In this document: positions 1-64,000 of the stretch, one piece after another
Numbering within the stretch: position 1 is the stretch's first letter
How the letters are laid out: each line of letters begins with the position of its first letter
Source: Acidimicrobiaceae bacterium
Lineage (GTDB): Bacteria; Actinomycetota; Acidimicrobiia; Acidimicrobiales; RAAP-2
NCBI GenBank assembly: GCA_003133325.1
Contig: PKXA01000072.1
Span: 1-64,000 of the forward strand
DNA length: 64,000 bases
Direction: 5' to 3'
The notes under the pieces: model-generated
Database searches by the model: none
Told to the model about the DNA's origin: nothing
Seen by the model: the letters and a program-made list of their open reading frames with translations, nothing else
Made by a program: the position numbers and the translations under genes

Positions 1-333
1 TTCGCCTTCGGCGATGCCGGCTACCACGGGTCGGCCGGTGGCGCCCCGCTCAACAGACCGATCGTGGGGATGGCGCCAACTCCCGATGGGCGCGGCTATT
101 GGCTGGCGGCGTCCGATGGCGGGATCTTCTCCTTCGGCGACGCCGGCTACCACGGTTCGGCCGGCGGCGTCCCGCTCAATAGCCCGATCGTCCTCATTGA
201 GGCAGCTCCCGATGGAGGGGGCTATTGGCTGGTGGCCTCCGACGGGGGGATCTTCAGCTTCGGTGACGCTGGGTTCTTCGGGTCCGCCGGTGGGCTTCCG
301 CTCAACAAACCCATCGTCGGAATGGCCATCTGA
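1..333 (+). CDS. C-terminal end of a tandem 42-residue repeat protein (partial)
   Basis: The frame is open from the window edge to a TGA at 331-333, so only the C-terminus is seen. It consists of a repeat of exactly 126 bp (GDAG motifs begin at 10, 136 and 262), giving 42-residue units of the type [27 protein letters not shown]. The aromatic/glycine-rich units with SDGG and FGD turns look like blades of a beta-propeller or a cell-surface repeat. Such repeats are common in large secreted or surface proteins of Acidimicrobiia, but their function is not established. The catalytic or anchoring part, if any, lies outside the window. It converges on gatB with a 7-bp gap. Confidence 0.75.
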
Positions 334-340
334 CCCTCGG

Positions 341-1780
341 TCAGCCCCGTAGGCGCTGCAGCTCGGCCACCACGGCCTTGCCGTTGGCCTGGCCACGGGT
401 CGACTTCATCACCTGTCCGATGAACACCTGGGCCAGTTTGTCCTCCCCCGCACAGTAGCGGGCCCACTCGTCAGGATTGCCTTCGATCGCGTGGGCCACG
501 GTGACCGACAACAAGTTGTCGGACATGGCCTCGAACCCCTTTTCCCGGGCGATGGCCGACGGGTCACCACCGCCCGCAGCCAACAGTTCGGCCAGCACGG
601 TCTTGGCCTGGGTGGAACTGAGCGTACCGGCGGCCTCCATCGACAACAGGGTCACAAAGGACCCGGGGTCGAGTTGGCGGGCGGCCTCCGGGTCGGCGGC
701 CGCCTCGTTGGCGGTCCGAGCCAACGCCAGTGCCGTCGGGATGCCACCGGCAATGGCCTCGACCACCAGATCGTCCAAGCCGAGGTCGACCACCGTCGCT
801 ACCTGTTCGGTCCGGGCATCGGTGACGTTCCCGGCATCCCTGAGCAGATCGGCCAAGCGAGCGCGGCGTTGGGCCGGCATCATCCCCAGGGCGTCAGCCA
901 CTGCCTCCTTCCAATCGGAGTCGGGAACCAACGGCACCAAATCCGGCTCGAGAAAGTACCGATAGTCGTACGCATCCTCCTTCGAGCGCAGCATCACCGT
1001 TCGGCTGGCATCCTCATCCCAATGCCGAGTCTGTTGCATGATCTGCTCCCCCGATTCGATCAGGGCAATCTGTCGCCCGGCCTCGTAGTCGATGGCCCGG
1101 CCCACCGACCGCACCGAGTTCAGGTTCTTGATTTCGCACCGGGTCCCGAACGGGTCGTCGGCCGACCGGCGCACCGAGACATTGGCGTCGACCCGCATCG
1201 ATCCCTCTTCCATCTTCCCGTCCGACGCCCCCGTCGCCACCAGCACCGACCGCAACTCGGTGACATACGCCCGGGCCTGCGCCGAGGTGCGGAGGTCCGG
1301 ACAACTGACGATCTCCACCAGCGGGACTCCGGAACGGTTGTAATCGACCAACGAATAATCGGCGCCATGAATACGTCCGGTAACTCCGGCGTGGGTGGTC
1401 TTTCCGGTGTCTTCCTCCATATGCGCCCGTTCGATCCCGACCCGAAAACCGTCAGGTAACTCGAGCCAGCCATCGACGTTGATCGGTTCGTCATATTGGC
1501 TGATCTGATAGTCCTTGGCCTGATCCGGGTAGAAGTAGTTCTTCCGGTGGAAGGTGGACGGACGAATCTCACAGTTGAGGGCGGTGCCGATGGCCATGGC
1601 CATCTCCACCGCCTTCTGGTTGAGCACGGGAAGTGAGCCGGGGAGACCGAGACATACCGGGCACACATTGGTATTGGGCTCGTTCCCGAACATGTTGGGA
1701 CATCCACAGAACAACTTGGTGGTCGTCTTCAGCTCGCAGTGGACCTCGAGCCCGATCACCATCACCCAACCGTCGGTCAC
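341..1780 (-). CDS. gatB: Asp-tRNA(Asn)/Glu-tRNA(Gln) amidotransferase subunit B
   Basis: 479 residues, the normal GatB length. The N-terminus carries the family sequence IGLEVHCEL and the cysteine pairs FCGCPN and CPVCLG that bind zinc. The C-terminus is the GatB/YqeY tRNA-binding domain, ending with the typical [13 protein letters not shown]. GatB binds the misacylated tRNA and phosphorylates the Glu/Asp side chain before amidation with ammonia channelled from GatA. It overlaps gatA by 4 bp (ATGA), so the subunits are translationally coupled. This implies indirect formation of Gln-tRNA and/or Asn-tRNA in this organism. Confidence 0.97.
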
Positions 1781-3240
1781 GTTCGGCCTCCCCCCGTCGA
1801 GGCCGCCGCTTCGATGACGGCAGCCGCTTCGATGACGGCCGCCGCCCGAAGCAGTGTGCTTTCGGCCAACGCGGGGGCAAGCAGTTGCACCCCGACCGGG
1901 AGTCCGTCATCCCCTCTCCCGAATGGGATGCTGATGGCCGGGTGCCCGGCCAGATTGCTCGGAATGGTGCACACATCCGAGAGGTACATGGTCATCGGGT
2001 CCCCGACCTTGGCTCCGATGGGAAACGCCGTCGATGGGGTGGTGGGACCCAGCAACACATCACATCTGCGATACGCACGTTCGAATCCCTCGATGATCTT
2101 GGTTCGCACCCGGAGCGCCTGGCTGTAGTAGGCGTCCATGTACCCGGCGGACAGTGCGTAGGTCCCGAGCATGATGCGGCGCTTGACTTCGGCACCGAAA
2201 CCGGCGGAGCGGGTGGCGGTGTTCATTGCCATGGTGTCCTCGGCGTCCACCCGCAGACCGAAGCGAACTCCGTCGTAGCGCGCCAGGTTGGACGACGCCT
2301 CCGCCGGAGCGATCAGATAGTAGGCGGACAGTCCGAGCCGGACCTCGGGTACCGATATCTCCTCGAGGCGTGCGCCAGCCGCCGCGCATGCTTCGGCGGC
2401 CTGGCGGGTACGGGCGACCACGTCGGCGTCGGCACCCTCGAGGAACTCGGTCAACACGCCGACGGTCATCCCTTGGATGCCCTCGTCCAGTGCCGACAGG
2501 ACCCGAGGGGCCGGTCGGTCGAGACACGTGGAGTCTGCGGGATCGTGGCCACCGATCACGTCGAACACCAACGCGGCGTCGGCCACGGTGGTGGTCAACG
2601 GCCCTATCTGGTCCAAAGAGCTGGCGAATGCAACCAACCCGTAGCGGGACACCGTGCCGTAGGTGGGCTTCATTCCCACCACCCCACACAGGGCGGCCGG
2701 TTGACGAATGGATCCACCGGTGTCCGTACCGAGCGCCACCGGCGCGAATCCCACTGCCACCGCGGCGGCGGAGCCCCCCGAGGAGCCCCCTGGAACGCGA
2801 CTGGTGTCGTGGGGGTTCCGGGTCGGGCCGAAGGCGGAGTTCTCGGTGGACGAACCCATGGCGAACTCGTCCATATTGGTCTTGCCCACCATGACTGCAC
2901 CGGCCTCACCCAACCGGGTCACCACCGTGGCGTCATACGGGGGGCGCCAGCCGTCGAGGATCCGGGACGAACAGGTGGTCGGCACCCCTCGGGTGCACAG
3001 GTTGTCCTTCAGCGCCACCGGCACCCCGGCCAACAGGCCAGGGTCCCCCCCCGACGCCACCAGTTGGTCGACGATGGTCGCCTGCGCACGAGCGGCATCC
3101 CGGGTAACCAGATTGAACGCGTGGATCTCGCCATCGTGGGCGTCGATGGCAGCCAGATAGTCGTCGAGGACCTCGACCGCGCTGGCTTCCCCATTGCGTA
3201 TGGCGGCAGCCAGGCCGAGCGCCGACCGGGGAGGCGTCAC
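1777..3240 (-). CDS. gatA: Asp/Glu-tRNA amidotransferase subunit A
   Basis: 487-residue amidase-signature protein. The Ser-cisSer-Lys triad is visible: K78 in VALKDN, cis-Ser S153 in the GGSSGGS loop, and nucleophile S177 in [10 protein letters not shown]. GatA hydrolyses glutamine and passes ammonia to GatB. It starts with ATG and overlaps gatC by 4 bp and gatB by 4 bp. A short VIEAAA duplication near the C-terminus (residues about 470-483, TCGATGACGGC repeats near 1813-1840) is a small oddity that should not affect the catalytic core. Confidence 0.97.
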
Positions 3241-3545
3241 GGGGCCTCGCCGAGAATGCGCGGCACACGGAACCGATGGTCCTCGACGGAGGGAGCGGCA
3301 GCGAGGACCTCCTCGCGATCGACGGTCTGGCCGGGGATATCAGGCCTCAGCACATTGATCACCGCCATGGCATGGGCGGTGGGGGGCACGTCGGCGAGGT
3401 CGAGCAGCGCCACGTCGGCGGCATGGTCGAGAACCACCGCCAGTTGCCCGGTGAACAGGTCGAGTTCTTCGTCGCTGAGGTGGAGTCGGGCCAGACCTGC
3501 GACATGAGCCACGTCCTCGCGAGTCAGCCGAGGGGTGTCCACCAT
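3237..3545 (-). CDS. gatC: Asp/Glu-tRNA amidotransferase subunit C
   Basis: 102 residues from the ATG at 3545, giving the N-terminus [20 protein letters not shown]. This matches the GatC family (helical start with V..(V/I)A.LARL.L.E.E). A longer in-frame extension exists, but it lies inside the upstream esterase gene. The chosen start overlaps the esterase stop as TGATG. GatC is the small chaperone-like subunit that wraps around GatA and stabilises the GatA-GatB interface. It is the first amidotransferase gene of the C-A-B order. Confidence 0.93.
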
Positions 3546-4321
3546 CAGGACGCCCGCGCCACGCCCGGCCCGCCCAGGACCTCGACGGCAAAGGCCACCA
3601 CCCGCTCTTCGATCACCGGTGCGTCCCAATCGAGGGTGGCAACGTGATAGCTGCGTTCGAGATAGATCCTCTCGATCGGGCCACCCACCCCGCGTTCGAG
3701 GACATCGCCGGATTCAACCGCCACCACATGGTCGACCCGGCTGCTGATCAGCAGGGTGGGGCAACGGATCTCCCCCAACAGAGGCTCCACGGTGTCAACC
3801 GCTTCGAACAGGGAGAGGGCGGCAGCCAAAGGCGAGGTGGCATACGCCAGCTCCACCGGGCCTTCTTTGGCGATGTCCGAGCCGATCCCGTCCACCAGTT
3901 CGGTGCCGGCCGCCAACAGATCACGGATGACCGCCCGGAGCTCCTCCGGCGGGGGGTCGACCAACGGATTGACGACGGCGATACCGGCGATCTCCGGGTG
4001 GCGGGCGGCCAACCAGCAGCTGAGGGTCCCCCCCATGGACAGGCCGGTCACGATCACCTTTTCACACCGGGCCGCCAACGCCAGATAGGCGGCTTCCGCT
4101 GCTCCCGACCAGTCCTCCCACCGAGTCGGCACCAGGTCCTCGACGGCGGTGCCATGTCCGGGCAGCAGCGGCAGATCGACGGTGAATCCCGCCTTCCCCA
4201 ACGCCAAGGCCAGCGGTCGCATCGACTGCGGGTTGCCGGTGAACCCGTGGAGGACGAGCGCGCCATGGGATCCGCCTTCGGACGACCACGGTTCGGCACC
4301 TGACATGATCGAGGCAGTCAT
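3545..4321 (-). CDS. Est30-type carboxylesterase / monoacylglycerol lipase
   Basis: About 258 residues, alpha/beta hydrolase. The oxyanion-loop sequence LHGFTGNPQSM is followed by a GLSMGG nucleophile elbow. The acid is in SSRVDHVV and the histidine in RSYHVATLDWDA, matching the Est30/thermostable monoglyceride lipase family that cleaves short and medium acyl esters. The frame extends further upstream, but the family N-terminus begins close to the ATG at 4321. The ATG at 4306 is an alternative, and neither has a strong Shine-Dalgarno. Its stop overlaps gatC by 1 bp, so it leads the gatCAB operon. A functional link with tRNA amidation is not obvious. Confidence 0.82.
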   Translation of the reverse strand: MTASIMSGAEPWSSEGGSHGALVLHGFTGNPQSMRPLALALGKAGFTVDLPLLPGHGTAVEDLVPTRWEDWSGAAEAAYLALAARCEKVIVTGLSMGGTLSCWLAARHPEIAGIAVVNPLVDPPPEELRAVIRDLLAAGTELVDGIGSDIAKEGPVELAYATSPLAAALSLFEAVDTVEPLLGEIRCPTLLISSRVDHVVAVESGDVLERGVGGPIERIYLERSYHVATLDWDAPVIEERVVAFAVEVLGGPGVARAS

Positions 4322-4443
4322 GGTCCGGCATGCTATCGGTGATACCGACGGCGCCCGGGCGGCCACGGGTTCCTCAATCGCCGCGGCGCTATGGTTGCCT
4401 GGCACGAGAGACCACGTATTGATAGGCAAGGAGCAACGTACCC

Positions 4444-4851
4444 ATGGCCGCACATCTCTTTCTCAGCGACGAATGGCTCATCGAGGCTCGGAGTATCCGG
4501 GCCGAATTCCACGGCAAGGGTGAGCCCATTCCCCACTCGGTAAGGATGAATCTGGTGATCACCGCGGTTCCCTTCGGAGAGGGTACGGTCAACGCCCATA
4601 TGGACACCACGTCGGGCCAACTCGAGCTCGACATGGACCATATCGACCCGGCGGACCTCAAGGTGACGCTCGATTACGAAATTGCCAAGGCCATCCTCAT
4701 CGAGGGAAATCCCCAGGCGGGCATGCAGGCATTCATGTCCGGCAAGATCAGGGTCGAAGGCGACATCGCCAAGCTCATGGTCATGCAGACGAGCGGTGCC
4801 GACCCGACAACTGAACAAGTGGCGGCTCGGATCAAAGCGATGACCGAGTAG
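4444..4851 (+). CDS. SCP2 sterol-carrier-like domain protein
   Basis: 135 residues with an AAGGAG Shine-Dalgarno about 10 bases before the ATG. The second half has the SCP2 fold signature: a beta-strand run ending in VTLDYEIAKAILIEGNP, then QAFMSGKIRVEGDIAKLM. This is the classic FM.GKI.V.GD..KLM motif lining the lipid-binding cavity. Single-domain SCP2 proteins bind acyl-CoA or other hydrophobic ligands. It is transcribed divergently from the esterase and converges on an MFS exporter. Confidence 0.82.
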   Translation: MAAHLFLSDEWLIEARSIRAEFHGKGEPIPHSVRMNLVITAVPFGEGTVNAHMDTTSGQLELDMDHIDPADLKVTLDYEIAKAILIEGNPQAGMQAFMSGKIRVEGDIAKLMVMQTSGADPTTEQVAARIKAMTE

Positions 4852-4852
4852 T

Positions 4853-6481
4853 TCAGCCGGACGGCGACTCAACCGCGGTGATCCCTCGGCTGGGGCGCGG
4901 GGTGTTCTTCATGAACATGCCACACCCGGCCGCGGCCACCGCCGCCACCACTCCCACCAGATAGGCGCGGTGGAAGGAATGGAGGGTACCCACCCCCCCG
5001 TGGGCTGACGCCTGCACCGTGACCATGACCTGTATGCCGGCCACCACCCCGATCTGGGTGATCAACTGTTGGGCTGCACTCATGACTCCGAGCTCATCCG
5101 CCTTCACCTCGTTGGAGGCCAGCGAGGATGTCGACGGTGTGAGAATGCCGATGCCCGCACCCGAAAGGGCCAGGGCGATCATGATGATGACCAACGACGG
5201 ATGTACTCCGAGTTGGGTGAAGACCACCATTGAACCGGCCAGCGTGGCCGCCCCCACCACGGTGGAGATCCGTTCACCGATCACCACGGCTGTATATCCA
5301 GCAATGGGAGCAATGAGCGAAAACAGGAGTGGTCTTGCCGTGGACACCAAGCCGGCCCGCGTTTCGCTATAGCCATAGATACCTTCCATCAACAATGGGA
5401 ACAGAAAGAACCCACCCATATAGGCGAAGTTGGCCAAGGCCTTGGCCACCAGAGGGAATGTGAAGTTCCGCAACCGGAAGTAGCGCAGCGGAATCAGCGG
5501 ATGGTCGGCCCGCTGTTCCTGCAACACGAACCAGATGCCGGTGATGATCGAGGCTCCCAAGATGCTCAAGATGACGGGCGAACCGAAACCCCGCGCCGGT
5601 GCCAAGTTGAGGGCCATCAAACCCAATGTCACCGAGGCGGCCAGGGTGAACGATCCCGTCCAGTCGAGATGACGCCACGGGCGGTTTCGCAGTTCGGCCA
5701 ACGGCGCCCCACCGTTGGAGTGCATCTCGAGGCCCCCTTCGGATGAGTGGATTCGGCCCGGCAGCACAACCACGGCGAGCACCGCCGCAACCGCCATCAA
5801 CGGCAACTCGCCCCAAAAGAGGGCGCGCCAGCCGAAGTACTGGATGATGGGTGCGCCAACTGTCACCCCGATGACCGGCCCGCCTGCTCCCACCAGTGCC
5901 CACCATCCCAAGGCCTTGACCCGATCTTCGTGGGAGAAGACCTGGAGCACCAGAGCCATCGACGCAGCTCCGGTGGCGGCGCCCTCTATCCCGTCCAGCA
6001 ACCTGGCGCCGATCAGCACCCCCGCAGTGGGAGCGGTGGCCGTCAACACCACACAGACCGCGGCTCCGAGCAGGCCCCAGAGGTAGAGGCGCCGATAACC
6101 ACCGATATCCCCCAGTTTGCCGAGAACCGGGGCCGCCACCCCGAACGCCAACAAAGGTCCGGTCGACGTCCAGGTGAGGGTGGAGACCGAGGTGTGGAGC
6201 TGGTGGGCGACCTGGGGAAGCGCCACCACAAACACGGTGAAGGTGATGTTCACCGAGAGCAGCCCGGCCAGCACGGTCCAAAGGACCCACCACTGGTACC
6301 GATCCGAGGAGCGGACCCTTCGATGCATCCGGTGGCGGAAGAGAAGGGGCCACGGAACGACGATCCCCCCTTCAGCGCCGGCTCCGGTGCCGCTGAGCAT
6401 CGCCTCAGCCTCGATCACCTCCGAGGAGTCGAACCCGTGATCTCTCCCGGCCAGACCACCTCTGTCGACCGGTGTCACCAT
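4853..6481 (-). CDS. MFS transporter, DHA2 (14-TM) drug:proton antiporter type
   Basis: 542 residues. A roughly 55-residue hydrophilic N-terminus is followed by about 14 hydrophobic segments beginning at WWVLWTVLAGLLSVNITFTV. MFS motif A appears as GKLGDIGGYRRLY between TM2 and TM3, and a motif-C-like GAGGPVIG lies in TM5. Length and helix count fit the DHA2 family, whose members export cationic drugs or lipophilic compounds by proton antiport. Its ATG follows the TGA of the upstream SDR immediately (TGAATG), so the pair is co-translated. The substrate cannot be read from sequence. Confidence 0.85.
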   Translation of the reverse strand: MVTPVDRGGLAGRDHGFDSSEVIEAEAMLSGTGAGAEGGIVVPWPLLFRHRMHRRVRSSDRYQWWVLWTVLAGLLSVNITFTVFVVALPQVAHQLHTSVSTLTWTSTGPLLAFGVAAPVLGKLGDIGGYRRLYLWGLLGAAVCVVLTATAPTAGVLIGARLLDGIEGAATGAASMALVLQVFSHEDRVKALGWWALVGAGGPVIGVTVGAPIIQYFGWRALFWGELPLMAVAAVLAVVVLPGRIHSSEGGLEMHSNGGAPLAELRNRPWRHLDWTGSFTLAASVTLGLMALNLAPARGFGSPVILSILGASIITGIWFVLQEQRADHPLIPLRYFRLRNFTFPLVAKALANFAYMGGFFLFPLLMEGIYGYSETRAGLVSTARPLLFSLIAPIAGYTAVVIGERISTVVGAATLAGSMVVFTQLGVHPSLVIIMIALALSGAGIGILTPSTSSLASNEVKADELGVMSAAQQLITQIGVVAGIQVMVTVQASAHGGVGTLHSFHRAYLVGVVAAVAAAGCGMFMKNTPRPSRGITAVESPSG

Positions 6482-7360
6482 TCAGCCACCGAGCCGGGGC
6501 ATCTCCGCCTGGAGCTGGGCAACTGTCCAACGGTCGTCCTTGTTGAGAGTCTTGGTCATCGTCCATGGTTGGAAGAGGCGAATCTGACCACCGTGGACGA
6601 GGTAGACCTTCCCGGTGGTGGGAGTACCCTCGGCGGCCAGATAGGCAACCAGGGGCGACACGTTGCCCGGGTCCCAGATATCAAACACAGAGGCATCGGT
6701 CGGAGCCTGCACGATCTCCGAGAGGCCGGGCGTCTGTTCGGTCAGACGGGTGCGGGCAGCCGGAGAGATGGCGTTGACCCGGATCCCGTACCGGGAAAGC
6801 TCCTCGGCGGCGATGATGGTGAGGGCGGCGATGCCGGCTTTGGCTGCGCCATAGTTGGCCTGACCGGGATTCCCCAGCAGGCCCGATGTCGACGAGGTGT
6901 TGATGATCGAGGCCTTCACCTCGACTCCATCCTTGGTCTGCTGGCGCCAGTAGGCGGCGGCGTGGCGGAGCGGGACGAAATGCCCTTTGAGGTGGACGTC
7001 GATGACCGTGTCCCATTCTTCCTCGGACATGTTGACCAACACCCGGTCGCGAAGAATCCCCGCGTTGTTCACCAGTACATGCAAGTTCCCAAAGGTCTCG
7101 ACGGCGGTATCTATCAACCGCTTCCCGCCATCCCAATCGGTGATGTCCTCGGCATTGGCAACGGCTTCGCCTCCGCCAGCAACAATCTCGTCCACCACTA
7201 GTTGGGCTGTCGACCGATCACCTCCCGAGCCGTCAGGCGCGCCACCAAAGTCGTTGACTACGACTTTCGCTCCTTCAGCGGCGAAAAGTAGTGCGTGCTC
7301 CCGACCGATACCGCGACCGGCTCCCGTGATGATGGCGATTCGCCCGTCCAATGCCCCCAT
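6482..7360 (-). CDS. Short-chain dehydrogenase/reductase (3-hydroxyacyl-CoA dehydrogenase-like)
   Basis: About 292 residues from the ATG at 7360, which has an AGGAGA Shine-Dalgarno at 7369-7374; a longer frame to 7402 lacks this. The Rossmann motif is TGAGRGIGRE, followed by NNAG and the Ser-Tyr-Lys catalytic set (NTSSTSG, then YGAAK). The insert VNDFGGAPDGSGGD after strand beta-2 is typical of SDRs related to the dehydrogenase part of peroxisomal multifunctional enzyme type 2. An NAD-dependent 3-hydroxyacyl-CoA or sterol-type oxidation is therefore likely. It is coupled to the MFS gene. The exact substrate is unknown. Confidence 0.85.
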   Translation of the reverse strand: MGALDGRIAIITGAGRGIGREHALLFAAEGAKVVVNDFGGAPDGSGGDRSTAQLVVDEIVAGGGEAVANAEDITDWDGGKRLIDTAVETFGNLHVLVNNAGILRDRVLVNMSEEEWDTVIDVHLKGHFVPLRHAAAYWRQQTKDGVEVKASIINTSSTSGLLGNPGQANYGAAKAGIAALTIIAAEELSRYGIRVNAISPAARTRLTEQTPGLSEIVQAPTDASVFDIWDPGNVSPLVAYLAAEGTPTTGKVYLVHGGQIRLFQPWTMTKTLNKDDRWTVAQLQAEMPRLGG

Positions 7361-7464
7361 GTCCCGACTCTCCTGTTTTGCCAACCTCGTGTCATTGACC
7401 ACGCCACCGAGAACCCGTTGCCCACCGATGGTGGGCCCACGTTGGCAGGAGCCTCATGCGATGG

Positions 7465-8601
7465 TCAAACCGGGATAGTCCCCTTGCGGATTCCGGCCCG
7501 TTCGGGTCTTTCCACCGCGATACCCAAGCCAGCTCCTGTCACAGCCTGCGCCATCCGTCTGACTCGGCCACGCTCCCCGGCGATGAGGACGTATTCGGTA
7601 TTTCGGACATGGGACACGGTTCCCACCTTCCGCCCCTTCTGGTTGTGGATGCCGATTCTCGCGCCCACGTAGCGAGCCGAATCGAATGCCACCACCTCCA
7701 CATGCCCTCGAGACGCACACATCTCAACGAGCTCATCGAGGGACAGCCACGACTCGTTGTTGTAGGAAAGGATCACGGTGTCGGCTCGGACTGCGGCGAT
7801 CACTCCCGCCAGCGCTTCCGGCATGGTCCGCCGGCTATTGAACGGACTCCGCCCGGTTGGCAACCGCAGGTCCTCACGCTTGCAGGCGATGCCGTAGTGG
7901 GTCGGAGCGTCCCATGCCACCAGCGTTTCCCATACGTGATAGTTCGACTCGTACCGATGTTGGTTGTACGGCGGGTCGAGATAGGCAAGGTCAACAGGGG
8001 TGAGACTGTCGGGGGTCTTGGTGTCGGTGACCAACTCACACGCGTCACCCTGCACCGCCCGGCCCGGACCCGACACCAGTTCAGGTATCCGTAACTCCAA
8101 GGGACGATGCGCCCGAGACGCCCACTGCTTGAGGTAGGCCATCTGCACCCCGGTAGTCGAATCCACCCGGTCGGCCGCTTCGAGCAGACTGGTCATCAGC
8201 ACCGGCCACAGCGGTGTCCCGGAATAACCGGCATCGATGGCATCGCGGATGGCATCGATGCGGGCGCCGTTCTCCGGTCGGAAAAACCTGGCCGATTCGC
8301 AAAACGTTTCCGTCACATACCCGGGACACCCCTCCAACCCGTTGAGGAATGCCACTGCATCGGACACCTCGGAGAGAAATGACGGAGTCTGATTCGGATC
8401 AGTGGCCACATAACATTGGGCCAGCACATGAGCGGCACGAGAGCTGTCCACTGCGGTGGTGTGGATCCCCAGCCGTTTCAAGGCCTGCGCCACCCGGGTG
8501 GTGCCGGTGAACAGATCGAGAGCGGTCACCGCCCCCGAGGCCACGGCCATCTCGGTGAGGGCGGGTACCAGGCGCCGTTTGGAACCGAGATACTTGATCA
8601 C
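7465..8601 (-). CDS. D12-class (Dam-like) N6-adenine DNA methyltransferase, orphan
   Basis: About 378 residues from the GTG at 8601, giving the family N-terminus VIKYLGSKRRLVP. The SAM-binding motif is DLFTGTTRVAQALKRLG and the catalytic motif IV is DPPYNQHRYESNYHVWET. The frame is open to 8688, but that start would overlap the upstream gene by 53 bp and adds nothing conserved. D12 enzymes methylate adenine N6 in short DNA sites. No restriction endonuclease or specificity subunit is adjacent. It is therefore an orphan methylase, either a regulatory mark, a phage or mobile relic, or a solitary modification enzyme. The target site cannot be predicted. Confidence 0.82.
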   Translation of the reverse strand: MIKYLGSKRRLVPALTEMAVASGAVTALDLFTGTTRVAQALKRLGIHTTAVDSSRAAHVLAQCYVATDPNQTPSFLSEVSDAVAFLNGLEGCPGYVTETFCESARFFRPENGARIDAIRDAIDAGYSGTPLWPVLMTSLLEAADRVDSTTGVQMAYLKQWASRAHRPLELRIPELVSGPGRAVQGDACELVTDTKTPDSLTPVDLAYLDPPYNQHRYESNYHVWETLVAWDAPTHYGIACKREDLRLPTGRSPFNSRRTMPEALAGVIAAVRADTVILSYNNESWLSLDELVEMCASRGHVEVVAFDSARYVGARIGIHNQKGRKVGTVSHVRNTEYVLIAGERGRVRRMAQAVTGAGLGIAVERPERAGIRKGTIPV

Positions 8602-8635
8602 CGGTTGGCGGGTCCCAGATTGGCCGACGACCGGG

Positions 8636-8953
8636 TCACTTGCGGCCGAACCGGCGAAACCACCAGTTGGGATCGCGGGCATGGGCATGGAAGTGGTCGG
8701 GGATCTGACGCATCACCCGGTCGAACGACCACCCATCCAAGCCCAACCGGTCGTCGGCCACAGACCCCAGTCGGGCCAGCATGTGCTCCACATCCGACTC
8801 CGGAGGTGCGTTGCCATGGAACTTCCAGACCACCATGGGAACGTCGCACGCTTCGCAGTCGGCCACCCAGCACGTGTCGTCCTCGTAGAACCACTCGGTG
8901 ATCTTGGCGGCTTCACACAGCTCGCACTCCGGGGTGGGCTCGGGTGCGGTCAT
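8636..8953 (-). CDS. Small cysteine-rich HIT-like protein of unknown function
   Basis: 105 residues from an ATG that overlaps the kinase stop (TGATG). Two CxxC pairs are visible (CELC near residue 10, CEAC near residue 35), followed by PMVVWKFHG. The C-terminus is MRQIPDHFHAHAR, whose histidine-rich end resembles the HxHxH region of HIT-domain nucleotide hydrolases. It could be a zinc-binding, HIT-related protein, but I do not recognise the family. It lies between a PASTA kinase and an orphan DNA methylase on the same strand and is probably co-transcribed with both. Confidence 0.65.
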   Translation of the reverse strand: MTAPEPTPECELCEAAKITEWFYEDDTCWVADCEACDVPMVVWKFHGNAPPESDVEHMLARLGSVADDRLGLDGWSFDRVMRQIPDHFHAHARDPNWWFRRFGRK

Positions 8954-10911
8954 CACAGTGTGTAGATCGTCACTGAAGTGCCGGGGGGAACGCTGGTCCC
9001 CGTATCAGGGGTGGTGTGGAACACGCTGCCCTTCGCCGGTCCATAGACGTTGCCGAGTGTCAGACCCACTTTCTGGAGCGCCGCCGTTGCTTCTGGAACC
9101 GAGTCGCCGGTCAGGTTCGGAACCTTCACCGGTTGCGGCCCGAGGGAGACGCTCACCGTCACCGTCGACCCGAATGCCGCCGGTCCGGCAGAGGGGTCCG
9201 GCGACGTCCCGATGACCTGACCGGAGGGGATCGAGGAGCTGTACGCGCTGCTTTGAGCCGGGACGAATCCGGCCGCGGTCAGGGCGGCGGCGGCGGCGGC
9301 ATAGGAGGAGCCGGTACCGGTCACCGAAGGCACGGCAACCGGCGCATGGCCCTTTGAGGTGATGATGGTCACCGTCGATCCATAGATGGCACTGGTCGCC
9401 GGGTTGGAACCAAGGATCCCACCGGCCGGTACTGACGAGCTGTACTGGGCGGCACTGTCGGGGCAGACACCTACCAAATTGACGGCCTTGAGAGCCTGGG
9501 TGGCGTCGGCACAGTTGGAATACTGGCTCAGGTTGGTGGGAATTGTCACCGGAGGCGGCCCTCGCGAGACGATCACGTTGATGGTCGACCCTTGCTTGGC
9601 CATGGCCGGGTGACTTCCGGCCTTGGCCACTGGTTGCTGACTGAGGATGAGGCCGGAAGTCATGCTGATGCTGTACTGCCCACCGCTCTGATGCACCTTG
9701 AAATGATCAGCAGAACTGGTCTTGACCGCCGCTGGAAGCGTGTGCCCCACCAGAGAAGGCACGAGGTGACTGGGCGTGAAAATCTGTTGCTGGGCTGCGA
9801 ACACGACTCCGGCAGCGATCAACGCCGCCACCAACACGATGAGGCCGGTAACCCACAGCCACCGACGCTTGACTCGAGTGCCACTCGTCACTTTGGTCGT
9901 AGGGGGGTCGGTTGGAGGTCCTTCGGTGGGCGTCTCGTCCGATCCCTTCCGAGGAAGGAGAGGCATCGATACACCCAGTTCAGTGGCGTCAGTTCGATCC
10001 GCGCCGCCCCTATGGACCGGGGCGGGTTCGACGTCTCTTTGGTCGCTCACCGGAATCGCTTCAGCCAGTGCCAACGGCTCGGGTTCGGGCAGCGCGATGG
10101 CCAGGGCTTGCAGTCGCAGCGTCAGTGCGGCGGCGTCGTAGCGCTCTTCGGGTTCAGGGGCAGCTGCCCACACCAACACTCCGTTGAGGGGCCCGAGCGC
10201 TTCGTGCTCAGGCAGCAGGGTTCCCACCCGGGCCATCAAAGTGGCGATGGTCGTATCGCCGGCGAACGGCGCCTTTCCGGTCACTCCCTCGTAGAGCACC
10301 AGGGCGAGGGAGTAGATATCGGCTTTCCCGTCGAGAGTCCACCCCTCCACTTGCTCGGGAGCGGCATAACGGGCCGTCCCCAAGATGGCTCCGACCGGCT
10401 CGGTCCACGCCGCCTCCGCCAGGGCACGGGCCAAGCCGAAATCGGCGATCCTCAATCTCCGTTCGGCATCGAAGAGAAGATTGGCGGGTTTGATGTCCCG
10501 GTGCACCAGGCCGCGGCGGTGGGCGTAGTCGAGGCCGGCGGCGGCTTCGATACCGATGTGGACAGCCTGCTCGGGGGTGAGCAGAGCGCCGGAGTCGTAG
10601 ACCTGGCGGAGGCTGCCTCCGGCCAGGTATTCCAATACCAGATACGGTTCACCGCCCTCTTCGCCCCAGTCATAGACCTGAAGAATGTTCGGGTGGTTCA
10701 GTGCGGCCACCGCCCTCGCCTCAGCCCTGAATCTCTTCAGAAAGGAAGAATCGCCGGCCAGGGCGGGGTGGAGCACCTTGATGGCCACCCTCCGGTGAAG
10801 GGAGACATCATCGGCGAGATACACGTGCGCAGACGCGCCGGTACCCAAGGCGGTGACAAGTCGGTAGCGGTCGCCGAGGACCCGCCCGATGGAGTCCGTA
10901 ATGCTCGGCAT
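8953..10911 (-). CDS. PASTA-domain serine/threonine protein kinase (PknB type)
   Basis: 652 residues. The kinase domain has the glycine loop LGTGASAHV (22-30), ATP-binding K45 in VAIKVL, HRD at 137-139 with KPAN, and DFG at 157-159. All catalytic residues are present, so it should be active. A single membrane helix lies at about 351-373. Four PASTA repeats of roughly 65 residues follow outside the membrane (starting near 380, 450, 525 and 590). PknB/StkP kinases sense muropeptides or lipid II and control growth and division. It is a solo locus: no pbpA, rodA, pstP or FHA genes adjoin it, unlike the usual pknB operon, so it is probably an additional paralogue. Confidence 0.93.
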   Translation of the reverse strand: MPSITDSIGRVLGDRYRLVTALGTGASAHVYLADDVSLHRRVAIKVLHPALAGDSSFLKRFRAEARAVAALNHPNILQVYDWGEEGGEPYLVLEYLAGGSLRQVYDSGALLTPEQAVHIGIEAAAGLDYAHRRGLVHRDIKPANLLFDAERRLRIADFGLARALAEAAWTEPVGAILGTARYAAPEQVEGWTLDGKADIYSLALVLYEGVTGKAPFAGDTTIATLMARVGTLLPEHEALGPLNGVLVWAAAPEPEERYDAAALTLRLQALAIALPEPEPLALAEAIPVSDQRDVEPAPVHRGGADRTDATELGVSMPLLPRKGSDETPTEGPPTDPPTTKVTSGTRVKRRWLWVTGLIVLVAALIAAGVVFAAQQQIFTPSHLVPSLVGHTLPAAVKTSSADHFKVHQSGGQYSISMTSGLILSQQPVAKAGSHPAMAKQGSTINVIVSRGPPPVTIPTNLSQYSNCADATQALKAVNLVGVCPDSAAQYSSSVPAGGILGSNPATSAIYGSTVTIITSKGHAPVAVPSVTGTGSSYAAAAAALTAAGFVPAQSSAYSSSIPSGQVIGTSPDPSAGPAAFGSTVTVSVSLGPQPVKVPNLTGDSVPEATAALQKVGLTLGNVYGPAKGSVFHTTPDTGTSVPPGTSVTIYTL

Positions 10912-11044
10912 CGTTGCCCCCAGGGTACCTATCGGCGGGGCATCGGCGGTGGAGGGTGGCGCTCACCAGGGCATTCCCGTGTCCCGGTACGGGTTCGGCC
11001 GGGACAAAGGGGATGATCCTCGCTCTCACAAAGCCATGATGGAA

Positions 11045-11380
11045 ATCCGGGTCTTCTACCGCTTCATGGGTCATGGGGCCACCGCCCAGGGCAGTTGAGG
11101 AGTAGTGCCGGATCGTCCGGGCCAGCATGATCATGGCGATGAATCTCTCGGGGTCGTGGAACCCCCGGCCGGCAGACCGGATTCAGCCGATGGCCGCGTT
11201 GTTCGACTCCGCGAACCCATTCGTCTGTTTCCATTCGAGGGTGGCCTCGATGGAAGGTCGGTGGTGCCGGATCGTCCGGGCCAGCTTCACGAAGGGGGCC
11301 CAGGCGGGACCGGCTGGCGTAGGCAAGCCAGTCGTCGAGCGCCCGGGACGCCGCGAGCAACGGCATGGTGAAGATGTCGC
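11045..11380 (-). pseudogene. ISL3-family transposase, decayed C-terminal fragment
   Basis: Read on the minus strand in two frames, the region gives ALDDWLAYASRSRL, then FVKLARTIRHHRPSIEATLEW, NGFAESNNAAIG, an in-frame TGA, and GFHDPERFIAMIMLARTIRHY. That succession (FVKLARTIR, S/TNG..ES.N, GF..PE.FIA..ML) is the C-terminal part of ISL3-type DDE transposases. A frameshift near 11285 and the internal stop show that it is dead. A 22-bp direct repeat (11105-11126 and 11264-11285) encodes the duplicated LARTIRH segment. The boundaries are approximate. Confidence 0.6.
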
Positions 11381-11399
11381 GCTATCCCTCCGTCACATA

Positions 11400-11709
11400 T
11401 CGGTGCACCTGACTGCCAGAGCCGCCCGTGCTCCGCGTGTGCCTCTGTACAACCAGGCGCGGCTTCGATGCCGCCGTGGATCTTCCCCGACCGGCGACTG
11501 TCCTCCAGCAACGTCTCCAACTCGGCGATACCGGCATCGCGATGGCCAATGCCTCGTGTCAGACCACCCACCTGGGATTCTGGCGGGACCAGAACAACCT
11601 GCAAGGCGGTCAGGGAAGACGCTTCACTGCTCGGAGAGGGATCGCGCGTCGGAATTTCCGACGGTGTGCTCAAGGCTCCGCCAGATGGTGGATCCGGCTA
11701 TCCAAGTAC
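11400..11709 (-). mobile_element. IS66-like element, left-hand remnant (5' end plus start of transposase)
   Basis: On the minus strand this begins with GTACTTGGATAGC at 11709-11697 and runs leftwards. The first 90 or so bases align, with roughly 70% identity judged by eye, to the sequence starting at 12778 on the plus strand. It then encodes RDAGIAELETLLEDSRR, the counterpart of RDARIAKLEKLLEDGRR in the right-hand copy, which is the coiled N-terminal region of IS66 TnpC. The rest of the transposase is missing. It ends in or near the ISL3 remnant. Confidence 0.6.
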
Positions 11710-12790
11710 ACTTTGCCTTCATGAGAAATCGACAGACCGGTTCGAGTCGCCTCGGTCCGACGATCAGTCGCCTCCAGCGGGATGTTTTTTCTTTGATCCG
11801 CCGATCTCTGAAGGACCCGGCACAGAAGTCGGGATCGATGAATTCGGAATCGCTCGTTTGGTCCGTCGATCACCTGTCGCATTTCCGCGGTCACCTTTAT
11901 GTGGACGGCTGGGCGTTTCACCCTCGCTACCGCGTGAGGTCGATATCCGTCCAGTTGCCGGGTGGCAAATTGATCAAAGCACGCGGCTATGGCCTGACAA
12001 GTCCTGACATTGCGACCCACCATGGCGCCAGGGCGAAGAGGTGTCGATTCTCGCTCAGAGTCGCAGTTCCAAACGCTGATGACGCCAGACAGGCCAGCTT
12101 GGTGTTTCGCATGAGTCGCGGGCCAGTGGCTCTTGCCGAGAACCTCAACAGAAATTTAGGGGCGGATCCCTTTAATCAGTTGTACCTTCAGTTTCATGAA
12201 ATGGTGAGATCACTCGGCGCCCCCACGATTGTGGAAGTCGGGTCTCGGGCCCGATCCGGGAACGTGCATGTCGGATGGTTGCCAAAAGATGCGACGTACA
12301 CCGGTTTTGATGTGCGTGATGGTCCCAACGTCGATCTTGTTGGAGATGCTCACAAGATCAGCGACTACTTTCCCAACTCGAGCGTCGATGCCATCTTTTC
12401 GCTTTCCACAATTGAACATCTCGCCATGCCCTGGAAGGCGGTAGTCGAGATGAATTCCATTTTGAAGATCGGCGGCCTCATGTTCGTTGGAACGCACCAG
12501 ACATGGCCCGTCCATGATGCGCCATGGGATTTTTGGCGTTTTTCCAGTTACACCTGGCGTACGCTCTTCAATGAAGCTACGGGTTTCGAAATCGTCGATG
12601 TGGCGATGGGCGAACGGGCCTCAGTCGTTGCGGACTTCCTCACTCCGGCCACCGCAGGACTCGACCTGCAACCTGCCTTTCTCGGATCTTCCGTAATCGC
12701 AAGGAAAGTTGGTTCAACAGACCTTGATTGGGACGTTGACCCAAGCATGACTACTGACTCCGATTACCCAGCGTAAGGTACTTGGATAGC
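11697..12790. repeat. Perfect 13-bp inverted repeat bounding a single gene
   Basis: GCTATCCAAGTAC at 11697-11709 and its exact reverse complement GTACTTGGATAGC at 12778-12790 face each other. Outside them about 90 bp of imperfect homology continues on each side, including GGAATTCCGAC/GGAAATTCCGAC and CCCTCTCCGAG. The enclosed 1.07 kb holds only the methyltransferase gene: its ATG is 12 bases inside the left repeat and its stop codon 1 base before the right one. The repeats are best read as the matching ends of two oppositely oriented IS66-like elements. Confidence 0.75.
11721..12776 (+). CDS. Class I SAM-dependent methyltransferase, probably glycan-locus type, horizontally acquired
   Basis: 351 residues from the ATG at 11721. 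The open frame extends 600 bp further upstream only through IS remnants. Residues about 45-130 (SVDHLSHFRGHLYVDGWAF and following) form a beta-rich accessory domain seen beside glycosyltransferases. From about 165 on is a Rossmann methyltransferase: IVEVGSRARSG as motif I, a VDAIFSLSTIEHL segment (Methyltransf_11 type), then a GGLMFVGTHQTW strand. Base composition is clearly poorer in GC than the neighbours, with TTT, AAA and ATT codons frequent. Both sides are IS66-like ends, so it was probably carried in as cargo. The substrate is unknown; a sugar or polysaccharide is a guess from the domain pairing. Confidence 0.72.
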   Translation: MRNRQTGSSRLGPTISRLQRDVFSLIRRSLKDPAQKSGSMNSESLVWSVDHLSHFRGHLYVDGWAFHPRYRVRSISVQLPGGKLIKARGYGLTSPDIATHHGARAKRCRFSLRVAVPNADDARQASLVFRMSRGPVALAENLNRNLGADPFNQLYLQFHEMVRSLGAPTIVEVGSRARSGNVHVGWLPKDATYTGFDVRDGPNVDLVGDAHKISDYFPNSSVDAIFSLSTIEHLAMPWKAVVEMNSILKIGGLMFVGTHQTWPVHDAPWDFWRFSSYTWRTLFNEATGFEIVDVAMGERASVVADFLTPATAGLDLQPAFLGSSVIARKVGSTDLDWDVDPSMTTDSDYPA

Positions 12791-13240
12791 GGGGTCCTCC
12801 CGTTGGCAGGGAACGGTGCGTGCCGTTGGGAATTCCGACTCACGACCCCTCTCCGAGTAGAGACGCGGCAGCGTTCGCCAGCCAGCAGAGCTAGCAGAGA
12901 GTCGTTGTTCGTCTCGAAGCCGGGTGGGCGAGATGACCGAGGTGCTGACGACCCGCGACGCTCGCATTGCCAAGTTGGAGAAGCTCTTGGAGGACGGCCG
13001 GCGGCTTGCAAGTGTCAAGCCGCTCCATTCTCGAAGGGTCAACCGGCAGAGGAGCCAAGCGTCGGGGTCAAAAGGGGGGGAAGAACCACGGATGCCACTG
13101 GCGCCACTGGCGCCACGGGCGCCACGGGCACCGGCGGGCACCGACTCGGCCAGTCGACTGGGAATTCGACGTCCCGCTGCCGTCGTCGGGTCCGGACTGT
13201 GGTGGTGCGGTCGTCTGCGGGGCCCATGACCGCGTGGTGC
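12778..13240 (+). pseudogene. IS66-like element, right-hand remnant with broken transposase N-terminus
   Basis: It begins at GTACTTGGATAGC. The coding trace starts at about 12924 (MTEVLTTRDARIAKLEKLLED), changes frame to RQAAPFSKGQPAEEP, changes again to RRGRKGGKNHG, and continues to VDWEFDVPLPSSGPDCGG. The order coiled-coil, RQAAPFSKG, (K/R)RGRK.G, ..D..LP..CP.CGG is that of the N-terminal third of IS66 TnpC, including the zinc-finger CxxCG. At least two frameshifts and loss of the DDE domain make it a pseudogene. The 3' limit is uncertain. Confidence 0.65.
13092..13127. repeat. 9-bp tandem repeat inside the IS66 remnant
   Basis: Four consecutive 9-bp units (gatgccact, ggcgccact, ggcgccacg, ggcgccacg) lie at 13092-13127, followed by a degenerate fifth. 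In one frame they read as Gly-Ala-Thr repeats, in another as His-Trp-Arg. They replace what should be a single histidine-rich segment in the transposase, so slippage expansion after inactivation is likely. Confidence 0.7.
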
Positions 13241-13479
13241 CTCCGGCGAACAGCACGTTGCCGGCCCGACGCATTCCCGGCGCCTCGTTGGTCATGCTGC
13301 CTGGAGGTCATAACCTCCAACGACGTGGTCCGGTGCGCGCTGGTCAGCACCATGGAGTCGTTCTTGGGCGCCGGACGCTTCCTGAAGCCGCTGCCCGTCG
13401 GTGGTCGACCGACGAGTTCCCTGTGAGGATGCGCCAAGCAACTGCCAGAGCGAGACTCGTGTGCCCAGAAGGGATGATT

Positions 13480-14391
13480 TCAGGGACTCGGCGACGCCGC
13501 AGGCCAAGCCCGTCCCCCGGCAGCATCGATTCGCGAGGCGACCGACCGGCACGCGTCGACCAGGCTCGGCACAAACCGATCGGAGCCGAGCACGCAGGCG
13601 GCGTGACTGGCGCGGGCGGGATGGATGGTGGCCCCGGGGATGGACCGGGCCAGGTTGAGCTGGCGGTCGGGTGCGACGAAACGATCCTTGGTGGTCACCA
13701 CGACCGCGGTCGGGACATCGATTTCTCCGATCCAGGTGTGCGACGTGAAATGACCCATGGCGTGCATGGCCTGGAGCAAGACGTGGGGGCTCACCTGGCG
13801 CAGCTCGGCGATGGCCCAGGGAGCGATGCGACCACGTTCGACCTCTTCCTCGATTTGCCGGGACGTGGGCACGGCGGCCGGGTGGTGGAACGGGCCGGGC
13901 AGAAAGCGGGCGGCCCGGATCCCGTAGATGCCGGCAATCAGCGAGGAGTAGAAGGCGCGTTCGTGCGGGGTTCCCCCGAAGTTGCGGCTGGTGGCGCACA
14001 GCACCATCCCGGCCACCCGGTCCGGGTGGCGTCGCCACATCAGCTGCGCCACCGGTCCGCCCAGCGAGTATCCGACGGCAACGACCTGCTCGACGCCCAG
14101 CACGTCGGCCAAGGCGGCAGCGTCGTCTGCGCAGTCCTCCAGCCGGAATCGGCCGCTCATCGGGATGCCTCGCCCATGACCGCGGAGATCCATGCTGATA
14201 ACGCGGAAGTCCTGGGCCAGGGCGGCGAAGGCCGGGAACCAGTTGAGGTACCCGGTCACCGCCAGGCCGTGCAGAAGGAGCAACGTCGGCGCCCCGGGGG
14301 GTCCGGCCACGTCCACTGCGAAGGTGGTGCCGCGGCCAGGCAACTCGACGAAGCGACCGGGTGGGACGGTGTCCGGCGCGACGGTGCGCAT
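13480..14391 (-). CDS. Alpha/beta-fold hydrolase
   Basis: About 303 residues from the ATG at 14391; a GTG at 14415 is possible. It has LLLHGLAVTGYLNW (oxyanion region) and DLRGHGRG. The nucleophile elbow is GYSLGG, an acidic residue lies in TTKDRFVAP, and the late His is in RASHAACVL. This is the standard proline-iminopeptidase/epoxide-hydrolase-like alpha/beta hydrolase layout, with a helical cap between about residues 145 and 220. The substrate is not predictable. It stands alone beside the IS remnants. Confidence 0.8.
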   Translation of the reverse strand: MRTVAPDTVPPGRFVELPGRGTTFAVDVAGPPGAPTLLLLHGLAVTGYLNWFPAFAALAQDFRVISMDLRGHGRGIPMSGRFRLEDCADDAAALADVLGVEQVVAVGYSLGGPVAQLMWRRHPDRVAGMVLCATSRNFGGTPHERAFYSSLIAGIYGIRAARFLPGPFHHPAAVPTSRQIEEEVERGRIAPWAIAELRQVSPHVLLQAMHAMGHFTSHTWIGEIDVPTAVVVTTKDRFVAPDRQLNLARSIPGATIHPARASHAACVLGSDRFVPSLVDACRSVASRIDAAGGRAWPAASPSP

Positions 14392-14855
14392 TGCCAGTCC
14401 AAGGGTGTGAAACACTCTCTTTAGCCTACCTGTAGCCGCGCGACGACCTGTCGTGTGGGTGCCGAGAAGCTCATCTGTGGGCTCACGCAGGCACCTTCCA
14501 CCGGATCTCAGTCCACTGGTTCATCTCGGCGGTGCGCACCCTTTACGCCGATCTGGCCACGTGGCTGGCTTCAGCGGAGGAAGCCTCCGGCCCAGGTCGG
14601 ATAGAGCCGGGGGCGGTCGGGCGGTACCGTTTCCGATCGGCGTCTACTCACTTCCCCGTTCCCGATCGCCCCGAACCACAGCTCGGGTTCGATCCGCTGA
14701 CCAACGGAGCCCGTTGCGATCCCCCACCCCCGCCCCCCGTCCCCCGCTCATTTCCTTGAAGCCAACAAGAAGAACCCGAGCCCATCGTCAGGTGTTGATC
14801 GGGGCCACGTCGGGTACGCCTCATCACCGGACGACCGAATGGCGTTCGACTCAAC
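14392..14855. other. Intergenic stretch, no gene recognised
   Basis: About 460 bp between the 5' end of the hydrolase gene and the 3' end of ligA. No convincing codon-biased frame, RNA gene or IS end was found. A C-rich tract (ccccacccccgccccccgtccccc) lies around 14720-14745. It may contain the hydrolase promoter. Confidence 0.5.
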
Positions 14856-18049
<3,194 letters not shown>

Positions 18050-18053
18050 GGCT

Positions 18054-19217
18054 CTAGTTTCGCAGGCGGGCGACCACTCCCGGGACAACGGCCAGAACAT
18101 GATCAACCTCGGTGTCGGTGGATGTTGTGCCCAGCGAAAAGCGGACCCCACTGCGCGCCGCCGCCGAATCCAGTCCCATTGACAGCAGGACGTGGCTGGC
18201 ATCGACCGCACCGCTCGAGCACGCCGCTCCCGCCGACGCGGCGACCCCTGCCTCGTCGAGGAGCACCACCATTGCCTCGCTCTCTATCCCGGCAAAGCGC
18301 AGATGGGCGTTTCCGGGCACCTTGCGGGACCGATCTCCGGTCTCTTCGGCTCCTTCCACCGAGGCCATCAGACCGTCGACCAGCCGGTCCCGAAGCGCGG
18401 TGACCCGGGCCGCGGCATCTGAACGCTCGTCCACGGTGGCAGAGAGGGCAGCGGCCATGGCAACTATGCCGGCGACGTTGTGGGTCCCGCTCCGCCGTTC
18501 GCGCTCCTGCCCGCCACCATAGATCACCGCGTCGATCGGGATGCCATTGCGGACCACCAATACCCCCACCCCTTTGGGACCGCCGAACTTGTGCGCACTC
18601 AGCGCCAACAGATCGACAGCGGCGGTGATCGGTGTCATGTCGAGCCACGCCGCTGCCTGGATGGCGTCGGTGTGCAACACCGCGCCCGGAGCCTGCGCGC
18701 GCACCAGACGGGAGACTTCGTCGAGAGGCTGAACGGTACCGATCTCATTATTGACAGCCATCACCGAGACCAGTCGAACCTCGGACGTGCATGCCTCGGC
18801 GAACGAGGCGAGATCCACGATCCCCGACCGGTCGGTCTGTACTTCACGCAATTCGATGCCACCCTGTTCGACCGCGGCCCGACAGGTATTGAGGACGGCG
18901 TGATGCTCCATCGCCGAGCAGACGATGACACCCGATCGGCCGTCGAGAGACGGTCTCTGAACTCTGAGCGCACCGGTGATGGCCAAGTTGTCGGCTTCGG
19001 TCCCGCTTCCGGTGAACACCACTTCTCCGAGGTCAGCACCGAGTAGATCAGCGATCTCCTCCCGGGCGTCATCCACGGCCAATCGTGCCCTCCGGGACTC
19101 GCGATGGCTACCCGAGGGGTTCCCGAACATCTCGGTACCGCTCAGATACGGCAACATGGCCTCGACAGCCTCTGGTCGCATGGGCGTGGTTGCCGCATGG
19201 TCGAGGTAAGCACGCAT
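18054..19217 (-). CDS. Cysteine desulfurase (IscS/NifS family)
   Basis: 387 residues from the ATG at 19217 (MRAYLDHAATTP, the canonical start); an upstream extension is spurious. PLP binds K210 in LSAHKFGGPKG, and the SGTEADNLAI and HHAVLNT segments are conserved. The persulfide-forming C333 sits in a short AGAACSSGA loop. The enzyme removes sulfur from cysteine for tRNA thiolation and perhaps Fe-S assembly. GGAGG lies only one base before the ATG, an unusually tight spacing. Adjacency to mnmA makes MnmA the likely partner. Confidence 0.95.
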   Translation of the reverse strand: MRAYLDHAATTPMRPEAVEAMLPYLSGTEMFGNPSGSHRESRRARLAVDDAREEIADLLGADLGEVVFTGSGTEADNLAITGALRVQRPSLDGRSGVIVCSAMEHHAVLNTCRAAVEQGGIELREVQTDRSGIVDLASFAEACTSEVRLVSVMAVNNEIGTVQPLDEVSRLVRAQAPGAVLHTDAIQAAAWLDMTPITAAVDLLALSAHKFGGPKGVGVLVVRNGIPIDAVIYGGGQERERRSGTHNVAGIVAMAAALSATVDERSDAAARVTALRDRLVDGLMASVEGAEETGDRSRKVPGNAHLRFAGIESEAMVVLLDEAGVAASAGAACSSGAVDASHVLLSMGLDSAAARSGVRFSLGTTSTDTEVDHVLAVVPGVVARLRN

Positions 19218-19242
19218 GCCTCCAGTCTGACCGATACGGGAC

Positions 19243-19274
19243 GATGCCCCTGCACCTGGATGCCCCTGCACCTG
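19243..19274. repeat. 16-bp perfect tandem duplication
   Basis: GATGCCCCTGCACCTG occurs twice head to tail in the divergent intergenic region between the cysteine desulfurase and the lysozyme-like gene. It may simply be a slippage product in a promoter region. Confidence 0.75.
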
Positions 19275-19371
19275 GGCATCTGGGCGCCCGACCTTTCTCA
19301 CCCCCGACGAGATGGGAAACTTCATGTTCGCCCGCTCACCGCGTCTGGCCATCGATTGGAGCAACTGACCA

Positions 19372-20208
19372 GTGCCGACCATGAATCGACATTCGCGCCG
19401 GAGATTCCACAGGCGGCGCCGATGGGTGGTCTCCATCTCGGTGACGTTGGTGGTTGTGGTGGCAGGAGTGGTGACCCTCATCGGGCTGCTCGGGTCTCCT
19501 GCCGTAGTGGCCTCGACGTGCAAGTTCGGAGGGAGTTCGGGCGGTGGCCCGTATCTGATCACCCCCATCCAAGCCCAAAACGCGGCTCTCATCACCGCCG
19601 TCGGTCTGCACAAGGGGCTACCCGACCACGCCGCCACCGTCGCTCTCGCCACGTCCCTGCAGGAGACCCAACTGCAGAACCTCCCCTATGGCGATCGCGA
19701 CTCGGTCGGCCTCTTCCAACAGCGCCCCTCCGAGGGTTGGGGCACCACAACCCAGATCATGGACCCCTCCTATGCCGCGGGGGCCTTCTACGACCATCTC
19801 GCCCGGATCCCGGGATGGGAGTCGCTGCCGGTGACCGATGCCGCCCAACGTGTCCAGCTCAGCGCCACCCCCGACGCCTATGCCCAGTGGTCACCCGAAG
19901 CCCACGCCCTGGCGGAAGCATCCACGGGAGAGGTCCCGACTGGGCTTACATGCCTTCTCAGTAGCTTCGGAGGCGCGGCTCCGACGCATGCGGCGCTCAC
20001 CCAAGCGGCATCCGCACAATTGGGCCCGGACCCGTTCGGCACCCCGGCAAGCACCCAACGAGGATGGCAGGTCGCCGCGTGGGCGGTGGCCAATGCCTAC
20101 AGCTTCCATCTCACCACGGTTACGTTCGGCGGGCGCACATGGACCTCGGCGTCGGGGACGTGGGTGGCGGCACCGGTGGTCAACCACGTGGAGACGTCGA
20201 CACAGTGA
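19372..20208 (+). CDS. Membrane-anchored lysozyme-like domain protein
   Basis: 278 residues from the GTG at 19372; an ATG at 19381 is equally possible. An Arg-rich N-terminus is followed by one membrane helix (about residues 18-43) and a Pro/Ala-poor globular domain outside. The core contains ALATSLQETQLQNLPYGDRDSVGLFQQRPSEGWG. An early glutamate (SLQET) is followed by the D.D S.GLFQ.R.SQGWG motif of lysozyme-like transglycosylase domains in actinobacterial exported proteins, usually annotated as hypothetical. A role in peptidoglycan is plausible but untested. Confidence 0.7.
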   Translation: MPTMNRHSRRRFHRRRRWVVSISVTLVVVVAGVVTLIGLLGSPAVVASTCKFGGSSGGGPYLITPIQAQNAALITAVGLHKGLPDHAATVALATSLQETQLQNLPYGDRDSVGLFQQRPSEGWGTTTQIMDPSYAAGAFYDHLARIPGWESLPVTDAAQRVQLSATPDAYAQWSPEAHALAEASTGEVPTGLTCLLSSFGGAAPTHAALTQAASAQLGPDPFGTPASTQRGWQVAAWAVANAYSFHLTTVTFGGRTWTSASGTWVAAPVVNHVETSTQ

Positions 20209-20212
20209 CGAG

Positions 20213-21616
20213 TCAGGCCACCCATACCGACTTTATGTTGCAGAATTCGCGGATCCCATGAACTGACAGCTCCCGGCCGATCCCTGAGGTCTTGATCCCG
20301 CCAAACGGCAACCCAGGTATCGATGCCACCATGCCGTTCACGAAGACCTGGCCGGCCTCGAGCCCCTGGACAAACTGCTGTTGTTCATCAGGGTCGCCGG
20401 TCCATACACTCGATCCGAGGCCGAAGTCGGTGCCGTTGGCCACCGAAAGTGCCTCGTCTGCGCTCGACACCCGAAACAGGAGTGCCACCGGGCCGAACAC
20501 CTCTTCGGTTGCCACCCTCATCTCAGACGTGATGTCTGCGATCACCGTCGGCAGGTAGTAGTAGCCCGCCTTATCGGATCCTCCCGGGCCCACGATCCGT
20601 TCGCCACCGCAGAGAATCGACGCCCCATGGGAGCGAGCGTCCTCCACCAGGGCTTCGATGTTGTCCCGGGCGGCTGACGTCACCAGGGGCCCGACCTCGG
20701 TGGCCGGATCGAAGGGGTCCCCCACCGACAGGGCCGCCACCCCGGCGACAAAGGCGTCGATGAAGGCGTCGGCCACCTCGTCGTGCACGATGAAGCGCTT
20801 GGCGGCGATACACGATTGCCCGGTGTTCTGCATACGGGCCTGCACTCCCACCGGGACGGCACGATCGATATCGGCCGACGGGAGCACGATGAACGGGTCG
20901 CTGCCCCCGAGTTCGAGGACGACCTTTTTGATGGCCGCCCCGGCCTGAGCCGCCACCGCCCGACCGGCACCGACGCTGCCGGTCAAGGTGACAGCCTTGA
21001 CTCGAGCGTCAGCGATGATCCCCGGCACCTGATCAGTCCCGATCAACAGGGTCTGGAAGATGCCGGGTAGCGCTCCGGCCCGGCGAAACAGATCCTCGAT
21101 CAGCAGAGCGGTCCGACACACATTTGGAGCGTGCTTCAACAACCCGACATTGCCGGCCATGAGGGCTGGGGCGGCAAACCTCACCACCTGCCACAGAGGA
21201 AAGTTCCACGGCATGATGGCGAGCACCGGTCCGAGTGGCTGATAGGTCACCAGTCCCAGGGAGGCATCGACCGGCACCTCCTCATCGGTGAGAAAACTCT
21301 GGCCATGCTCAGCGAACCACCGGAAGGCACTGGCGCATTTGGCTGCCTCGCCCTTGGCCTGAGCGAACGGCTTTCCCATCTCGGTCGTCACCACATGGGC
21401 GATATCGGGGAGCTCACCTTCGAGGAGTTCGGCCACGGTGATCAGCAACCGAGCCCGCTCCACGAAGCTGCTGGTGGCCCACTCGGATGCTGCCCGGGCC
21501 GCAATGGCCAGACGGGCCTCCACTTCGTCGGCATCGAAGGGTTCGAAGGACTGAAGGAGTTCGCCGGTGGCGGGGTTGATCGAGGCCAGTGGTGGTCCTG
21601 CGTCGGTGGGACTCAT
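20213..21616 (-). CDS. NAD(P)-dependent succinate-semialdehyde dehydrogenase-type aldehyde dehydrogenase
   Basis: About 467 residues from the ATG at 21616, chosen because GGGAG lies 9 bases upstream; an ATG at 21634 overlaps the preceding stop. Catalytic Glu is in LELGGSDP and catalytic Cys in GQSCIAAKR. The latter, with the N-terminus SINPATGELL and EMGKP, is typical of succinate-semialdehyde dehydrogenases of the GabD2/Sad type. It would convert succinic semialdehyde to succinate, the last step of GABA or polyamine breakdown. It follows an acyl-CoA ligase and an MFS gene with overlapping stops. Confidence 0.85.
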   Translation of the reverse strand: MSPTDAGPPLASINPATGELLQSFEPFDADEVEARLAIAARAASEWATSSFVERARLLITVAELLEGELPDIAHVVTTEMGKPFAQAKGEAAKCASAFRWFAEHGQSFLTDEEVPVDASLGLVTYQPLGPVLAIMPWNFPLWQVVRFAAPALMAGNVGLLKHAPNVCRTALLIEDLFRRAGALPGIFQTLLIGTDQVPGIIADARVKAVTLTGSVGAGRAVAAQAGAAIKKVVLELGGSDPFIVLPSADIDRAVPVGVQARMQNTGQSCIAAKRFIVHDEVADAFIDAFVAGVAALSVGDPFDPATEVGPLVTSAARDNIEALVEDARSHGASILCGGERIVGPGGSDKAGYYYLPTVIADITSEMRVATEEVFGPVALLFRVSSADEALSVANGTDFGLGSSVWTGDPDEQQQFVQGLEAGQVFVNGMVASIPGLPFGGIKTSGIGRELSVHGIREFCNIKSVWVA

Positions 21617-21630
21617 GGAGCGATTCTCCC

Positions 21631-23034
21631 TCATCGGCGCGCCGGCGGGATACCGACCTGGGCGGCAACCTGTCGTCGCTGCACTTTCCCGGTAGCGGTG
21701 GTAGGCAGTTCCTCGACGATGAAGTATTGCTTCGGCCGCCTGTACCCGGCCATCCTGGCGGTGGCGTGAGCCTCGAGAGCGCCGATCAGCCTCTCGGGAT
21801 CGGTACTCTCAACGGTGGCATCGGGAACCACTGCCGCGCACACGCGCTGCCCCCAGGTCTCGTCGGGAAGACCGAACACCGCCAAGGCAGCCACCCCAGC
21901 CACCTCGCACAGGACATTCTCCACCTCGGCCGGATAGACGTTGACTCCACCGCTGATGATCAGATCGTCTCGTCGACCGTCGAGATAGAGATAGCCATCG
22001 GAGTCGAGGCGTCCAAGGTCCCTGACCGTGAACGCACCGTCCCGCCACGCCGAAGCGGTCTTGTCCTTGTCTCCCCAATATTCGAAGCGGGCAAAGTCGG
22101 GAGGCCGGCACCACACGGTGCCGTCGTCATCGACGGTGATGGTTCGCCCCGGACGCGCCCTACCCACGCTGCCGGGGTGGACTGCCCACTCATCGGGCGA
22201 ACACGAGGTGAACTGCCCCTCGGTGGATCCGTAGAACTCCCACAGCACTCCGTTATCGACCCGCTCGAGGGCGGCACGCTTCAACGTCGGCGGGCATGCG
22301 GATCCGGCGTGGACCAGCAGGCGCAGGACGTCGAACCGTTTCGGGAGATCGGCGCCGAGGGCCAAGAGTCGGGCCAGGGCCGAGGGCGCCATGAAGGTGG
22401 TGCTGGGGATCACACCCGCGCTGCCCGTCAGGGCGGCGAGTGCGGCAGTGGCCTCAAACCGTCCGAGGATGACGCAGGTCCCTCCCCGCAGCAGCGTCCC
22501 GGCCGCGAACCTGACCGACACCGAGTGATACATCGGTGAGCACACCAAGTGGACGTCATCGGGCCCGAATGACCACAGGTCGGCCTCGTCGGCGAAGGCA
22601 TCGGCAGCGGTGGACTCGTCCCACACTCCCGACCACACGCCTTTGGAACAGCCGGTGGTACCCGATGTGTAGTGCATGGGTCGGCCTCGCGGATAGCGAG
22701 CCAACCCAACGGGGGTTCCCGTGTCGAGTGCCTCCAGTGCGGCGCTGTCAGTCACCACCAATTTGGGTTTGGCGTCGGCGATCAGCTGGTCCCGCTCATC
22801 GTCGAGGAGGGTGGCATTGAGCAGTACGGGAATCACTCCCGTCCGTAGCGACCCCAGCACCGCGCACAGCAGTGCCGATGAGGACGGGAGACAGAAGACG
22901 ACCCGGTCGCCGACGCAGAGACCGGCCGCTGCCAGATAGCCGGCCGCCCGAGCCTGCGCGGCTTCGGCGTCGGCGGGCGTCAGAACCTCCACAGTGGTCA
23001 GGCCGGTCGATCCCATCTTCGATTCACCGGTCAT
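21631..23034 (-). CDS. AMP-forming acyl-CoA synthetase (ANL superfamily)
   Basis: 467 residues from the ATG at 23034, overlapping the MFS stop (ATGA). The open frame continues to 24045 only through antisense of the MFS gene. The P-loop-like motif is HYTSGTTGCSKGV, the A5 motif YGSTEGQ, the A7 region RDLGRLDSDGYLYLDGRRDDLIISGG, and the C-terminal catalytic lysine sits in TTATGKVQRR. At 467 residues it is shorter than typical fatty-acyl ligases, with a trimmed N-terminus. The acid substrate is unknown. Confidence 0.88.
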   Translation of the reverse strand: MTGESKMGSTGLTTVEVLTPADAEAAQARAAGYLAAAGLCVGDRVVFCLPSSSALLCAVLGSLRTGVIPVLLNATLLDDERDQLIADAKPKLVVTDSAALEALDTGTPVGLARYPRGRPMHYTSGTTGCSKGVWSGVWDESTAADAFADEADLWSFGPDDVHLVCSPMYHSVSVRFAAGTLLRGGTCVILGRFEATAALAALTGSAGVIPSTTFMAPSALARLLALGADLPKRFDVLRLLVHAGSACPPTLKRAALERVDNGVLWEFYGSTEGQFTSCSPDEWAVHPGSVGRARPGRTITVDDDGTVWCRPPDFARFEYWGDKDKTASAWRDGAFTVRDLGRLDSDGYLYLDGRRDDLIISGGVNVYPAEVENVLCEVAGVAALAVFGLPDETWGQRVCAAVVPDATVESTDPERLIGALEAHATARMAGYRRPKQYFIVEELPTTATGKVQRRQVAAQVGIPPARR

Positions 23035-24281
23035 GGAAGCTCCACGGTCGGGACGATCTCCTGGGCGTCGTCGAGTGCCCTCAGCAGATGGGGCCGAAAG
23101 GTCGCCAACAGGCCGAGGACGACCAGAAGGATCATCGCTCCTCCGACGGTGACCGGCCGAATCCCGGTTCTGTCGGCGATCAACCCCTGGAGCACGGCGC
23201 CGATCGGATAGATGATGCCCAAGGCCATCATGTAGAACCCGATCACCCGACCCCTTGAAGCGGTCGGGGCACGCAGTTGGACCACCGTATTCAACCCGGC
23301 CAGCACCGCGATGTAGCCGGCACCCACCAGCACGAACGTCACCAGCGACCACCACAAAGTCGGCGACAACCCGTAGTTGATGAGCAGGAGCGGCAACAAG
23401 AACAACGCTCCTCGCACCAACCTCCGACGACCCAACTGCTCGGCCAGGGTGGGCAGTACCAGGGCTCCGATCACGGCACCGACGCCCTGGGCGGTTACCA
23501 ATAGCGCAGTTCCCCCCGATCCATGACCGAGGGCCGCCGACATCACCGGCACCAGGGCGATGAATGGCGAAGCCAGGAGGGCCACGACCGAGATGAGGAT
23601 GATGGCGCTGCGACATCCTGGCTCGCTCATGGCCGTACGGGCGCCCTCGGCGATCCGGCGGTACATTCCTTGATCCCCGGCGACTGGTGCCGGCTTGGGC
23701 AGACGGATCAGGCTCAGGGCCATCACCACCGCGGCAAACGATGCAGCATTGACGGCGAATGTCAGGGTGTAGTCGTGATGGATGAGGGTGAGGCCCGCCA
23801 CCGCCGGCCCCACCACCCGTCCCAGGTTGAACTGGGCCGATGACAGCGAAATAGCGCCGAGGAGGTCTTCTTTCGGTACCAGATCCGGAAGCATCGCCTG
23901 GTAGGCCGGAAACCCGACGGCCCCGGCTGCCCCACCGAAGAAGGCCACGATGACCACTATCCCCGGTTGATCGTGCCCGGTGGCCACCAACACCGTGAGC
24001 ACCGTGGCGAAAGCCATCTCGCCCAAGGTGGTCACGATCAACCACCGGCGACGGTCCAACCGGTCAGCCAGTGCCCCGCCCACCGGGGCGAGCAGGCCCA
24101 TCGGGATGAAGGCAGCCGCGGCTACCAGGCCGGTCCAACCGGCTTGGTGACCACTTCGGGCGTAGACCAGCACCCCGAGGGCGACAGTCTGCATCCAGGT
24201 CCCGACGTTGGATACGAGCGCCGACGACCACAAAAGGGCGAAGTTGCGTGATCGCAGAGGGCGAAGAGAGGCCAGGGCCAT
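23031..24281 (-). CDS. MFS transporter (EntS/MdtH-like exporter)
   Basis: 416 residues with about 12 hydrophobic helices. The N-terminus SLRPLRSRNFALLWSSALVSNVGTWMQTVAL is characteristic of the MFS_3/enterobactin-exporter-like family. The motif-A equivalent is GGALADRLDRRRW between TM2 and TM3. It heads an operon with the acyl-CoA ligase and the semialdehyde dehydrogenase. Its start lies 83 bp from the divergent sirtuin gene. The exported or imported compound is unknown. Confidence 0.85.
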   Translation of the reverse strand: MALASLRPLRSRNFALLWSSALVSNVGTWMQTVALGVLVYARSGHQAGWTGLVAAAAFIPMGLLAPVGGALADRLDRRRWLIVTTLGEMAFATVLTVLVATGHDQPGIVVIVAFFGGAAGAVGFPAYQAMLPDLVPKEDLLGAISLSSAQFNLGRVVGPAVAGLTLIHHDYTLTFAVNAASFAAVVMALSLIRLPKPAPVAGDQGMYRRIAEGARTAMSEPGCRSAIILISVVALLASPFIALVPVMSAALGHGSGGTALLVTAQGVGAVIGALVLPTLAEQLGRRRLVRGALFLLPLLLINYGLSPTLWWSLVTFVLVGAGYIAVLAGLNTVVQLRAPTASRGRVIGFYMMALGIIYPIGAVLQGLIADRTGIRPVTVGGAMILLVVLGLLATFRPHLLRALDDAQEIVPTVELP

Positions 24282-24364
24282 CGGTCGAGGCTACCGGGCG
24301 TCGGCCGCTGCCGGCCGGGAACCGGCAGCGAGGATTGAGTCGGGCGTCGTGCCAAGCTGATCCG

Positions 24365-25147
24365 ATGAGTTCAGTGGAACCCGGCCGCGACCCCGGTGGT
24401 GTCACCGGTCTCGGCGTCGCCCGAAGTTTGCTGGCCGAGGCCGGCTCGGTGGTAGTGCTGACCGGTGCCGGTATCTCCACCGACTCCGGTATCCCCGACT
24501 TCCGGGGCCCGAACGGAGTGTGGACGAAGAACCCCGAAGCGGAAAAGGTGGCCACATTGGCCAGCTATTTGGCCGACACAGACCTCCGCAGGCGAGCGTG
24601 GCGCAGTCGACTCAACTCACCAGCATGGGCCGCCCGTCCCAACGCTGCCCATATCGCCCTCGCCGCGCTGGCTGCTTCCGGAAAGCTCCACACCCTGGTA
24701 ACCCAGAATATCGACGGGCTCCATCAAGCCGCCGGAACCGATCCGTCTCTTATCGTCGAAATCCACGGCACTATGCACCAGGTGATGTGCATGACGTGCG
24801 ACCATCGTTCCCCCATGGAGGCAACGCTCGACCGGGTGCGTGCCGGTGAAGAGGACCCGCCCTGTCGTCGTTGCGGAGGAATCCTCAAGTCCGCCACCAT
24901 CAGCTTCGGCCAGGACCTTGTGGCCGGGGACCTGCGGAGAGCCACCCGAGCGGCTTCCGAATGCGATCTGCTGCTGGCCATCGGATCCTCCCTGGCGGTG
25001 TTTCCGGCCGCCAGTCTCGTCCCCATTGCCCATCATCACGGTGCCGCCATCGTGATTGTCAACGCCGAGGAGACAGAGTTCGATCCCATGGCTCACGCCG
25101 TTGTCCGGGTGCCGATCGGGGAAGCCATACCCGCCATGATGAGTTGA
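24365..25147 (+). CDS. Sir2-family NAD-dependent protein deacylase
   Basis: 260 residues from the ATG at 24365. The NAD-binding motif is GAGISTDSGIPDFRG (34-48), followed by TQNIDGLHQ and catalytic H134 in EIHGT. A zinc site is formed by C142/C145 and C167/C170. The A-Y...R motif that marks CobB desuccinylases is not evident, so deacetylation is the safer call. Substrates such as acetyl-CoA synthetase are typical. The divergent neighbour operon encodes an acyl-CoA synthetase, a suggestive but unproven partner. Confidence 0.92.
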   Translation: MSSVEPGRDPGGVTGLGVARSLLAEAGSVVVLTGAGISTDSGIPDFRGPNGVWTKNPEAEKVATLASYLADTDLRRRAWRSRLNSPAWAARPNAAHIALAALAASGKLHTLVTQNIDGLHQAAGTDPSLIVEIHGTMHQVMCMTCDHRSPMEATLDRVRAGEEDPPCRRCGGILKSATISFGQDLVAGDLRRATRAASECDLLLAIGSSLAVFPAASLVPIAHHHGAAIVIVNAEETEFDPMAHAVVRVPIGEAIPAMMS

Positions 25148-25188
25148 CCTTCGGTTTCCCTGGGCGCGACGTCGGCCCCGCCGGAGCC

Positions 25189-25308
25189 TTACTTGTCGAG
25201 TTTGATCTTCCGCCGAGGCCTGAGGGCAAACCACCACACGCTCGCTATGGTGGCGAGCACCCCGACAGCAGCCGCTGGTTTCACAATCTTGCGCGAACGA
25301 TCTGACAT
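25189..25308 (-). CDS. Small single-pass membrane protein (39 aa)
   Basis: The minus-strand frame from the ATG at 25308 to the TAA at 25189 encodes 39 residues: a basic N-terminus (SDRSRKIVK), one hydrophobic helix (AAAVGVLATIASVWWFAL) and a basic tail (RPRRKIKLDK). The K/R-hydrophobic-K/R plan and third-position GC support a real gene, though the Shine-Dalgarno is weak. It lies between sir2 and htrA. No family is recognised. Confidence 0.5.
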   Translation of the reverse strand: MSDRSRKIVKPAAAVGVLATIASVWWFALRPRRKIKLDK

Positions 25309-25427
25309 ACCTGCGACGTTACCTTCCCGGACCGTCCCGTCGAATACAGGGCTCAATTTCGAGGATTCTACTGTGCCTCATATGTCTTCCATACTGTTTC
25401 CTTAGGTGTCGGGCAGAGACTTGCCGC

Positions 25428-26492
25428 ATGACCTACAACCCGAATCAACTTCCCGGTGGAGCCATCTCCGAGGTGCCTCCTGTCGGAGCACCGCCTGTCA
25501 ACGGTGGAGGATGGTCACCGCCCGGAGGATGGCCCCCCTCCGCCGGCGCGCCTGCTGCCCCTGCCCCCTGGCCGAGCCCCGAGACCGCGCCGAAGGCCAA
25601 CAAACGCCGGAGAGGCGTTGCTGCAATCACCGCGGTCGCCGTCCTGGTCGGCGGGGTTGCCGGTGCCGGAGCGGTGGAAGTAGCCAATGTCCACTCGACG
25701 CCTTCCCCGGCGGCCGTAACTACAGCTGCCCCAGCGATCAAAGTTGCCGGGAGCACGACTTCGTCGAGCGTCTCTCAGATCGTGAAGTCGGTGTCGCCGT
25801 CCATCGTGGCCATCACCGCCACCGATGGCAGCCAATCGGAAGACGAGGGAACCGGCATGATCATCACGTCGTCCGGAGAGGTGCTGACCAACAACCACGT
25901 CATCGACGGTGCCACCACCATCACCGTGGCGCTCAACGGTTCGACGAAGCAGCTTCCGGCCACACTGGTTGGAACCGACCCCGACAAAGACGTGGCCCTC
26001 CTGCAGATCACCAACCAAAGTGGATTACCGGCGGTGACCTTCGGCAACTCGAGCCAGGTCCAGGTCGGAGACTCGGTTGTGGCTATCGGGAACGCACTGG
26101 CCCTCGGTGATAGTGCCTCGGTCACGTCAGGGATCATCTCCGCGCTCAACCGTCAGATCACAGCCGGCGACAGCACTGGGAGTTCCACCGAGACGCTCAC
26201 CGGCATGCTGCAGACCGACGCCGCCATCAATCCGGGCAACTCCGGGGGGGCACTGCTGAACTCGTCGGGTCAGGTCATCGGCATGAACACCGCGGCCGCC
26301 GGTTCGAGCAACGGATCATCGGCACAGAACATCGGGTTCGCCATCCCCTCCGGTGAGCTCACCTCACTTGTCTCGGGACTGCGCTCAGGTGGCGACCGCA
26401 GCCAGAGCAGCCTCGGTTCATCGAGCACTGGTAGCTCGGGTAGCACTGGTAACTCGGGCGGCTCGGGCGGCTCGGGCGGCTTTCCCTACTGA
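25428..26492 (+). CDS. Membrane-anchored HtrA/DegP-type trypsin-like serine protease lacking PDZ
   Basis: 354 residues. A cytoplasmic Pro/Gly-rich N-terminus (1-60) and a TM helix (about 63-85) precede a chymotrypsin-fold protease with triad H157 (TNNHVIDG), D188 (DKDVALLQI) and S272 (NPGNSGGALL). The usual PDZ domain after the protease is absent. Instead the protein ends in a 35-residue Ser/Gly tail (320-354). HtrA enzymes degrade or process misfolded envelope proteins. Losing PDZ should alter substrate recognition and oligomer gating. Confidence 0.92.
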   Translation: MTYNPNQLPGGAISEVPPVGAPPVNGGGWSPPGGWPPSAGAPAAPAPWPSPETAPKANKRRRGVAAITAVAVLVGGVAGAGAVEVANVHSTPSPAAVTTAAPAIKVAGSTTSSSVSQIVKSVSPSIVAITATDGSQSEDEGTGMIITSSGEVLTNNHVIDGATTITVALNGSTKQLPATLVGTDPDKDVALLQITNQSGLPAVTFGNSSQVQVGDSVVAIGNALALGDSASVTSGIISALNRQITAGDSTGSSTETLTGMLQTDAAINPGNSGGALLNSSGQVIGMNTAAAGSSNGSSAQNIGFAIPSGELTSLVSGLRSGGDRSQSSLGSSSTGSSGSTGNSGGSGGSGGFPY

Positions 26493-26511
26493 CGTCATGT
26501 GAGAGTCCGGA

Positions 26512-27279
26512 TCAGCCGTGATGCGGCTGGTCCGGAACTCGGATCCGCACTCCGTCGCTGACCTCACGCCTGCCCTCGACGAGGTCGAGGATGAAACTCG
26601 CAACCCGGCCGGGTGAGTTGAAGGCTTGTTCTTCGTCCAGTTTGATGAATCGGGCCACCGACGGAAACGAGGCGGCTGGGGTTGCTCGGATCTGTGCCTG
26701 CATATCGGTGTCCACCACACCCGGAGCGAGTGCATAAGCCCGTAGGCCATGTGTGCGCTCCTCGGTGGCAACGACCGCGGTCATCATGTCGACCGCCGCT
26801 TTCGAGGCGCAGTAGGCGGCCCAGCCTTCATAGATCTTCGTGGCTGCCCCCGAGGAGATATTGACAAGAACTCCTCCTCCTGATTGAGCACGGACAACCC
26901 GGGCAAAAGCTCGGCAACCGAGGAGCACGCCGGTGACGTTGATGTCGATGTGACGACGGAGAGCCCCGGGATCTGCGTCAATCAGGGGGCCGATCGGGCC
27001 GAGCACGCCGGCGTTGTTGACCCACAGATCGACCCGACCGAACCGTTCGACCACCTCATCAGCGAACCGATCAAGAGCCCGGGCGTCAGTCACGTCCACC
27101 GAGGCGGTCACTGCGTCAGCTCCATCGGGCGCGGCCGGCACCGTACGGGCACAGAGGCCGAGCCGAAGGCCGGTGTCCGCGAACGCTTTCGCCAATCCGG
27201 CGCCCAGTCCGCGACTGGCGCCGGTTACGACCGCAACCAGTCCGGAACCGGTCCCTCTGACATTCTCCGGATCATTCAT
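26512..27279 (-). CDS. Short-chain dehydrogenase/reductase
   Basis: 255 residues from the ATG at 27279; an upstream extension lacks coding character. The Rossmann motif is TGASRGLGAG, with NNAG, then S (NISSGAA) and YCASK for the catalytic Ser-Tyr-Lys. The sequence AYALAPGVVDTDMQ is typical of classical SDRs. An Arg after the second strand (CART) suggests NADP preference. The substrate is unknown. It converges on htrA with a 19-bp gap. Confidence 0.85.
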   Translation of the reverse strand: MNDPENVRGTGSGLVAVVTGASRGLGAGLAKAFADTGLRLGLCARTVPAAPDGADAVTASVDVTDARALDRFADEVVERFGRVDLWVNNAGVLGPIGPLIDADPGALRRHIDINVTGVLLGCRAFARVVRAQSGGGVLVNISSGAATKIYEGWAAYCASKAAVDMMTAVVATEERTHGLRAYALAPGVVDTDMQAQIRATPAASFPSVARFIKLDEEQAFNSPGRVASFILDLVEGRREVSDGVRIRVPDQPHHG

Positions 27280-27736
27280 TAGGCACCGTTGGTGTTGCCC
27301 GAGAACTCTCGGGAAATCGGATTTGAAACGAAGCTGGTCATGGCTCGGCTCATTCCATCCTTTCGGTAGGACGGGATCCCGACCCATGCATGGTCCACCA
27401 AAGGCGAGGACCACCGAGTTGCATCCGTTGCCCTTTCGCATGAGGTGATTGTGCGTCCGAGGTCATTGCCGTTTGCCGGGCCCTCTTCCAAACCGACGTT
27501 CTATCCCATCCCGGGTTCGGTCATCGCTGATCGTGGCGACAATGATGTTCAAACGTCCGTAGCGATGGTTCTTCGACCTACTCCTGGGCAATTGGCTGGA
27601 GGACGACACGACCCAAGAGATGTCCCGTTTCGAGAACGTGGTCGAAGACGGGGTGGGAGGGGAGGGCGCAACATCCGGCATTGCCCGGCCCTGACTGCAC
27701 CGGCCCTGTCTGCACCGGCCCTGTCGATCAGACAGA
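27280..27736. other. Intergenic stretch with a short tandem repeat, no gene recognised
   Basis: About 457 bp between an SDR and an aldehyde dehydrogenase, both on the minus strand. Frames in it show no family motif or codon bias. Near its right end is a 15-bp tandem repeat (27686-27725; unit CGGCCCTGTCTGCAC, about 2.7 copies). It sits immediately downstream of the aldehyde dehydrogenase stop. Confidence 0.5.
27686..27725. repeat. 15-bp tandem repeat, about 2.7 copies
   Basis: Units CGGCCCTGACTGCAC, CGGCCCTGTCTGCAC and a partial CGGCCCTGTC lie 12 bp past the end of the minus-strand aldehyde dehydrogenase. There are too few copies and no spacers, so it is not a CRISPR. Confidence 0.75.
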
Positions 27737-29125
27737 TCAAGAGGTGGCAATGAAGACATTCTTGACGTCGCTGTAGGCATCCAAAGCCTCCAGACCCAAT
27801 TCCCGGCCGATTCCTGACTGCTTCATGCCGCCAAAGCCTGTCTGCACCCGAACCGAACCGTTGGAGTTCACCGAGAGGTTCCCGACGTCGACGGCGCGGG
27901 CCATCCGCAGGGCCTTGGCCCCGTCACCGGTCCAGATGGATCCGGCCAATCCATAGGGAGTGTCGTTGGCCAGCCGAACCGCATCGGCCTCGTCCTCAAA
28001 AGGGATCACCGCTACTACCGGTCCGAAGATCTCTTCACGAGCCAGGCGCCAATCCGATTCCGCCGGTGCAACCACCGTGGGTGGAAACCAGAATCCGGGA
28101 CCATCGGGAACACTTCCCGTCGCCAAGGCTTCGACCACCCCTCCGCCAGGGTCTCCCATGCCGGGCGCCAGGAACCCAGTAACCACCAGGCGATGCCGGG
28201 CCGATGCCAACGGCCCCATCTGGGTGTCGGGGTGAGTGGGATCGCCGACCCGCCAAGCATCCACTGCGTCGACGAAGAGAGCGACGAATCGGTCGAACAC
28301 CGACCGCTCCACCAGAATGCGACTCCGGGCACAACAGTCCTGGCCGGCATTGCCGAAGGCGCTCCCCGGAGCCGCGGCTGCGGCCCGTTCGAGGTCGGCG
28401 TCGGCAAACACGATATTGGCGGACTTACCCCCCAACTCGAGAGTCACCCGCTTGATGGTCCCTGCCGCTCGACGCATGACCTCCCGACCGACGGCGGTGG
28501 ATCCGGTGAACGCCACTTTGGCCACATCGGGATGTTCGGACAGGCGCGCCCCGACGGTGGGACCGGTACCCACCACCACCTCGAACGCTCCTTCGGGGAT
28601 GCCGGCATCGAGAGCCAACTCAGCCAGCCGCAGGGCAGACAACGGGGTCAGCTCGGCCGGCTTCACCACGATGGTGTTGCCGGTAGCAAGGGCGGGGCCG
28701 ACCTTCCAGGACGTAATGGCGATGGGAAAGTTCCAGGGGACGATGGCACCAACCACCCCCAAAGGCTCGTGAAAGGTCATATCCACGCCACCCGCCACGG
28801 GAACAGTCGCGCCCCGGTGCTTGTCCACCGCACCGGCGTAGAAGTGGAGCACTTCGGCGACCATGCCGACCTCATCCCGGCTATCGGCAATCGGCTTTCC
28901 TACGTTGGCCGTCTCGAGTTGTGCCAGCTCCTCGGCGTGATCCTCTACGTGGCCGGCAAATCGGCGCAGCAGGCGGGCACGGTCGGTCGGGGTGACCGCC
29001 CGCCAGGCGGGACCGGCGGCTTTGGCTCGGGCCACGGCAGCGTCCGTCTCGTCGATGCTGGCCATCGGAATCGTTGCAATCGCTGCCTCAGTGGCCGGGT
29101 TGACCACGGACAATTCGTCACTCAT
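27737..29125 (-). CDS. Aldehyde dehydrogenase (aminobutyraldehyde/betaine-aldehyde type, PuuC-like)
   Basis: 462 residues. The NAD-site region is PWNFPIAITSWKVGPALATGN, the general base Glu is in LELGGKSANIVF, and the nucleophile Cys lies in NAGQDCCARSR. The QDC.A.SR form is typical of gamma-aminobutyraldehyde and betaine-aldehyde dehydrogenases. The stop of the decayed gamma-glutamyl hydrolase overlaps its ATG (ATGA). That, with a glutamine-synthetase-like gene 2.3 kb away, points to oxidation of a (gamma-glutamyl)aminoaldehyde in amine catabolism. Confidence 0.87.
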   Translation of the reverse strand: MSDELSVVNPATEAAIATIPMASIDETDAAVARAKAAGPAWRAVTPTDRARLLRRFAGHVEDHAEELAQLETANVGKPIADSRDEVGMVAEVLHFYAGAVDKHRGATVPVAGGVDMTFHEPLGVVGAIVPWNFPIAITSWKVGPALATGNTIVVKPAELTPLSALRLAELALDAGIPEGAFEVVVGTGPTVGARLSEHPDVAKVAFTGSTAVGREVMRRAAGTIKRVTLELGGKSANIVFADADLERAAAAAPGSAFGNAGQDCCARSRILVERSVFDRFVALFVDAVDAWRVGDPTHPDTQMGPLASARHRLVVTGFLAPGMGDPGGGVVEALATGSVPDGPGFWFPPTVVAPAESDWRLAREEIFGPVVAVIPFEDEADAVRLANDTPYGLAGSIWTGDGAKALRMARAVDVGNLSVNSNGSVRVQTGFGGMKQSGIGRELGLEALDAYSDVKNVFIATS

Positions 29126-29702
29126 GCCGGCTCCCCGGTCCGTGTGGATTCGATCAATCCCTCAATGAGCCGGCCGTCGCCGGACTCTTCGGGGTGCAAC
29201 TGCACTCCGACCACGAATCTATGTCCGGGGAGCTCGATCGCTTCGATGACGCCGTCGTGATTCCGTGCAGTGACCGACAAGTCAGCTCCAAGCGACCCGA
29301 TGGCCTGGTGGTGGGAACAGAGAACGTCGGTCCGTTCGCCGAGCACTCGGTGCACAATTGAACCGGGCTCGGTGGTGATCAGCATTGGCCCCAATGCCCC
29401 GGGGCGTGGCCGGCGCGCTGATCGAGTGGTTGCCCATGCCGTTCGGCATTGACATCTCCTCCACCGACGAGCATCAGGCCGTCTATCGCCCCGACGAAGG
29501 CCTCGATGCCAGCCGTGAACCCCTGGCTGCCCACATCGAACGGAGGCATGAGGACGGGCTGTCCGCCGGCCGCCACCGCCACCGCCACCAGGGCTATAGA
29601 GGCACCGGGGATATGGGCCGCGTCGCGCTCCGATGCCCCCCACCAGGCGACCCGGCGGTACATGGTGACTCCGATGAGAGGAGCCGGCCTCGTCGACGGC
29701 AT
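29122..29702 (-). pseudogene. Gamma-glutamyl-GABA hydrolase (PuuD / peptidase C26) with internal deletion
   Basis: The N-terminal frame (from about 29702) reads PLIGVTMYRRVAWWG and LMLVGGGDVNAERHGQP, then hits a TGA near 29379. The C-terminal part continues in another frame as LITTEPGSIVHRVLGE, SHHQAIGSLG, DGVIEAIELPG and VGVQLHPEE. Both halves match class-I glutamine-amidotransferase-like hydrolases of family C26. The roughly 70 residues that normally carry the GICRG nucleophile elbow are missing, and the frames no longer join. The enzyme must therefore be inactive. Its stop still overlaps the aldehyde dehydrogenase start. Confidence 0.8.
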
Positions 29703-29779
29703 GAACCAGTATCCCACTCCGGGCGATGTCCCAGTAGGGTGCGGGCCGAACACATTCCCTGAAGGCGACGGAGAAATCG

Positions 29780-30556
29780 ATGGGTCGGCTCGACGGCAAA
29801 GTGGCAGTGATCACCGGAGCCGGGAGCGGCATCGGCCGGGTAACGGCGATTCTCTTTGCCGCCGAGGGAGCCAAGGTGGTGGTGGCCGACGTGGTGGTGG
29901 CCGACGCCGAGTCGGTGACGACGGAAATCGTCGCCGCCGGTGGTGCCGCCACCGCGGTCACCGTCGACGTGTCCGATGAGGCACAGGTGGACGCCATGGT
30001 GCAGACGGCCGTCGATACCTACGGCGGCCTCCACGTGTTGTTCAATAACGCCGGGATCTTCCCCGATGACGACGGTGGCATCCTCGACACCCCTCCCGAA
30101 ACATGGCAGAGAGTGATGGAGGTCAACCTGAAGGGGGTGTGGCTCGGTTGCCGGGCCGCGGTGCCCGCCATGCTCGACTCCGGAGGTGGCTCCATCGTGA
30201 ATGTCGCCTCCTTCGTCGCCCTCATGGGTGCGGCCACCGCCCAGATCGCCTACACCGCGTCGAAGGGGGGCGTGCTGGCCATGACACGGGAGTTGGCGGT
30301 GGAATACGCCCGCAAGGGAATCAGGGCCAACTCGCTCTGTCCGGGCCCAATCGAGACCCAGCTCCTGGCTGGGCTTCTCGCCGATCCCGAGCGACGCCAA
30401 CGCCGTCTGGTCCACATCCCGATAGGCCGTTTCGGTCGACCCGAGGAGATCGCCAAGGCCGCTCTCTTTCTGTCCTCCGATGATGCCTCGTTCATCACCG
30501 GGTCCGCACTTGTGGTCGATGGTGGCATCACCGCCGCCTATGTGACGCCGGAGTAG
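29780..30556 (+). CDS. Short-chain dehydrogenase/reductase
   Basis: 258 residues. The cofactor motif is TGAGSGIGRV, followed by NNAG, then S (NVASFVALMG) and Y-K (YTASKGG). The C-terminal SDDASFITGSALVVDGG is typical of classical SDRs annotated as glucose 1-dehydrogenase or 3-oxoacyl-reductase-like. An Asp after the second strand (VVADVV) suggests NAD. A direct repeat of GTGGTGGCCGAC in the DNA produces VVVADVVVAD. The substrate is unknown. Confidence 0.87.
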   Translation: MGRLDGKVAVITGAGSGIGRVTAILFAAEGAKVVVADVVVADAESVTTEIVAAGGAATAVTVDVSDEAQVDAMVQTAVDTYGGLHVLFNNAGIFPDDDGGILDTPPETWQRVMEVNLKGVWLGCRAAVPAMLDSGGGSIVNVASFVALMGAATAQIAYTASKGGVLAMTRELAVEYARKGIRANSLCPGPIETQLLAGLLADPERRQRRLVHIPIGRFGRPEEIAKAALFLSSDDASFITGSALVVDGGITAAYVTPE

Positions 30557-30574
30557 CCCAAGACCTGTAGACCT

Positions 30575-31006
30575 TCATCCGTCCAGCGGATCGATCACCC
30601 GGAGCCCCGGATACCTCAGAAATCCCCTGTCGGAGATAACGAGCGTGGCACCATGCTCGATCGCCAAAGCCGCCAGGTATGCATCCGGCACCAAGTTGCC
30701 CCGGGCCCCGGCAGCTCGACAGAGTTCGGAGAACAGTGCCCAATGTCGCGGTCCCGAACGGACAGGCAGGGCGGCCGGCGCCGCCAGCACCGCCTCACAG
30801 AACTCAATCGCCTCATTGAGCGTGGTGGGAACCTTGTAGACGCGGTGATTGGTGACGATGCGAACAAAGGAGCTGAGCACGAGTTCGCTCACCCCAAACG
30901 GTTCGGGACCACCCAGGCGTTCCTCGAGCCACCGGCGATACGCATCGTGCCCATCACTCTCGCAACGTTGGACAGAGACAAAGACATTGACGTCAGCCAG
31001 CAGCAT
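30575..31006 (-). CDS. vapC: VapC-type PIN-domain ribonuclease toxin
   Basis: 143 residues. PIN acidic residues are visible: the first Asp in LLADVNVFV, a Glu in the SELVLSSF helix, an Asp in VPDAYLAALA, and the last Asp in VISDRGF. VapC toxins are Mg-dependent RNases, often cutting initiator or other tRNAs. It overlaps the antitoxin gene by 14 bp, the usual toxin-second arrangement. All active-site acids appear intact. Confidence 0.88.
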   Translation of the reverse strand: MLLADVNVFVSVQRCESDGHDAYRRWLEERLGGPEPFGVSELVLSSFVRIVTNHRVYKVPTTLNEAIEFCEAVLAAPAALPVRSGPRHWALFSELCRAAGARGNLVPDAYLAALAIEHGATLVISDRGFLRYPGLRVIDPLDG

Positions 31007-31256
31007 GGAACGGGAGGTTGTCGCCGAGTGCCTCGGCCAACGACTCCTTGTCCTCGAGATCGATGCCGGGCTGCAGACCGGATCCGCCGCCGACCGGCAA
31101 CACCACTCTTTGGGTCAGAGGGGTGTGCTCGGTGCGTTCGACGAAGAGACTTCGCAATGCGTCGTCGATGATGTCACCGAGAGAACGGTGCCCACGAGCC
31201 GCCATCGCCTTGGCTTCGGCGAGGAGGTGCTCGTCAATGTTCACAGTTGTCCTCAT
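30993..31256 (-). CDS. vapB: VapB-type ribbon-helix-helix antitoxin
   Basis: 87 residues. The N-terminus MRTTVNIDEHLLAEAKAMAA is a ribbon-helix-helix DNA-binding unit. The following acidic region (LEDKESLAEALGDN) would wrap the toxin. It starts two bases from a set of operator-like repeats, consistent with autoregulation by the VapBC complex. The C-terminal part overlaps vapC. Confidence 0.85.
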   Translation of the reverse strand: MRTTVNIDEHLLAEAKAMAARGHRSLGDIIDDALRSLFVERTEHTPLTQRVVLPVGGGSGLQPGIDLEDKESLAEALGDNLPFHAAG

Positions 31257-31257
31257 T

Positions 31258-31309
31258 GATGCAGCTTAGCATCATGATGCAGACTAGCATCATCATGACG
31301 CTAGTCTGC
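31258..31309. promoter_or_regulatory. Putative VapB operator: direct repeats and an inverted repeat
   Basis: Two 18-bp direct repeats, GATGCAGCTTAGCATCAT (31258-31275) and GATGCAGACTAGCATCAT (31276-31293), abut the vapB start. The second forms one arm of a perfect 10-bp inverted repeat, GCAGACTAGC (31279-31288) with GCTAGTCTGC (31300-31309), with an 11-base spacer. Position and symmetry suit a ribbon-helix-helix repressor. Confidence 0.7.
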
Positions 31310-31406
31310 CGTTTCGAGGTGGCTCCGGGTCAGCGTCCGAGGTCGCCAGGGGCGCCTCAGCAGGCAAGCGCTGGACGAGCGGTTCAGCCTGGGTCAGAGT
31401 TCTGGG

Positions 31407-32774
31407 GTGCTCACCCTCGAAACCCTTCCCCGCCAGATTCAATCGGGCGACATCCACACGGTGCTGGTGGCCTTCCCCGATTTGCAGGGTCGTCCGGTCG
31501 GGAAGCGGGTCACGGGTTCGTTCTTCCTCGATCACGTCATCGACCATGGGATCGAGGTCTGTGACTACCTATTGGCTGTCGACGTCGACATGGAACCCCT
31601 CCCCGGTTACCAGTTCACCAACTGGGACAGCGGATATGGCGACCTCCACGCGGTGATCGACCCGAAGACCGTCCGGCCGATCCCCTGGCTTTCGGGGAAC
31701 GCTCTGGTGCTCTGTGATCTATTCACCATGGAGGGTGAGCCGGTTGACGTGTCCCCGCGTCGCATGCTGCAACGACAACTCGAGCGAGCCGCGGAACACG
31801 GGCTCGAAATCAAGTGCGCCACCGAACTCGAGTTCTATCTTTTCCTCGATACATTCGCCGAGGCAGCCGCCAAGCACTGGCTCGGAATCACACCTCACGC
31901 CGACACCATCGAGGACTACCAACTTCTGCAGACGTCCCGCGTCGAGTACATCATCGGCGAGATCCGCAACCAGATGCTCGGTGCCGGCATCCCCGTCGAG
32001 TCTTCCAAGGGGGAGGCCGGCACCGGTCAGCACGAGATCAATATCACCTACGGCGGCGCCCTCGAAGTCGCCGATCGCCACCTCGTGTTCAAGCATGGCG
32101 TCAAGGAGATCGCCACCCAGCACGGCAGGGCTGCAACTTTCATGGCCAAGTGGTCCATGGAACAGGCCGGTTCGTCGTGCCACATCCACACCAGCCTGTG
32201 GGATGCGTCTTCAGGAGCCCCGCTGATGGCACCGACAGGCGGCGGCGCATCCCTGTCGGGATTCTCCGTAATCGGACAACAGTTCCTCGCTGGGCAGCTC
32301 TACAGTGCCGCCCAGTTGGCGTGGTGCTTCGCGCCTTATGTCAACTCCTACCGACGGTACGTCCCTGGATCGTGGGCACCAACCGCCATCGTTTGGGGAG
32401 AGGACAATCGCACCTGCGGGTTCCGGGCGGTCGGCGCCGGGAGTGGGAGGAGGATCGAGTGCCGGATGCCGGGTGCCGACGTCAATCCATACTTCGCGCT
32501 GGCTGCATCTATCGCCGGGGGATTGTGGGGCATCGAGCATGAGCTCGAGTTGGAGCCGGCATTCGAAGGGAATGCCTACAGTTCCGCCGAGGTACCCCGG
32601 CTCCCTTCGACCCTGGCCGAAGCCATCGATGGATTGGCCGACAGCGAGGTGGCCGAGGAAGCCTTTGGCCCCACGGTTCATCACCACCTCCTCAATACCG
32701 CACGCCAAGAGTGGGCGAAGGCCAACAGAGTGGTCACCGACTGGGAGTTGGCCCGGAACTTCGAACGCATCTGA
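31407..32774 (+). CDS. Glutamine-synthetase-like gamma-glutamyl-amine ligase (PuuA/GlnA3-GlnA4 type)
   Basis: 455 residues starting at a GTG. Beta-grasp N-terminus, then the metal-binding ELEFYLF. The ammonia/ADP region is GQHEINITYG, followed by HIHTSLWD and the nucleotide/Arg segment VPGSWAPTAIVWGEDNRTCGFR. The C-terminal ECRMPGADVNPYFALAA is strongly conserved in gamma-glutamylpolyamine and gamma-glutamylethanolamide synthetases. The N-terminal VAFPDLQGRPVGKR also fits these rather than assimilatory GlnA, and no Tyr adenylylation loop is evident. It would glutamylate a small amine as the entry step of its catabolism, matching the PuuC-like enzyme and PuuD remnant nearby. Confidence 0.85.
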   Translation: MLTLETLPRQIQSGDIHTVLVAFPDLQGRPVGKRVTGSFFLDHVIDHGIEVCDYLLAVDVDMEPLPGYQFTNWDSGYGDLHAVIDPKTVRPIPWLSGNALVLCDLFTMEGEPVDVSPRRMLQRQLERAAEHGLEIKCATELEFYLFLDTFAEAAAKHWLGITPHADTIEDYQLLQTSRVEYIIGEIRNQMLGAGIPVESSKGEAGTGQHEINITYGGALEVADRHLVFKHGVKEIATQHGRAATFMAKWSMEQAGSSCHIHTSLWDASSGAPLMAPTGGGASLSGFSVIGQQFLAGQLYSAAQLAWCFAPYVNSYRRYVPGSWAPTAIVWGEDNRTCGFRAVGAGSGRRIECRMPGADVNPYFALAASIAGGLWGIEHELELEPAFEGNAYSSAEVPRLPSTLAEAIDGLADSEVAEEAFGPTVHHHLLNTARQEWAKANRVVTDWELARNFERI

Positions 32775-32818
32775 GGGAACTCGAGCTCCTGGCCGACGGG
32801 CCGACACCGGAAGATGCC

Positions 32819-32824
32819 TTGACG
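32819..32824 (+). promoter_or_regulatory. Possible -35 element of the leuA promoter
   Basis: TTGACG lies upstream of the leucine leader peptide. Only a poor -10 match (CAGCAT at 32842-32847, 17-base spacing) follows. If that is correct, transcription would start almost at the leader ATG at 32858, making it nearly leaderless. Confidence 0.35.
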
Positions 32825-32857
32825 AAACCGATCCGTCCTGGCAGCATGGATAGCATC

Positions 32858-32896
32858 ATGTACCGATCACCGACCTCGGACCTCCTTCTTACGTAA
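32858..32896 (+). CDS. leuL: Leucine leader peptide of the leuA attenuator
   Basis: A 12-residue frame, MYRSPTSDLLLT, ends in three consecutive leucine codons (CTC CTT CTT at 32882-32890), one Thr codon and TAA. An in-frame ATG at 32846 would give 16 residues. It is followed by a hairpin and then a strong terminator before leuA. This is the layout of ribosome-mediated leucine attenuation known in enteric bacteria and actinobacteria. Leucine shortage would stall the ribosome on the Leu codons and favour read-through. Confidence 0.72.
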   Translation: MYRSPTSDLLLT

Positions 32897-32897
32897 C

Positions 32898-32921
32898 GGC
32901 GAGCGCCCCATCGCGTTCGCC
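32898..32921 (+). promoter_or_regulatory. First hairpin of the leu attenuator
   Basis: GGCGAGCG (32898-32905) can pair with CGTTCGCC (32914-32921), giving eight pairs including one G-U and an 8-base loop. It begins two bases after the leader stop codon, where a ribosome at the stop would interfere with it. It is a candidate pause or competing helix. Confidence 0.55.
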
Positions 32922-32925
32922 CACA

Positions 32926-32958
32926 ACCTCCTGAGCCGAAAAGGCCAGGGGGTTTTTT
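32926..32958 (+). terminator. Intrinsic terminator upstream of leuA (attenuator)
   Basis: ACCTCCTG (32926-32933) pairs with CAGGGGGT (32946-32953), extended inside by GCC-GAAAA-GGC. Six T residues follow (32953-32958). It lies about 90 bases before leuA on the same strand and after the leader peptide rather than after the previous gene, so it is an attenuator. Confidence 0.8.
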
Positions 32959-32960
32959 GA

Positions 32961-34805
<1,845 letters not shown>

Positions 34806-34887
34806 GAACCGGTAACTCGATCAGCCCACGTCAACCTGGATCGTTCACTGTGGCGGTCGGATCCGAATCACCAGGCAAATCATCAGT

Positions 34888-35556
34888 TCACACGGACGAT
34901 CCGAGTGCCTCTGCTTCTTTTGTCGCGGAAACGGAACGGACAAACTCCAAAATGTCGGGTGGCGCCTTGGAGGGAGCACCGGCGTCGAAGGGCGGCTGAG
35001 GGTCGTATTCGATTCCGAGTTGAATGGCCTGGGCGATGTCGGCTCCGTGGGTTTCGGCCACCACGGACAGTGCCAGGTCGATGCCGGCGGAGACGCCAGC
35101 CGCCGTCCACACCCTCCCCCGGTGCACGACCCGCTGTTCGGTTGGCGTGGCTCCATACTTGGCCAACTCGTCAAACGCGAACCAGTGAGTGGTGGCATCG
35201 AGACCGTCGAGCAGGCCGGCGGCGCCCAGCAGCAACGCGCCGGTGCACACCGACGTGGTGAAGGTGGTGTGTGGATGCACCGCTGCCACCCAGTCGACGA
35301 TTGCGTCGCCGTCCCGAGCGAGCTTGCGGGTGATGAAACCGCCGGGCACCACGATGATGTCGGGCGAGTCGACCTCATCGAACGTATGGGATACGGCCAA
35401 ACGGAGCAAGCCGTTGTCATCGGCGACCTCGCCTGCTTTCGCCGCACAGAGGACGACCTGGGCGTCGGGCAGTTGGGTGAATACCTGATAGGGACCGATG
35501 GCGTCGAGTGCGGTGAAGCCGGAAACAATCCAATGGCGATCTGCATGGTTGGACAC
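34888..35556 (-). CDS. DJ-1/PfpI family protein (isonitrile-hydratase-like)
   Basis: 222 residues. The start FTALDAIGPYQVF, the acidic strand IIVVPGGF and the nucleophile elbow TSVCTGALLLGAAGLLDG (C104) followed by ATTHW match the isonitrile hydratase / GATase1-like AraC-sensor branch of the DJ-1 superfamily. No AraC helix-turn-helix is attached, so it is an enzyme or stress protein rather than a regulator. The exact activity is uncertain. Confidence 0.83.
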   Translation of the reverse strand: MSNHADRHWIVSGFTALDAIGPYQVFTQLPDAQVVLCAAKAGEVADDNGLLRLAVSHTFDEVDSPDIIVVPGGFITRKLARDGDAIVDWVAAVHPHTTFTTSVCTGALLLGAAGLLDGLDATTHWFAFDELAKYGATPTEQRVVHRGRVWTAAGVSAGIDLALSVVAETHGADIAQAIQLGIEYDPQPPFDAGAPSKAPPDILEFVRSVSATKEAEALGSSV

Positions 35557-35925
35557 CTTCGTTCCGCTGGAATAGTGACTTTACAGTTGGAGCGCCAATG
35601 CCTCCGGACGATGTGCGACCTGCAGTGGTGCAGGTGGTGCCGGGCCGCCGGAGGGCGGAGAACACACCTTCGGCGTAACGCTTGCTCCACCACTACTTTG
35701 TGAAGTGTCATGCGTACGTCCATCGTTGGTACTTCGTTCGCTGCACGCCGAACATTACCGAGCTGTTGACGGCTTCTCTGTCCTCACCGGACCCGATGGA
35801 TATCGTGGCGACCTTCGACGAGCACGTCGCCGTGCTCCAACAGCTGCCATCGGCCACTGGGTCGAGTCGCTTCCCGGCCTGTCTGTGACTTGGTTTCGCC
35901 CGCTGACCACTGCCATGCTGGGGTG
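35557..35925. other. Intergenic stretch, no gene recognised
   Basis: About 370 bp between two divergent genes. A short plus-strand frame (35682-35888) has no recognisable motif and weak coding character. The region should contain the promoters of the DJ-1 gene and the VOC gene, but no clear element was identified. Confidence 0.45.
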
Positions 35926-36294
35926 ATGTACGCAGGCCTTCATCACATGCAGCTGGCCATGCCGGTGGGCGGGGAGCCGGCTGCCCGCGAGTTCTTCGTC
36001 GACGTGCTCGGAATGAGGGAGATCCCCAAACCCCCGGTGCTGGCCGCTCGGGGTGGGGCATGGTTCATCAGCGGCGGTCTCGAGCTACATCTCGGCGTTG
36101 AGGACCGGTTCCGGCCGGCCAAGAAGGGTCACCCCGCCATCCTGGTCGAAGACATCGAGGAGATCGTCCGCCGTATCACCTCGGCGGGTCAGCCGGTGAC
36201 CTGGGACAGCGAATTCCCCGGATTCCGACGGTTCTATGCCACGGACCCGTTCGGCAATCGACTCGAGTTCCTGCAACCGACCGGTCCCCGCTGA
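35926..36294 (+). CDS. VOC-fold (glyoxalase/dioxygenase-like) protein
   Basis: 122 residues from the ATG at 35926. One vicinal-oxygen-chelate module starts with GLHHMQLAMPVGGEPAAREFFVDVLGM and ends with FYATDPFGNRLEFLQP. The first-strand His and the last-strand Glu, the usual metal ligands, are both present. It may be a glyoxalase-like, dioxygenase or resistance-type enzyme; the substrate is unknown. Confidence 0.82.
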   Translation: MYAGLHHMQLAMPVGGEPAAREFFVDVLGMREIPKPPVLAARGGAWFISGGLELHLGVEDRFRPAKKGHPAILVEDIEEIVRRITSAGQPVTWDSEFPGFRRFYATDPFGNRLEFLQPTGPR

Positions 36295-36355
36295 CCATAC
36301 GGTGCGCAGGCCACCATCGCTGGCCACGGGAGGTGGCATAGGTCGGTCACGTGAG

Positions 36356-37915
36356 TCAGAACCTGTTCAGGCGTTTGTGAATCCCTTTCGTCTGGTTGTA
36401 GAGGGCGACGAACTCCGCGTACAGGTGGTCGTAGATGGGGCCCACCGCCGGATCAGGTGTGAAGATTCGGCGCACCTCCACCATGCCCGGGATCTCATCG
36501 ACGGTCACCCTCCCCAGGGCCATCAACGTGAGCAGGGCAGCTCCTCGCACGTTGGCCAATACCGGATCGGCAATCTGGCGGATCTCCCGACCCAGCACAT
36601 CCGCATGAATCTGACACCACTGTTCGGAATTCGCCCCGCCACCGATGAAGGCCATCGAATCGAAGGTGCATCCGGCGAATCGCTCTACCGCCTGCAGTAA
36701 CCACTTCGAGTTGAAGGCCACGCCCTCGTACACGGCCCGGACCATCTGGGACCGAGATGTCGACAGCGAAAGATTGTGAAAACCTCCTCGGATGGTGTGA
36801 TCGTCCACCGGCGTCCGCTCCCCGTTGAGCCATGGTGTGAACAGCACCCGCCCACTCCCCGGTTCCACCGAGTCCACCATGTCGTTGAGGGTTCCGAAGT
36901 CGTCGGCGAAGCCAAGGTTGTCCCGCAGAAACGTGAGGCAGGCACCGGCCGTCTCGTGCTCGTCCACGATAATGTATTTCCCGGCCAGGGCGGCCGGGAT
37001 AGAGGCCACGTTGTTGGTGATGGAAGTCTTCTTGAAGGGAACGTGGGCCGAGATCCACGACGACGTCCCGACGTAGAGGTGAGCAGAAAAATCGGTCACC
37101 GATCCGGCGCCGAAGACCGCCGAGTGCACATCCCCGGTGCCCACGGCTACCGGCAACCCAGCCGGTAGGCCGAGGTCGGCCGCCGCCTCGGCAGTCAGCG
37201 ATCCCATGATGCTCCCCGGCGCCACCAGTTCGGGCAACTTGGCGCGATCTAGCCCGGTAATGGACAACAAACGAGGGTCGTAGGTCACCCGGTCGATGTT
37301 CCGGTTATCGGTGACCCAGTGGGCTGCGATCGAGTCGAACGATGCACAGGCCCGACCGGTCAGTTTGAGGTTGAGGTAGTCGACTGGCTCGAGGAAGGTG
37401 GTCGTGTCCCCGTAGATCTCGGGGAACTCGTCACGGATGAACAGAATGTGCGCCACCGGATCCTTGCCCGAGAGACCGGGCGCGCCACCGGTGACTCGTA
37501 CCCATCGAAGAATCTTGCGTGGGTCGTACCCGAGAACATTCACCCGACCCGCGGCTGTGGCGCGGATCGCCTTGTTGCCCCGGGAGTCCATCCAGATGAT
37601 CGCCCGCATCAACGGCGTTCCATCGGCTCCGACGGCCACGGTGCCCGACCATTGCGCCGTACACCCCACCCCGATGAACTTGCCAGGCGGTAGTGCCGCC
37701 TCGGCCAGTGCATCGTGGGCGGCCGAACAGATTGCCGACCACCAATCGGCCGGATCCTGTTCGGCGCCCCCGCCGTCGAGGAGATGCAGCGGGACCGAAG
37801 CGAAACCGTGGGACACGATCCGGCCGGTGGTCGATACCACCGCCACCTTCGGACCCCCGGTTCCGAGGTCGATGGCCACAACGAACCGCTCGGCCTGGCC
37901 GGGAACCGCACCCAT
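36356..37915 (-). CDS. FGGY-family carbohydrate kinase
   Basis: About 519 residues from the ATG at 37915. A TTG at 37942 overlapping the ileS stop as TTGA is an alternative start. The phosphate-1 motif is AIDLGTGGPKVAVV, with a substrate/Trp region AQWSGTVAVGADGTPL. The second ATPase-fold domain has VGTGDVHSAVFGAG, and the C-terminus FIGGGANSEQWCQIHADVLG is the FGGY signature region. Xylulokinase-like enzymes phosphorylate pentuloses or polyols; the sugar here cannot be named. It is in an operon with ileS only. Confidence 0.85.
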   Translation of the reverse strand: MGAVPGQAERFVVAIDLGTGGPKVAVVSTTGRIVSHGFASVPLHLLDGGGAEQDPADWWSAICSAAHDALAEAALPPGKFIGVGCTAQWSGTVAVGADGTPLMRAIIWMDSRGNKAIRATAAGRVNVLGYDPRKILRWVRVTGGAPGLSGKDPVAHILFIRDEFPEIYGDTTTFLEPVDYLNLKLTGRACASFDSIAAHWVTDNRNIDRVTYDPRLLSITGLDRAKLPELVAPGSIMGSLTAEAAADLGLPAGLPVAVGTGDVHSAVFGAGSVTDFSAHLYVGTSSWISAHVPFKKTSITNNVASIPAALAGKYIIVDEHETAGACLTFLRDNLGFADDFGTLNDMVDSVEPGSGRVLFTPWLNGERTPVDDHTIRGGFHNLSLSTSRSQMVRAVYEGVAFNSKWLLQAVERFAGCTFDSMAFIGGGANSEQWCQIHADVLGREIRQIADPVLANVRGAALLTLMALGRVTVDEIPGMVEVRRIFTPDPAVGPIYDHLYAEFVALYNQTKGIHKRLNRF

Positions 37916-37938
37916 GGTCGAAGCTTTCCGGGGAGCAG

Positions 37939-40900
37939 TCAAACCTTGATGATCCAGATCATGGCCTGCCGCAAGGTGCCGCCGTCGTCGAACTCGAAAG
38001 GAGTTCCCTGCCCGACATGGCCACCCGCGCTGAACTCATCCGGTGGCCTGGTGACCACTGAGCGGGCCAACACCTCGCGGCCGACCAGGTCGAACAGTGG
38101 AATCAGGTCGTCGAGGCCGACCAGATGGAGATGGATCCAATCCGACACCTCCAAGCCTGAGGCCTTCCGCAGATCCTGAACGTGCCGGATCACCTCGCGG
38201 GCCAACCCCCGGCGGCGGAGACCATCATTGAGCGTGAGGTCGAGCGCCACCACCTCGGCCCCGTCCCGCGACACTGCGAAGCCAGACTGGGCCCGAACCC
38301 GCAACTCCACCTCGTCTCCGCTCAACTCCACGGAGCCGTCGTCCATCGTCACCACCACTGGCCGGCCATCGGCCAGATCCGCGGCGGCGGCCGCCCCATC
38401 CACGGAGGCCATGGCCGCACGCAGTTGCTGCACCCGCGATCCGAGACGCGGGCCCAGCAGTTTGAAGTTGGGTACCAGCTCGTAGGCCAGCACATCACCC
38501 AACTCGCCGATGGACTCCACCACATCGACATTCAGTTCGTCCTCGACGATCCCGGCCGGCAATGACGGGCTGTTGGGCGGCAAGTAAACCAGGGCTCGGG
38601 CCAGAGGCTGACGCACTTTCATCTCCGCCTCCGACCGGGCCGCCCGGCCGAGGGATGACAGCCGGCGGGCCAGGCCCATGCCGGCTTCGAGGCCGTCGTC
38701 GACGGCGTCAGGCTGTTGTTGGGGCCAGTCGGCCAAGTGGACCGAATCCGCTTCGGGCGCCAGGGTGAGGTCACACCACATTCGATCCGCCAAGAACGGG
38801 CACATCGGGGCGAGCAGACGAGCCACGGTCACCAACGTCTCGTAGAGGGTGGCCTGGGCCCCGAGCGAGTCGGCCGGGTCGGCACCCGGATCGGTCCGCC
38901 AAAAGCGTCGGCGGCTACGGCGCACGTACCAGTTGGAGACGTCGTCGATCAGCTCGGCGATGGCGCTGGCGGCCGGGAACGGCTCGTAGCCATCCAGCGA
39001 GGCAGTCACCGCCGCCACCGTGGCATAGAGACGCGACAGCATCCACCGATCGAGGACCGAGCGGTCCTCGGGCCGGGGAATGGCCGGATCGGCGGGGTCG
39101 AAATCATTGAGGGAGGCATAAGTAGTGAAGAACGACCAGGTATTCCACAGGGTGAGCAGGGAGTCCCTCATGGCGGTATCGATCACTTCGAAGCTCACCC
39201 GCGTCGGCGTCCACGGGGAGCCCTGCGAGAACATCCACCATCGGAGGGGGTCGGCACCCCGGGTATCGAGGATCTCCCAGGGATCGATGACGTTGCCGAC
39301 GGATTTGGACATCTTCCGTCCGTCAGCATCCACGATATGACCGAGGCACAGCACGTTCTTGTACGGCGTGGAGCCCCGCACCAGCGTGTTGACAGCCAAG
39401 AGCGAGTAGAACCAGCCGCGGGTCTGGTCGATGGCCTCGCAGATGAAGTCGGCCGGGTAGACGAAGTGCTGGTCCGATCCTTGAGCCACCGGATAGCCCC
39501 ATTGACCCGATGGCATCGAGCCCGAGTCGAACCAGGCATCGATCACCGCCTCCACCCTCCTCATCTCCGATGAAGGCCTCTCGGTGTCGCCGGCACAGTC
39601 GGGACACGAAAAGACCACCTCGTCGATGGCCGGGCGGTGAGGATCCACGTCCCTCACATCCCGGCCGACCAGCTGAGACAGGTCGGACAGGGAACCGACA
39701 CACCGGAAGTGCCCGTTGTCACACCGCCAGATCGGGAGTGGGGTGCCCCAGAAGCGATCTCGCGACAGGGCCCAGTCCACGTTGTTGGACAACCACTCCC
39801 CCATCCGTCCGTCACGGATGTGCTCAGGATGCCAGCCGATGGTCTGATTTTCGGCCACCATCTCCGCCTTGCGGGCAGATGTCCGGATATACCAACTGGG
39901 CTTTCCCCAGTAGATGAGGGCGGTGCCGCAGCGCCAGCAATGGGGGTATGAGTGCTGGTACGACTCCCGTCGGACAAGGAGTCCGGCAGCCTCGAGGCGG
40001 TCGTTCACCGCAGGGTTGGTGGCCCGCACCGGCTGGGCTCGGAGCCATGGCACCTCTGAGGTGAAGGTGCCGTCCGGGCCCACCGGGTTGATGGTGGGCA
40101 GACCCTCCTGACGGCCTACTTGCCTGTCAATCTCGCCGAAAGCGGGGGCCAGATGGACGATCCCGGTTCCCTCGTCCGCCTCCACGAAATCCCCGGGCAC
40201 CACTCGCCACCCGTCTCCGTCATCTCCGGGCGGTACGTCGAGATCATCGAATGGGCGCGCATACCGGAGGCCGACCAGGTCTCGCCCGGTGATCCGGCGG
40301 TCGGCGCTCACTCCTTCTCCGAATACCTTCTCGACCAATTCCGCCGCCACGATCGAATCGCCCACCACCGCGTAGTCGAGCTCGGGTCCCACCGCAGCGC
40401 CGGTGTTGGAGAGCAACGTCCAGGGGGTGGTGGTCCATGCCACCAGCGACAGGCCGGTGAGGGTGGACAGTCCGAGCGAGCCGCGCAGTGCCTCGGCGGT
40501 ATCGCCATCGTCGGTCAGAGGGAACCGCACGTAGGCCGACTCGTCCACCACGTCCCGGTAGACATCGGGTTGGCCCAGCTCGTGACTGCTGAGGGCGGTC
40601 CCACATCGCGGGCAGTAGGGCACCACCTTGATGTCCTCGTAGAGCAGGCCCTGATCCCAGATGTTCTTGAGGTTCCACCACACCGACTCCACGTAGCCGG
40701 AAGAGAAGGTCCAGTAGGCATCGTCGAAGTCGAGCCAATACCCGACGCGCCCGGTGAGGGTCTTCCATTCATCGACGTAGTTGCGGACCGACTGGCGGCA
40801 AAGCCGGGTGAACTCGGCGATCCCGATCTCTTCTTCAATCTGGCGTTTGGCCGTGATGCCCAGCTGTTTTTCCACTTCGACCTCGACCGGAAGCCCGTGC

Positions 40901-41160
40901 GTGTCCCAGCCGGCCTTCCGGGGAACGGCAAACCCGCGCATAGTCCGGTAGCGGCAGAACAGGTCCTTGTAGGCCCGGGCCCAGACGTGATGGAGCCCGG
41001 GACGCCCATTAGCGGTCGGCGGCCCCTCGTAGAACACCCAGGGCTCGGCCCCTTCCCGCAATTCCACTGAGCGTTCGAAGACGCGGTGCTTCTTCCATCG
41101 GGCCAGCTCTTCGGCCTCGATGGCGGTGAAATCAGCGTCGGTGGGAACCGGGCGGAACAA
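37939..41160 (-). CDS. ileS: Isoleucyl-tRNA synthetase (eukaryote-like, IleS2 type)
   Basis: About 1073 residues from the TTG at 41160, which has a GAGGGAG Shine-Dalgarno and begins LFRPVPTDADF like relatives; an ATG at 41229 adds unconserved residues. The class-I signature appears as PPTANGRPGLHHVWAR, a HxxH-containing form of HIGH, and KMSKS is in DGRKMSKSVGN. The CP1 editing domain, zinc-type cysteine pairs (CPRCG, CPDC) and the anticodon-binding domain follow. The HIGH variant and length place it in the eukaryote-like clade often tolerant to mupirocin. It is divergent from fpg. Confidence 0.95.
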   Translation of the reverse strand: MFRPVPTDADFTAIEAEELARWKKHRVFERSVELREGAEPWVFYEGPPTANGRPGLHHVWARAYKDLFCRYRTMRGFAVPRKAGWDTHGLPVEVEVEKQLGITAKRQIEEEIGIAEFTRLCRQSVRNYVDEWKTLTGRVGYWLDFDDAYWTFSSGYVESVWWNLKNIWDQGLLYEDIKVVPYCPRCGTALSSHELGQPDVYRDVVDESAYVRFPLTDDGDTAEALRGSLGLSTLTGLSLVAWTTTPWTLLSNTGAAVGPELDYAVVGDSIVAAELVEKVFGEGVSADRRITGRDLVGLRYARPFDDLDVPPGDDGDGWRVVPGDFVEADEGTGIVHLAPAFGEIDRQVGRQEGLPTINPVGPDGTFTSEVPWLRAQPVRATNPAVNDRLEAAGLLVRRESYQHSYPHCWRCGTALIYWGKPSWYIRTSARKAEMVAENQTIGWHPEHIRDGRMGEWLSNNVDWALSRDRFWGTPLPIWRCDNGHFRCVGSLSDLSQLVGRDVRDVDPHRPAIDEVVFSCPDCAGDTERPSSEMRRVEAVIDAWFDSGSMPSGQWGYPVAQGSDQHFVYPADFICEAIDQTRGWFYSLLAVNTLVRGSTPYKNVLCLGHIVDADGRKMSKSVGNVIDPWEILDTRGADPLRWWMFSQGSPWTPTRVSFEVIDTAMRDSLLTLWNTWSFFTTYASLNDFDPADPAIPRPEDRSVLDRWMLSRLYATVAAVTASLDGYEPFPAASAIAELIDDVSNWYVRRSRRRFWRTDPGADPADSLGAQATLYETLVTVARLLAPMCPFLADRMWCDLTLAPEADSVHLADWPQQQPDAVDDGLEAGMGLARRLSSLGRAARSEAEMKVRQPLARALVYLPPNSPSLPAGIVEDELNVDVVESIGELGDVLAYELVPNFKLLGPRLGSRVQQLRAAMASVDGAAAAADLADGRPVVVTMDDGSVELSGDEVELRVRAQSGFAVSRDGAEVVALDLTLNDGLRRRGLAREVIRHVQDLRKASGLEVSDWIHLHLVGLDDLIPLFDLVGREVLARSVVTRPPDEFSAGGHVGQGTPFEFDDGGTLRQAMIWIIKV

Positions 41161-41236
41161 CTGGGACTCCCTCTCGGGTTGGGCGGGCGCGGGTGAGGAC
41201 CAGATACTACGGGCGCTCAGAGTCCACAATGGACCT

Positions 41237-42097
41237 GTGCCCGAGCTTCCCGAGGTAGAAGCCCTTACAACTCTCCTGGCAGAGAGGATGGCCGGTCAGC
41301 CGATACGCCGATGTGAGCTGGCGTCCTTTTCAGCGCTGAAAACAGTGTCCCCGTCCCTCGATCAGCTGATCGGGCGGGTCTCGGCGGGATGCAGTCGTCG
41401 GGGCAAGTACGTCTGCTTCGATCTCGACGGTGTGTGGCTGGTGGCCCACCTGGCTCGCGCCGGATGGATTCGTTGGTATGACAAGGTGCCGGCCACCATC
41501 GCCCGCCCGGCCAACTCGCCGCTGGCGCTACGGGTAGGGCTCGACAACGGGTCCGGATTCGATATGACCGAGATGGGCACGGAAAAACACCTGGCCCTGT
41601 GGGTGGTGGACTCACCCGACCATGTCGACGGTATCTCCGGCCTCGGGATCGACCCGATGAGTTCGACGTTCACTCCGTCCGAACTGGCCAGATTGCTCGG
41701 CGGTACGTCGGCCACCATCAAGACAGCCCTCACCACCCAATCGCTGATCGCCGGGGTAGGCAATGCCTACTCCGACGAGGCCCTACACGCCGCCGGCCTG
41801 TCGCCGTACAAGTTGGCGGCGAAGCTCGACGGGGCCGAAATCCTCAGCCTGCACCATGCCCTTGTCGGCATACTGCGAGAGGGGGTGGTCCGATCCGAAG
41901 GCCTCGGTGCCGCCGAGTTGAAAGTGGACAAGAAACGGTCCATGCAGGTCCACGGGCGGACCGGGGAGGCGTGCCCGGTCTGCGGAGACACAATTCGCCA
42001 GGTGTCGTTTGCCACCAAGTCAATGCAGTACTGCCCCACCTGCCAGACAGGGGGCCGACGGTTGGCCGATCGCCGGCTGTCCCGGCTGCTCAAATAG
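41237..42097 (+). CDS. Fpg/Nei-family DNA glycosylase
   Basis: 286 residues from the GTG at 41237, giving PELPEVE right after the initiator: Pro-1 and Glu-2 act as the Schiff-base nucleophile and acid after Met removal. The helix-2-turn-helix has GVGNAYSDEALHAAGLSP. The C-terminal zinc finger is CPVCGDTIRQ...CPTCQTGG. It excises oxidised bases and nicks the abasic site. The call to MutM (8-oxoG) versus Nei (pyrimidines) is uncertain because the middle of the protein diverges. It is transcribed divergently from ileS with 76 bp between. Confidence 0.9.
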   Translation: MPELPEVEALTTLLAERMAGQPIRRCELASFSALKTVSPSLDQLIGRVSAGCSRRGKYVCFDLDGVWLVAHLARAGWIRWYDKVPATIARPANSPLALRVGLDNGSGFDMTEMGTEKHLALWVVDSPDHVDGISGLGIDPMSSTFTPSELARLLGGTSATIKTALTTQSLIAGVGNAYSDEALHAAGLSPYKLAAKLDGAEILSLHHALVGILREGVVRSEGLGAAELKVDKKRSMQVHGRTGEACPVCGDTIRQVSFATKSMQYCPTCQTGGRRLADRRLSRLLK

Positions 42098-42480
42098 GCT
42101 GCTCAACTAGGCACCCGGCCCCACCACCCGACCCCACCACCCGGGTTCTGCCCGGGCGACTGGGTCGGAGTTCGATCAACTTCATGATTGGACCGTGTCG
42201 GAGTAACGGGAACTTTGGGTCTCCAGAGTCTCCCGGTGGTCCAATCGCTCCACCTCCCGGCGAATTGGCATCGGTTCCAGTTACTGCGTTCGGGACGTCA
42301 CCGACAACCTGAGTGCCATGTTGCCCGGCGAAGGAGTTGCTTTCGCCGCGAGGTGGAATGGAAGTGATGTGCCGAGGTCCCCGTCTTTGGTCCGAGCCAA
42401 ACCCGTTCGTAAGACCTTTCCATCATGTGCGTCACGTCGGCTGCCAGCGGGGCGACGGGATCCGTCGGCGATAATGGGAC
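42098..42480. other. Intergenic stretch, no gene recognised
   Basis: About 383 bp between fpg and a GNAT gene. It contains a CCCGGG-ttctg-CCCGGG hairpin near 42138-42155 without a T tract, possibly a weak terminator of fpg. A CCCCACCACCCGACCCCACCACC repeat lies just before it. No coding frame or RNA gene was found. Confidence 0.45.
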
Positions 42481-43110
42481 ATGCTCGAGCTCTTCTCGCT
42501 GTCAGGCCGCTACGTCCATCTCGAGCCCATGGGGATGGACCACGTCGGCGAACTGATGGCGGCTGCCGCCGGTGACCGATCGACGTTCGCATTCACCCAC
42601 GTGCCGTCCACGCCGAAAACGATGGCCGTCTACGTGACGCGGCCAATCGAGGGTCGTGGCTTGGGCCAGCACTATCCGTTCGTCACCCGAGACATCCAGA
42701 CCGGCCGCGTCGTGGGAGCCACCCGCTTCTACGACATGGCCCCGTGGGACTGGTCGACCGGACCGGCCAAAGCCAACCAGCGTCACGGCCGGCCCGACGC
42801 CGTCAGCATCGGTGCCACCTGGCTGGCATCATCGGCACAGCGGACGCCGATCAATACCGAGGCAAAACTGTTGATGCTGACCCATGCTTTCGAAACGTGG
42901 GGTGTGTGGGCGGTGAGATTCGAGACCGATGAACGGAACACCCGTTCCCGCCAAGCCATCGAGCGGCTGGGTTGCAAGTTGGACGGGATACTGCGGGCGG
43001 AACGCCCGGCCGCCGACGGCACAGTACGGAATACCGCCACATTCTCGATGTTGGCCGACGAGTGGCCGGTCCAACGCCACCGCCTGGTCGACCACCCGGC
43101 CAAAGGTTGA
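42481..43110 (+). CDS. GNAT acetyltransferase (RimJ/RimL-like)
   Basis: 209 residues. The N-terminus LELFSLSGRYVHLEPMGMDHVGEL and the core GRVVGATRFYDM, SIGATWLA and RFETDERNTRSRQAIERLGCKLDG match the RimJ/RimL branch of GNAT acetyltransferases. The RSRQAIERLG segment is the acetyl-CoA pyrophosphate loop region. These acetylate protein N-termini or small amines. The target is unknown. Confidence 0.85.
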   Translation: MLELFSLSGRYVHLEPMGMDHVGELMAAAAGDRSTFAFTHVPSTPKTMAVYVTRPIEGRGLGQHYPFVTRDIQTGRVVGATRFYDMAPWDWSTGPAKANQRHGRPDAVSIGATWLASSAQRTPINTEAKLLMLTHAFETWGVWAVRFETDERNTRSRQAIERLGCKLDGILRAERPAADGTVRNTATFSMLADEWPVQRHRLVDHPAKG

Positions 43111-43112
43111 CC

Positions 43113-43126
43113 CCCGGGTCACCGGG
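43113..43126 (+). terminator. Weak terminator after the GNAT gene
   Basis: CCCGG-GTCA-CCGGG immediately follows the GNAT stop and is followed by TGTTTATATT. The stem is only five pairs, so this is tentative. Confidence 0.4.
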
Positions 43127-43152
43127 TGTTTATATTACTTGCCCTGGTTGAT

Positions 43153-43166
43153 TACTAGGTTTAGTA
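43153..43166. promoter_or_regulatory. Putative Rrf2-family operator upstream of the TauE-type permease
   Basis: TACTA-GGTT-TAGTA is a perfect 5-bp inverted repeat with a 4-base spacer. It extends outward to AT.TACTA....TAGTA.AT (43151-43169). It lies 38 bp before the permease start. The gene after the permease encodes an Rrf2 regulator, whose family binds AT-rich dyads of this size. Confidence 0.5.
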
Positions 43167-43203
43167 GATACAAGGTCTGACGTGACCACGGCCCGAGGCA
43201 ACA

Positions 43204-44145
43204 GTGCATATTGATCCCTTTCTTGTCCTCGGCAGCGCGGTCGTCGGGTTTTTGGTCGGGATGACCGGGGCCGGTGGTGGGGCCCTGATGACCCCCATGC
43301 TCATCCTGCTCTTCGGGATCAGGCCCTCTACCGCTATCTCGAGCGACCTGGTGGCAGCGGTGCTCATGCGGCCCTTCGGTGCCGCTGTGCATCTGCGTAA
43401 CGGAACAGTGAACCTCGCGCTGGTGGGCTGGATGGTGCTGGGCTCGGTGCCAATGGCTTTCCTCGGGGCATACCTCCTGCACCTCATGGGCCGCAGCCCT
43501 TCGGCGGAGAAGAGTATCCAGACAGCCCTGGGGGCCGCATTGCTGTTGGGGGCAGTCGCCATGATCCTGCGGTACGCCCTCGACCGCCGGTCCGGCAAGG
43601 TTGGAAAGGCCGTGGTCCATCACCTCACGATCCGGCCGGTGCCCTCGGTGATCATCGGAATGGTCGGAGGAATCATCGTCGGTATCACCTCGGTGGGCTC
43701 AGGCTCGTTGATGATTGTCTTCCTGCTGTTTCTCTACCCGATGCTGGGTGCCAAACAACTGGTGGGCACCGATCTCACCCAGGCCGTCCCCCTGACCCTC
43801 GCCGCCGCACTCGGAGCCCTTGTCTTCGGTCATGTGGAACTACCGGTGACCACTTCCCTGGTCATCGGTAGTGTCCCCGCCGTGGTGATCGGGTCGTTCC
43901 TGTCCTCGAGGGCCCCGGACCGCTACATCCGGCCGGTGATCACCTTCGTCATATTGGCATCGGGTCTCAAGTATGTGGGGGTCAGCACCACCACGCTGGG
44001 ATGGATTCTGTGTGCCGTGCTCCTCGCCGCCGCCTGCGTCTGGCTGGTCCAGACCCGTCCGTGGCAGACCCGGGACGGGCAAGGTGAGGGAGCGTCCGAG
44101 GCGGACACCGAGCCGGCCATCGCCCACGGTGAGGGGTACGACTAG
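43204..44145 (+). CDS. TauE/SafE-family permease (sulfite/organosulfonate exporter type)
   Basis: 313 residues starting at a GTG with GAGG upstream. About eight hydrophobic helices occur as two related halves, each opening with a glycine-rich motif: GFLVGMTGAGGGALMTP near the N-terminus and GIIVGITSVGSGSLMI in the middle. This duplicated pattern defines the TauE/SafE/YfcA permeases. They move sulfite, sulfonates or sulfoacetate across the membrane. The pairing with an Rrf2 regulator, a family that includes the cysteine regulator CymR, supports a role in sulfur metabolism, but no sulfur assimilation genes are in the window. Confidence 0.85.
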   Translation: MHIDPFLVLGSAVVGFLVGMTGAGGGALMTPMLILLFGIRPSTAISSDLVAAVLMRPFGAAVHLRNGTVNLALVGWMVLGSVPMAFLGAYLLHLMGRSPSAEKSIQTALGAALLLGAVAMILRYALDRRSGKVGKAVVHHLTIRPVPSVIIGMVGGIIVGITSVGSGSLMIVFLLFLYPMLGAKQLVGTDLTQAVPLTLAAALGALVFGHVELPVTTSLVIGSVPAVVIGSFLSSRAPDRYIRPVITFVILASGLKYVGVSTTTLGWILCAVLLAAACVWLVQTRPWQTRDGQGEGASEADTEPAIAHGEGYD

Positions 44146-44181
44146 GGCTTGGGGACCTACGCCCATGGCAGACTCCTGGAT

Positions 44182-44637
44182 GTGTATATCTCTGCCAAGG
44201 TCGACTATGCCGTTCGGGCCATGTGCGCAGTGGCCGATGCCGGCGATCGCCCGGTGACCGCAGAGGCGTTGGCCTCGTCCCAAGGCCTGCCCCCAAAATT
44301 TCTCGAGAGCATCCTCAACGACCTGCGGAGGGCCGGGCTCCTCCGTAGCCAACGCGGAGCCGAAGGTGGATACCGCCTGGCCCGGGCGGCCAAGGAGATA
44401 ACGGTGGCCGACATCATCCGGCCTCTCGACGGCCCGTTGGCCGAGGTCCGAGGACTACGTCCCGAAGCCACCAATTACGAAGGAGCCGCCGCCCATCTGC
44501 AAGACGTCTGGGTGGCGGTGAGGTCGAGCCTGCGCTCGGTGCTCGAGGTGGTCACCTTGGCCGACATCGTGGCCGGCAAACTTCCCAGTTCTGTGGTGAG
44601 GTTGACCACCAAGGCCGACGCCTGGGTATCACACTGA
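44182..44637 (+). CDS. Rrf2-family transcriptional regulator without Fe-S cysteines
   Basis: 151 residues from the GTG at 44182 (VYISAKVDYAVRAM, the family start); the frame to 44149 is judged spurious. A winged helix follows with LPPKFLESILNDLRRAGLLRSQRGAEGGYRLAR. The three clustered cysteines that hold the cluster in IscR/NsrR are absent, so it should sense by another route, as CymR does through a partner. It lies 36 bp after the permease in the same direction. Confidence 0.85.
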   Translation: MYISAKVDYAVRAMCAVADAGDRPVTAEALASSQGLPPKFLESILNDLRRAGLLRSQRGAEGGYRLARAAKEITVADIIRPLDGPLAEVRGLRPEATNYEGAAAHLQDVWVAVRSSLRSVLEVVTLADIVAGKLPSSVVRLTTKADAWVSH

Positions 44638-45600
44638 TTTTCCTACGGTGCCAACCGGTTCTTCCGCTTGGCCATCACCGCGGACCCGGTGAAGGGATCG
44701 CGGCCAGAGGTTCCGACTCACCACCGAGTTGAGCTCTGCCCCATAGACAGAGATGGTGGCTCCGAGCGCCAGCCACCAGATGAGACCGAGCACGGTGGCG
44801 AACGTGCCGTAGAGATTCGAGAGGTGTTTCAGCTGATGGGCAACCAGTTGGGCGCCGGCAAACTGCAATGCCGTCCAAATGGAACCGGCAAAGAGTGCAC
44901 CCGGCCACAGGACCCGGTGCTTTGGGGGGAGGTGCACAAGAATCCGATATGCGCACCAGTACATGGCGATATTGACGGCAAAGGATGCGAGCGATCCGAT
45001 CCACACCGAGTACCCGCCGAAACCACCGAAGGCTCCCAACCCGGCCAGTGCTCCCGCCCCGATGAATCCGACCCCGATCACGAGCAGAAAACCGGCGGCA
45101 CGAGGCAGCCAGAGCCAAAAGCTGGGGAGATCATCTCTCTCGATATCCCAGACCCTCGCCATCATCACCTGTGCACTCCGGCTCAGACGCAGTACGCCGT
45201 ACATCAGCCAGATCAGGCCGAGGTAGAGCCCGAGGGTGCCGCCAGCCGACAGTTGGTGCACGTTCATCGAGATGTCGGATCCGACCACAGGGAACTGCCT
45301 GAGCGCCGAATTCACGATGTCTTCCTGTAGATGTGGATCGCCGTGCAGCACCACCCCCAGCCCAGTCAACAGGACGATCAGCATGGGGAACACGGCCATG
45401 AACGACGCGTAAGAGATCTGCCCGGCCAGTCGACCACCCTGGTCATCGGAGAACTTCCGGACAACCGCGGCGGGGACAGCTGTGGCCGTACGACGCTGCT
45501 GAACCTCGTCGAACCAATCGACGAGCTCAGTGATCTGTCCCTCGAGGATCACCCACCACTTGGCGAAGGTGCGTCCCAGTCGGCTGAACGCCTCACCCAT
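44629..45600 (-). CDS. YihY/BrkB-family inner membrane protein
   Basis: About 323 residues from the ATG at 45600; a GTG at 45615 is possible. About six membrane helices, with the family motifs GQISYASFMAVFPMLIVLLTGLG in the first helix region and WPGALFAGSIWTALQFA and NLYGTFATVLGLIWWLALGATI in the last two. The protein was once misnamed ribonuclease BN; its true role is unknown, with envelope or transport functions suggested. Its 3' end overlaps the end of the convergent Rrf2 gene by 9 bp. Confidence 0.88.
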   Translation of the reverse strand: MGEAFSRLGRTFAKWWVILEGQITELVDWFDEVQQRRTATAVPAAVVRKFSDDQGGRLAGQISYASFMAVFPMLIVLLTGLGVVLHGDPHLQEDIVNSALRQFPVVGSDISMNVHQLSAGGTLGLYLGLIWLMYGVLRLSRSAQVMMARVWDIERDDLPSFWLWLPRAAGFLLVIGVGFIGAGALAGLGAFGGFGGYSVWIGSLASFAVNIAMYWCAYRILVHLPPKHRVLWPGALFAGSIWTALQFAGAQLVAHQLKHLSNLYGTFATVLGLIWWLALGATISVYGAELNSVVSRNLWPRSLHRVRGDGQAEEPVGTVGKSV

Positions 45601-45677
45601 GGCGTCTCGGATCACCCATTGCGTGTCATTGTGTTGCGGAAAACACGGTAATCATGAGTCGCATCCAACGCCACCGG

Positions 45678-46541
45678 TCACGTGATGGGCTCGACGAGTA
45701 GGCACTGCATGGCTCGGCCGATCCGCCCCTGGCGATCCCACATCACCGATTCCGCATTGCCGATTCCCGGAGTGCCGAAGCGGGTACGCCCGTCGAGACA
45801 GATCCACTCGCCCACCGGCGGACGGTACAAAGACACCGAGACATCAGGATTGATGAAAATATTCGAGGCGAAGTCGAGCTCGGCGGAGATCCCGTTGCCG
45901 AAGTCGCCAACCGCCGCCGCCCGTTGCCACGGCGAAGGGTCTTCGCCTGCCACCACCGGGCACCGCAACCTGAACCATGCCGTGGCCGGCCCCAGGCTGT
46001 TGAACCGTCCCTTGACAAAGCGGACCTCGACACCTTGGTTGTGAAAGGCCCGATAGCCGTCGGTCATATGTGGGGAAGTGACTCCCTCCTCGGGGGGAGG
46101 TGGAGCATCATCCTCGGGAACGGTCGGCAACGCCCGGTGATCGTCGGGACCCACCCGGATGCGCAGAGCCCGGGCCCACGCCATCTCGACCCCGCCCGAT
46201 TCCACTACCGCATCCACCAACTGGACCTTCCGCCCCGGCCTGACCAGAAAGGCAGTGACGTTGAGCCGGGACGAGGGTATCGGGCGGAGCAATTCGAGGG
46301 TCAGGCGAACCAATTGTTGCCCACCCTCGGGTGAGCATCGCTCGATGGCGCGGGCTACCAACGCCGCCACCGGGCCGCCGTGGAGCGCATTTGGCGTCCA
46401 CGGTCCCCTAGCCAGATCGGTGGGGAGAAAGCTGTCGCCGTCCGGGATGAAGAGGGCGGCATCGGGTTCGTCCGCTCCTCCGGTGTCAGCCGTTTCCGGT
46501 TGCGTCGTCATCTCCCCCTCGGTGCCTGCCTCGTGGGTCAC
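45678..46541 (-). CDS. Acyl-CoA thioesterase, double-hotdog (TesB-like)
   Basis: 287 residues; the ATG at 46541 overlaps the upstream stop (ATGA). The first hotdog half has PWTPNALHGGPVAALVARAIE and RLTLELLRPIPSSRL, typical of actinobacterial acyl-CoA thioesterases with TesB-like domains. The second half contains SAELDFASNIFINPDVSVSLYRPPVGEWICLD, where the Asp-containing DVSV strand is expected near the active site. It would release free acids from acyl-CoA. It is co-transcribed with an exported SGNH hydrolase. Confidence 0.84.
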   Translation of the reverse strand: MTHEAGTEGEMTTQPETADTGGADEPDAALFIPDGDSFLPTDLARGPWTPNALHGGPVAALVARAIERCSPEGGQQLVRLTLELLRPIPSSRLNVTAFLVRPGRKVQLVDAVVESGGVEMAWARALRIRVGPDDHRALPTVPEDDAPPPPEEGVTSPHMTDGYRAFHNQGVEVRFVKGRFNSLGPATAWFRLRCPVVAGEDPSPWQRAAAVGDFGNGISAELDFASNIFINPDVSVSLYRPPVGEWICLDGRTRFGTPGIGNAESVMWDRQGRIGRAMQCLLVEPIT

Positions 46542-47461
46542 CGCTTCGGAAGGGCCGCGGCAATGAGCGTGGCGATTTCCGTGTATCCGACAGTACGGGG
46601 GTGGATGTCACCGTACTGACAGAAAAAGGTCAGCTCGCAGACACGAGCCACCGCGATCGGAACGGTGCCGTACCCAGAGAGGCTGGTGGTCTGGGTGAAC
46701 GGCGTGTAGGCGCCGGTGGCGGAAGTCACGTCGACAAAGGTGGCGCCGATGGCCTGATACTGCTGCTGAAGGGCCGGGTTGATCAGGGACTGGAACGCGT
46801 TCACCGACAGTGGCGCCAGGCTCTTGGTGGCAGTGTTCGTTGCCAGGTAGTCGCCCAGGATGACGTCGGGGTAGGTGATCCCGATGATCGGCACCGCGGG
46901 GCCGGCGGCAGCTCGCAGTGCCGGCAGCAGCACGGCGAGATTCGTCTTGATGGTCCCAACGCCAGCTGCCACGCAGCTGATCAGATCAGAACTGGAGGTG
47001 CAATTGGTGACGTCGTTTATGCCGATCGAGACAGTGACCAGGCCGATCCTCCCTTGGTGCTGGGAGAGGAACTGGTCAGCAGCGGTGGCTTGCGACTGGC
47101 CGCCATAGGTCGGCGCACCCGGTCCCAGGCCCCCCCAACACCCCAACGCGTGCAGAATCGAGGTGGTGGTGGCAGCAGCGCATCCAAAATTCACCAGGGT
47201 GAGTTTGTAGCCGCGGGAAGTGGCCAGCTTGGGCAGTTGGTAGGCGAAGCCGTTGGTGGTGGTGTGGCCCACAGTCTGGCCCACATTCGCGCCTGTCGGC
47301 TGATACCCAGCCGCATACGAATCACCCAGCGACACGTAGTACTGGTTGGCCCGCGCCTTCGGCTTCGTCGCCGATGACGAGCTGCAGGCGGATACTCCCA
47401 CAGCCAGCAACACCAGCGCGCCGGCCAGAGAAGCTGTGCGGTAGCTGACCGGGCCGCTCAT
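46538..47461 (-). CDS. SGNH/GDSL hydrolase, predicted lipoprotein
   Basis: 307 residues from the ATG at 47461. A lipoprotein signal peptide has a helix AGALVLLAVGVSAC with the cysteine as lipobox. Block I is YVSLGDSYAAGY (nucleophile Ser), the oxyanion Gly/Asn lie in NFGCAAATT and SIGINDVTN, and block V is YGDIHPRTVGY with Asp and His. The enzyme is therefore a complete SGNH esterase anchored outside the membrane, acting on lipids, acylated glycans or similar esters. An in-frame extension upstream to 47578 is ignored because the signal peptide fits the chosen start. Confidence 0.88.
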   Translation of the reverse strand: MSGPVSYRTASLAGALVLLAVGVSACSSSSATKPKARANQYYVSLGDSYAAGYQPTGANVGQTVGHTTTNGFAYQLPKLATSRGYKLTLVNFGCAAATTTSILHALGCWGGLGPGAPTYGGQSQATAADQFLSQHQGRIGLVTVSIGINDVTNCTSSSDLISCVAAGVGTIKTNLAVLLPALRAAAGPAVPIIGITYPDVILGDYLATNTATKSLAPLSVNAFQSLINPALQQQYQAIGATFVDVTSATGAYTPFTQTTSLSGYGTVPIAVARVCELTFFCQYGDIHPRTVGYTEIATLIAAALPKR

Positions 47462-47591
47462 GGGGAGCAACCTAGTCCCTGCGTCCTCTCTGCGTCCTCG
47501 TGACCCATCGATTCGGACTACTTGACGCGGCGCCGCTAGCATCAGCGGCACTATCCGGACCAGTGGAACGTCAAGCATTCAGGGGGAAACC

Positions 47592-47975
47592 GTGGGACAT
47601 GGAAACGCAACAATCGACATCGACGGGTCAGCCGACAAAGTGTGGGCGGTGATCGGTGACTTCGGCGGCATCGGCGACTGGATGCCCGGTGTCGAATCCT
47701 GTCGGGTCGAGGGCGAGGACAGAATCCTGGTCACCATGGGAATGGAGATCACCGAAAGGTTGGTGTCCAAGGACGATGCCGCACGAGTCCTGACCTACTC
47801 CATCACCAACGGCGCCCCGGTGGAGAGCCACCAGGGCGTCATCACCGTCACCCCGACCGGAGAGACCTCTCATGTGACATGGGACGTCGACGCCACCCCC
47901 GATGAGATGGCCGAGGTCATGACCTCCATCTACCAGCAGTCCCTGGCGGCACTCAAGACTCACGTCGAAGGCTGA
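47592..47975 (+). CDS. SRPBCC (START/Bet v1-like) family protein
   Basis: 127 residues from a GTG with AGGGGG before it. The pattern ATIDIDGSADKVWAVIGDFGGIGDWMPGVESC is the classic N-terminus of polyketide-cyclase/START-like SRPBCC proteins. The C-terminal helix (MAEVMTSIYQQSLAALKTHVE) lines the hydrophobic cavity. A ligand-binding or cyclase-type role is possible. It forms a pair with a second SRPBCC gene 20 bp downstream. Confidence 0.82.
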   Translation: MGHGNATIDIDGSADKVWAVIGDFGGIGDWMPGVESCRVEGEDRILVTMGMEITERLVSKDDAARVLTYSITNGAPVESHQGVITVTPTGETSHVTWDVDATPDEMAEVMTSIYQQSLAALKTHVEG

Positions 47976-47995
47976 GTCGGGAACCGGTAGGCCCG

Positions 47996-48484
47996 ATGGC
48001 GAACCGACACACCGGCGGGGCATCTGGCGGAAGTCACGACAACGGGGGGCGATGGTCGTTCACTCAGGTATCCCATTCACGGGCTCCAATGGAAGACGTC
48101 TGGTCCCTTGTCGGGGAAGCCGGGCGATGGAAGGAGTGGTCCTTCCTGACCCGCAGTGACCTCGAGCGCCAAGGCATTCCGGCTCCTGATGGGGTGGGGG
48201 CGGTCCGGCGGTTTACCGCCTTCGGCGTCGGCTCACGGGAAGAAGTGCTGGCATGGGAGCCACCCACCCATCTCAGCTACGCCATACTCAGCGGATTTCC
48301 GGTCCGCGATTATCGAGCCGATGTCGACCTCTCACCCGAGAGTGGAGGTACCACCATCACCTGGTCGGTCAGCTTCACGCCCAAACTGCCCGGGACCGGG
48401 GCTGCCGTGTGGGTGATACTCCGACTCCTCATCTTCCGGTTCGCCAATGCGGCCGGTCATTTCGCCGATCGCCAACTGACCTGA
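47996..48484 (+). CDS. Second SRPBCC family protein
   Basis: 162 residues. After a 20-residue hydrophilic leader come SFTQVSHSRAPMEDVWSLVGEAGRWKEW, the SRPBCC start, and a long C-terminal helix with hydrophobic face. It probably arose with, or works beside, the preceding SRPBCC gene, although the two are only distantly similar. The ligand is unknown. Confidence 0.8.
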   Translation: MANRHTGGASGGSHDNGGRWSFTQVSHSRAPMEDVWSLVGEAGRWKEWSFLTRSDLERQGIPAPDGVGAVRRFTAFGVGSREEVLAWEPPTHLSYAILSGFPVRDYRADVDLSPESGGTTITWSVSFTPKLPGTGAAVWVILRLLIFRFANAAGHFADRQLT

Positions 48485-48538
48485 ACCACCCTGGGCCCGA
48501 CCTTCGAGAGCCCGACCCGACGGGACTCGCAGCCAATC

Positions 48539-49918
48539 TCAGCCGGCCAGCAGGCGGCGGGACCGGTCCTCGACCTGACGGCGGGCCTCACCCACGTCAA
48601 CTGTCAGGCAGCGGCCACCGGTGACGACCTGTCGTCCCGCCACCCACACATCGGTCACCAGGCGGCTCGACGCCGACCACACCACGTGCTCCACCACGTG
48701 GGCATCCTCATGAATCGGACCGAAGGCCGGGTCCTCCATGTCGACCAGCACCATGTCGGCCTTCGACCCGGCGGCCAGGGTGCCCAGATCCGAGCGGCCG
48801 AGGACTGCCCCACCCCCGCGTGTGGCCAGGTCGAGGGCGGTCGCGGCCGGAATGGCCGCCGCATCACGCTCGTGGATTCGGGCCACCAGGGCGGCGAAGC
48901 GCATCTCTTCCCATAGGTCAAGGTTGTTGTTGGATGCCGGGCCGTCGGTCCCCAGTCCGACCCGAATCCCCTCTGCCAACAAGCGGGAAAGCGGGGCAAC
49001 CCCCGAGGCCAGCTTGGCATTGCTCTGCGGGCAGTGAGCAACGGCCACATCGTGGAGGCGGTAGAGGGCGATGTCGGTATCCGATAGCCAAATGCTGTGG
49101 GCGGCGATGACCCGTCCATCGAGGGCGCCGACATCAGCCAATGCCTCCGGCACCGACCGCCCGTGCTCAGCGGCATAGCTCTCCACCTCACCCTCGGTCT
49201 CGGCCACGTGAATATGGAAAATGGCGTCGAGCCCTTGGGCCACCTCGGCAATATCCGCCAGTACCCCAAGGGGAACCGTATAGGCGGCATGAGGCCCGAA
49301 TCCGACCTCGATGCGACCGCTCTCGCCGTGGCGGCGGGCATGGAAGTCGGAGACTTCCTCGAGGCGTTCCGCCCACCAGGCATCGCCGGCGGCCGCCGCG
49401 TCCTCGGGCCGGGCCAGGGACAATGCCGCCGGCGTGATGACGACCCGGGAACCGGCGGCCAGCACTGCATCAGCCACGGCGTCCTCATGGAAATACATCT
49501 CGCAGCTGGTGGTCACCCCCAGTTGCAAGAGTTCAGCCGAAGCCAGGGTCATGCCCCAGAACACATCATCGGAGGTCAACCGGGCCTCTCGCGGCCACAG
49601 CACTTCGCGGAGCCAGCGGAGCAAGGGCAGGTTCTCACCCGACCCGCGGAAGAGGGTCATCGGCGAGTGGCAGTGGACGTTGACGAAACCGGGGAGCAGG
49701 AGCCCCGAGAGCCGCACCTCCTCGACGTCGCCGGCCGGGGCAGCTCCGTGGGTGGAAGAGGCGTGGGGGACACCGTGGCCACCGTCACGCGGGAATCCCA
49801 CATAGGTGACCGAATCCCCCGAGATCTCCACCTCGCCAGGCCGGAACACGTGGCCGGTGCCATCGCAGGGGAGGACGGCGTCGGCCCGATACCTGGTCAC
49901 CTCGGGAGCCCGGTTCAT
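48539..49918 (-). CDS. Amidohydrolase of the MTA/SAH deaminase (AtzB/TrzN-like) group
   Basis: 459 residues. The metal ligands of subtype III amidohydrolases are present: GFVNVHCHSPMTLFRG (HxH), HIHVAETEGEVE, a His in IAAHSIW, and the Asp in GLGTDGPASNNNLD. That last motif is diagnostic of S-adenosylhomocysteine / methylthioadenosine deaminases and related chlorohydrolases. It would deaminate an adenosine derivative or similar heterocycle. Its ATG overlaps the rpiB stop, placing it last in the hpnO-hpnA-rpiB operon; if hopanoid-related, an adenosine substrate such as a ribosylhopane precursor by-product would be worth considering. Confidence 0.85.
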   Translation of the reverse strand: MNRAPEVTRYRADAVLPCDGTGHVFRPGEVEISGDSVTYVGFPRDGGHGVPHASSTHGAAPAGDVEEVRLSGLLLPGFVNVHCHSPMTLFRGSGENLPLLRWLREVLWPREARLTSDDVFWGMTLASAELLQLGVTTSCEMYFHEDAVADAVLAAGSRVVITPAALSLARPEDAAAAGDAWWAERLEEVSDFHARRHGESGRIEVGFGPHAAYTVPLGVLADIAEVAQGLDAIFHIHVAETEGEVESYAAEHGRSVPEALADVGALDGRVIAAHSIWLSDTDIALYRLHDVAVAHCPQSNAKLASGVAPLSRLLAEGIRVGLGTDGPASNNNLDLWEEMRFAALVARIHERDAAAIPAATALDLATRGGGAVLGRSDLGTLAAGSKADMVLVDMEDPAFGPIHEDAHVVEHVVWSASSRLVTDVWVAGRQVVTGGRCLTVDVGEARRQVEDRSRRLLAG

Positions 49919-50412
49919 GCGGTGGGCGGCCGCGGGGCTCCTTCACCCTCGTGGCCCCCGATACCACGATCCTCTTCGGTTTCGATGACCGCCAACTCCT
50001 CGACTCGGGCCATGTGGCGACCACCAGCGAATCCCGTTTTGAGAAAGACCTCGATGATGTCGAGTGCCAACTCGGTGGCAACCACCCGGGCACCGAGCGA
50101 CAACACATTGGCATCGTTGTGGCGTCGGGCCAGGCGCGAGGTGTACTCATCGTGGCAGAGGGCCGCTCGCGCACCATGGACCTTATTGGCAGCCATGGCC
50201 TCACCCTGGCCGCTTCCCCCGATGATGATGCCAAGCGCCCCTTCACCTCGCACCACACGGCGGGCGACGTCAGCACAGATAGGCGGATAGTCCACCGAGA
50301 CCTCGGACTCGGTCCCGACGTCGGTCACGTCGTGACCTTCGATCTGCAGGCGTTGGATCACCAAGCCCTTCAGGACAAAACCAGCATGGTCGGAGCCGAT
50401 CACAATACGCAT
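49915..50412 (-). CDS. rpiB: Ribose-5-phosphate isomerase B
   Basis: 165 residues with a GGAGG Shine-Dalgarno, following the hpnA stop without a gap (TAG-ATG). The family start is RIVIGSDHAGFVLK, and IIIGGSGQGEAMAANKVHGARAALC marks the active site. The cysteine base of E. coli RpiB is replaced in this loop by the glutamate type seen in mycobacterial enzymes (GSGxGE). It interconverts ribose-5-phosphate and ribulose-5-phosphate. Pairing with hpn-type genes is notable because hopanoid side chains derive from ribose. Confidence 0.92.
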   Translation of the reverse strand: MRIVIGSDHAGFVLKGLVIQRLQIEGHDVTDVGTESEVSVDYPPICADVARRVVRGEGALGIIIGGSGQGEAMAANKVHGARAALCHDEYTSRLARRHNDANVLSLGARVVATELALDIIEVFLKTGFAGGRHMARVEELAVIETEEDRGIGGHEGEGAPRPPTA

Positions 50413-51474
50413 CTACGTCCTCCACTCAAAATGGTCCAACCGGTCAGGTCGAATGTACCCGGCGTCGGCGAACCACCGTGCCGCCCGGGCCAGGGCCTCG
50501 CCGGCCGGCCGCGACCCATACCCCAGCTCGCGACGGGCACGAGCGTCGTCGAAGGACATGTGAGTGGTGGACATCCGGGCCGCCTCGAGTGGAATCGACG
50601 GCTCCCGGCGGAGAAGACGTCCCTCGACCACATCGGAGACCCACGCGGCCCCCAGGGCCAGAGAGTTCGGAAACCGTCGGGTCGGAGCCGGGAGGCCGGT
50701 GGTCTCCGCCAGCGAAGCCAGGATCTGTTGGAGCGAGAGGTTCTCGCCCCCGAGGATGTAGCTCCGGCCGATCGATCCTCGTTCGGCCGCCAAGAGGTGG
50801 CCGTGGGCGACGTCATCCACGTCGACGATATTCAGGGTGGTGTCGACGAAACCAGGAATGCGCCCGTTGAGGAACTCGAGGACAGTTCTGCCCGTCGGCG
50901 TGGGGCCGCGATCACCGGGGCCGACCGGGGTGGTGGGCTGGACGAGTATCACCGGTAGGCCTTCGGCCCCGGCCCGCAGCACCTCATGTTCGGCTACGTA
51001 TTTCGACTGCTTGTACAGGCCGAACAGATGATCGATATGGGCGAAGGAGGTCTCGTCCACCGGGGCTCCTGCGGTGGCACCGCGAAGACCGAGCGTACCC
51101 ACCGTCGACGTATAGACGACCCGTCCGACCGCCGATTCCCTGGCCGCAGTGAGCACGTTGCGGGTGCCGATCACATTCACGTCGTAAAAGGAGTGAGGAT
51201 CGGTTGCCCAAAACCGGTAGAGCGCAGCCAGATGGAAGACGGTCCGGGCCCCGTCGATCGCCTTGGCCACCCCATCGGCGTCACGGAGGTCGACAGTGAC
51301 CCGCTCCACCGCCAGGTCGTCGAGGTTGCGGGTATCCCCGTCCGGCTCCACCAGGGCCACCACCTGTGTGTGTCGGGCCAGCAGCTCCCGGGTCACCGCC
51401 GCGCCGATGAATCCGGCGGCGCCGGTGACCACCACCCGCTCACCCGGCTCCAAAGCATAGGTATCCGGGTCCAT
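50413..51474 (-). CDS. Hopanoid-associated sugar epimerase-like protein (HpnA family)
   Basis: 353 residues from the ATG at 51474 overlapping the aminotransferase stop (TGATG); a GTG three bases earlier is possible. Extended SDR fold: GAAGFIGAAVTRELLARH for NAD(P), then VFHLAALYRFWATDP and NVIGTRNVLTAA. Together with a YKQSKYVAE catalytic Tyr-Lys, these closely resemble HpnA-type epimerase/reductases and dihydroflavonol-reductase-like proteins. The family link to hopanoids comes from gene neighbourhoods; the precise reaction is not established. The aminotransferase and rpiB neighbours fit side-chain tailoring. Confidence 0.72.
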   Translation of the reverse strand: MDPDTYALEPGERVVVTGAAGFIGAAVTRELLARHTQVVALVEPDGDTRNLDDLAVERVTVDLRDADGVAKAIDGARTVFHLAALYRFWATDPHSFYDVNVIGTRNVLTAARESAVGRVVYTSTVGTLGLRGATAGAPVDETSFAHIDHLFGLYKQSKYVAEHEVLRAGAEGLPVILVQPTTPVGPGDRGPTPTGRTVLEFLNGRIPGFVDTTLNIVDVDDVAHGHLLAAERGSIGRSYILGGENLSLQQILASLAETTGLPAPTRRFPNSLALGAAWVSDVVEGRLLRREPSIPLEAARMSTTHMSFDDARARRELGYGSRPAGEALARAARWFADAGYIRPDRLDHFEWRT

Positions 51475-52874
51475 CACCGGTGGCTCGCCGGCTTGCGCCG
51501 TCGCAGGGTGTTCATGGTCATGGTCTTGCCCACCTCCACCAGTAATCCCGAGCTCCGTTCGGCGTCGCTCAGGACATCGTCGAGTGCGGCCACGAACAGT
51601 TCGATCTCTGCCTCTCCGATGATGAGGGGTGGGAGCAGCTTGATGATGTTCACGTTGTCCGCCGCCACCTGGGTGAGGATGCGGTGCCGGTGAAACAGGG
51701 GGACCACGATCAACTGTGAGAACAGGCCCTTTCGGGCCAGTTCCATCATGCGGAACCGGGTGCGGGGGCCTCGCCTGCTGGGGGCAACGAACTCCAACCC
51801 GATCATCAGGCCCTTGCCTCGCACCTCGTGGAGCACCTCGTACTTCTCGACCAAGGGTGCCAGCGCCTCCACGAAGCGATCACCGTTGAGACGGGTGCGT
51901 TCCACGATGTCCTCGTCATCGATGACACCCAGCGTGGCCAACCCGGCCACCATGGCCAGCTGGTTCCTCGAGAATGTCGATGAATGCACCACCGCCCGGT
52001 CCATCGAGTCGTAGACGGCATCGAAGGTCTTGGCTGAGGTGAGCACCGCACCCACCGGGATATATCCGCCCGACAACGCTTTGGAGATGGTGATGATGTC
52101 GGGCTGCAGATCCCAATGCTCATGACAGAAGAACCGGCCCGTACGACCCAGCCCGGTCTGGACCTCGTCGATAGCAAGCAAGGCACCGTGCTTGCGGCAC
52201 AGGGCCTGCACTTCGGGCCAGTACCCGTCGGGAGCCATGTAGACACCCTTTCCCTGAATCGGCTCCACTACAAACGCGGCAACGTCTCCTCGCTCCAACT
52301 CACGGGCCAAGGCATCGAGGTCTCCGAATGGGATCCGGTCACACTTGGGTAGGAGTGGCTCGAACCCATTCCGGAATTCACTGCCCCCATTGAGCGAGAG
52401 CGCACCGTTGGTGAGCCCATGAAAGGCATGGTCGCAGTAGAGGATCCGGCCTCGACCGGTCGCACACCTGGCGAACTTGATGGCGGTCTCGGTCGCTTCG
52501 GCACCCGAGTTGCAAAAGGTCACCCGCTCGATCCCGGGGTGGGCCCTGCCCACCAGGGCCTCGGCCAGCAATCCCGGCAGGACAGCGCAGTCGAGTTGCA
52601 CCAGATTTGGGAGATCTGCATCCAGCGCCTGATGGAGGGCGTCCTTGATGACCGGGTGGCTCCGGCCCAGTGCGTAGACGCCGAATCCCGACAGGAAATC
52701 GAGATAACGGTCGCCCTTGTCGTCGATGAGATACGACCCCTCCCCCCGCACATAATGACGATCGAAGCCAATGGTGCGGAGGACCTTGACGAGTTGCGGG
52801 TTCAGAAACCGGGAATGCAGGTCGAAGCTGTCACCTCGATAACCCCCCAGCACCGCGTTCAGATCGAACGCCAT
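51474..52874 (-). CDS. Class-III PLP aminotransferase, HpnO-like
   Basis: 466 residues from the third of three start-like codons (ATG at 52874, AGGAG seven bases upstream). PLP-binding elements are CNSGAEATETAIKFAR, the Asp in LAIDEVQTGLGRTG, and the Schiff-base Lys in TISKALSGGYIPVGA. Length and sequence fit ornithine/acetylornithine-like enzymes with an extended N-terminus, the group containing HpnO, which aminates the ribose-derived side chain to aminobacteriohopanetriol. The HpnO assignment rests mainly on the adjoining hpnA-like gene; another amine donor role is possible. Confidence 0.72.
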   Translation of the reverse strand: MAFDLNAVLGGYRGDSFDLHSRFLNPQLVKVLRTIGFDRHYVRGEGSYLIDDKGDRYLDFLSGFGVYALGRSHPVIKDALHQALDADLPNLVQLDCAVLPGLLAEALVGRAHPGIERVTFCNSGAEATETAIKFARCATGRGRILYCDHAFHGLTNGALSLNGGSEFRNGFEPLLPKCDRIPFGDLDALARELERGDVAAFVVEPIQGKGVYMAPDGYWPEVQALCRKHGALLAIDEVQTGLGRTGRFFCHEHWDLQPDIITISKALSGGYIPVGAVLTSAKTFDAVYDSMDRAVVHSSTFSRNQLAMVAGLATLGVIDDEDIVERTRLNGDRFVEALAPLVEKYEVLHEVRGKGLMIGLEFVAPSRRGPRTRFRMMELARKGLFSQLIVVPLFHRHRILTQVAADNVNIIKLLPPLIIGEAEIELFVAALDDVLSDAERSSGLLVEVGKTMTMNTLRRRKPASHR

Positions 52875-53136
52875 CATCACACTCCTATTCTGCGGCTCAC
52901 GCTCCGGTCCGGGACGTGGGGGGGCGCGGCAATGGACACGAGGGTCCGATCGATGGACGCCATGGCCACCGCGAAGGTCATGGCGTCATGGCGTCATGGC
53001 GGCCGGAACCAGATTCTTCCGCCTCTGGCCTCTGGCCATCGATGCCTCCTTTTTGGCGTCCTTGGGGTGTGCCGCCCAGAGGGGCCACACTAACGCCGGC
53101 CAACCTGTCGACTCGGAAACCGCTTCCCGGGCGAAT

Positions 53137-54789
53137 TCATCTCGTCGTCTTGGCGACGGAGAAACCCGACGTGGCCCAGAACCGGCAACGCGACGCCAAC
53201 ATGTTCGTCTTCACCGAAATCGGAGTATTCAACGACACGTACTGCCCACCCAGCTTCGACAACTCCGGCCATACCAGTCCCCCTCCGGCCGGATTGCCGG
53301 TAGCGGCGAAGCGGGCCCAGGCGCCACTGATGGTTGTGGCCAGCTTCTGTTGCGCCGGAGTGAAGGCGATTCCCCCACTCGATTCGACCGGCCCGTCAAA
53401 GACGTAGGGAAGCTCACTGGAGTGGAACGCACCGAGGTCGATCCCCGGCGCTGGCAACACAAACGGGTTGGGGGTCTGGTCGTACTCGTACTCGTAGACC
53501 GGGACGTACTTCGAGAGCACCCCGGCACTCGCCACTGCCGGGCAGGCCAGCACGGCATCGCCGATGGCCTGGCCGAATGCCGCACCGGCATCCGGGTAGG
53601 CGGAGAGTGGATACTCCTGTTGCACCTTCGCCCCCACCGTGGAACCGAAGTAGGTATCGACCGCAGGGACCCACTGGGCATCGGTGAGGTTGTTGCCCAT
53701 CAGGTTGTAGTGGAGGTCGACAAACAGTCGGCCTTCATCCCGATTGGCCCCGACAATCATCGGGACATGGTGGAAGTGGCCACTGCTCAAGGCGGCACCC
53801 GGATCGATGGGCAGGGTAACCCCGTCGCTGACCGGGTCCCAGGTGGCACCAGAACCGAAGAGAAATGACGGATCCGGCGGCATGGCCAAGGCGACCTGTC
53901 GAGCCGGTTTCGACCGCATGCAGTCCAACAGGTCCGGGCCAGAGGTGCACCCCAACTTCGATGCCAGCGCGGCTCCCTGGGTTTCCGCCGCATTGAGGGC
54001 CATGGTGGGAAGTGTGCAAGGGCCACTTTCGGTGATCCCTTTTTGGAACAGGCCCGCCGACCTCGGCGAAAGGAGCTGCGCGCAGACACTGATGCCGCCG
54101 GCCGACTCCCCAAAGATGGTCACGTTGTGCGGATCGCCGCCGAACCCGGCGATATTGGCCTGTACCCATCGCAGCGCCGCCTGCTGGTCGAGCAACCCGA
54201 GGTCACCGGTGGAATGGTGGGGGTCCTGCTGGGCCAGTGCCGGCAATGCCAAGAACCCGAGAGGCCCGAGCCGGTAGTTGAAGCTGACGGTGACCGTGTT
54301 GTCATTGGCGGCAAAGTTCGCCGGGCTGTCGTCAGTGGAACTGCCCACGGTGAAACCTCCGCCGTAGATCCACACCATCACCGGACGAGGTGTTGCCGGT
54401 ACCGCCTTGGGGGCGAACACGTTGAGATAGAGGCAGTCCTCGTTGCCGGTCAGGACATCGACCACCGGGGTGATCTGCGGACACTCGGCGCTGGCCTTGT
54501 CGGCGTCGAGAGTCGACGACCATGGCGTTGGCGGCTGCGGGGCTTGCCATCGGAGTACGCCCACCGGCGGCTGGGCGAAGGGGATGCCCAGGAACTGCCG
54601 AGTTGTCGCCGTGCTCACCCCGCTGACCAAACCATCGGCCGTCTTGACGAGCAACGGCTGAGACCACCTGTTGGGCTTCGTGCCCGATGTCCCCGGCGCC
54701 CCTGACGTGCCCGAAGACTCTGAGGACCCACACCCCCCCAGCCAGAGAACACTGCAGATCACAACCACGCAAGCGATCCCCCGGCGCAT
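53137..54789 (-). CDS. Type-B carboxylesterase, predicted lipoprotein
   Basis: About 550 residues from the ATG at 54789. The signal peptide ends in a WLGGC lipobox, followed by a Ser/Gly/Thr linker. The cholinesterase-type core has FLGIPFAQPPVGVLRW, NEDCLYLNVFAP, an oxyanion loop IYGGGFTVGS and nucleophile FGESAGG. The acid is likely in the NRDEGRLF region and the His in the GAFHSSELPYVF region. It is secreted and lipid-anchored, hydrolysing carboxylic esters of unknown identity. It stands alone. Confidence 0.87.
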   Translation of the reverse strand: MRRGIACVVVICSVLWLGGCGSSESSGTSGAPGTSGTKPNRWSQPLLVKTADGLVSGVSTATTRQFLGIPFAQPPVGVLRWQAPQPPTPWSSTLDADKASAECPQITPVVDVLTGNEDCLYLNVFAPKAVPATPRPVMVWIYGGGFTVGSSTDDSPANFAANDNTVTVSFNYRLGPLGFLALPALAQQDPHHSTGDLGLLDQQAALRWVQANIAGFGGDPHNVTIFGESAGGISVCAQLLSPRSAGLFQKGITESGPCTLPTMALNAAETQGAALASKLGCTSGPDLLDCMRSKPARQVALAMPPDPSFLFGSGATWDPVSDGVTLPIDPGAALSSGHFHHVPMIVGANRDEGRLFVDLHYNLMGNNLTDAQWVPAVDTYFGSTVGAKVQQEYPLSAYPDAGAAFGQAIGDAVLACPAVASAGVLSKYVPVYEYEYDQTPNPFVLPAPGIDLGAFHSSELPYVFDGPVESSGGIAFTPAQQKLATTISGAWARFAATGNPAGGGLVWPELSKLGGQYVSLNTPISVKTNMLASRCRFWATSGFSVAKTTR

Positions 54790-54862
54790 TTCCAAGAGGG
54801 TAGCGCCGCCAGTCCCCTGCTGTCCTCAACCGATGGCCCCTCAGTCCGCCCTCGGGCGCGGC

Positions 54863-54893
54863 ACCGCCCGGATGCCATACGCACCCGGGCGGT
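54863..54893. terminator. Hairpin between the mycofactocin-linked dehydrogenase and the esterase
   Basis: ACCGCCCGG (54863-54871) and CCGGGCGGT (54885-54893) form a perfect 9-bp stem with a 13-base loop, 58 bp past the dehydrogenase stop. No T tract follows on the minus strand, so it is either a GC-rich terminator or an mRNA 3' stabiliser. Confidence 0.5.
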
Positions 54894-54950
54894 CGCATTG
54901 AATTCGATGGGCGTCGGACCGATCTGGATCAGATCCCGCCCAGCCTTGTC

Positions 54951-56102
54951 TCAGATATCGAACTTCACCACGCCGCGGACATTGACTCCGGCCGCCAGGT
55001 CGTCATAGCCGTTCTGTACCTGATCGAGCGTGTATTCCTGGGTGATCAACTTGTCCACCTCGAGCAGGCCGGCCTGGTACAGACGGAGAAGATTCGGGAT
55101 CTGCACCCGCGGGCTGCACGAGCCGAAGACCGTTCCGAGCAGGGCCTGATTGAACATTGCCAGGTTGAACAGATTGAGCGTTACCTCTTCCTGGGTGATC
55201 GGAGCGATGGCCGTCGCCACCACCCGGCCGTCCTTGCTGGCTAACTGCACGGCGGGCCCGACCAGATCACCGGTGAGGACCCCGGGGGTGAGAATGACCA
55301 CGTCGGCCATGCGTCCCTCGGTGAGCTCGGGGAGCATCATGGCGGCTTCGAGGATGGAAGCCGCGCCATGGGTCGCGCCGATCTGCTTGGCCTTCTCCAC
55401 CTTGAAGGGCAGCGGGTCGACGGCGACGATGTAACGCGCCCCGCCGATCTTCGCCCCTTGGAGCGCGCCGGAGCCGACACCGCCACAGCCGATGACGACC
55501 ACCGTCTCTCCCGGCTTCACGGCAGCACGGTCGACGACCGAGCCGAATCCGGTGGCCAGTCCGCAGCTGATCAGGGCGGCGGCCTTCATCGACACCCCCG
55601 GATCGATCTTGACCAGCGAGTTCTCGTTGGCCAGCAGCGAATCGGTGAACGTCCCCAGCTGGGTCATCCGGTTCAGCTTCTGACCATCGAGGTGGTGACG
55701 CCACTGGCCGTCGCTCATCATCGGACCGGCCAGAATCGTCATCCCCAGATCGCAGAGGTACTGGCGGCCCGACGCGCACCAGTGGCAACGCCCGCACGAG
55801 GGGATGAATGACATGGCCACGTGGTCGCCCTCGGCCAACGTCTCGACGCCAGGCCCGACCTCGGAGACGATGCCCGCACCCTCGTGGCCGCCGACGATCG
55901 GGTAGAGGGAGTCGACCCCGAACACCGAGATTATCTCCGGCGGAGGCGCCATGTCGCCGGTGCGCAGGTGCTCATCGGAGTGACACATACCCGCATACGC
56001 CATCTGGACCCGCACCTCGTGCGGACCAGGGGCGTCGACTTCGATCTCTTCGACTTTCCAAGGTTCGTGGAGCCCTGTACAGACTGCTGCGCGGGTCTTC
56101 AT
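54951..56102 (-). CDS. Zinc alcohol dehydrogenase, nicotinoprotein (NDMA-dependent) type
   Basis: 383 residues. Catalytic zinc ligands C40 (GMCHSDEH) and GHE at 72-74 are present, and structural zinc cysteines C103, C106, C109 and C117. The Rossmann motif is VIGCGGVGSGALQGAKIGGARYIVAVD. The segment GDMAPPPEIISVFGVDSLYPIVGGHEGAG marks the NDMA-dependent branch, in which NAD(H) stays bound and electrons leave to an external acceptor. Mycofactocin is the proposed acceptor for this group. It lies 80 bp after mftR on the same strand, so the regulator and dehydrogenase are likely co-transcribed, divergently from the cofactor genes. Confidence 0.9.
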   Translation of the reverse strand: MKTRAAVCTGLHEPWKVEEIEVDAPGPHEVRVQMAYAGMCHSDEHLRTGDMAPPPEIISVFGVDSLYPIVGGHEGAGIVSEVGPGVETLAEGDHVAMSFIPSCGRCHWCASGRQYLCDLGMTILAGPMMSDGQWRHHLDGQKLNRMTQLGTFTDSLLANENSLVKIDPGVSMKAAALISCGLATGFGSVVDRAAVKPGETVVVIGCGGVGSGALQGAKIGGARYIVAVDPLPFKVEKAKQIGATHGAASILEAAMMLPELTEGRMADVVILTPGVLTGDLVGPAVQLASKDGRVVATAIAPITQEEVTLNLFNLAMFNQALLGTVFGSCSPRVQIPNLLRLYQAGLLEVDKLITQEYTLDQVQNGYDDLAAGVNVRGVVKFDI

Positions 56103-56182
56103 GTGAGTGGTCCTCCCCTTTTTGCGGCTCTGACGTCGTCAGTTCGCCGCCAGTTTCGCGCCAACCCAGCCCTCGCGTCGAG

Positions 56183-56878
56183 TCAGGCCCGGGATGACGA
56201 TGACTGTGGGCCACCGGCGACCCACAGTTCGAGCCGGTTCTCGTCGAAACCGGTAGCCAACAGCCGGAACGCCCGGTCAACCTCGCCGGTCAGGTCATCG
56301 CTGTCGTGGCGGGCCCAACAGGCAAAGGCCGCCATCGCCGCACCCAGGGCGGCCCGAGCCGCCGTCTGTGGCCCGAGGCCCTCCGGAGATCCTCCGACCC
56401 GGCGAGCCACGAAGTCGGCCACCACGTCGCACCACTCGGCGTACCTCACCGCGGAGTGCGCCACCAGGGCCGGGACCGTGCTGATGAGGCCCATCCGGAT
56501 CCGCAACTCATCGAGCTCCCCGGCCCCGAATCGATTGGTCGCCACCACCGCCCTCCGCAGCACGTCCATCATCGGCTCGTCGCGGGGAGCACCCATCAGC
56601 TGGTCCCGGAGCCGAACCATTTCGGCGTCGAACTCCCCCCACACCACGTCGCGTTTGGAGTCGTAGTAGCGGAAGAACGTGCGCCGGCTGATCCCCACGG
56701 CCGAGGCGATCTCGTCGACGGTGGTGGCTTCGAACCCGCGGTGGTCGAAGAGGTCGAGGGCTTGGCGGGCGATGTGCTCTCGGGTGGTGCTGGGCCGGCG
56801 GCCGCGGGCCACATCGGCGGAAGGGCGGGCCGCGGGCGGCCCGACCCCCTCGGTCCCGCCCGTGTCCACATCGGCCAT
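56183..56878 (-). CDS. mftR: TetR-family regulator of the mycofactocin locus
   Basis: 231 residues from the ATG at 56878; an ATG at 56896 would place the start inside the palindromic operator. The N-terminal HTH reads ARQALDLFDHRGFEATTVDEIASAVGISRRTFFRYYDSKRDVVWGEFD, the exact MftR style (RTFFRYY.SK.DVVW). The C-terminal part (about 90-215) is all-helical and should bind an acyl-CoA-like ligand, as shown for mycobacterial MftR. It probably represses both itself with the dehydrogenase and mftABC from the shared intergenic region. Confidence 0.88.
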   Translation of the reverse strand: MADVDTGGTEGVGPPAARPSADVARGRRPSTTREHIARQALDLFDHRGFEATTVDEIASAVGISRRTFFRYYDSKRDVVWGEFDAEMVRLRDQLMGAPRDEPMMDVLRRAVVATNRFGAGELDELRIRMGLISTVPALVAHSAVRYAEWCDVVADFVARRVGGSPEGLGPQTAARAALGAAMAAFACWARHDSDDLTGEVDRAFRLLATGFDENRLELWVAGGPQSSSSRA

Positions 56879-56894
56879 AGGCTTCCATTCTGGC

Positions 56895-56915
56895 ATTGAG
56901 TGCTATAAAGTCAAT
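56895..56915. promoter_or_regulatory. Palindrome in the mftR-mftA intergenic region, putative MftR operator
   Basis: ATTGA.T (56895-56901) and A.TCAAT (56909-56915) form an imperfect 21-bp dyad around the TATAAA-like centre at 56904-56909. It lies 48 bp before mftA and 17 bp before the mftR ATG, where a TetR dimer would block transcription both ways. Confidence 0.55.
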
Positions 56916-56962
56916 ACATCGTCAACCTGCCGGCCCGTGCCGGTCGAATTCGGGAGGTTCCC

Positions 56963-57109
56963 ATGACTGGTCCTACTACCGGTAACCGCGATTCGTCGGT
57001 GCCCACCACCGTCACGTTGGCCGAGGAACGCACCGACGACGATCAATTCGTCGATGCAGAGCTGCTGGTCGAGGACGTGTCGATCGACGGCATGTGCGGC
57101 GTCTACTAA
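56963..57109 (+). CDS. mftA: Mycofactocin precursor peptide
   Basis: 48 residues preceded by GGGAGG. The C-terminus is IDGMCGVY, the invariant end of MftA peptides, whose final Val-Tyr is decarboxylated and cross-linked by MftC. The acidic middle (DDDQFVDAELLVEDVSIDG) is the conserved recognition region bound by MftB. A polar Thr/Ser/Pro-rich start (1-18) is variable. The gene is the first of a run of seven same-strand genes. Confidence 0.96.
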   Translation: MTGPTTGNRDSSVPTTVTLAEERTDDDQFVDAELLVEDVSIDGMCGVY

Positions 57110-57149
57110 GCCCCACGACGCCGATACCCGCCACGGCCCTGCACTGCTG

Positions 57150-57452
57150 ATGCCACCCACCGTCCCGGCTGGGACCACGTCTTTCGACTCCTCCCTTCCC
57201 TGGGCGCTGCACCCGCAGGTGTCTCTCAGACCGGAGACGTTCGGCGCACTGGCGTACCACTTCGGTACCCGACGGCTCTCCTTCTTGAAAAGCCCCACCC
57301 TGTTGGCGGTGGTGTCGTCCCTGGCCACCCAACCCACCGGTCGAGATGCCTGCACGGCGGCGGGAGTGGCGTCCGATGATCTTCCCGACTACGAACGGGC
57401 CCTGACCACGCTGGCCGAGTCCGGCATGATCTGCGAACGGAGATCGCCATGA
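57150..57452 (+). CDS. mftB: Mycofactocin peptide chaperone (PqqD-like recognition element)
   Basis: 100 residues from the ATG at 57150; the frame begins earlier but that part overlaps mftA. The family sequence WALHPQVSLRPETFGALAYHFGTRRLSFLKSP is clear, with a C-terminal helix ALTTLAESGMICER. MftB binds MftA and presents it to MftC. It overlaps mftC by 4 bp (ATGA). No good Shine-Dalgarno is seen. Confidence 0.93.
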   Translation: MPPTVPAGTTSFDSSLPWALHPQVSLRPETFGALAYHFGTRRLSFLKSPTLLAVVSSLATQPTGRDACTAAGVASDDLPDYERALTTLAESGMICERRSP

Positions 57453-58723
57453 CCCTGGTCACCACCGAGCGCCCGACCACAGAGCGCCCGACCACCGGGC
57501 GATTGGTCGACCACTTCCAACTGGGCCTCGATGCCCCCATCTGCCTGACCTGGGAGCTCACCTACGCCTGCAACTTGGCATGCGTGCACTGCCTCTCGAG
57601 CTCGGGACGCCGCGATCCGAGGGAGCTGTCCACCGCCGAGTGCAAGGCCCTCATCGATGAGTTCGAGCGGATGCAGATCTTCTACGTCAACATCGGAGGC
57701 GGCGAGCCCACCATCCGTGGCGACTTCTGGGAGTTGGTCGACTATGCGACCGACCACCACGTCGGGGTGAAGTTCTCCACCAATGGATCGAGAATCACCC
57801 CCGAGGTGGCCGATCGACTGGCATCGAGCGACTACGTGGACGTGCAGATCTCCCTCGACGGCGCCACCTCCGACGTCAACGACGCGATACGGGGCGTCGG
57901 TTCCTTCGACACCGCCATCCGGGCCATGGAGCGGATGGCCGAGGCCGGCTTCGTCGGATTCAAACTCTCAGTGGTGGTCACCCGCCAGAACGTCTCCCAA
58001 CTCGACGCCTTCAAGGCACTCGCCGACAAGTACCAAGCCCAACTCCGGCTCACCCGGCTACGCCCCTCGGGGCGCGGGGCCGACGTGTGGGACGAGCTCC
58101 ATCCGACTGCCGACCAACAGCGGACACTGTATGCATGGCTGCTGGCCCACGGTGAGCAGGTACTGACCGGTGACTCCTTCTTCCATCTGGCCGGCTACGG
58201 CGAACCGCTCCCCGGGCTCAACCTGTGTGGCGCTGGTCGGGTGGTCTGCCTGGTCGACCCGGTCGGCGATGTCTACGCCTGCCCCTTCGCCATTCATGAC
58301 GAGTTTCTGGCCGGGAACGTGCGGTCCCCTGGTGGTTTCGACCGTGTCTGGAAGTCCTCCGACCTCTTCACCGACCTCCGCCGGCCCGATACCGGAGGAG
58401 CGTGTCTGTCTTGCGGAAGCTACGACGCCTGCCGGGGCGGGTGCATGGCGGCCAAGTTCTTCACAGGGCTTCCCCTCGACGGGCCCGACCCCGAGTGTGT
58501 GCTCGGCAACGGAGAGGCGTTGCTGGCCGCGGTGGGTGACACCGTGCTGCCTCAGCCATCGCCCGACCACTCACGCACGTCACCACGCACCGCCCCGGGC
58601 GGCCCGGGCCAGTCGGGTCCGTCGGCCACTCCGGTGGCGGTGGCCCTCCTCCCCCGCCGTGCTGATCGGGCCTGCGACGAGAATCCCCTCGCCGCCTTCG
58701 ACCCCCACAGCCACCCGCGCTGA
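57449..58723 (+). CDS. mftC: Mycofactocin radical SAM maturase
   Basis: 424 residues. The radical SAM cluster cysteines are C41, C45 and C48 (YACNLACVHC). GGGEPTIRGDF binds the SAM amino group. The C-terminal SPASM domain carries further cysteines in LCGAGRVVCLVDPVGDVYACPF and CLSCGSYDACRGGC for two auxiliary Fe-S clusters. MftC oxidatively decarboxylates the Tyr of MftA and then joins it to Val. A low-complexity Pro/Ser tail (about 355-424) follows the SPASM domain. Confidence 0.96.
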   Translation: MTLVTTERPTTERPTTGRLVDHFQLGLDAPICLTWELTYACNLACVHCLSSSGRRDPRELSTAECKALIDEFERMQIFYVNIGGGEPTIRGDFWELVDYATDHHVGVKFSTNGSRITPEVADRLASSDYVDVQISLDGATSDVNDAIRGVGSFDTAIRAMERMAEAGFVGFKLSVVVTRQNVSQLDAFKALADKYQAQLRLTRLRPSGRGADVWDELHPTADQQRTLYAWLLAHGEQVLTGDSFFHLAGYGEPLPGLNLCGAGRVVCLVDPVGDVYACPFAIHDEFLAGNVRSPGGFDRVWKSSDLFTDLRRPDTGGACLSCGSYDACRGGCMAAKFFTGLPLDGPDPECVLGNGEALLAAVGDTVLPQPSPDHSRTSPRTAPGGPGQSGPSATPVAVALLPRRADRACDENPLAAFDPHSHPR

Positions 58724-58726
58724 CAG

Positions 58727-60688
58727 GTGGCCAGCCTGGTCGACGCCATCACCGTGGCCGGAAGAACCGCCTCTTCGAGGGTGATCTTCGGTCCCCACGA
58801 GACCAATTTGGGCGATGACCGTGCCATCAGCCATCGTCACGTGGCCTACTACCAGGCCAGGGCGGCGGGGGGCAGCGGCATCATCGTGACCGAGACGGCC
58901 TCGGTGCACCCGTCGGACTGGCCCTATGAACGTGCGCCGCTGGCCACCGAGTGCGGGCCCGGGTGGGCGGCCACTGCTGCCGCCTGTCACCCGCACGGGA
59001 CCCTGGTGATCGCCGGACTGGGCCACGCCGGCGGACAGGGATCCAGCGCGTACTCCCAATCGGTGATGTGGGCGCCCTCGTCGGTGGCCGATGCCATCAA
59101 CCGCGAGATGCCCATGGAGATGGAGCAGGACGAGATCGACCAGCTGGTGGCCGGATTCGCCCACGCCGCCCGATTGGCCGCCGCCTCGGGTCTCGACGGT
59201 GTGGAGATCGACATCGGTCCCTTCTCGTTGCTGCGCCAGTTCCATTCGGGCCTGACCAACCTGCGGGACGACGGCTACGGGACCGACAGGTTGCGGCTGA
59301 CGGTCGAGGTGGTGGCCGCGGTGCGCCATGCGATCGGCGACGATCACCTGGTGTCGGTCCGGCTGTGCTGCGATGAGCTGGCCCCGTGGGCGGGGGTCAC
59401 TCCCGACCACGCCGCCGATCACGTTGCGGCTCTGGCCGACCAGGTGGACCTGGTGGTGGTGGTTCGGGGTGGCCCGTTCTCCGCGTCCGCCTATCGTCCC
59501 GCCGGCCATACCCCGGCCACCTTCAATGCCGACCTGTGCCGGCGCATGCGTGGGTCAGCGGAGGGCCGGGTGCCGGTGGTGCTGCAGGGAAGCGTGATCG
59601 ACCCCGGGGTGGCCCAAGCCGCGCTGGACGACGGCACCGCCGACCTGGTGGAGATGACCCGGGCCCAGATCGCCGACCCGCGGCTCGTCACCCTGTTCCG
59701 CAACGGGGCGGCGCAAAGGATTCGCCCCTGCATTCTCTGCAATCAGGCCTGTCGCGTGCGCGACAACCGCAATCCCATCGTGAGCTGTGTGGGTGAGCCG
59801 CGTAGTGGCCACGAGACCACCGACCCGGATACCTGGGGCACTGACCCGGTAGGCGTCGATGTTCTGGTGGTGGGGGGTGGAGTGGCCGGCCTCGAGTGCG
59901 CCCGGGTGCTGGCCGGTCGGGGCCACCGGGTGCGGTTGGTTGAACGGGACCGGCAGCTGGGCGGAGCGGCACGAACTGCGGCGGTGGGCCCGGGCCGCGA
60001 GCGGATGGCCGACCTGGCCGAGTGGCTGGCCGGCGAGTGCCGGGTATCGGGGGTGAAGGTGGACCTCGGCACCGAGCTCACCTCCTCTGATCTCGACGGC
60101 GCCGCTGAACAGGGCACCGCGGTGGTCATCGCCACCGGCTCCAGGCCGTTGCCGTTCGAGATTCCCGTCGACGAAACCATCACCGTGGTCGATGTGGCCT
60201 GGTTGCTGGCGGGAGGCCCGGACCGGCTCCCGGTCGGCCGGGTGGTGGTCCACGATCCGGTGGGCGGACCTGTCGCCGTCGGCGCGGCCGAATGGCTGGC
60301 GGGCGAGGGGCGCGAGGTGGCGATCGTCACCTCCGATCAGATCGTCGGCACCCAGCTGGCGCTCACCGGAGACCTGGCCGATGCCAATACCCGGTTACAA
60401 CGCGCCGGGGTGAAACGCGAGCTCCGGTCCATCCTCCGAGGGGCGAAGGGTGGCCGGGCCCAGCTCGACGACGTCTGGACCGGGGAGCGTCGGGAGATCG
60501 ACTGCGCCGTCATCGTCGACTGCAACCATCGACTGCCGGAGGAAGCGTTGTACCTGGAGCGGCCGGGGACGCCGCGGGCCGGGGACTGCGTGGCGCCCCG
60601 CACCGTGCTCGAAGCGATACTGGAAGGGCGCCGGCGAGCACTGGAGATCGGAAGCGGCGCCCACGTCGGAAAAGAGAACGCCAGGTGA
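58727..60688 (+). CDS. Mycofactocin-system FadH/OYE-family oxidoreductase 1
   Basis: 653 residues from a GTG three bases after the mftC stop. The N-terminal TIM barrel binds FMN. A 4Fe-4S motif follows (CILCNQACRVRDNRNPIVSC, near 335-355), then FAD- and NAD-binding domains (VLVVGGGVAGLECARVLAGRG near 375). This is the 2,4-dienoyl-CoA reductase (FadH) plan. The barrel motif that in OYE enzymes reads H..L..FLSP..N.R.D.YGG is changed here to GPFSLLRQFHSGLTNLRDDGYG, losing the usual histidine and FLSP. Substrate handling is therefore probably altered. Confidence 0.88.
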   Translation: MASLVDAITVAGRTASSRVIFGPHETNLGDDRAISHRHVAYYQARAAGGSGIIVTETASVHPSDWPYERAPLATECGPGWAATAAACHPHGTLVIAGLGHAGGQGSSAYSQSVMWAPSSVADAINREMPMEMEQDEIDQLVAGFAHAARLAAASGLDGVEIDIGPFSLLRQFHSGLTNLRDDGYGTDRLRLTVEVVAAVRHAIGDDHLVSVRLCCDELAPWAGVTPDHAADHVAALADQVDLVVVVRGGPFSASAYRPAGHTPATFNADLCRRMRGSAEGRVPVVLQGSVIDPGVAQAALDDGTADLVEMTRAQIADPRLVTLFRNGAAQRIRPCILCNQACRVRDNRNPIVSCVGEPRSGHETTDPDTWGTDPVGVDVLVVGGGVAGLECARVLAGRGHRVRLVERDRQLGGAARTAAVGPGRERMADLAEWLAGECRVSGVKVDLGTELTSSDLDGAAEQGTAVVIATGSRPLPFEIPVDETITVVDVAWLLAGGPDRLPVGRVVVHDPVGGPVAVGAAEWLAGEGREVAIVTSDQIVGTQLALTGDLADANTRLQRAGVKRELRSILRGAKGGRAQLDDVWTGERREIDCAVIVDCNHRLPEEALYLERPGTPRAGDCVAPRTVLEAILEGRRRALEIGSGAHVGKENAR

Positions 60689-60692
60689 TCCG

Positions 60693-62669
60693 ATGACCGG
60701 CGGCAGCCAGTACCGCCATCTCTTCACGCCCCTGCGTCTCGGGCCGGTCACGGTCCGCAACCGGATCGTGTTCTCGGCCCACCTCACCAACTACGCCGCC
60801 GACGGGCTGCCCACCGAGCAACACGCCGCCTACTACGCCGCCCGGGCGGCCGGGGGGAGCGGTCTGATCATCACCGAGGAACATTCCACCCACGTCACCG
60901 ACTGGCCGTACGAGAAGCTCATCCACGGTTTCAACCCGGCGGTGGTCCCGGGGTACCGGCGCATCACCGACGCGGTACATGCCCACGACGTTCCCATCTT
61001 CGCCCAGATCAACCACAATGGTGGGCAGGCATCGAGCATGTACAGCCGCCTGCCGGTATGGGCCCCTAGCCCGGTACCTGACCCGTTGTTCCGCGAGGTG
61101 CCCAAGGCGGTCGAGCTCCACGAGATCCACGAGATCGTGGCCGGCTACGCCACCGTGGCCGCACGCTGCATCGCCGGGGGCTTCGATGGAATCGAACTGC
61201 AGTGCTCCCACTCCTCCATCGTCAGGGGCTTCCTCTCCCCTGCCACCAACCGCCGTACCGACCGGTACGGGGGCCCGTTGGAGAACCGGGCACGGCTATT
61301 GCTCGAGATCGTCGACGCGGTGCGCGAGGCGATCGGCACCCACCAGGCCCTCGGTGTCCGCATCTGTGGAGACGAGCTCATCGAGGGGGGAACCGGCATT
61401 CACGACGCGGTCGAGGTGGCCAAGATGGTTGATGCCACCGGTCAGGTCGACTACATCAACACCTCGATCGGGGTGGCCACCGCCACGCTCTACATGATCG
61501 AGGCCAGCATGCAGGTGCCTCCGGGGTACGCCATGTACATTCCCAGTGCCATACGCGAGGCAGTGGGCGTGCCGGTGGTGGGTGTCGGGCGCTTCAAGGA
61601 CCCGCTGCAGGCGGACCGGGCCCTCGACGCGGGGCAGTGCGATCTGGTCGGGGTGGTCAGAGGCCAGATCGCCGACGCCGACTTCGCCGCCAAGGCCCGC
61701 TCCGGTCACGCCACCGACATCCGGACCTGCCTGTCGTGCAATCAGGAGTGTGTCGGCCGGATGGGTCTCAACCGGTGGCTCGGATGCATCGAGAATCCCC
61801 GGACCGGACGTGAGTCCATCCCCCTGCCCGTCCCGCAGAAACGGTCCAAGGTGGTGGTGGTGGTGGGCGGGGGCCCGGGCGGTCTCCAGGCGGCGGTGAC
61901 CGCTGCCGAGCGCGGGCACCGGGTGACCCTGTTCGAACGTCACGACCGCCTGGGTGGACAGGTTCTGGTGGCGGCCACCGTCCCCAGCCGGGCCGAGTTC
62001 CTCGATATCGCCCGCAACCTCATCGTGCATGCCCGCCGGGCCGGTGTCGAAATCCGCACCGGCACCGAAGCTGATGCCGACTCGATCCGAGCCGAACAAC
62101 CCGACGCGGTGATCGTGGCCACCGGCGCCCGCCCGTCCCGCCCGTGGTGGGCCAGGGACCACCGCCGGGTGGTCGACATCCGCGACGTGCTCGAGGGCCG
62201 GGTATCTCCCGAAGGCGACGTGGTGGTGGTCGACGAACTCGGATTCCATCAGGCCACGTCGACGGCCGAGTTGCTGGCCGACCGGGGCTGCCGGGTGGAG
62301 ATCGTCACCAACGGCATGGTCGTCGGCCAAGATCTGGGAATCACCCTCGACATGGAGACCTGGAACGTGAAAGCCCACGCCAAGGGGATCACCCAGAGTG
62401 TGGATCTGGTCCCGATGGGAGCCGGTCCCATCGAGGAAGGCCCGCATCCCGGTGGTGTGGACCTATCGCTGCAACACCACCCCACCGGCACCGACCAGCA
62501 ACGCCACTGCGACTGGGTGGTCTGCTCCGTCCAACAGCAACCTGATGACGTTCTGTGGTCGGCCCTGCGCCACTCCCCCTTCGACGTCTACCGCATCGGG
62601 GACTGCCTGGCCCCCCGGCGCGCCCACGCCGCGGTGATCGAGGGCCACCGGGTGGCGGTGGCACTGTGA
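60693..62669 (+). CDS. Mycofactocin-system FadH/OYE-family oxidoreductase 2
   Basis: 658 residues from the ATG at 60693 (MTGGSQYRHLFTPLRLG); a longer frame lies in the preceding gene. The same plan applies: FMN barrel with intact CSHSSIVRGFLSPATNRRTDRYGG, Fe-S motif CLSCNQECVGRMGLNRWLGC (about 345-364), then VVVVGGGPGGLQAAVTAAERGH for FAD. It should pass electrons from NAD(P)H through FAD and the Fe-S cluster to FMN, or the reverse. Tight linkage to mftC and its twin suggests a role in reducing or reoxidising the cofactor or a linked substrate. Confidence 0.9.
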   Translation: MTGGSQYRHLFTPLRLGPVTVRNRIVFSAHLTNYAADGLPTEQHAAYYAARAAGGSGLIITEEHSTHVTDWPYEKLIHGFNPAVVPGYRRITDAVHAHDVPIFAQINHNGGQASSMYSRLPVWAPSPVPDPLFREVPKAVELHEIHEIVAGYATVAARCIAGGFDGIELQCSHSSIVRGFLSPATNRRTDRYGGPLENRARLLLEIVDAVREAIGTHQALGVRICGDELIEGGTGIHDAVEVAKMVDATGQVDYINTSIGVATATLYMIEASMQVPPGYAMYIPSAIREAVGVPVVGVGRFKDPLQADRALDAGQCDLVGVVRGQIADADFAAKARSGHATDIRTCLSCNQECVGRMGLNRWLGCIENPRTGRESIPLPVPQKRSKVVVVVGGGPGGLQAAVTAAERGHRVTLFERHDRLGGQVLVAATVPSRAEFLDIARNLIVHARRAGVEIRTGTEADADSIRAEQPDAVIVATGARPSRPWWARDHRRVVDIRDVLEGRVSPEGDVVVVDELGFHQATSTAELLADRGCRVEIVTNGMVVGQDLGITLDMETWNVKAHAKGITQSVDLVPMGAGPIEEGPHPGGVDLSLQHHPTGTDQQRHCDWVVCSVQQQPDDVLWSALRHSPFDVYRIGDCLAPRRAHAAVIEGHRVAVAL

Positions 62670-63748
62670 GGGGGCTCGATGCCGGACGACCGGTTGCGGT
62701 GGTGGTGGCCCGGGGTGGGCGATTGCCGGTCGGAGGCGACGAAGCGGTAGCGGAAGCCGGGGGGCTGGTGGTGGTGGTCGGCTCGGGCACCGACGAGGCG
62801 GCCCGGTCGCTGGCGGCCGCGGAACGGGCGTGGTTCTGCGAGACAGGTCCCGGCTTGCAGCCGGGAGCACTGGCGGCCGCCCTGGCCCCACTCCTCCACG
62901 GCGTGCCGTTGGTGGTGATGCCCTCGTCGCCGGACGGACGCGATCTTGCTCCCCGGGTGGCGGCGATCCTCGACCGTCCCTTCATTGCCCATGCCGTGTC
63001 CGTCTCCTTCCGGCCGGGCCCCGGACCGGACGGACCCAGCGGCACCAACGAGCACACCGGAGGTGTGGATGCCGAGGTGTCCCGCCTCGACGACCGGATC
63101 CTGGTGCCGGTAACGGTGGACGGCCCGGCGGTGGCCACCCTGGTTCCCGGCAGCCGCTCGGTGGTGCCGCGGCGACAACCATCACCCTGGGAGCCGGAGC
63201 CGGTGACCCTTTCCGGCCCCTCCCCCGGGGGTGGTCCCGGGAGCGGACCTCTCGACCCCCAGGTTGTCGAGATCTTGGAACCTGACCCCGCCACCATGGA
63301 CCTGGCCGACGCGGTGCGGGTGCTGGGAGGAGGGGCGGGTCTGGCCGCGGGCACATCCGACGATCGGGCCCGGGCCACCTTCGACCTGCTGGTGCAGGTC
63401 TCCGCCGCGCTGGGGGCGTCGGCCGGGGCCACCCGGGTTGTCACCGACGCCGGGTGGATCGGGTACGAACGTCAGATCGGAACCACCGGTGTCACCGTCG
63501 ACCCCGACCTCTACATCGCCTTGGGCGTATCCGGTGCCACCCAGCACGTAGGTGGGCTCGGGGCACCCCGTCACGTGGTGAGTGTGAACACCGATCCATC
63601 GTGCCCGATGACCGCCATGGCCGATCTGGGTCTCATCACCGACGGACGCGGGCTGTTGATCGAGTTGGCCCGCCGGTTGAACGTCGTGATTCCCACCGGC
63701 GTCCTGACCGGCCACGGCCCGGGCGACATCGAGGGTGGCCATGGGTAA
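62666..63748 (+). CDS. Mycofactocin-associated electron transfer flavoprotein alpha-like subunit
   Basis: 360 residues from the GTG at 62666, overlapping the previous stop (GTGA). The N-terminal half is a divergent ETF-fold domain, interrupted by a Gly/Pro-rich stretch near 190-210. The C-terminal FAD domain is clear: GASAGATRVVTDAGWIGY, QIGTTGVTVDPDLYIALGVSGATQH and SVNTDPSCPMTAMADLGLITD, matching ETF-alpha motifs. It carries electrons from flavin dehydrogenases to ETF:quinone oxidoreductase. No ETF-beta gene is visible in the window. Confidence 0.86.
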   Translation: MRGLDAGRPVAVVVARGGRLPVGGDEAVAEAGGLVVVVGSGTDEAARSLAAAERAWFCETGPGLQPGALAAALAPLLHGVPLVVMPSSPDGRDLAPRVAAILDRPFIAHAVSVSFRPGPGPDGPSGTNEHTGGVDAEVSRLDDRILVPVTVDGPAVATLVPGSRSVVPRRQPSPWEPEPVTLSGPSPGGGPGSGPLDPQVVEILEPDPATMDLADAVRVLGGGAGLAAGTSDDRARATFDLLVQVSAALGASAGATRVVTDAGWIGYERQIGTTGVTVDPDLYIALGVSGATQHVGGLGAPRHVVSVNTDPSCPMTAMADLGLITDGRGLLIELARRLNVVIPTGVLTGHGPGDIEGGHG

Positions 63749-64000
63749 GGCCGACGTGGTTCCCACCCCCGGCGTCTCGTCCGACACCCCTGCCTTCGAT
63801 GCGGTGGTCGTGGGTGCCGGGCCGGCGGGCTCGGCGACGGCATTGGCCCTGGCCCGGGCCGGGCGATCGGTCGTCCTGGTCGAGCGCGGGCCGTTTCCCG
63901 GCTCCAAGAACGTCTACGGCGGGGTGGTCTACGGACGGGTCCTCGACGAGGTGGTTCCCGGGTGGTGGAACGAGGTCCCCGTGGAACGCTGGGTGGTCCG
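63741..64000 (+). CDS. FixC-like ETF:quinone oxidoreductase, N-terminal part (cut by window edge)
   Basis: 86 codons are visible from the ATG at 63741 (GTG at 63735 possible), overlapping the etfA-like stop. The FAD-binding motif VVVGAGPAGSATALALARAGRSVVLVERG is followed by GSKNVYGGVVYGRVL, the sequence seen after the dinucleotide fold in FixC and ETF-quinone oxidoreductases. It would link the ETF to the membrane quinone pool. The rest lies outside. Confidence 0.85.
   Translation, partial: MGKADVVPTPGVSSDTPAFDAVVVGAGPAGSATALALARAGRSVVLVERGPFPGSKNVYGGVVYGRVLDEVVPGWWNEVPVERWVV

Follow-up and report, generated by a model that had tools for sequence, protein, structure and literature searches.

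How can a bacterium finish mycofactocin when mftD, a member of the standard mftABCDEF cluster, is missing and six other genes stand in its place? The question is raised by a locus at the far edge of the window, by which we mean the whole stretch of 64,000 nucleotides analysed here (positions 1-64000 of contig PKXA01000072.1; contig and window numbering are the same). The contig is 82,756 bases long and belongs to a draft assembly of 4.05 Mb in 133 contigs that is 96.55% complete; it was read to position 76000 for genes past the window (Table 1).

Table 1. Genes of the mycofactocin locus at the edge of the window, with their best profile or structure-chain matches.
Feature	Coordinates	Strand	Match
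NDMA-dependent (mycofactocin-associated) zinc alcohol dehydrogenase	54951..56102	-	TIGR03989, 484 bits (cut-off 440)
mftR, TetR-family regulator, divergent from mftA	56183..56896	-	TIGR03968, 241 bits (cut-off 225)
mftA, precursor peptide, C-terminus ...SIDGMCGVY	56963..57109	+	TIGR03969, 50 bits (cut-off 25)
mftB, peptide chaperone	~57150..57452	+	TIGR03967, 108 bits (cut-off 33)
mftC, radical SAM/SPASM maturase	57449..58723	+	TIGR03962, 649 bits (cut-off 265)
OYE_1, FMN / 4Fe-4S / FAD-or-ADP oxidoreductase (cofactors by homology)	58727..60688	+	TIGR03996, 951 bits (cut-off 628)
OYE_2, FMN / 4Fe-4S / FAD-or-ADP oxidoreductase (cofactors by homology)	60693..62669	+	TIGR03997, 995 bits (cut-off 793.15)
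mycofactocin-associated etfA (ETF alpha)	62666..63748	+	NF038209, 421 bits (cut-off 240)
fixC, FixC-like flavoprotein	63735..65087 (window holds 63735..64000)	+	7koe_C, 257 bits
fixX	65084-65422 (beyond window)		7koe_D, 60 bits
mft etfB	65419-66387 (beyond window)		TIGR04503, 328 bits (cut-off 200)
mftE	66384-67085 (beyond window)		TIGR03964, 275 bits (cut-off 172)
mycofactocin-coupled SDR	67082-67867 (beyond window)		TIGR04504, 337 bits (cut-off 250)
mftF	67864-69294 (beyond window)		TIGR03965, 387 bits (cut-off 280)

The first-pass annotation described mftA, mftB and mftC followed in a tight run by two FadH/OYE enzymes, an ETF alpha and a FixC-like gene, and these genes are real by their NCBIfam scores or, for FixC, by the match to 7koe_C (against NF007542 it reaches 333 bits, under the cut-off of 610). 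The mftA gene has no second match in the genome, and the start of mftB was chosen as the ATG after mftA, with the TIGR03967 match on the open reading frame at 57054-57452 beginning at residue 47. The reported gaps of 3-4 bases or overlaps also held: between mftC and fixC the gaps are 3 and 4 bases and the overlaps 4 and 14, and the GTG start of etfA overlaps the stop of OYE_2. Because neighbouring genes from mftB onward overlap or sit 3-4 bases apart, this run is likely to be a single transcript, to judge from the spacing. A scan of the run for signals found nothing clear (two promoter-like sites with 0.9 expected, and two terminator-like sites with 3.0 expected).

Reading past the window changed one part of the initial picture and left the other in place. 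The genes mftE and mftF had seemed absent because the window ends at 64000; both lie on the same contig, so the proposal that the finishing and glycosylation genes had been replaced does not hold, the genes for cleavage (mftE) and glycosylation (mftF) being found a few kilobases downstream together with etfB. In contrast, mftD (TIGR03966) was not found in the whole draft assembly, where the best match has 44 bits against a cut-off of 470.85. The annotation had named mftD, mftE and mftF after the FixC gene as the finding that would make this an ordinary locus with an insertion; E and F are present and D is absent. With the standard mftABCDEF cluster of mycobacteria (Haft 2011, PMC3023750) the locus shares mftR, mftA, mftB, mftC, mftE, mftF, the SDR and the NDMA-type alcohol dehydrogenase, all over their NCBIfam cut-offs, and its MftA has the Val-Tyr core, but a search of the assembly yielded no MftD, and six genes occupy the mftD place. 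The flavoprotein, ETF and FixC genes were rightly seen as part of the mycofactocin locus, and the suggestion of a respiratory exit survives in the sense that these genes likely provide a path into the quinone pool. No match to MftG was found in this genome at 1e-50 with TIGR03970, one of three MftG models. Among the best 80 of 314 named loci, those nearest to this OYE_2 (98%) belong to Acidimicrobiia MAGs.

The substitution for mftD is not peculiar to this locus and recurs across Actinomycetota. It was known that most mycofactocin species have mftD (TIGR03966) but some do not (Haft 2011, PMC3023750). For the gene set OYE_1 - OYE_2 - etfA - fixC - fixX - etfB, hereafter the cassette, all proteins except FixC and FixX already have NCBIfam models (TIGR03996, TIGR03997, NF038209 and TIGR04503), whose names state an association with mycofactocin and not a function. 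What is new here is the counting of mftD and the cassette in genomes picked by mftC alone, together with their repeated switching on the mftC tree. The sample consists of 60 of 246 genomes of the class, those with mftC over the cut-off and the window's genome included, and of 38 more mftC genomes outside the class from a 396-genome draw of the phylum, giving 98 actinobacterial genomes; completeness was at least 80% in the class draw and at least 90% in the phylum draw. Only scores over curated cut-offs were counted, as several control genomes match below them; none of 14 named control genomes exceeds the cut-off for mftC, mftD, etfB, MftG or OYE_2.

In this sample, mftD and the cassette never occur together. 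The mftD gene is over its cut-off in 69 of the 98 genomes (35 of 60 in the class and 34 of 38 in the phylum draw), and not one of these 69 has OYE_2 (best score 562 bits, cut-off 793) or the mycofactocin etfB over its cut-off. Among the 29 genomes without mftD, etfB is over its cut-off in 21 (20 from the class and one, G272, from the phylum draw), and OYE_2 is over its own in five more (G185, G194, G406, G517 and G529). Two further genomes fall just below the OYE_2 cut-off of 793, G155 with 787 bits in a gene cut by contig ends and G126 with 764 bits, and in both, cassette genes adjoin mftC; the cassette genomes thus number 28, of which 26 pass one curated cut-off or more and two are assigned by neighbourhood. 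The remaining genome, G156, has neither mftD nor the cassette, is 88% complete and carries its mftC at a contig end. The totals are therefore 69 genomes with mftD only, 28 with the cassette only, one with neither and none with both. About three in ten of the sampled mycofactocin actinobacteria lack mftD and have a flavoprotein-to-quinone gene set instead.

Anchoring the search on OYE_2 shows that this exclusion, although strong, is not absolute. We took the best 80 of 314 named OYE_2 loci and searched 42 of these 80 as genomes. The mftC gene is over its cut-off in 39 of the 42, and the cassette therefore goes with mycofactocin; the three exceptions (loci L084, L090 and L143) are all MAG records. 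Six of the 42 hold the cassette and also mftD over its cut-off, and in a seventh, G590, the mftD match of 420 bits lies just below it. In two of the six double carriers (G609 and G621) there is a second mftB-mftC pair and mftD adjoins that copy, whereas the other four (G586, G593, G607 and G619) have a single mftC and an mftD away from the mft genes. In the cassette carriers Saccharopolyspora hirsuta and Saccharopolyspora kobensis and in an Amycolatopsis, mftD was not found. No clear cassette centre was found outside Actinomycetota among the best 80 of 314 loci, one of which (L116) is labelled Acidobacteriota, and all our claims are confined to Actinomycetota.

Where the cassette is found, it tends to sit in the slot of the gene that it excludes. 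Among the named loci, 49 contain mftC as well as mftE, and in every one of these the six cassette genes are complete and in order between the two, in some cases with the SDR gene and/or mftF also before mftE; the other 31 of the best 80 of 314 loci do not hold both genes. An mftD query matched none of these 80 loci (again the best of 314), with flanks of at most 10 kb searched to either side. The counterpart is seen in G165 (L066), whose order of mftR and mftB-mftC-mftD-mftE-SDR-mftF is that of the window with mftD in place of the cassette. Gene arrangement is looser in the sampled class genomes than in the named loci, and in six of them (G019, G051, G117, G146, G208 and G243) the ETF part and mftC are on different contigs or more than 30 kb apart. 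Five genomes (G583, G588, G591, G592 and G595) carry the cassette at a distance from mftC, and no mftD was found in these either; the exclusion is therefore not mere linkage.

The two states have also been exchanged repeatedly. On an mftC tree of 80 rows (LG+C20; of the 98 genomes it omits G156, G191 and 16 from the phylum draw that all have mftD), there are 13 changes of state (11-13 over bootstraps), six of them forced by starred branches and one found in 0% of bootstraps. Independent pairs on starred branches are opposite in 6 of 6 cases (p 0.031), a test that only counts exclusion on independent branches, every row having exactly one state. A quick mftC tree of 97 rows, 17 of which are chosen loci of named genomes, gives 20 changes, nine of them forced. 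The mftC trees contain several long branches, which leave single joins unsure; inheritance of the whole operon as the sole cause of the pattern is not supported by them.

Which part of the cassette matters is suggested by three genomes of the group f77 (G406, G517 and G529), in which mftC is followed by OYE_2, etfA, fixC and fixX; OYE_1 was not found beside those genes, and an MftA ending in CGVY was found in two of the three. Only G517 speaks clearly, having a single TIGR03997 match at 1e-100 where G406 and G529 have 8 and 9. It carries mftA, mftC, OYE_2, etfA, fixC, fixX and an etfB-like open reading frame and has no mftD, and its single match in the absence of mftD points to OYE_2 as the key component.

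The sequence of OYE_2 departs from that of FadH at the second nucleotide site. Its cysteines 346, 349, 353 and 365 are invariant in the aligned rows, and 100 of 101 OYE_2 stretches retain the cluster cysteine motif. The second nucleotide site has the form D-x-x-GFH (95 of 101 stretches; some GxGxx[GA] occurs after residue 470 in 8 of 101), with D-E-L-G-F-H aligned to GCGGIGFD of FadH. The GxGGxG second dinucleotide motif serves for NADPH in FadH-type reductases, and this motif is not kept. The residue corresponding to the cysteine that carries 6-S-cysteinyl FMN in histamine dehydrogenase (3k30, 6de6) is Ala in 6l6j and Leu in all 101. In OYE_1, cysteines 335, 338, 342 and 354 are invariant in 11 aligned rows and D-P-x-G lies near the second nucleotide site; the count of 69 of 88 for its cysteine motif comes from partial tblastn stretches and is not used as evidence.

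A predicted model of OYE_2 (11 rows, pLDDT 73.8, pTM 0.69) has eight full-length structural matches, namely 2-naphthoyl-CoA reductase NCR (two), FadH, trimethylamine dehydrogenase TMADH (two), histamine dehydrogenase (two) and a 6-HPON amine oxidase, with Z of 37-40 and rmsd of 3.2-4.1 over 594-613 residues, values too close to rank. The sequence profile of OYE_2 likewise aligns with these enzymes along its whole length. E. coli FadH (1ps9) and NCR (6qkg) give the best scores overall. The scores place OYE_2 equally near the reductases and the amine dehydrogenases; it differs from FadH in the lost GCGGIG motif, from which NCR departs too. With histamine (3k30, 6de6) and trimethylamine (2tmd) dehydrogenases it shares the full-length three-domain fold with four cluster cysteines (Z 37-38), and the D-rich loop of 3k30, 6de6 and 6l6j aligns with its D-x-x-GFH, whereas Leu takes the place of the flavinylated cysteine of histamine dehydrogenase. 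TMADH has been described to pass electrons from its own 4Fe-4S centre to its own ETF. A likeness that extends to the arrangement is seen with 6-hydroxypseudooxynicotine dehydrogenase Pno/HisD (6l6j), which also has the full-length fold, lacks the covalent-FMN cysteine, has an altered NADPH motif and has ETF and quinone reductase genes adjoining. According to the available text of PMC7688666, Pno, which belongs to the family of OYE_2, is 82% identical to the 6l6j enzyme and holds FMN non-covalently, sends amine electrons to EtfAB and on to CoQ through an ETF-quinone reductase of the same cluster, and makes no use of NAD(P), oxygen or ferredoxin. OYE_2 differs from 6l6j in having only 25-26% identity and in being accompanied by FixC and FixX instead of a one-chain ETF-QO. 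For an ETF-acceptor amine dehydrogenase role (EC 1.5.8), what the locus itself offers is the adjacency of etfA, etfB, fixC and fixX.

The gene products that would carry the electrons onward resemble a known complex. EtfB and EtfA match solved ETFs, with which the C-terminal FAD domain of EtfA is aligned, and the closest solved chains to FixC and FixX are chains C and D of 7koe, so that homologues of all four subunits of EtfABCX/FixABCX occur together; the locus differs from 7koe in a divergent EtfB. The EtfABCX complex carries out flavin-based bifurcation with NADH.

We consider it probable that the cassette replaces MftD. MftC would cyclise the Val-Tyr core, MftE would release AHDP and MftF would add sugars, all as usual, and OYE_2 would take the place of MftD in the oxidative deamination that converts AHDP to premycofactocin (PMC7491314). 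Docked on this ETF, OYE_2 would hand its electrons to EtfAB, from which they would pass through FixC/FixX to a quinone; OYE_1 might act on the same ETF, either as a further dehydrogenase or as a subunit. We favour this reading because of the Pno precedent, the position in the mftD slot, the exclusion, the repeated switching, the lack of an mftD match in the five genomes with an unlinked cassette, the gene content of G517, the altered NADPH motif and the amine dehydrogenase folds. In our judgement the simplest account is that the mftD slot is occupied by an amine dehydrogenase that is coupled to an ETF, comes with a quinone reductase of its own and excludes mftD. Against it stand the 6 of 42 double carriers, the equal nearness of OYE_2 to reductases, the departure of the reductase NCR too from the FadH motif, the Leu in place of the FMN-binding Cys of histamine dehydrogenase and the unlinked ETF part in several genomes, and since FixC and FixX are nearest to the bifurcating EtfABCX, another direction of electron flow is possible.

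Several other accounts must be weighed against replacement of MftD, the nearest being recycling of the finished cofactor. The OYE enzymes would oxidise reduced mycofactocin and pass electrons through EtfAB and FixCX to quinone, as the mycobacterial GMC enzyme MftG does, and something else would deaminate AHDP. MftG is lacking from about 25% of mftC genomes, and its stand-in there has been posed as an open question (PMC11778925). Searched with TIGR03970, one of three models for it, MftG passes the cut-off in none of the 28 cassette genomes picked by mftC and in 2 of the 42 anchored ones, and the four double carriers with a single mftC also count in favour of recycling. However, what the cassette excludes is mftD. 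Moreover, MftG, which is over its cut-off in 18 of the 38 phylum genomes, is so in 0 of the 60 class genomes, among them all 35 with mftD, and none of these 35 has OYE_2 over its cut-off; lack of MftG therefore does not call for the cassette, and a stand-in forced by that lack is not supported in the class. Recycling on its own seems to us rather unlikely, and a recycling role for OYE_1 is possible without explaining the pattern by itself. A tentative combination would have one ETF serve the synthesis as well as the recycling of the cofactor, with OYE_2 deaminating AHDP in the role of MftD and OYE_1 re-oxidising mycofactocinol in that of MftG, both by way of EtfAB and FixC/FixX to menaquinone. 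If so, the making and the turnover of mycofactocin would be wired straight into respiration.

A variant product, which the first-pass annotation had offered, would mean that cassette strains leave AHDP undeaminated and have flavoproteins that either employ or alter an amino-type cofactor. An M. smegmatis mftD deletion accumulates glycosylated AHDP (PMC7491314), so MftF accepts it, but the MftA core is the standard Val-Tyr, so that no variant need be invoked, and the locus holds mycofactocin-linked alcohol dehydrogenase and SDR genes. The methylated mycofactocin reported from S. erythraea (cited in PMC11162802) also speaks against such a product, an argument weakened because mftD was found in 4 of the 6 Saccharopolyspora genomes tested (all four among the six double carriers) and may be present elsewhere in that genome; on balance we regard a variant product as improbable. 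Linkage without a shared function, in which the cassette is a mycofactocin client (for example, for ene-reduction of a linked substrate) travelling with one type of operon, would follow from whole-operon transfer, and the structural matches of OYE_2 are headed by NCR and FadH. It sits poorly with the 13 or more switches seen on the mftC tree, with the five unlinked-cassette genomes in which mftD was not found and with the altered FadH NADPH motif, and appears quite improbable. Finally, EtfAB-FixC-FixX might make low-potential electrons for MftC by Fix-type bifurcation, the OYE enzymes having a separate function. The nearness of FixC and FixX to 7koe chains C and D would suit this idea, yet 69 of 98 genomes carry mftC and lack the cassette, and both the exclusion of mftD and the fixed order with OYE_2 would go unexplained; we think the chance of it very remote.

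Our results suggest that cassette bacteria finish mycofactocin by a different electron route. They open to direct test how mftC organisms without mftD complete the cofactor and how organisms without MftG might couple it to respiration, the latter being the question left open in PMC11778925. If replacement of MftD by the cassette is correct, it would be a clear case of a biosynthetic flavoenzyme exchanged many times for an unrelated, ETF-coupled one. Our literature search, with most subscription journals outside it, found no paper joining mycofactocin with an electron transfer flavoprotein. The nearest precedent is a report of mycofactocin-like clusters in Saccharopolyspora in which TIGR03966 is missing and TIGR03997 present (BGCFlow 2024, PMC11162802), as in the window's locus; the available text of that report names no ETF or FixCX genes, mutual exclusion or mechanism, whereas we find mftD somewhere in most of the Saccharopolyspora genomes tested. 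Cluster finders that require mftD, such as the antiSMASH 6.1.1 rule as given there, mislabel loci of this kind, and a rule of the form "mftC plus mftD or OYE_2/ETF" would catch them.

The OYE_1–OYE_2(–ETF–Fix) cassette is remote from mftC at seven loci (L086, L095, L106, L112, L116, L120 and L138), in records that include Frankia, Pseudofrankia and Solirubrobacter, among others; an mftR-like gene is present at four of these loci (L086, L106, L112 and L138). The cassette of L116, a record labelled Acidobacteriota, scores close to that of L120, an Actinomycetes MAG, and the label is perhaps a labelling or binning error. Five cassette-bearing genomes (G607, G619, G593, G586 and G609) also carry an mftD above the cut-off of TIGR03966, the NCBIfam model for this gene, at separate loci (L155–L159), where, of the 14 query genes, none besides mftD was found in the 9–15 kb of DNA covered.

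At several Acidimicrobiia loci (L046 and L077–L081), an SDR-like match immediately precedes OYE_2, lying between OYE_1 and OYE_2 wherever both are covered, whereas the window locus lacks such a match before OYE_2. Family f77 has a divergent version (L197, L198 and L199) comprising mftC, which is weak (325–340 bits), OYE_2, ETF alpha, FixC and FixX, with no OYE_1 found adjoining them; MftA ends in VDGICGVY at two of the three loci.

In the window, a putative carboxylesterase-like gene adjoins the NDMA-type alcohol dehydrogenase gene.

Window gene next to the alcohol dehydrogenase gene
Feature	Position	Strand	Basis
Putative carboxylesterase-like protein, lipoprotein-type start	53137-54795	(-)	assigned by eye
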